Positions 1 to 16,590 of a stretch of 16,590 nt of DNA are shown here, in pieces. The stretch is from Geminicoccaceae bacterium (GTDB lineage Bacteria; Pseudomonadota; Alphaproteobacteria; Geminicoccales; Geminicoccaceae), in contig JAPJRA010000019.1 of assembly GCA_030824835.1 (NCBI GenBank), positions 1 to 16,590 of the forward strand, read 5' to 3'. The notes under the pieces are model-generated. The model worked only from the letters and a program-made list of their open reading frames with translations, made no database searches and had not been told where the DNA came from. The position numbers and the translations under genes are program-made. Position 1 is the stretch's first letter. Each line of letters starts with the position of its first letter.

Positions 1-55
1 CGACAGAGCCAAAGTTGGACGCCGATCGGGGGTCAAAGTTCCAAGCCGTTTGACA
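1..55. mobile_element. Possible terminus of an IS21-like element lying left of the window
   Basis: Two imperfect direct repeats are visible here, each containing CAAAGTT followed by a short ...GCCG... block, and the stretch ends in TTTGACA at 49-55. Read on the minus strand it begins TGTCAAACGGC. From memory, IS21-family ends begin TGT and carry subterminal repeats of this GGGTCAAA...CGCCG type. No transposase is visible because the body would lie outside the window. This call rests on repeat style only. Confidence 0.33.
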
Positions 56-137
56 TATTGCCCACGCCAAGCACGATTGCAGTGTGACCGGTGCCATTTC
101 ACTCCCCCATTGGGGCCTACCGATGGAGTTGACCCTG

Positions 138-432
138 TTAGGCGGGACACGCGGCAGGCTGTGACATGACCCGGATGTACTTCCCGAGGGGAGCGGTATC
201 CGAGCCGACCGTGCGGATGGACGTCGTTGTAGTCGTCCATCCAGGAGGGGATTGCGGCGAGGGCGGTTTTGGCGTTTGGGATCGGGTTCACGCGAACATG
301 GTCTCGCTTGAACGTCTTCACGAAGGCCTCGGCGATGCCGTTGCTCTGCGGGCTATCGACCAGCGTGAAGCAGGGATCCAGGTTGAGCGCGAGAGCCATG
401 TCGATGGTCTTTGCGGCTGCGTAGATCGACCC
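138..432 (-). pseudogene. IS3-family OrfB transposase, C-terminal remnant, frameshifted
   Basis: The minus strand encodes the end of an IS3-type integrase core. It contains the block 'SPQSNGIAEAFVKTFKRD', which carries the last acidic residue of the DDE triad, then a 'YNDVHPHGRLGYRSP' tail. The two upstream aspartates are missing because the 5' part of the gene is deleted. Near the end the reading frame breaks after '...RSPRE': one extra A around 183-186 shifts the frame, and the normal 'YIRVMSQPAACPA' ending with TAA at 138-140 is recovered only in the next frame. The gene therefore carries a 5' deletion and a frameshift and is not functional. Confidence 0.75.
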
Positions 433-637
433 GGACGGCTTCCTTGCCACCTTCGCTCATCAGCTGCCTCCATCGGAACACGAGACTGGGAGAGAGCCAG
501 TGGCGACGGGCAACATAGCTGATCGACATGCCGGGCTGCATCGTTTCGGCCACCACGGCGAGCTTTTGCTCCGTCGTGAAGCGCCGGCGATGGGCAACAT
601 CGGTGATCATTTCCACCTTCGAGAAGGTCTCAGACAT
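433..637 (-). pseudogene. IS3-family OrfA transposase, N-terminal remnant
   Basis: The first 68 or so codons after the ATG at 637 encode a typical OrfA helix-turn-helix: 'RRRFTTEQKLAVVAET', then 'ISYVARRHWLSPSLVFRW', then 'LMSEGGKEAV'. In intact relatives a leucine-zipper region and a programmed frameshift into OrfB follow. Here the sequence jumps at about 430-436 into the end of OrfB in a different frame. The remnant could still give a short DNA-binding peptide, but there is no sign that it is kept for function. Confidence 0.78.
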
Positions 638-756
638 AGGTCTATCCCTTGGTCTGTGCCTAGGGCCTCCCTCTAACGCCGATGTCCGGTCGAAACGGGG
701 GGCACTTCAGCACACCAGCTTCGTGTAGATTCCTCAAGGCGAACGCAAGATAGGAA

Positions 757-785
757 TTGATACGGAGAGGCCGATATGCTACTAT
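757..785 (+). promoter_or_regulatory. Sigma70-like promoter of alpA
   Basis: TTGATA at 757-762 and TACTAT at 780-785 are separated by exactly 17 bp, an almost consensus sigma70 pair. Transcription would begin near 792. A GAGGAGA ribosome binding site (802-808) and the alpA ATG (815) follow. This is the clearest housekeeping promoter in the window and lies just right of the IS debris. Confidence 0.65.
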
Positions 786-814
786 AGGTTGCTGAGTTGG
801 TGAGGAGATATCAC

Positions 815-1078
815 ATGACGAGTGTTCGTGACACACAGCTAGGTACTTTAGCACTTGGCGCCCCGAGCCCTTCCGATCGCATGGCACTAGGACTGCGCCC
901 CGAAGCCGAGACGGCCGCCCAATTGGGCATCAAGGTGCAGACGCTTCGAAAATGGGCCGTCCATCGGAAGGGGCCGCCCCGGGTCAAGGTTGGAAAGCGC
1001 GTCTTCTACCGGCCGGAGGCCGTCCAGGCGTGGCTGGCGGCGCAGGAGCAAGATCCAGCCGCAGCACGAGTGTCGTGA
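815..1078 (+). CDS. AlpA-like helix-turn-helix regulator / excisionase
   Basis: An 87-residue protein with a compact winged HTH of the MerR/excisionase (HTH_17, AlpA) type at about residues 27-74. It shows 'TAAQLGIKVQTLRKW' (first helices and recognition helix), a 'GPPRVKVGKRVFYRPEAVQAWL' wing and the final helix. ATG 815 was chosen because GAGGAGA at 802-808 is ideally placed; the upstream TTG and GTG in frame would swallow this site. In P4-like prophages and satellites AlpA activates int or excision, and that role is inferred here. The stop codon overlaps the GTG start of the next gene by 4 nt, indicating translational coupling. The N-terminal 25 residues are not conserved-looking. Confidence 0.85.
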   Translation: MTSVRDTQLGTLALGAPSPSDRMALGLRPEAETAAQLGIKVQTLRKWAVHRKGPPRVKVGKRVFYRPEAVQAWLAAQEQDPAAARVS

Positions 1079-1494
1079 CCCAGGTATTCGAGCTGGTGCT
1101 CACGCCGACACCTAACCGCCCCGGCCACTACGCGGCCCACCTGGGCGAACGCTGCATTCTGCGGGCATCCAGGCAACCGCTGTTCGATGGTGCCCGGGTG
1201 CTGGCGGGCGAGGGCGTGCCGCCGGACGCCCTCCTGAGCACCAGGCACGCCGGCAGCTCGATCCTGGCCACCCGCTCCACGGTGGGCGAGGCGTCCAGGT
1301 GGACGATCGAGGAAAGCGATGCGCGCGGTCTGCGGCGGCGGCCGTGGCGACCGCATCCTGATGCCGCCCGGACTGGGGGCGGGGCGGCCAAAAACGAGAG
1401 AGACGACCCGTCCGGCACCAATGAGCCCGCCCGCGATCAGCGCGTGCTGGCGGCCATCTCCGCCCCATCCCACGGCGCGGCTCCCGCCGCGTAA
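1075..1494 (+). CDS. Small conserved-type protein coupled to alpA, function unknown
   Basis: A GTG start at 1075 overlaps the alpA stop in a GTGA arrangement. The product is 139 residues. Its first ~95 residues ('HYAAHLGERCILRASRQPLFDGARVLAGEGVPPD', then a 'TRHAG' segment and 'RRRPWRPHP') resemble, as far as I can recall, short uncharacterised proteins encoded between alpA and repA in sphingomonad islands. The last ~40 residues are low-complexity, rich in Ala, Arg and Pro, and may be unconserved. No catalytic motif, signal peptide or membrane segment is visible. Its place between a regulator and a replication helicase suggests a role in element control or replication, but nothing in the sequence proves this. 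A shorter start is possible. Confidence 0.68.
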   Translation: MTQVFELVLTPTPNRPGHYAAHLGERCILRASRQPLFDGARVLAGEGVPPDALLSTRHAGSSILATRSTVGEASRWTIEESDARGLRRRPWRPHPDAARTGGGAAKNERDDPSGTNEPARDQRVLAAISAPSHGAAPAA

Positions 1495-1528
1495 CCAGCG
1501 TCAACGATCAAACTGAGGATCGGAACGA

Positions 1529-1545
1529 CACTCGCGTCGCGAGTG
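1529..1545. promoter_or_regulatory. Palindromic operator site 1 (repA promoter region)
   Basis: CACTCGC-GTC-GCGAGTG is a perfect 7-bp inverted repeat with a 3-bp spacer, centred 63 bp upstream of the repA start. CATAAT at 1567-1572 would be a reasonable -10, placing the palindrome over or just upstream of the -35 position. The same motif recurs at 5139 and 5190. Confidence 0.6.
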
Positions 1546-1599
1546 CCGGGCCGTTGCGGATGTCCACATAATAGGAATAAATACAAGGAGATCAATGAG

Positions 1600-3486
1600 A
1601 TGCACACGGAGCCTAATGCAAACGATCAAGCGCCGGGAGCCATTCCGCGTGGCGCTCTGGGCATGATCGAGACCGCAATTCATTCGTTCGATCGCGACCA
1701 TGCGGCCGAGGGTGCGCTCTGCTACTTCATGGAGCACTCTGCCGCGGTCGGAGCCGGAGCGCGCGCAGTGCTGGACGCTCATGGGGGGCCGGAAGAGTTC
1801 TCGCGCAATGATCCACGCCTGGCGCCAAACTCAGGGCGCTATGCATTCGCGCAAATGTTGGTTTTTCCCTACCCTGAGGATGACGGTCTCGATCTGCCTT
1901 GCGTGATGGCTGCCGCCAAGCTCGAGCTATGCTTGCAGTCTAACGGCAGTGGGAAATCCAAGCGTTGCGGTAGAGATGAGCCCGGACCTAGCGCGATGGA
2001 CGAGCGCAAAGCTGCCTCCGTCCTGGCCGCGCTCAACGAGCATGCGCAATTCCTGCGTTCCCTCGGAGTGCTGGCGCATGTTGAGGATGAAGGCTGGCGC
2101 GGGGGAACCGGCCAGAGCGATCCCGAGCGCGAGTTCTCTCGCCAGCTCACCCTGTATGCCTTCGCTCCCTTGTTTCACAAGTACGGCCGAGCAACCTGGG
2201 CGGCCTTTGAGGCGCTGCAAGAGCTTGTCAAATCGGCCGCCGTGCCTGACGGAGATGCTGCCATAGGCGGCCCGTTCGCCTTGCCGTCACTCGCCGGTGC
2301 GCTGCTGGACGCCATGGGCGGACGGGGCGGCACGCTCCCGGCCTGCCTTGCCAAGTCGCCCGACGAACTGGAGGCGCTGGCGGAGGAGTGGCGAGATGCC
2401 GGCTACGATATTGCGATGTTCGAAGCGACGGGCGATCGATGGTTGAGCCGCGTGCCGGAAGATATCGAGCCCCTGGTAGACGGTGCCATTTTTCGCGGCA
2501 AGCTGCATGCTTTCCTCGGCGGCGCCTCTACCGGCAAGAGCACTGCCCTACATGAACTGGCCGTTAAGCTCAGCATAGGCTTGTCGGCGGCCGCACCGCC
2601 CATGGTGTGGTGCGGCCTGACAATACGGCCGAACGACAAGCCGCGACGTGTCCATTTCTTTTCGGGTGAGGACACGCGCGACATTATCGGCAGGCGAGCG
2701 CGGGCTTTCGCTGGCGCCGGCGCAACATCAACTGCCGTATCGTTCCCGGAAGGGGGTGCGGATGGGCTCAGGCGGTATCTGCAGGGCCTCAAAGGCAAGA
2801 GGCGCGGCGATCCTGGCGTGCCTGACCTCATCGTGATCGACCCGGCCCTGACGTTCCTCGATGGATGCGAGAGCGATGCCGGCGACGTGGGCGCCGCGCT
2901 TGGCGAACTCGTGGAGATTGCCGCCGGAACCGAAGCCGCCGTCGTCGTGGCTCACCACCTGCAAAAGAACGCCAATCCCCGCTCCATGCGGGATCTGCGC
3001 GCGATGGTACGTGGCTCCCAGGTATGGATCGATCGGCCGCGTATCGTACTTGGCTTTCTGAGAACCCGAGACGCGACGCAACTCGGTGTGGTCAAGAGCA
3101 ACATCCCGGGCGTCGAGGAGTTCGTAGTGCTGGCGACGCTCACCCGCGATCCGACAACGCTCATGCATATGCCTGCGGAGCCCAGGTCCGCCAAGGGAAC
3201 TGCATCGACCATCCCGGCTCGGGCCGTCGCGCCCAGCGCGGGCGATCTGGACGAGCCGATCATGGCCGCTCTGCGGCGGCTGATCGGGGAGGGCAAGCGC
3301 GTGACGCTCACTGGCAAGAATGATGGGTTCCGCATTCACGCGCCGGCCGAGGTGGCAGGTGTTGCGCGCGACACGGTGCTGGCGTGCCTGCGGGGTCTTA
3401 TCGAGGTTGGCCGAATTGCGCGAGCCGAAGACGGTGCGCTGCGTCCAGCCGAGGGCCACGACGGGACGGCGCTGGCCGCCGAGTGA
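1600..3486 (+). CDS. repA: RepA-family AAA_25 replicative helicase / ATPase
   Basis: A 628-residue protein. ATG 1600 is preferred over the longer frame because AAGGAG sits at 1585-1590. Residues ~300-500 form a RecA-like AAA_25 core related to plasmid RSF1010 RepA: Walker A 'GGASTGKST' (307-315), 'HFFSGED' after it, Walker B 'LIVIDP' with Asp414, the 'VVAHHLQKN' sensor region (His452-His453), and 'RGSQ' (471-474). The N-terminal ~290 residues have no recognised domain, though a replication-associated role is plausible. The last ~70 residues look like a winged helix ('HAPAEVAGVARDTVLACLRGLIEVGRI'). Family members are hexameric ATP-driven helicases or replication regulators. No primase or RSF1010-type RepC initiator is seen nearby. 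Confidence 0.85.
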   Translation: MHTEPNANDQAPGAIPRGALGMIETAIHSFDRDHAAEGALCYFMEHSAAVGAGARAVLDAHGGPEEFSRNDPRLAPNSGRYAFAQMLVFPYPEDDGLDLPCVMAAAKLELCLQSNGSGKSKRCGRDEPGPSAMDERKAASVLAALNEHAQFLRSLGVLAHVEDEGWRGGTGQSDPEREFSRQLTLYAFAPLFHKYGRATWAAFEALQELVKSAAVPDGDAAIGGPFALPSLAGALLDAMGGRGGTLPACLAKSPDELEALAEEWRDAGYDIAMFEATGDRWLSRVPEDIEPLVDGAIFRGKLHAFLGGASTGKSTALHELAVKLSIGLSAAAPPMVWCGLTIRPNDKPRRVHFFSGEDTRDIIGRRARAFAGAGATSTAVSFPEGGADGLRRYLQGLKGKRRGDPGVPDLIVIDPALTFLDGCESDAGDVGAALGELVEIAAGTEAAVVVAHHLQKNANPRSMRDLRAMVRGSQVWIDRPRIVLGFLRTRDATQLGVVKSNIPGVEEFVVLATLTRDPTTLMHMPAEPRSAKGTASTIPARAVAPSAGDLDEPIMAALRRLIGEGKRVTLTGKNDGFRIHAPAEVAGVARDTVLACLRGLIEVGRIARAEDGALRPAEGHDGTALAAE

Positions 3487-3802
3487 CGAATGCGTCTCGC
3501 CGGCACGGCGCTCCGCCCGGCGCGACCGAACGCCGAGCACGTCCCCACCTTTGAATGACGTCCAGCGGGCTCGGTGGTTACGCCAGCTCCGCGACTTGCC
3601 GCAACGTAGTAATCGAGCACCCAGGCGGACCCGCAGAATTGCTGGTTGCGGCAGTCGCGGATGGCGCCGCGACTATACCGCGACATGAAGCATCCGGCAC
3701 CGCGACTGGCATGCTTGCCGAAATTACTATTAAGTCTTGAATTTAGGACGAATATCGTGTACTGGATTGTAAGTATTGTTCAAGTCACAGCGTCGCGGAA
3801 CG
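3487..3802. other. Intergenic stretch with no supported gene
   Basis: The short open frames here on both strands lack ribosome binding sites, are low-complexity and match no family I know. The composition changes from GC-rich to clearly AT-rich at about 3716-3785, which could hold a promoter for the downstream structured transcript, but no convincing -35/-10 pair was found. Confidence 0.5.
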
Positions 3803-3907
3803 CCTCCCTATAGGAGAGGGGTAGAAGCTACCGCTTCCGCGCCTTCATCGGCGCACAGCAGTAGCATCTCCCCTCCCTGAATAGGGCCGACCGGGCAGGG
3901 ATAGGGG
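3803..3907 (+). other. Cluster of four consecutive hairpins, candidate structured leader or small RNA
   Basis: Four stem-loops follow one another in 105 nt. They are 3803-3819 (CCTCCC/GGAGAGG with one bulge, loop TATA), 3820-3832 (GGTAG-AAG-CTACC), 3839-3854 (GCGCC/GGCGC, 6-nt loop) and 3870-3907 (CCCCTCCCTG against CAGGG-AT-AGGGG). An alternative pairing GAAGC-TACC-GCTTC overlaps the second, so two folds could compete. A purine-rich AT stretch and a small gene follow. The fourth hairpin might simply be a terminator for repA, although no T-run follows it. Confidence 0.4.
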
Positions 3908-3994
3908 GAAGGCCTTAGAAAAGAGAAGAAAGATTGAGAGTTAGGGATGATCCGCACCGTCCCGCTGGACGACCACCATCAAGGAGCCATGCTG

Positions 3995-4204
3995 ATGAGC
4001 TACGGAATGATCGCCAACGCCGAGGGGCTGTTCCCCGGCTTCCGCTTCGTGGTCTGGCCGCTGGCCGGGCAAGATTGGCTGGACGCGATGACCGCACACG
4101 AGACCGCGCATCCCGACGACTTCGGGCCGTGCCTGGTGCTGGAACGCGAGCCGAAGTTGCGCGCCTCGCGCCGCCCGCATTCGGCGCGCCGCAAGAGCCG
4201 CTGA
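3995..4204 (+). CDS. Small hypothetical protein between repA and terS-like gene
   Basis: A 69-residue product starting 'MSYGMIANAEGLFPGFRFVV'. ATG 3995 is chosen because AAGGAG at 3981-3986 lies 8 bp upstream; ATG 3989 is too close to that site, and ATG 3947 would extend the protein by 16 residues without a clear binding site. The first ~50 residues are well balanced and rich in Trp/Phe with acidic residues ('WPLAGQDWLDAMTAHETAHPDDFGPCLVLE'), while the tail is strongly basic ('RRPHSARRKSR'). I do not recognise the family. It has no signal or membrane segment. It may be co-transcribed with the terS-like gene 230 bp downstream. In that gap I see only a 44-codon frame (4339-4473) overlapping the terS start, too weak to call. 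Confidence 0.55.
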   Translation: MSYGMIANAEGLFPGFRFVVWPLAGQDWLDAMTAHETAHPDDFGPCLVLEREPKLRASRRPHSARRKSR

Positions 4205-4435
4205 TCAGGGACGTCGGCCGCACCTCCACGTGTGCGGCCGGCAGGCGAACCATCTGACCGCGGCGCTGGCCGCAAGGGAAGGGGCCGCCGACCGGTCTCT
4301 TCGATCCTCCCCGAAAGACAGGGCCGCCGAGGGCGCGGATGCCGCCCGAGCTTCCCGGCCCCGATCATCTCCAGCCCCACCTGGACGCAATCCCGCTCGA
4401 TCGGGTGCGCGGCTCCACCCAACAGGAGAACCACG

Positions 4436-4942
4436 ATGGCCATGCAGAAAGGTTTGATCCGCCGCGCCCGTGACGGGCGCATCGCCGGCACCGAAGGTCT
4501 GTCGGACATGCAGGCCGCTTTCGTCGAGGCCTACATCGCGAATGGCGGCCAGCAGACCGAGGCCGCACGCGCGGCCGGCTACAGCCAGCCCGACCTGCGG
4601 GCCTACGAACTGATGCGCCATGAGCGCGTCCAGGCGGCGATATCGGCAGCGCTGCGGCCGAGGTTGGGGAAGATCGGGCACTTGGCCGCGACGCTGATCG
4701 ACCGCGAGCTACAAACGGCGTTGGACAACCCCGACGACAAAGCGGCTCAGATACCCATCGGCACCTTGCAAAAGCTGCTGGCGAGCGTCGCTGACAAGCT
4801 GCTGCCGCCCGCGGCAACTGAGAATGAAGGCCGTGATCCCACGCCGCGGCCCTCGATCGCTGACATGGAAGCCGAGCTTGCCGAGTTGAAGCGCCTTCAG
4901 TCAGATGCGGCGTTGATCTTTGATGCTGATCCAGCGGATTGA
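4436..4942 (+). CDS. Terminase small subunit-like DNA-binding protein
   Basis: A 168-residue protein. ATG 4436 follows AGGAGA (4424-4429). Residues 22-70 match the phage small-terminase HTH pattern: 'LSDMQAAFVEAYIANGGQQTE', then 'AARAAGYSQ' and 'LMRHERVQAAI'. A helical middle follows (~75-120, 'LIDRELQTALDNPDDKAAQIPIGTLQKLLASV'), and then an acidic probable coiled coil (~138-157, 'MEAELAELKRLQ') suited to oligomerisation. In phages TerS recognises the packaging site and hands DNA to TerL; in staphylococcal satellites a satellite-encoded TerS redirects helper packaging. No TerL, portal or capsid gene accompanies it here, which fits satellite use, but a recruited DNA-binding role is possible. 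Confidence 0.75.
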   Translation: MAMQKGLIRRARDGRIAGTEGLSDMQAAFVEAYIANGGQQTEAARAAGYSQPDLRAYELMRHERVQAAISAALRPRLGKIGHLAATLIDRELQTALDNPDDKAAQIPIGTLQKLLASVADKLLPPAATENEGRDPTPRPSIADMEAELAELKRLQSDAALIFDADPAD

Positions 4943-5138
4943 GCCTCTGGCGCCGATTGCCTGGACGGGGCACGCGCGCGGCGTGACCTTGCGGGGCGGG
5001 AGGGGCCAGAAAACGCGGCGGCGCTGCTGCGGCCATCACTCTGGTCCGACTGGTCGATCGGCCTTCTGACGGCCCCCGCCCCCGCTGGACGGGTAGGCGC
5101 GAAACGCCCGGCGGTGTCCCGGCGGCCCATCGCGATAG

Positions 5139-5155
5139 TACTCGCTACACGAGTG
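5139..5155. promoter_or_regulatory. Palindromic operator site 2
   Basis: TACTCGC-TAC-ACGAGTG has a 5-bp ACTCG/CGAGT core identical to site 1 and site 3 and the same spacing. It lies 197 bp downstream of the terS-like stop in a non-coding region. TACTAT can be read leftward on the minus strand across its left edge, but without a properly spaced -35. Confidence 0.55.
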
Positions 5156-5189
5156 GGGCCACGCAATGGTATAGGCCGGAGGGGCCGGA

Positions 5190-5206
5190 TACTCGCTGGG
5201 CGAGTG
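5190..5206. promoter_or_regulatory. Palindromic operator site 3
   Basis: TACTCGC-TGG-GCGAGTG has 6-bp perfect arms (ACTCGC/GCGAGT). Its centre is 51 bp from the centre of site 2, close to five helical turns, so proteins bound to both would face the same side of the DNA. The right flank (GG then CC) also resembles that of site 2. Confidence 0.55.
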
Positions 5207-5374
5207 GTCCTAGTCAGACCGCGCGACCGCCGATAGTCCCGAAATTTGACCAACTGGCGGTGCATCGTCGAGCGCCAGGACCGGTCGGACCAATCCGCCT
5301 GGATAGGTCGCAGCAACTGACGCGCCCGGCTCCGGACCCTTTACCCCTCTGAGACGGCCACCGACGCGTTTGGT

Positions 5375-5448
5375 AGGATTGGGCGGATCGGTGTCGTTCT
5401 CCGCAGGGTTGGGTAGTTTAAGCGTACAGATCACAAGGGTTGGATGGG
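5375..5448 (+). repeat. Three iteron-like direct repeats, candidate replication origin
   Basis: AGGATTGGGCGG (5375), AGGGTTGGGTAG (5405) and AGGGTTGGATGG (5436) are spaced 30 and 31 bp apart, about three helical turns, with consensus AGGRTTGGRYRG. They are followed from about 5450 by a clearly AT-richer stretch, and preceded 170 bp upstream by the paired palindromes. Iterons beside an AT-rich region are typical of replication origins. No protein is shown to bind here. Confidence 0.42.
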
Positions 5449-5595
5449 TGTATGTGCCATTTTGGTAACACTTGTCAGTAATCGGTAAAGCGTTGTGTGA
5501 CATGCAATTGTTGAGGAAATTGTACCGGAAGGCGACTTTGAAGATGTAACGGGTGCGTGTACCTGCGCCATATCGAAATAAGGCGCAGAGGGTCT

Positions 5596-5733
5596 GTGAT
5601 ACACACTGTAGATGCCACCGAAATTATCATTGCTATCATCTCAACTTGGCCGACGACCTGCAAGTTCGAGGTCTCAACGCACCTCGTTGTGCTCGCCGCG
5701 ATCGCCGCGTGGTTGTGGGGCGGGCGAAAGTGA
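5596..5733 (+). CDS. Possible 45-residue membrane protein
   Basis: A GTG-initiated frame with two hydrophobic stretches, 'TEIIIAIISTW' (about 8-18) and 'THLVVLAAIAAWLWGG' (about 28-43), and a short basic end before TGA at 5731-5733. The product looks like a tail-anchored or small inner-membrane peptide. AGAGGG precedes the GTG by only 3 nt, so the start is uncertain; a longer start at GTG 5557 is also open. Residue order is sensible for a membrane peptide, but no homology can be claimed and chance is not excluded. Confidence 0.25.
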   Translation: MIHTVDATEIIIAIISTWPTTCKFEVSTHLVVLAAIAAWLWGGRK

Positions 5734-6072
5734 TTGGGTCGGGCGGTCCGCCGGTCAAGAGGGTTGCGCCGCTCTCTTGTGCTGCGCCAGCCGGCAGCTA
5801 GCGATCGCAAGAACTGCGTGGCGGGGCGAAGCGTTCAATCCAGCGCCTAGCGGCCCTGCGCGACCGCCGCGAGGCGCACCCACGCACCTTGCGGCGGTCG
5901 TTCCCGCCAAGCGCTTGAAGGCGAGCATCATTCCAACTCGCGCTCAGGTCATGATGCATTTCATCGCCTGGCCGGCATCGATGCAGCGGCGGGGTCATCA
6001 ATCAGCTGGCATGCGATCGCCGGCACCGGCGGCATGGAGGGTTGACGCCACGTCGAACTCGGCTCAATCATG
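5734..6072. other. Non-coding stretch without a supported gene
   Basis: Apart from the long inverted repeat at 5861-5900, I see nothing recognisable. A plus-strand frame spans most of it (5612-6073) but the translation is Arg/Ser/Ala/Pro-rich and featureless, as expected of out-of-frame GC-rich DNA, and the minus-strand frames are no better. Confidence 0.5.
5861..5900. repeat. Long inverted repeat (14-bp arms)
   Basis: CGACCGCCGCGAGG (5861-5874) and CCTTGCGGCGGTCG (5887-5900) are complementary at 13 of 14 positions, with a 12-nt loop. As RNA it would be a very stable hairpin. No T-run follows on either side, so it may be a terminator, a REP-like element or a protein site; no gene ends directly before it. 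Confidence 0.5.
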
Positions 6073-6124
6073 AGTGCTTGATCAAAGCACTTCTTAGTGC
6101 TGCAATATCTGCCTTTAAGATATC
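6073..6124. promoter_or_regulatory. Inverted repeats upstream of the secreted small protein gene
   Basis: AGTGCTT (6073-6079) and AAGCACT (6085-6091) form a perfect 7-bp inverted repeat around GATCA. A third half-site AGTGCT lies at 6096-6101. A second inverted repeat, TATCT...AGATA, spans about 6107-6123. All sit in AT-rich DNA directly before the gene at 6145, so they are candidate operators. No good -35/-10 pair was found. Confidence 0.4.
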
Positions 6125-6144
6125 ACTTACAGTGAGAAATATGC

Positions 6145-6423
6145 ATGCGGTACGCAATATTAGCCCTAGGATTGATAGCATATATTGAGGTGTCGCCGGT
6201 CGGTGTTCAAAGTAGTTTAAACGGATACTCCTGTACAGAAGATTGCTCCGGTCATGAGGTCGGCTATAATTGGGCCGAACAAAACGATATAACCGATGAA
6301 AGTGATTGCAGCGGATACTCAAATTCTTTCATTGAAGGATGTTATGCTTACGTCGAAGAGGAAAGTGGCTCCTCTGGGTCTGACGACGGCTCTGATGATG
6401 AGAGCGAGGACGGTGAGGAGTAG
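6145..6423 (+). CDS. Small exported Cys-containing protein with acidic tail, function unknown
   Basis: A 92-residue product. Residues 1-24 look like an export signal (Arg2, then the hydrophobic 'YAILALGLIAYIEV'), with cleavage probably near Gly/Ser 20-24. The mature core has four cysteines in the pattern 'CTEDCSGHEVGYNWAEQN', then 'DESDCSGYSNSFIEGC'. This resembles, from memory, small uncharacterised alphaproteobacterial proteins with a CSGHxxGYxWAxxN motif. The cysteines could form two disulfides in the periplasm. The last ~20 residues are almost only Ser, Gly, Asp and Glu and may bind divalent cations. ATG 6145 has a weak GTGAGA at 6132-6137. The AT-rich 5' half contrasts with the neighbours, suggesting separate acquisition. 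Confidence 0.7.
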   Translation: MRYAILALGLIAYIEVSPVGVQSSLNGYSCTEDCSGHEVGYNWAEQNDITDESDCSGYSNSFIEGCYAYVEEESGSSGSDDGSDDESEDGEE

Positions 6424-6640
6424 CGGGACGCCCTCGTTGCAGGCTGCCCGGACGCCGCTGGCCGCCGATCTCGAGCTGGCGATACCGTCCCGGGCAGTCT
6501 GGTCCGTCCGCCGTCGGCATGTGGCCAGCGCGGCAAATTGGAGCGCGCTATCCCGGGCGGGCGCTCTGGCGCTGGCCCCAAGGCGGATGGGATGGTGCCA
6601 GGAGTAGCGCGGGCCACTCGCGGCCCCACCGATCGGCGGG

Positions 6641-7498
6641 CTACGGTCGTGCGCGGCCAGTGCCTGCGGCAGCTTCATGCGATCGACGCCGCTTCTTTGC
6701 CAGCATCTGCCTCATCCGTACCTCGGCACTGACCTTCAGCGCAGATGGGTCGGCCCCCACTGCCTTCAACGCATCTTCGATGGTCACAGCAGTGGCCACG
6801 GCCGACGGCGCCTTGACGCCTTCGGGTGGCTTCGACGCAGGCACGGGCGCGCCGAGGCAGGCGTCAACATCCTCTGGCCGGAAGCGAGAATGGCCGCCGG
6901 GAAGTCTGTACGCCCGCAGCGCACCGGCTGCCACCCAGCGCTCGATAGTCCGGGGTGTCACGCCGAGGCGCTTCGCGACTTCGGCTTTGGTCATGAGCAT
7001 ACGCACGGTCCCTTGGTCGATTGGTGCTGGTATCGCTGCAACGTGTTGTGGCTGTGGTTGCTCGATGGGTGGAGCAGCGCTTGGAGGGGGCACTCCCTGC
7101 GGTTTCGTCGGCGGGCGCCAATAGGTCGGCTCGCCGAGCCGATGGAGACCCTTGCGCACTCGCCGCAGGAACAACTTGTGCCGGAGCCAGTCGTTGGCGT
7201 TTTTTCGCTCTGCCGGCGTGGCCTTTGCCCATATCGCCAACGCTTCCTCGGCCGTGATGATCCGCGGCTCGTATGGCGTGTCGCTCTTACATTGGCCCCG
7301 CCTTCGGCCCGGAAGCAACTTCACCTTGGCAGGCGTTGGCTTGGGCTTGGCAAGGTAGGCGTCAACATCCTCGGGTCGGAATACCCAGCGCCCGGCCGGC
7401 GTGCGGTATGCCGGTATTTTGCCGGCATCCACCCACCGCAGGAGCTTGTGAATTGTGACGCCTAAGCGCTTGGCAGCCTGGCTACGGGCAATCAGCAT
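6641..7498 (-). CDS. Protein with two excisionase/MerR-type HTH domains
   Basis: A 285-residue product from ATG 7498, preceded by AGGTGG; GTG 7504 and 7507 are alternatives. Domain 1 (1-50) reads 'MLIARSQAAKRLGVTIHKLL' then 'RPEDVDAYLA'. Domain 2 (167-216) reads 'MLMTKAEVAKRLGVTPRTIE' then 'RPEDVDACLG'. Both are HTH_17-type DNA-binding folds with the same 'RTPAGRWVFRPEDVDA'-like wing, and both are preceded by Val-Arg-Met-Leu. Between them lies a basic helical linker (~85-125, 'NDWLRHKLFLRRVRKGLHRLG') and a Pro-rich hinge. The C-terminus is basic. Single-domain relatives act as excisionases or regulators; two domains could bridge two sites or bend DNA. It lies in the same element as alpA and int, suggesting control of excision, but this is inferred. 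Confidence 0.82.
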   Translation of the reverse strand: MLIARSQAAKRLGVTIHKLLRWVDAGKIPAYRTPAGRWVFRPEDVDAYLAKPKPTPAKVKLLPGRRRGQCKSDTPYEPRIITAEEALAIWAKATPAERKNANDWLRHKLFLRRVRKGLHRLGEPTYWRPPTKPQGVPPPSAAPPIEQPQPQHVAAIPAPIDQGTVRMLMTKAEVAKRLGVTPRTIERWVAAGALRAYRLPGGHSRFRPEDVDACLGAPVPASKPPEGVKAPSAVATAVTIEDALKAVGADPSALKVSAEVRMRQMLAKKRRRSHEAAAGTGRARP

Positions 7499-7514
7499 TC
7501 GCACCACCTATTGC

Positions 7515-7526
7515 GACGATGTCGTC
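7515..7526. promoter_or_regulatory. Palindrome in front of the tandem-HTH gene
   Basis: GACGATGTCGTC has perfect 5-bp arms and sits 17-28 bp upstream of the ATG at 7498 (minus strand). Its position between promoter and start would suit autorepression. One short palindrome can occur by chance. Confidence 0.3.
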
Positions 7527-7662
7527 AATGTCGGGCGATTTATTCCAACACAGGATATCGCACAACAATCAAAACTGCCCGTGTGGTTTGTTTGTCGGGA
7601 GTGTTGTGTTTACCGTTACGACAATCAATACAAGGCTATGTTAGGGTAGTGGAAAATAATAT

Positions 7663-7690
7663 TTGACGCCAGTTAGAATTGCGTTAATTT
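7663..7690 (+). promoter_or_regulatory. Sigma70-like promoter of the gene at 7764
   Basis: TTGACG (7663-7668) and TAATTT (7685-7690) are separated by 16 bp inside an AT-rich divergent intergenic region. Transcription would start near 7697, just ahead of the hairpin at 7705-7737 and the gene at 7764. Confidence 0.45.
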
Positions 7691-7704
7691 TGCTGATCCT
7701 AAGC

Positions 7705-7737
7705 GCCCGCCGGTGTGCGGCTAACACTCCGGCGGGC
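7705..7737 (+). other. Strong hairpin in the 5' leader of the gene at 7764
   Basis: GCCCGCCGG pairs perfectly with CCGGCGGGC, and an inner GTGT/ACAC can extend it. No T-run follows, so it is not a classic terminator. It ends 14 nt before the AGAGGA ribosome binding site (7751-7756), consistent with a leader structure affecting stability or translation. Confidence 0.45.
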
Positions 7738-7763
7738 TGGCCCACACAGCAGAGGATGCTGCT

Positions 7764-8165
7764 ATGCATGCCACGATCGAGAATACAGTGCGTACGGGCG
7801 CAGAGCGAGTGTTGCGCGACCTCGCGGCCAACATTCGGGTGCAGGATGCCCTAGAGGCCGCGGCAGCGGGTGGCGATGCCACCGCGGCCCGGAAGGAGCG
7901 CAAGCTAGCCGCCGCACGCCACGCGATCGAGGCGCGCCTGCTGGCCAAGGCGCCCAGCTCGCCCAGCACCGCAGTAGCGGTGGCCATCGTCAACGCGGCG
8001 CAAATGGATCGCTACCTCACGAGCGACGACTGCGAAGCGACCGCCGAACCCAAAGGTGTCGCCCCGGCGCTCTGGGCGCTCATCCGCAGCGCCGTCGAGC
8101 CCGTCATTCGAGCCGGTTCGCCTGAACTGGAGCAGATTGTGGATTGGTATTTGCCCGCGGTGTGA
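7764..8165 (+). CDS. Helical hypothetical protein next to int
   Basis: A 133-residue product with AGAGGA (7751-7756) placed 7 bp before the ATG. The sequence predicts almost wholly helical: 'IENTVRTGAERVLRDLAANI', an Ala-rich basic middle ('ARKERKLAAARHAIEARLL'), and an end with 'ALWALIRSAVEPVI' and 'ELEQIVDWYLP'. There is no signal peptide, membrane span or enzyme motif. I do not recognise it. It converges with int, and the two share the hairpin at 8192-8211 as a two-way terminator. As the gene nearest the integrase it may serve the element, but no function should be assigned. Confidence 0.65.
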   Translation: MHATIENTVRTGAERVLRDLAANIRVQDALEAAAAGGDATAARKERKLAAARHAIEARLLAKAPSSPSTAVAVAIVNAAQMDRYLTSDDCEATAEPKGVAPALWALIRSAVEPVIRAGSPELEQIVDWYLPAV

Positions 8166-8191
8166 CCGCTCAAGCACCCGATAACGCGAAA

Positions 8192-8211
8192 GGGGCGCCG
8201 CAAGGCGCCCC
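8192..8211 (-). terminator. Terminator between converging genes, stronger for int
   Basis: GGGGCGCC-GCAA-GGCGCCCC is a perfect 8-bp stem. Read on the minus strand it is followed by TTT, and it lies 30 bp beyond the int stop codon, fitting an intrinsic terminator for int. On the plus strand no T-run follows, but it may still stop transcripts of the gene ending at 8165. Confidence 0.7.
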
Positions 8212-8241
8212 AATGCATTGCAGACAACGGCGGCCGGTGCC

Positions 8242-9498
8242 CTACGCCGTCTCGCGCCGGATCGGCACCACCTTGGATGTCTCGCCCTGGACGAGGGCCA
8301 TGACATGCTCCGCCCAGCGGTCCATGGCTTGGCGCTTCTCCACGGCATAGGTCGCCCGGTTGTAGACGCCCGCGACGCCCGCCTTGTGGCCGCTGATGTG
8401 GTTGACGACGGCCTCTATCACGTGCGGCTGGACGCCGAGCTCCGCCATGCCGGTGACGGCCGTGCGCCGAAGATCGTGCAGCACCCAGGGCCGTGGCCTG
8501 TCGTCCGGACGGGGCGCCTCCGCCGCTTCCAGCGGTCGGCCAATCCGGTCCGCGGCCTTCTGACGTGCGATGCGACTGTCCAGGCGACCCTTGCAGCGCG
8601 ACCATGCAGCAAAAGGCCCATCGCCTTCGCCGAACAGTAAATCTCGTCCCTCGCGCCGCTCCACAGCTGCAAGGATCGCCAGCGCCGCATCGGATAGCGG
8701 GACATCATGCGGCCGACCATTCTTCGTTCTGGCGCCCGGCAGCGACCAGAGAGCGCGCTCAAAGTTTAGCTCCGACCACGCCATGCCAGCCACTTCCTCG
8801 CGGCGCTGGCCAGTCAGCATCAGAAGGCGCACGACGCGGCCATGGTTGTTCTCGGCGCACGCCCACCAGATCGCGCGCAACTCGTCCGCCGTAAGCACGC
8901 GCTCGCGGGGCTTCTCCTCGCGCTTGTTCGTCCCGGTGACGGGGTTGATTTCCAGCCAGCCCTCGCTGATCGACCATCGGAACAGGGCCGATAGCTGGGC
9001 TCGCGCCCTGTTGGCCGCCACCGGCCCGCTCACCTGGGCGATCTCCGAAAGACGCGCCGCGACCTGACCACGCGTGATCCCGGCCAGAGGCAGGGCATGT
9101 AGCGTCGCCCAGTGCGTTTCGAGCGCCCGCCGCGTCTCGACCTGGGTGCGAACCTTCTGCTCGGGCACGCGGTCGGCAACGTAGCGAGCGACGGCCCGGC
9201 CAAGGGTCACAGCCGTTCGATCCACGGCCTTGGCGGCCAGCGGATCACTGCCCTTGATCACGTCACCCTTACGAGCGCGGGCGATCTCGCGTGCCGCGGT
9301 GAGCGACAGGGTAGGGAAGTCGCCGATGGTCATACGCCGCTCGCGACCCTGGGCGGTGTAGCGTAGCACGAAGGCGCGATGGCCGCCGGCCGTGATCCGC
9401 ACGCCGAGCCCGCGCTCCTGCGTGTCCCACTCGACCCGGTTCCCGCTAGCTGGCGGGTCCATGGCGCGGATGAACTGCGGCGACAGATTGCGTGGCAT
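8242..9498 (-). CDS. int: P4-type tyrosine site-specific integrase
   Basis: A 418-residue recombinase. The N-terminus (~5-85) is the DUF4102-type arm-binding domain ('RGLGVRITAGGHRAFVLRY', 'MTIGDFPTLSLTAAREIA'), followed by a SAM-like core-binding domain (~95-195) and the catalytic domain. Catalytic residues are Arg232 ('TGQRREEV'), Lys259 ('TKNGRPH'), His341 and Arg344 ('HDLRRT'), His367/His371 ('NHISGHKAG') and nucleophile Tyr379 ('VYNR'). All are present, so the enzyme is probably active. ATG 9498 is preferred because the family's 'MPRNLS...' start aligns there; ATG 9531 would add 11 residues encoded by repeat DNA. The gene reads inward from the tRNA-Pro fragment at 9665-9713, its likely target. 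Confidence 0.92.
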   Translation of the reverse strand: MPRNLSPQFIRAMDPPASGNRVEWDTQERGLGVRITAGGHRAFVLRYTAQGRERRMTIGDFPTLSLTAAREIARARKGDVIKGSDPLAAKAVDRTAVTLGRAVARYVADRVPEQKVRTQVETRRALETHWATLHALPLAGITRGQVAARLSEIAQVSGPVAANRARAQLSALFRWSISEGWLEINPVTGTNKREEKPRERVLTADELRAIWWACAENNHGRVVRLLMLTGQRREEVAGMAWSELNFERALWSLPGARTKNGRPHDVPLSDAALAILAAVERREGRDLLFGEGDGPFAAWSRCKGRLDSRIARQKAADRIGRPLEAAEAPRPDDRPRPWVLHDLRRTAVTGMAELGVQPHVIEAVVNHISGHKAGVAGVYNRATYAVEKRQAMDRWAEHVMALVQGETSKVVPIRRETA

Positions 9499-9509
9499 CG
9501 ATCGATCTC

Positions 9510-9641
9510 GTGTCCGTCCTGTGTCCGTCATTGACGGACACCGATGGGTCGTGTCCGTACATCATCGGCAACCATTAGAGAGAGGGGCTTGATAAAAAGT
9601 CAACAAGAACAGGTGTTTCGTCAATCGCTGGCAACGGACAC
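9510..9641. repeat. Five copies of GTGTCCGT between int and att, likely arm-type sites
   Basis: GTGTCCGT occurs at 9510-9517, 9521-9528 and 9551-9558, and its complement ACGGACAC at 9534-9541 and 9634-9641. The second and fourth copies form a perfect 9-bp inverted repeat around ATT (9521-9541). The cluster lies in front of int, with the last copy 23 bp from the att core. Arm sites for integrase or binding sites for an excisionase are the natural reading; int autoregulation is also possible. Confidence 0.65.
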
Positions 9642-9664
9642 GAATGCGCGCAAGCGGTCGCTCG

Positions 9665-9713
9665 CAGTCTGGGGGACTGGGGGTCCCGGGTTCAAATCCC
9701 GGCGCTCCGACCA
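9665..9713 (+). other. Attachment site: displaced 3' half of a tRNA-Pro(GGG) gene
   Basis: The sequence contains an anticodon arm (stem CAGT/ACTG, loop CTGGGGG, anticodon GGG at 9671-9673), a variable loop, a T-arm with CCGGG-TTCAAAT-CCCGG (9686-9702), acceptor strand CGCTCCG (9703-9709), discriminator A and encoded CCA (9711-9713). G72 and A73 fit bacterial tRNA-Pro, which has the rare C1-G72 pair. No D-arm or 5' acceptor strand (CGGAGCG) precedes it, so it cannot make a tRNA. Identity seems to begin at the anticodon stem, the usual crossover zone for tyrosine integrases. Confidence 0.85.
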
Positions 9714-9752
9714 ATCAAATCAGCGGGTTATCTCGCTTTCGTCCTATCCGCC

Positions 9753-9778
9753 GCTTCCCAGATTTCGAATTGGGAAGC
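9753..9778 (+). terminator. Hairpin downstream of the tRNA-Pro fragment
   Basis: GCTTCCCA and TGGGAAGC are perfect 8-bp arms around a 10-nt loop that can pair further (ATT/AAT). It lies 40 bp after the CCA end and probably was the transcription terminator of the tRNA-Pro gene before the element inserted. No T-run follows, so this is moderate evidence only. Confidence 0.4.
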
Positions 9779-9838
9779 AGCGTGGACGATTCTTGCTCAA
9801 GACAGGGCAGCGTCAGGCCTAAGCCGACAGCGCGGCCA

Positions 9839-10114
9839 CTACCGCCCTACGCCCGGCATCCGCACCGCGTCCCCGATCCGGTTGCCGCAGCGCTGGCAGC
9901 ACAGCCTCGCCTCGACCTCGACTAGGCGCTGATGCTCGGATTCACCGTTGATGGGCTGCGACAGCCAGATCGAGGTGCTGTGACGGCAGGCACCGCAGAT
10001 AGGCATCAGCTCGGATGACGGTGTAGATTGCCGGGCCGCAGGACAAACTGTGATCCGAGCACATGCGTAGTTGGCCCACTCGTCTCGTGAGGCAATCCGG
10101 CGCAGCGCCACCAT
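9839..10114 (-). CDS. Small protein with cysteine pairs (zinc-ribbon-like), function unknown
   Basis: A 91-residue product from ATG 10114, with AGAGG about 12 nt upstream; ATG 10195 would extend it by 27 residues towards the divergent RTX gene. Two CxxC-type pairs are present, 'PICGACRHST' (about 39-42) and 'LCCQRCGNRIG' (about 71-75), a spacing that could bind zinc. The middle ('WLSQPINGESEHQRLVEVEARL') looks like beta strands between the ribbons. It appears to be a chromosomal gene just outside the element. I do not know the family; the residue pattern, not homology, is the reason for calling it coding. Confidence 0.5.
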   Translation of the reverse strand: MVALRRIASRDEWANYACARITVCPAARQSTPSSELMPICGACRHSTSIWLSQPINGESEHQRLVEVEARLCCQRCGNRIGDAVRMPGVGR

Positions 10115-10198
10115 CCGATGGCATCGCCTCTGGTCGGGGCGTGCGTCGCGGCCTAGAGCAGACCCGAAGGCAGTGATATTCGCCTCAGGGGGCATACG

Positions 10199-12229
10199 AT
10201 GGCATATTTGACCGTGACCACTCAAGCTGATGTCGTCGATCCGGGTGATGGCCAGCTCAGCCTGCGTGAGGCGGTGGCGCAGGCCAACGCGACCGCCAGC
10301 GCCGATTATATCAAGTTCGTGCTGACGCTGGAGGGGCAGACGCTGGTGCTCACGGGAGGTGAACTGGTGGTCTCCCAGGACCTCACGATCGACGGCGACC
10401 GCAACCACGACGGCAATACCGTGACCCTCGACGGGAACGCTAGCGGGCGAATCATCAGCATTGTCGGCAGCAGTACGGATGTGAATCTGCGAAACCTCAC
10501 TCTTGCTAACGGATACTCCGGCGTTGCGGCGGCCAATGGTGGGGCAATTCTGCTTGACGGAGGCGCCCTGACGACGGTCGGCACCACAATTCGTGACTCA
10601 GGTGCTGGCTATGGCAGCGAAGGCGGCGCGATCTATGCAGCCAAGGGTAGCAAGATTAGTATAATCGGCAGTTCGATTACCGGAAATAGTGCGGATCACG
10701 GAGGCGGCGCCATCAGCGCAGCGCAAAATGTCAGTCTGGATATCCGAGATAGCGATATTTCTCATAATAGGTCTTTCTATAGCGGAAGTCCTGGGTTGCA
10801 AATGGACGCTGGAAGTCTATTAAATTTAGAGAACAGCAATGTATCAGTAAATATATCTACCTATTACTGCCATGGAGGAGGAGTATATTTGAATGGAGCC
10901 GTGGCACAGATCAGCAGAAGTACTATTTCTTTTAATTACACGTCAGGAGGTGGTGGCATAGTTGTATCTAATGGCCATATAAGTATATCTAATAGTACTA
11001 TTGCCAATAACAACACTGGTGATCCAGATAGCGATACACATGGCGGTGGACTGATATTATATAGAAGTACAACGAACATTGTAAATTCTACTATCGCATT
11101 TAATGGGGCATTCGCTCAATATGCTAAGTCATCTGGCGGCGGCATATTTTTAGATCCGAGCAGTCAAATGGCGATCTCTAATTCGATTGTTATTGGCAAC
11201 ATTGCTAGGATTTACCCTGTTGGCTCTGGAACAGATCCTGATATCGAAGGGACTATTACCTTTAGCAACGGCCACAATATTTTCGGAAGCGACGTGAAGG
11301 GCAATGCTCCGGGCGACCGCGAGAAGGTAGCGACCAATTTAGTCTTGGCAGGTCCGCTCACGTCGACCGGTATCGTGCCGCTCAAGAACAACGTCACCAA
11401 CCCCGCCCTCTCCGCCGCCGACCCGATCTCAGCCAGCAGCTTCGGCCAGCTTGGCACCACCAAGCGCCCGCTGCCCGCCGGCAGCTTGCCCGACATCGGA
11501 TCGATAGAGATCGAGCAGCGGCTTTCCACGAGCCCCACCGTCAACAACGACGTGCTGGCTGGCAGCAGCGCCGCCAACAACCTGTCGGCTCTGGCCGGCA
11601 ACGATCTGCTCAAGGGGCAGGGCGGCAACGACACCCTGAACGGCAACGACGGCAGTGACGTGTTGGACGGCGGCCTTGGCAACGACAAGCTCAACGGTGG
11701 CGCCGGCATGGACATCGCGACCTTCGCCGGCAGCACGGCGGTCGTGGTCGACCTCACGGCCAAACCGGCCACCGCCAGGCGCGGCGGCGAGATCGACCAG
11801 CTTTCCTCCATCGAAGGTATCATCGGCTCGGACAAGGCCGACACGTTCAAGGGTGACGGCCAGAACAACGAGTTCCAGAGCGGCCTCGGCAAGGATGTCG
11901 CCACCGGCGGCGCCGGCCGCGACCTCTACGCGTTCCGCACTGTCCAGGAGAGCCCGCCGGGAAGCGGCCGCGACGTCATCAAGGACTTCGTACCCGGCCA
12001 GGACGTGATCGACGTCGCCAACATCGACGCCGACGAGACCATCCCCGGCCAGCAGAGCTTCCGCTGGGTCGGCAAGGCCACGCTGACCGGGGCGGCGCAG
12101 CTCGGCTACTACGTCGCAGGCGGCAACACGATCGTTCGTGCCAGCACCACCGACGCCGACGCCGCGGCCGAAGTGGAAATCCAGCTCAGCGGCGTGAAGG
12201 TACTGACGCCGGCTGACTTCCGATTCTGA
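10199..12229 (+). CDS. Secreted right-handed beta-helix protein with RTX repeats (type I secretion substrate)
   Basis: A 676-residue product; CAGGGGG (10186-10192) precedes the ATG. There is no N-terminal signal peptide. Residues ~4-30 form a CSLREA-like opening ('VVDPGDGQLSLREAVAQAN'). Residues ~50-370 are parallel beta-helix turns full of 'GGGAI', 'ISNSTI' and 'NSTIAFN' units. Residues ~450-580 carry RTX-type calcium-binding nonapeptides ('GGNDTLNGNDGSDVLDGG', 'GGAGRDLYAF'). Residues ~583-676 resemble the serralysin-type C-terminal region ending 'LTPADFRF', the usual uncleaved ABC-exporter signal. No exporter genes are nearby. The segment ~10640-11290 is much richer in A and T than the flanks, suggesting exchange or import of the beta-helix middle. 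Adhesion or polysaccharide binding or cleavage is possible; no catalytic site is identified. Confidence 0.88.
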   Translation: MAYLTVTTQADVVDPGDGQLSLREAVAQANATASADYIKFVLTLEGQTLVLTGGELVVSQDLTIDGDRNHDGNTVTLDGNASGRIISIVGSSTDVNLRNLTLANGYSGVAAANGGAILLDGGALTTVGTTIRDSGAGYGSEGGAIYAAKGSKISIIGSSITGNSADHGGGAISAAQNVSLDIRDSDISHNRSFYSGSPGLQMDAGSLLNLENSNVSVNISTYYCHGGGVYLNGAVAQISRSTISFNYTSGGGGIVVSNGHISISNSTIANNNTGDPDSDTHGGGLILYRSTTNIVNSTIAFNGAFAQYAKSSGGGIFLDPSSQMAISNSIVIGNIARIYPVGSGTDPDIEGTITFSNGHNIFGSDVKGNAPGDREKVATNLVLAGPLTSTGIVPLKNNVTNPALSAADPISASSFGQLGTTKRPLPAGSLPDIGSIEIEQRLSTSPTVNNDVLAGSSAANNLSALAGNDLLKGQGGNDTLNGNDGSDVLDGGLGNDKLNGGAGMDIATFAGSTAVVVDLTAKPATARRGGEIDQLSSIEGIIGSDKADTFKGDGQNNEFQSGLGKDVATGGAGRDLYAFRTVQESPPGSGRDVIKDFVPGQDVIDVANIDADETIPGQQSFRWVGKATLTGAAQLGYYVAGGNTIVRASTTDADAAAEVEIQLSGVKVLTPADFRF

Positions 12230-12275
12230 CGGGCACGCCATTCAATTGACGCAGGATGTGGTTCCCGCGCATGGT

Positions 12276-12307
12276 GCTGCCTCGCACTGTAAAACAGCGG
12301 AGGCAGC
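12276..12307 (+). promoter_or_regulatory. Hairpin that buries the ribosome binding site of the gene at 12308
   Basis: GCTGCCTC (12276-12283) pairs perfectly with GAGGCAGC (12300-12307), and an inner CTGT/ACAG stem closes an AAA loop. The 3' arm contains the GGAGG ribosome binding site (12299-12303) and ends at the base before the ATG. Folding would block translation unless opened. It could also be a weak terminator of the RTX gene, which ends 46 bp upstream. Confidence 0.5.
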
Positions 12308-12610
12308 ATGGCGCGTCTTGGGGCGCTCTCTGGACGTGGCGAGATCCTGATCGGTGGCGTTCACGGAGGACAGGTCAGCTACGCGATCGACGAGTGCCAC
12401 CATGGCGGCGTCGATGATCGCCACGGCCGGATCACGGGCGACGACGCGCTGCTCCGCGCGATCTGGGATCGCGCTGCCGACATACAGCTGCACTGCCCTG
12501 CCGGCTGCTTCGCGATCCATATGGGCAGCTACGTCGTGGGCCGGGGCTCGGCCGTGGTGACTGTAGGTGGACCACAATCAGCTGCCACTGCCGTGTTGGC
12601 TGCGGCGTAG
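12308..12610 (+). CDS. Hypothetical protein of 100 residues
   Basis: ATG 12308 follows GGAGG by 4 nt. The product begins 'MARLGALSGRGEILIGGVHG' and contains 'QVSYAIDECHHGGVDDRHGRITGDDALLRAIWDRAADIQL' and then 'CFAIHMGSYVVGRGSAVVTV'. Alternating Gly-rich beta-like segments with a central helix suggest a small folded cytoplasmic protein. There is no signal peptide or known motif. I do not recognise the family; balanced composition and a good ribosome binding site favour it over the minus-strand frame covering the same bases. Its start is enclosed by the hairpin at 12276-12307, suggesting translational control. Confidence 0.6.
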   Translation: MARLGALSGRGEILIGGVHGGQVSYAIDECHHGGVDDRHGRITGDDALLRAIWDRAADIQLHCPAGCFAIHMGSYVVGRGSAVVTVGGPQSAATAVLAAA

Positions 12611-12641
12611 ACGCTGACGGCTCGTACTTCTCAACAGCGGG

Positions 12642-12851
12642 CTATTGCGCTGGTGCAGCCGGCTGCGCTGGCGAGCTGGGGGCAACTGGCGCCACAGCAG
12701 GCGGTGGCGCGGACGCGGCTGGCGGAGCTGCAGGTGCTGGAATAGTTGCTGCCGGGGGCGGGGCAGAGCCACCGAACCACCCGAGCGAATATCCTCCGAT
12801 CACCAGCACGACGATCACGGCAACGACGATGTAGATGGTACGTCGGTCCAT
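12642..12851 (-). CDS. Small single-pass membrane protein with Pro/Ala-rich tail
   Basis: A 69-residue product from ATG 12851, with GGGGG about 8 nt upstream. Residues 1-4 are 'MDRR', followed by a long hydrophobic helix (5-26, 'TIYIVVAVIVVLVIGGYSLGWF'), then ~40 residues made almost only of Pro, Ala and Ser ('PPPAATIPAPAAPPAASAPP'). This is a typical small inner-membrane protein with a flexible periplasmic tail, or an uncleaved anchor. No partner is identifiable; its neighbours face the other way or lie over 200 bp away. The tail's repeated composition makes a database match of little value; the membrane helix and charge pattern support a real gene. Confidence 0.65.
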   Translation of the reverse strand: MDRRTIYIVVAVIVVLVIGGYSLGWFGGSAPPPAATIPAPAAPPAASAPPPAVAPVAPSSPAQPAAPAQ

Positions 12852-13087
12852 TTTTGGCCCCCAATTCTTCTACGGACAGATTTTACACCACCGCAGGCGG
12901 CAAGCCATATGCAACTTGCCACCAAACCCAGTCACAAGCGCTCTTGTTCATGTTTTGTGCCCATGGCAGCTTCCAGCCGTGAACCCACGTACCTGCAAAA
13001 AGCTGACGTTCACCATCGCCTTTGCGCTTGGCCGGTGCCGGAGCTGGCTGGGCGATATGCTCAGGCCGCAACCCGGCGATGAGGCTG

Positions 13088-13630
13088 TCAGCTTGCGTAT
13101 AGGCCGCTCGACTGCATGGCATCGCCAATATCGATCGGCATGCGCCCGATCTTATCCAGGACGGCCGTCGTGGTAGGAGCGGGCTCATCGTGAGACGCAG
13201 AACTCACCGCTTGCTCGACCTTCGGCCGATCCTGGCTCATGCCGAATCGGGCCTCGTCGGCAGCCAACCCGCGCTCCCCTTCTGGCCGGCGCGCGATCAG
13301 ATCCTGCATCTGTTTCCATTTCCAGCGGACATACCCGTTCTCAAAGGCCGCGGTGGCCATCAGGGCGACGCGGGTATCATCGTAAGCGATCTGTCCGACG
13401 ATGAGCCTTCGCTTAAACTTCAAGATGACGAGGTCGGGCGGCTCGCGGAGACCGTAGACTCGCGTGCGAAGGCGTGCCGCTTCGCGCTCGTGCTTGCCGG
13501 CCAGGACCATGGCCCAGCCGCGGTGCCAAGCCGACCGGATGTCCATTCTGGCACCGCGCGGGATCGGTCCTAGCGCTGGTAGCGGGCGCGTTACCTTCCG
13601 GGTGGCGAAGTCGATCGATCGGGCGCTCAT
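13088..13630 (-). CDS. Hypothetical protein, last gene of a three-gene overlapping operon
   Basis: A 180-residue product. ATG 13630 is chosen because AGAGG lies just upstream and the ATG overlaps the preceding gene's stop by 4 nt (ATGA); the longer frame adds 31 unconvincing residues. Residues ~25-125 look folded: 'MDIRSAWHRGWAMVLAGKHE', 'DLVILKFKRRLIVGQIAYDD' (beta strands), and 'VRWKWKQMQDLIARRPEGE'. The last ~55 residues are polar and disordered-looking, rich in Ser, Asp and Pro. No signal peptide or enzyme motif is seen. Function unknown. Coupled translation to the two upstream genes suggests a shared task. Confidence 0.62.
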   Translation of the reverse strand: MSARSIDFATRKVTRPLPALGPIPRGARMDIRSAWHRGWAMVLAGKHEREAARLRTRVYGLREPPDLVILKFKRRLIVGQIAYDDTRVALMATAAFENGYVRWKWKQMQDLIARRPEGERGLAADEARFGMSQDRPKVEQAVSSASHDEPAPTTTAVLDKIGRMPIDIGDAMQSSGLYAS

Positions 13631-14023
13631 GCTGCCTCTCCCGTGCCAGCTAGCTGCCGCAGAGTGCCGCGCATGTTGCGCAGTGCCAGAAGATCCTGAC
13701 TCTTGGCGTCCCGGTCGGGGCACGGACCCTGAAGCTCCATCGCCAGTGCGAGCTGCGCAGCCACACCGGCCAGTGTCACGGCGGGCGTCTTAGCGATCAG
13801 CCTCTGCAACTTGTGCGCATGCTGACCGTCAGGCATGTCCTTGAGGTTGGTCCCACCGCGTCCGGGGCCGTTGCAATAGTCGAGCACCGCGCGCCACTCG
13901 GGCGCCCCAGGCGACGTGCCGGTCGACCGAGGCAGCCGCGAGCGGTGCTGGAGCGGCAAGGATACCCGCAGCGCTGGCACAGATGACCCGACCAAGCAGG
14001 TCGCGACGGTTCGTGGCGGTCAT
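13627..14023 (-). pseudogene. Frameshifted Tat-signal-type protein, paralogue of the upstream gene
   Basis: ATG 14023 opens 'MTATNRRDLLGRVICASAAG', a twin-arginine-like export signal followed by an Ala-rich segment, then 'SVDRHVAWG'. The expected continuation 'APEWRAVLDYCNGPG...' appears only in another frame, which runs on to the stop at 13627. Removing one base from the CCCC run at 13905-13908 (GGGG on the coding strand) restores one 131-residue frame through '...HVAWAPEWRAVLDYC'. The repaired product matches its upstream neighbour's layout ('HLAWERE', 'TPAGIAAQIRLA' versus 'HVAW', 'TLAGVAAQLALA'). Both neighbours overlap it by 4 nt. A sequencing error in the homopolymer is as likely as true inactivation. 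Confidence 0.7.
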
Positions 14024-14433
14024 GCCAAGGCTCTTCCAGCCAACGTCTGGAGCGCGGCCTCCGCACTGCGCAGTGTCTGCTCCTCGCTGTCGCCCATGCC
14101 CTCCTCGAAGCCGACGATCGCCAGCCTGATTTGGGCAGCGATCCCGGCCGGCGTGGTGGCCGGCGTTGCCGCGATGCGCTCTCCCAGCGCCCAGATCCGA
14201 TCGGTCAGGGTATCGATCGAGGCATCGGCGTCGTCGCCCCAGGAGGTACCGGGTGCCCGAGCCTGCGCCCGGAGAACGGCGGCCTCCCGCTCCCAGGCGA
14301 GGTGCGGATCGGTCTCAGCGGCGGTTAGCGAAGGTGCGCTGCCGAGTATGTCGGTGGCCACAATGGTGCCCACCAGGGCACGGCGGGCGGGCTGGTCGGT
14401 GGGCGTGTTCAAGGCTACGGTGGTCTGAGCCAT
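14020..14433 (-). CDS. Hypothetical protein, first clear gene of the overlapping operon
   Basis: A 137-residue product from ATG 14433, with GGAGAC about 7 nt upstream; the longer frame to 14523 has no support. The start 'MAQTTVALNTPTDQPARRALVGTIV' is a weak export or membrane-like segment with an Arg pair. The rest is helical: 'DPHLAWEREAAVLRAQARAP', an acidic stretch, 'DRIWALGERIAATPATTPAGIAAQIRLAI' and 'EEQTLRSAEAALQTLAG'. As far as I recall, proteins with 'HLAWERE...RIAATPATT.AG..AQ' are common uncharacterised sphingomonad island genes. The ATGA overlap with the next gene, its own paralogue, implies a tandem duplication within an operon. Confidence 0.68.
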   Translation of the reverse strand: MAQTTVALNTPTDQPARRALVGTIVATDILGSAPSLTAAETDPHLAWEREAAVLRAQARAPGTSWGDDADASIDTLTDRIWALGERIAATPATTPAGIAAQIRLAIVGFEEGMGDSEEQTLRSAEAALQTLAGRALA

Positions 14434-14504
14434 CGTTGCTGTCTCCAAATTGTGAAGGTTAGGGCAGGCCCGACGGGTCGGCGCAGTGCGCCGGGCGGCA
14501 AAAC

Positions 14505-14738
14505 TCAGGCTGCGACGCACCAACAGCGGCGGCGGGCGTTATGCTCGAAGCGGGCCTGGATCGGTGCCGGTCTGGGCATGGTGATGATCGCTGCGACCTC
14601 GGCGCGGACCCGTGCCACCATCTCATCGCCGCTCTTGATCAGCAATCTCACCGCTGCCCACGCTTGCCGCATGGTCTCGGCAAGATACGCCCGTGCGGAG
14701 CCTGCGAAGTGCTGGCAGCGTATTTGGCGCTCATCCAC
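14505..14738 (-). CDS. Possible 77-residue hypothetical protein
   Basis: A GTG start at 14738 with only a poorly placed AAGG. The translation 'FAGSARAYLAETMRQAWAAVRLLI' followed by 'VARVRAEVAAIITMPRPAPI' resembles short uncharacterised sphingomonad island proteins in style, with a helix then a basic tail. It lies 71 bp upstream of the operon at 14433 and could be its first gene. A plus-strand frame covers the same bases but is less protein-like. The start is uncertain, and damage as in its neighbours cannot be excluded. Confidence 0.4.
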   Translation of the reverse strand: MDERQIRCQHFAGSARAYLAETMRQAWAAVRLLIKSGDEMVARVRAEVAAIITMPRPAPIQARFEHNARRRCWCVAA

Positions 14739-14796
14739 GCCTTGGTCAGAATCCGGGAGAGGTTAGGGCGAGTGGACATCGGCCTTGATCCGCCTA

Positions 14797-14825
14797 TTCT
14801 GTTTTTAAGCGTCTCTGTCTATAAT
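14797..14825 (+). promoter_or_regulatory. Promoter-like sequence of the broken XRE regulator
   Basis: A perfect TATAAT at 14820-14825 lies 17 bp after TTCTGT (14797-14802), a poor -35. The surrounding stretch is AT-rich. The XRE pseudogene ATG at 14899 is about 65 nt beyond the expected transcription start. Confidence 0.4.
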
Positions 14826-14898
14826 CAAAAGGTAATGATCAATTAATCGGTATTTCGTAATGGCTTGCGTTTTTCGACAGTAATGACATTAGCACGGT

Positions 14899-15145
14899 AT
14901 GAAATCTGCACAGTGCAGGGCGGCCCGCGGGCTGCTGAATTGAAATCGGGCTGACCTTGCCGAGGAGGCCGTGGTCAGTATGGTCACCGTTCGCAATTTT
15001 GAGAATGAGAGATCTACGCCGCAGAGAGCATCACTCGAGGTAATGCGGCGCGCGTTTGAAGAGGCGGGAGTAGCTTTCATCGCCGAGAAATGGAGGCGGG
15101 CCGGGCGTCAGGCTGAAGCGGGTGTCAAAGCCCAGTCAAAGCTAG
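14899..15145 (+). pseudogene. XRE-type HTH regulator broken by a stop codon and a frameshift
   Basis: Reading from ATG 14899 gives 'MKSAQCRAARGLLN', then TGA (14941-14943), then in the same frame 'NRADLAEEAVVSMVTVRNFENERSTPQ' and 'RRAFEEAGVAFIAE'. The stop stands where relatives have Trp ('GLLNW'), a single TGG-to-TGA change. A second lesion follows: an extra A in AAA (15088-15090) shifts the frame, and dropping it restores the family's usual ending 'ENGGGPGVRLKR' with TAG at 15143-15145. The turn glycine of the HTH ('AGVS') is also Val here. Intact relatives are ~80-residue single-domain repressors or antitoxin-like proteins. The 67-residue frame from 14971 lacks the first helices and is not a real gene. 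Confidence 0.82.
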
Positions 15146-15266
15146 GTCAGCCGTGGCCCGGGTACGGCAAGTGATGTTGTTCTTCGGAGGCTATGACGCG
15201 TGCACATCAGGTGTTTCTGTGCGAGCGTGACCGCATTCCAATCTGCCGCAGCGACTGGAGCAGGCA

Positions 15267-15491
15267 ATGGCACTGGAACGGTTTGGCGGGGTAGGGGGAA
15301 TCATTCGCAAGGCGGTGCCTTTCGTCCTTACCTACTTTTTCGGCAAGAAGATGGGGGAGCGGGATACACGGCAGCAGGCCGAGGGCGAGATCAACGAACA
15401 ACGCGAGCGGGCCGACAAGGCCGCACAGGACGTTCGCGACGACCTCTCGAAAAAGCCCACCGGTGATTACATCCGCGGCAAGGACATCTGA
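15267..15491 (+). CDS. Small amphipathic/membrane-associated helical protein
   Basis: A 74-residue product; GGAGCAGG precedes ATG 15267. Residues 8-26 ('GVGGIIRKAVPFVLTYFFG') form one moderately hydrophobic segment with a Lys/Arg, probably a membrane anchor. Residues ~30-60 are a highly charged probable coiled coil ('QQAEGEINEQRERADKAAQD'), ending 'KPTGDYIRGKDI'. It is followed after 3 nt by a lipoprotein gene, so the two are a probable operon. A membrane-anchored coiled coil beside a small lipoprotein recalls phage spanin pairs (Rz/Rz1), but the lipoprotein is not proline-rich and no lysis gene is near, so this is only a suggestion. Confidence 0.68.
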   Translation: MALERFGGVGGIIRKAVPFVLTYFFGKKMGERDTRQQAEGEINEQRERADKAAQDVRDDLSKKPTGDYIRGKDI

Positions 15492-15494
15492 GCG

Positions 15495-15749
15495 ATGAAG
15501 ATACGGTTCGTCATGGCCGGCGCCCTGGCTGTGGTGCTCGCGGGCTGCGGCTCCGAAGAGAAGGTCTGCGACTTCAGCAAGGTCGTGACAACGCCGTCCT
15601 ACGACCAGTCGTTTCGTGACAAGCTGGCGCAGGACGTCGACCACATCTGCGGCAACCCCGACAGGGGTATGGCCGCCGAATATGCGACGGCCTGCAAGTT
15701 CATCCAGGATAGCCTAGAGCTGCGCGCCAAGATCGCTTCGCTGAAATGA
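15495..15749 (+). CDS. Small lipoprotein with three extra cysteines
   Basis: An 84-residue product from ATG 15495. Residues 1-18 are a lipoprotein signal (Lys2, Arg4, a hydrophobic core, lipobox Leu15-Ala16-Gly17-Cys18), so the mature protein starts at Cys18 and is membrane-anchored. Three further cysteines follow ('EEKVCDFSK', 'DVDHICGNP', 'YATACKFIQ'); two could form a disulfide. The end is helical ('DSLELRAKIASLK'). AAGGA about 10 nt upstream, inside the end of the preceding gene, is the likely ribosome binding site. Function unknown. It probably works with the coiled-coil protein encoded just upstream. Confidence 0.72.
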   Translation: MKIRFVMAGALAVVLAGCGSEEKVCDFSKVVTTPSYDQSFRDKLAQDVDHICGNPDRGMAAEYATACKFIQDSLELRAKIASLK

Positions 15750-15932
15750 CGCCGATGCCACGCAAAGGGAATGGCACCAAGCTTCGGCCGACACGTTCAC
15801 GATAGATTATCGCCGGCCCCGCTCTACGACCGGCTTACAGCTTCCCAAGCTGTCGATCGGATGCCTACAGACGGCACGCTGCGCCGGTCGCCGATGCGAA
15901 CCGTTGGCGGTATGGTCCGGGGCGAAGACCGG

Positions 15933-16154
15933 ATGATGCAGTATGCAGGCCAGCACCTCCGTACGGCCCTGGCCTAGCTCCTGCTCGACGACGGCACGCC
16001 CGCCCAACTGCTCGAGGTCGACGACAGCTGGTGGAGGTTCGATGCGCAGGGCCGGACCGTCCGGGGCCACATGGAGGCGATGCGGAAGGCGATGAACGCC
16101 GCATCCGACTATGCAGGCTGGCGGTACCGGGGAGCGCGGTATCAATGGTATTAG
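15933..16154 (+). pseudogene. Small gene interrupted by an in-frame TAG
   Basis: The frame 'MMQYAGQHLRTALA' ends at TAG 15975-15977, but the same frame continues directly with 'LLLDDGTPAQLLEVDDSWWR', then 'DAQGRTVRGHMEAMRKAM' and 'ASDYAGWRYRGARYQWY' to TAG at 16152-16154. If the first TAG was CAG (one C-to-T change), the protein is about 73 residues. The Trp- and Tyr-rich, well-mixed composition after the stop strongly suggests former coding. The start is uncertain (ATG 15894, 15933 or 15936). Family unknown. Confidence 0.55.
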
Positions 16155-16590
16155 GCGGCAGCTGGCACGACGGCGGCTAGAAAGCGACTGGCGCTGGACG
16201 GCGACGCCGGTGGAGATCACCGCCATCGTGCACGCGATCTGGCCCAAGATCGCGGGACGGCCGGTGCAGTTGCCGGCTGCTGGTTGCGCATCGGCCGGGC
16301 ATCGCTGTCACCTTTCCCGGGCGGCCAGCATCGATCGCCGCCAGCACCCGGCTACAGCAGATCCGTCTAATAGCTCTGCCCGGACTTCCAGCCCAGCGCA
16401 CCCTATCAGCGCATGGCAACCGAGAAATCCGAATCACGTCCCGGCACCGCTGTGAATCGAGGATACGTTCCCATCAGCACGAAACTGCTCCAGCGGCCCC
16501 AGTCGGTGACGGGTTTGGCCCAGAGCGCCCATCAAGACCATCGTTCGACGAATCTGCAGCCGATCATCGCGGTGGTGAGATGGAAGACGG
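16155..16590. other. No supported gene to the window end
   Basis: Several frames are open here but none has a ribosome binding site together with protein-like composition. A frame from ATG 16413 remains open to the window edge and begins 'MATEKSESRPGTAVNRGYVP'. It could be the start of a gene continuing to the right, but the evidence is too weak to call. Confidence 0.4.

What the first reader, a model, noticed from the sequence alone, without database searches (positions are those of the whole stretch)
757..9713. Candidate phage satellite (PICI-like) in a sphingomonad: int, alpA, repA and terS without structural genes
The sequence shows a tRNA att site, an intact tyrosine integrase, an AlpA regulator, a replication helicase and a TerS-like protein, with no TerL, capsid, relaxase or secretion gene. 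Satellites that hijack helper packaging are built this way. I know of no well-described satellite family in sphingomonads with an AAA_25 RepA. A decayed prophage or simple island remains possible because the left end is outside the window.
Basis: partly seen in the sequence, partly recalled or inferred. Interest (0 to 1): 0.78.

Follow-up and report, generated by a model that had tools for sequence, protein, structure and literature searches.

The report
Phage satellite family in tRNA-Pro
A 9-kb stretch of bacterial DNA carries an integrase, a regulator, a replication ATPase and a lone phage DNA-packaging gene but no recognised virus-shell genes; a complete element of the same layout in Geminicoccus roseus also holds anti-phage defence genes, so both are likely phage satellites that would be packaged into the particles of other phages.

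Summary

Main evidence: Geminicoccus roseus has a complete colinear 17.7-kb element between an intact tRNA-Pro(TGG) and a 51-bp repeat of its 3' end: alpA-repA-terS-[Dcm/Vsr/MzaBCDE-like defence genes]-int. Its terS is the only Terminase_2 match in that genome; Phage_portal, Phage_capsid and Terminase_6N searches of the genome were empty. A decayed prophage is therefore unlikely.

The sphingomonad host is not supported; the nearest named integrase is from Geminicoccus. Azospirillum and Nitrospirillum carry 16-17 kb capsid-forming-PICI-like elements in the same tRNA-Pro(GGG). Packaging by a helper phage is inferred, not shown. Verdict: new variant of a known kind (PICI-like satellite).

The parts
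1..711 (-). decayed IS3-family insertion sequence (orfA 353-637, end of orfB 1-450); marks the left limit of what can be read of the element
   Evidence: the best plasmid IS3 copy matches 120-711 in two pieces and spans about 730 bp more in the record, so the window copy lacks its middle
757..785 (+). promoter-like site (TTGATA-17-TACTAT, extended TG) just upstream of alpA
   Evidence: consensus match only; 5 found in the region, 1.6 expected
815..1078 (+). AlpA-like HTH_17 regulator/excisionase, 87 aa
   Evidence: phrog_66 1.5e-8; G. roseus copy 64% identical over 58 aa
1075..1494 (+). orf2, 139 aa, no Pfam or PHROG family, GTG start overlapping alpA; absent from G. roseus, where alpA abuts repA
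   Evidence: GC3 0.83
1600..3486 (+). RepA: AAA_25 replication ATPase/helicase, 628 aa
   Evidence: 8 other relatives in the protein database; G. roseus relative 32% over 486 aa
3947..4204 (+). orf4, 85 aa, unknown, coding-like base use (GC3 0.87)
4436..4942 (+). TerS: small terminase subunit, 168 aa, without a terL neighbour
   Evidence: relatives P0002 (71%) and P0003 (69%)
6145..6423 (+). orf6, 92 aa small acidic protein; 59.5% over 42 aa to a stretch of a Sphingomonadaceae genome; base use not clearly coding (GC3 0.45)
6641..7507 (-). protein with two HTH_17/MerR-like domains, 288 aa (possible second regulator or excisionase)
7764..8165 (+). orf8, 133 aa, unknown
   Evidence: GC3 0.77
8242..9498 (-). 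Int: tyrosine integrase, 418 aa, its start facing the att site
   Evidence: tree
9663..9713 (+). right att copy: 3' part of tRNA-Pro(GGG)

Best explanation
The stretch 712-9713 is likely most of an integrative element in tRNA-Pro(GGG); it carries alpA, repA, terS and int and no recognised virion or conjugation gene, and it likely works as a PICI-like phage satellite. The predicted cycle runs as follows. A helper phage turns on alpA; AlpA and Int excise the element at the tRNA-Pro repeat; RepA drives its replication; the element's own TerS replaces the helper's small terminase at a site on the element, so that the helper's TerL and heads package element DNA; in a new cell Int integrates it into tRNA-Pro and leaves the tRNA gene intact. 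The region between terS and int is a cargo slot, which in the G. roseus relative holds anti-phage defence genes. Shown here: the gene content, the small-terminase match of the TerS N-terminal domain, the right att fragment, and a complete colinear relative with both att copies. Inferred: every step of the cycle, including helper dependence.
Against: No induction, excision, packaging or helper is known. The left end of the window's element is not seen. Window and G. roseus TerS align over only 32 residues of the DNA-binding region, and most of the window's TerS model beyond it has low confidence. Foldseek's E-values for the TerS matches are weak, 0.03 to 0.45. No primase domain was found in RepA, whereas described Gram-negative PICIs have Pri-Rep. 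The alpA-repA-terS set is rare: 2 other TerS and 8 other RepA (one search scored only the 7,993 candidates sharing most words). 4 of the 13 ORFs of 90 aa or more drawn for the G. roseus element were not family-scanned. No helper-type head genes of the three families searched lie in the G. roseus genome, so mobilisation would need an outside phage or a helper of other families.
Confidence: 0.66

Rival explanations
1. A decayed prophage that has lost its head, tail and lysis genes and kept int, a regulator, a replication gene and terS.
For: Window only: IS copy at the left end, a stretch without clear genes (about 4950-6140), left end unseen. Distantly related integrases at the same tRNA sit in elements with phage head genes.
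Against: The same reduced set in the same order, with intact ORFs, recurs in G. roseus between 51-bp att copies, with RepA only about 32% identical, and pairs of its genes on two other contigs. Independent decay to the same set is unlikely.
Confidence: 0.13
2. A phage-independent integrative island (defence or cargo island) whose TerS-like protein serves as a DNA-binding regulator; it moves by natural transformation, generalized transduction or a plasmid in trans.
For: No helper phage known; defence cargo in G. roseus; between window and G. roseus TerS only the DNA-binding region aligns.
Confidence: 0.17
3. An integrative mobilizable element moved by a conjugative plasmid or ICE through an unrecognised oriT.
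For: Tyrosine integrase plus tRNA site is common to such elements (general knowledge); an oriT cannot be recognised with these tools.
Against: No relaxase or transfer family in Pfam, PHROGs or NCBIfam scans of nine window element proteins or in the Pfam scan of eight G. roseus element proteins; it does not explain terS.
Confidence: 0.04

Closest known systems
Gram-negative PICIs (EcCICFT073, PmCI172; PMC6092414, passages)
   Same: Integrase, AlpA-type regulator, replication module, in some a terS, no structural or lytic genes, accessory phage-resistance genes, site-specific att.
   Different: Here the replication protein is an AAA_25 RepA in which no primase domain was found; int lies at the far end from alpA and convergent (that it is usually next to the regulator in PICIs is recalled); the att site is the 3' end of tRNA-Pro; induction and packaging untested.
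cfPICIs, as summarised in PMC10690885 (passages)
   Same: Head-gene-bearing elements with a distant integrase relative occupy the same tRNA-Pro(GGG) in Azospirillum lipoferum and Nitrospirillum amazonense.
   Different: No portal, capsid, protease or TerL was found in the window element or the G. roseus element. In the integrase tree (midpoint root) the two Azospirillaceae integrases lie outside the window/G. roseus clade.
PICMIs of Vibrionaceae (PMC10803314, passages)
   Same: alpA, often one further gene, then the primase gene is the PICMI order; alpA-orf2-repA here is similar. Small, without capsid-remodelling genes.
   Different: PICMIs have a DUF3987/DUF5906 primase and the typical site is fis; no terS homolog was found in PICMI115.
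SaPI-type PICIs with their own TerS (PMC6092414, passage)
   Same: A TerS of the satellite's own directs packaging from the satellite's pac site.
   Different: Stl-type repressor control and capsid-resizing genes (recalled features) were not noticed here, but not specifically searched; no sequence relation tested.

Membership tests
PICI (criteria of PMC6092414) | integrase + replication module + master transcriptional regulator | tested here: met
   Int, AAA_25 RepA, HTH_17 AlpA-like; same set in G. roseus. That the HTH_17 protein is the master regulator is inferred
PICI (criteria of PMC6092414) | no phage structural or lytic genes | tested here: inconclusive
   none in scans of nine window element proteins or of eight G. 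roseus element proteins, but the window's left end is outside the contig and 4 of 13 ORFs drawn in the G. roseus element were not scanned
PICI (criteria of PMC6092414) | unique att site never occupied by prophages | tested here: inconclusive
   the same tRNA-Pro(GGG) holds head-gene-bearing elements in two Azospirillaceae; no tail tube, tape or baseplate family was found in them, but exclusivity was not surveyed
PICI (criteria of PMC6092414) | size about 12-15 kb | tested here: inconclusive
   9.0 kb visible in the window, left end missing; 17.7 kb in G. roseus
PICI (criteria of PMC6092414) | genes belonging to PICI-exclusive ortholog groups | not tested
   no PICI ortholog library was available
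PICI (criteria of PMC6092414) | helper-phage-dependent induction and packaging in phage-like particles | not testable with these tools
   needs induction and particle sequencing
cfPICI | own capsid, portal, protease, connector, TerS and TerL | tested here: not met
   window and G. roseus elements: only TerS found. Azospirillum (L008/L100) and Nitrospirillum (L012/L101) elements carry this set in large part
PICMI | DUF3987/DUF5906 primase and fis insertion site | tested here: not met
   RepA passes the Pfam cut-off for AAA_25 only; the site is tRNA-Pro
Terminase small subunit (TerS) | HTH DNA-binding domain of the small-terminase fold | tested here: met
ICE / integrative mobilizable element | relaxase or conjugation genes | tested here: not met
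   none (window, nine proteins) or 38 (G. roseus, eight proteins)
Complete prophage | terL, portal, capsid, tail, lysis module | tested here: not met
   none for the visible part; the window's left end is unseen

The most novel reading that the evidence does not exclude
A previously undescribed family of phage satellites in Alphaproteobacteria, built as tRNA-Pro - alpA - repA(AAA_25) - terS - cargo/defence - int - tRNA-Pro repeat. It hijacks packaging with its own small terminase, spreads Mza-type anti-phage defence, and shares its tRNA-Pro site with capsid-forming satellites of Azospirillaceae.
Probability: 0.55. Interest if true: 0.68.

Novelty: new variant of a known kind. Interest (0 to 1): 0.58.

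Why it matters
If true, it extends TerS-carrying satellites to a branch of Alphaproteobacteria for which the paper searches made here turned up none (listings of an open-licence library, some capped). It also shows a satellite core with a different replication ATPase and a cargo slot used for defence, and makes tRNA-Pro a place where two satellite strategies (own TerS only, or own capsid) can be compared. The G. roseus element is complete and lies in a named species, so the idea is directly testable.

Tried and rejected
Extension to the left: no genome is held for the window and the protein database lists it as a 16,590-b contig, so the intact tRNA-Pro could not be reached. RepA profile in the genome contigs of 84,980 species: 216 pattern matches, none a relative by tblastn; a RepA relative in G. 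roseus was found only by the later whole-genome search, so that emptiness is weak. In viral contigs: none of 29 and, for the G. roseus RepA, none of 2. TerS profile in viral contigs: none of 56. TerS in phage records and RepA in plasmid records: no match. Host identification: 0 of 31 genomes of the Geminicoccaceae order for each of two flank proteins (the tool warns that an empty answer without a known positive shows nothing), no plasmid match for the right flank, and in 20 of 385 class genomes only short matches, E 3e-5 or weaker, that look like chance. The host stays unidentified.

Other RepA matches: 1 of 25 genomes reached through integrase loci, E 9.7e-6 (27 loci given, L001 not held). 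3 of 31 in the order, of which G. roseus at 5e-68 and the others at 5.7e-5 and 2.1e-4. 9 of 385 in the class at E <= 1e-10: one is G. roseus; 7 of the other 8 were fetched (G279 was not) and looked at as ORF lists. In 6 of these 7 no match to the G. roseus TerS or AlpA was found by tblastn (the window's AlpA, TerS and Int were not run against them). The seventh, G430, has a TerS-like ORF (36% over 121 aa to the G. roseus TerS, E 4.7e-5; no Pfam family) 5.6 kb from its RepA-like gene; it was not followed further. Terminase_2 rang in 2 of 12 genomes examined, G. roseus and G246, the latter on contigs other than its RepA match. Searches scored only 3-4 candidates per genome, so misses are weak.

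Sphingomonadaceae: 5 of 298 genomes matched RepA remotely. 2 of the 5 were inspected; neither gave a tblastn match to the window or G. roseus AlpA or TerS or to the window Int, though G704 has an excisionase-like ORF by eye near its RepA.

A three-copy palindrome ACTCG-N5-CGAGT at 1530, 5140 and 5191 was noticed by eye. A pattern built from it after the fact gave 11 matches with up to 2 mismatches against 3.5 expected. The first palindrome test used wrong spacers; with the right one a family of three or more arose in 13 of 500 second-order Markov sequences, and no such family appeared in the G. roseus element. It carries no weight here.

Stella (L018) was dropped as a relative: weak AlpA and TerS matches only, and its ARAGORN tRNA-Pro call lies inside the integrase.

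After the filing check I corrected: the count of small terminases among the structure rows, the G430 TerS-like ORF, the unscanned ORFs of the G. roseus element, and the status of one PICI row.
Full report
WHAT IS THERE. The window is a stand-alone contig of 16,590 bases; no genome is held for it, and its own proteins are listed with longest contig 16,590. From left to right: a decayed IS3-family copy (1-711), a promoter-like site at 757-785, alpA (815-1078), orf2, repA (1600-3486), orf4, terS (4436-4942), a stretch of about 1.2 kb without clear genes, orf6, a two-HTH_17 protein on the minus strand, orf8, int on the minus strand (8242-9498), and a 51-bp 3' fragment of tRNA-Pro(GGG) at 9663-9713. 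ARAGORN finds no whole tRNA in the window, as expected if the fragment is the right att copy and the intact gene lies to the left. Pfam, PHROGs and NCBIfam scans of nine element proteins show integrase, HTH_17, AAA_25 and Terminase_2 and no relaxase, secretion, portal, capsid or TerL family. Two HTH_17 proteins also match phrog_57, a PHROG named terminase small subunit, through the HTH alone; this is not read as evidence.

OTHER MEMBERS. The protein database (5.8 billion) gave 2 other TerS and 8 other RepA relatives at E <= 1e-3 (one search scored only the 7,993 candidates sharing most words). P0002 (TerS) and P0005 (RepA) both list a 15,023-b contig; P0003 (TerS) and P0014 (Int, 87%) both list 2 contigs with a longest of 87,594 b. 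That each pair shares a contig is inferred from the equal lengths. Their DNA could not be fetched. In an integrase tree of 32 rows (midpoint root, 13 of 29 inner branches starred) the window and P0014 are sisters (100/100), within a clade with G. roseus (100/99), with G. harenae next (98/96); what lies beside most other rows of that clade is unknown.

THE SAME SITE IN OTHER BACTERIA. The G. harenae integrase (51%) has a tRNA-Pro(GGG) fragment 92% identical over 51 bp just before it; the held contig ends shortly after the integrase. The Azospirillum lipoferum and Nitrospirillum amazonense integrases (38-39%) sit beside the same kind of fragment, and the intact tRNA-Pro(GGG) lies about 16.2 and 17.3 kb away (worked out by hand from the coordinates), with 54- and 52-bp repeats. 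Between them are a replication ATPase or DnaB, portal, protease-capsid, TerL and, in one or the other, connector, HNH, TerS, tail terminator or neck protein. No tail tube, tape-measure or baseplate family was found among the proteins scanned (5 of the 8, the 10 each, and the 23, with some scanned twice). These look like capsid-forming PICIs as described in PMC10690885 (passages). Their integrases lie outside the window/G. roseus clade, so the shared site is not evidence of close kinship.

HOW IT LIKELY WORKS. All steps here are inferred from anatomy and from described satellites (PMC6092414, PMC10803314 and PMC11389934, passages): alpA is switched on by a helper phage; AlpA and Int excise the element; RepA replicates it; its TerS redirects the helper's TerL to element DNA; particles made by the helper carry it to a new cell, where Int inserts it at tRNA-Pro. 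The slot between terS and int holds cargo; in the window this is small ORFs and a double-HTH protein, in G. roseus a defence system.

RIVALS. Decay of a prophage is made unlikely by recurrence of the same reduced set with intact att copies. A phage-independent island with a regulatory TerS-like protein remains possible. Conjugative mobilisation has no support beyond the impossibility of recognising an oriT.

HOST. Of the 120 integrase relatives listed, most unnamed, the nearest named is Geminicoccus roseus, then Geminicoccaceae and Microvirga among others. 5 of 298 Sphingomonadaceae genomes matched the RepA profile remotely, and the two inspected gave no AlpA, TerS or Int match, though one has an excisionase-like ORF by eye. 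One small ORF (orf6) does resemble a stretch of a Sphingomonadaceae genome (59.5% over 42 aa). Flank searches were uninformative. Host: an alphaproteobacterium, probably; not identified.

LITERATURE. Papers were sought; the listings (20 of 70; 15 of 724) were capped. Passages were read in PMC6092414, PMC10803314, PMC11389934 and PMC10690885, and the outline with abstract of PMC13376191. None of the passages seen describes a satellite in Geminicoccaceae; only open-licence PMC papers are held, so this is no proof of absence. The large satellite survey (10.1093/nar/gkad123) is not held and was not read.

Noticed in passing
L008:9708-21236 with L100 (reverse strand); L012:3365-14786 with L101 (reverse strand): Capsid-forming-PICI-like elements of about 16.2 kb (Azospirillum lipoferum) and 17.3 kb (Nitrospirillum amazonense) in tRNA-Pro(GGG), flanked by 54- and 52-bp repeats, with head and packaging genes but no tail tube, tape or baseplate family found.
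   Followed up: partly
window 1530, 5140, 5191: Three copies of ACTCG-N5-CGAGT, one just upstream of repA and two 3' of terS; possible operator, origin or packaging site, or chance (13 of 500 Markov sequences gave a family of three or more).
   Followed up: partly
L073:7862-17692: MzaBCDE-like defence genes with a cytosine methylase and Vsr carried as cargo of the G. roseus element.
   Followed up: yes
L089:3152-3622 and 9265-11664 (genome G430): A TerS-like ORF (36% over 121 aa to the G. roseus TerS, no Pfam family) 5.6 kb from an AAA_25-type RepA relative; could be a phage or another satellite.
   Followed up: no
L111/L112 and L113/L114 (two Sphingomonadaceae genomes): Remote RepA relatives close to a tRNA-Glu gene, followed by proteins that look like phage internal proteins (by eye, no family scan); possibly another class of integrated element.
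   Followed up: no
window 1-711: IS3-family copy missing about 730 bp of its middle relative to the best plasmid copy.
   Followed up: partly
window 6641-7507: A 288-aa protein with two HTH_17/MerR-like domains about 160 residues apart, a double excisionase-like protein.
   Followed up: no
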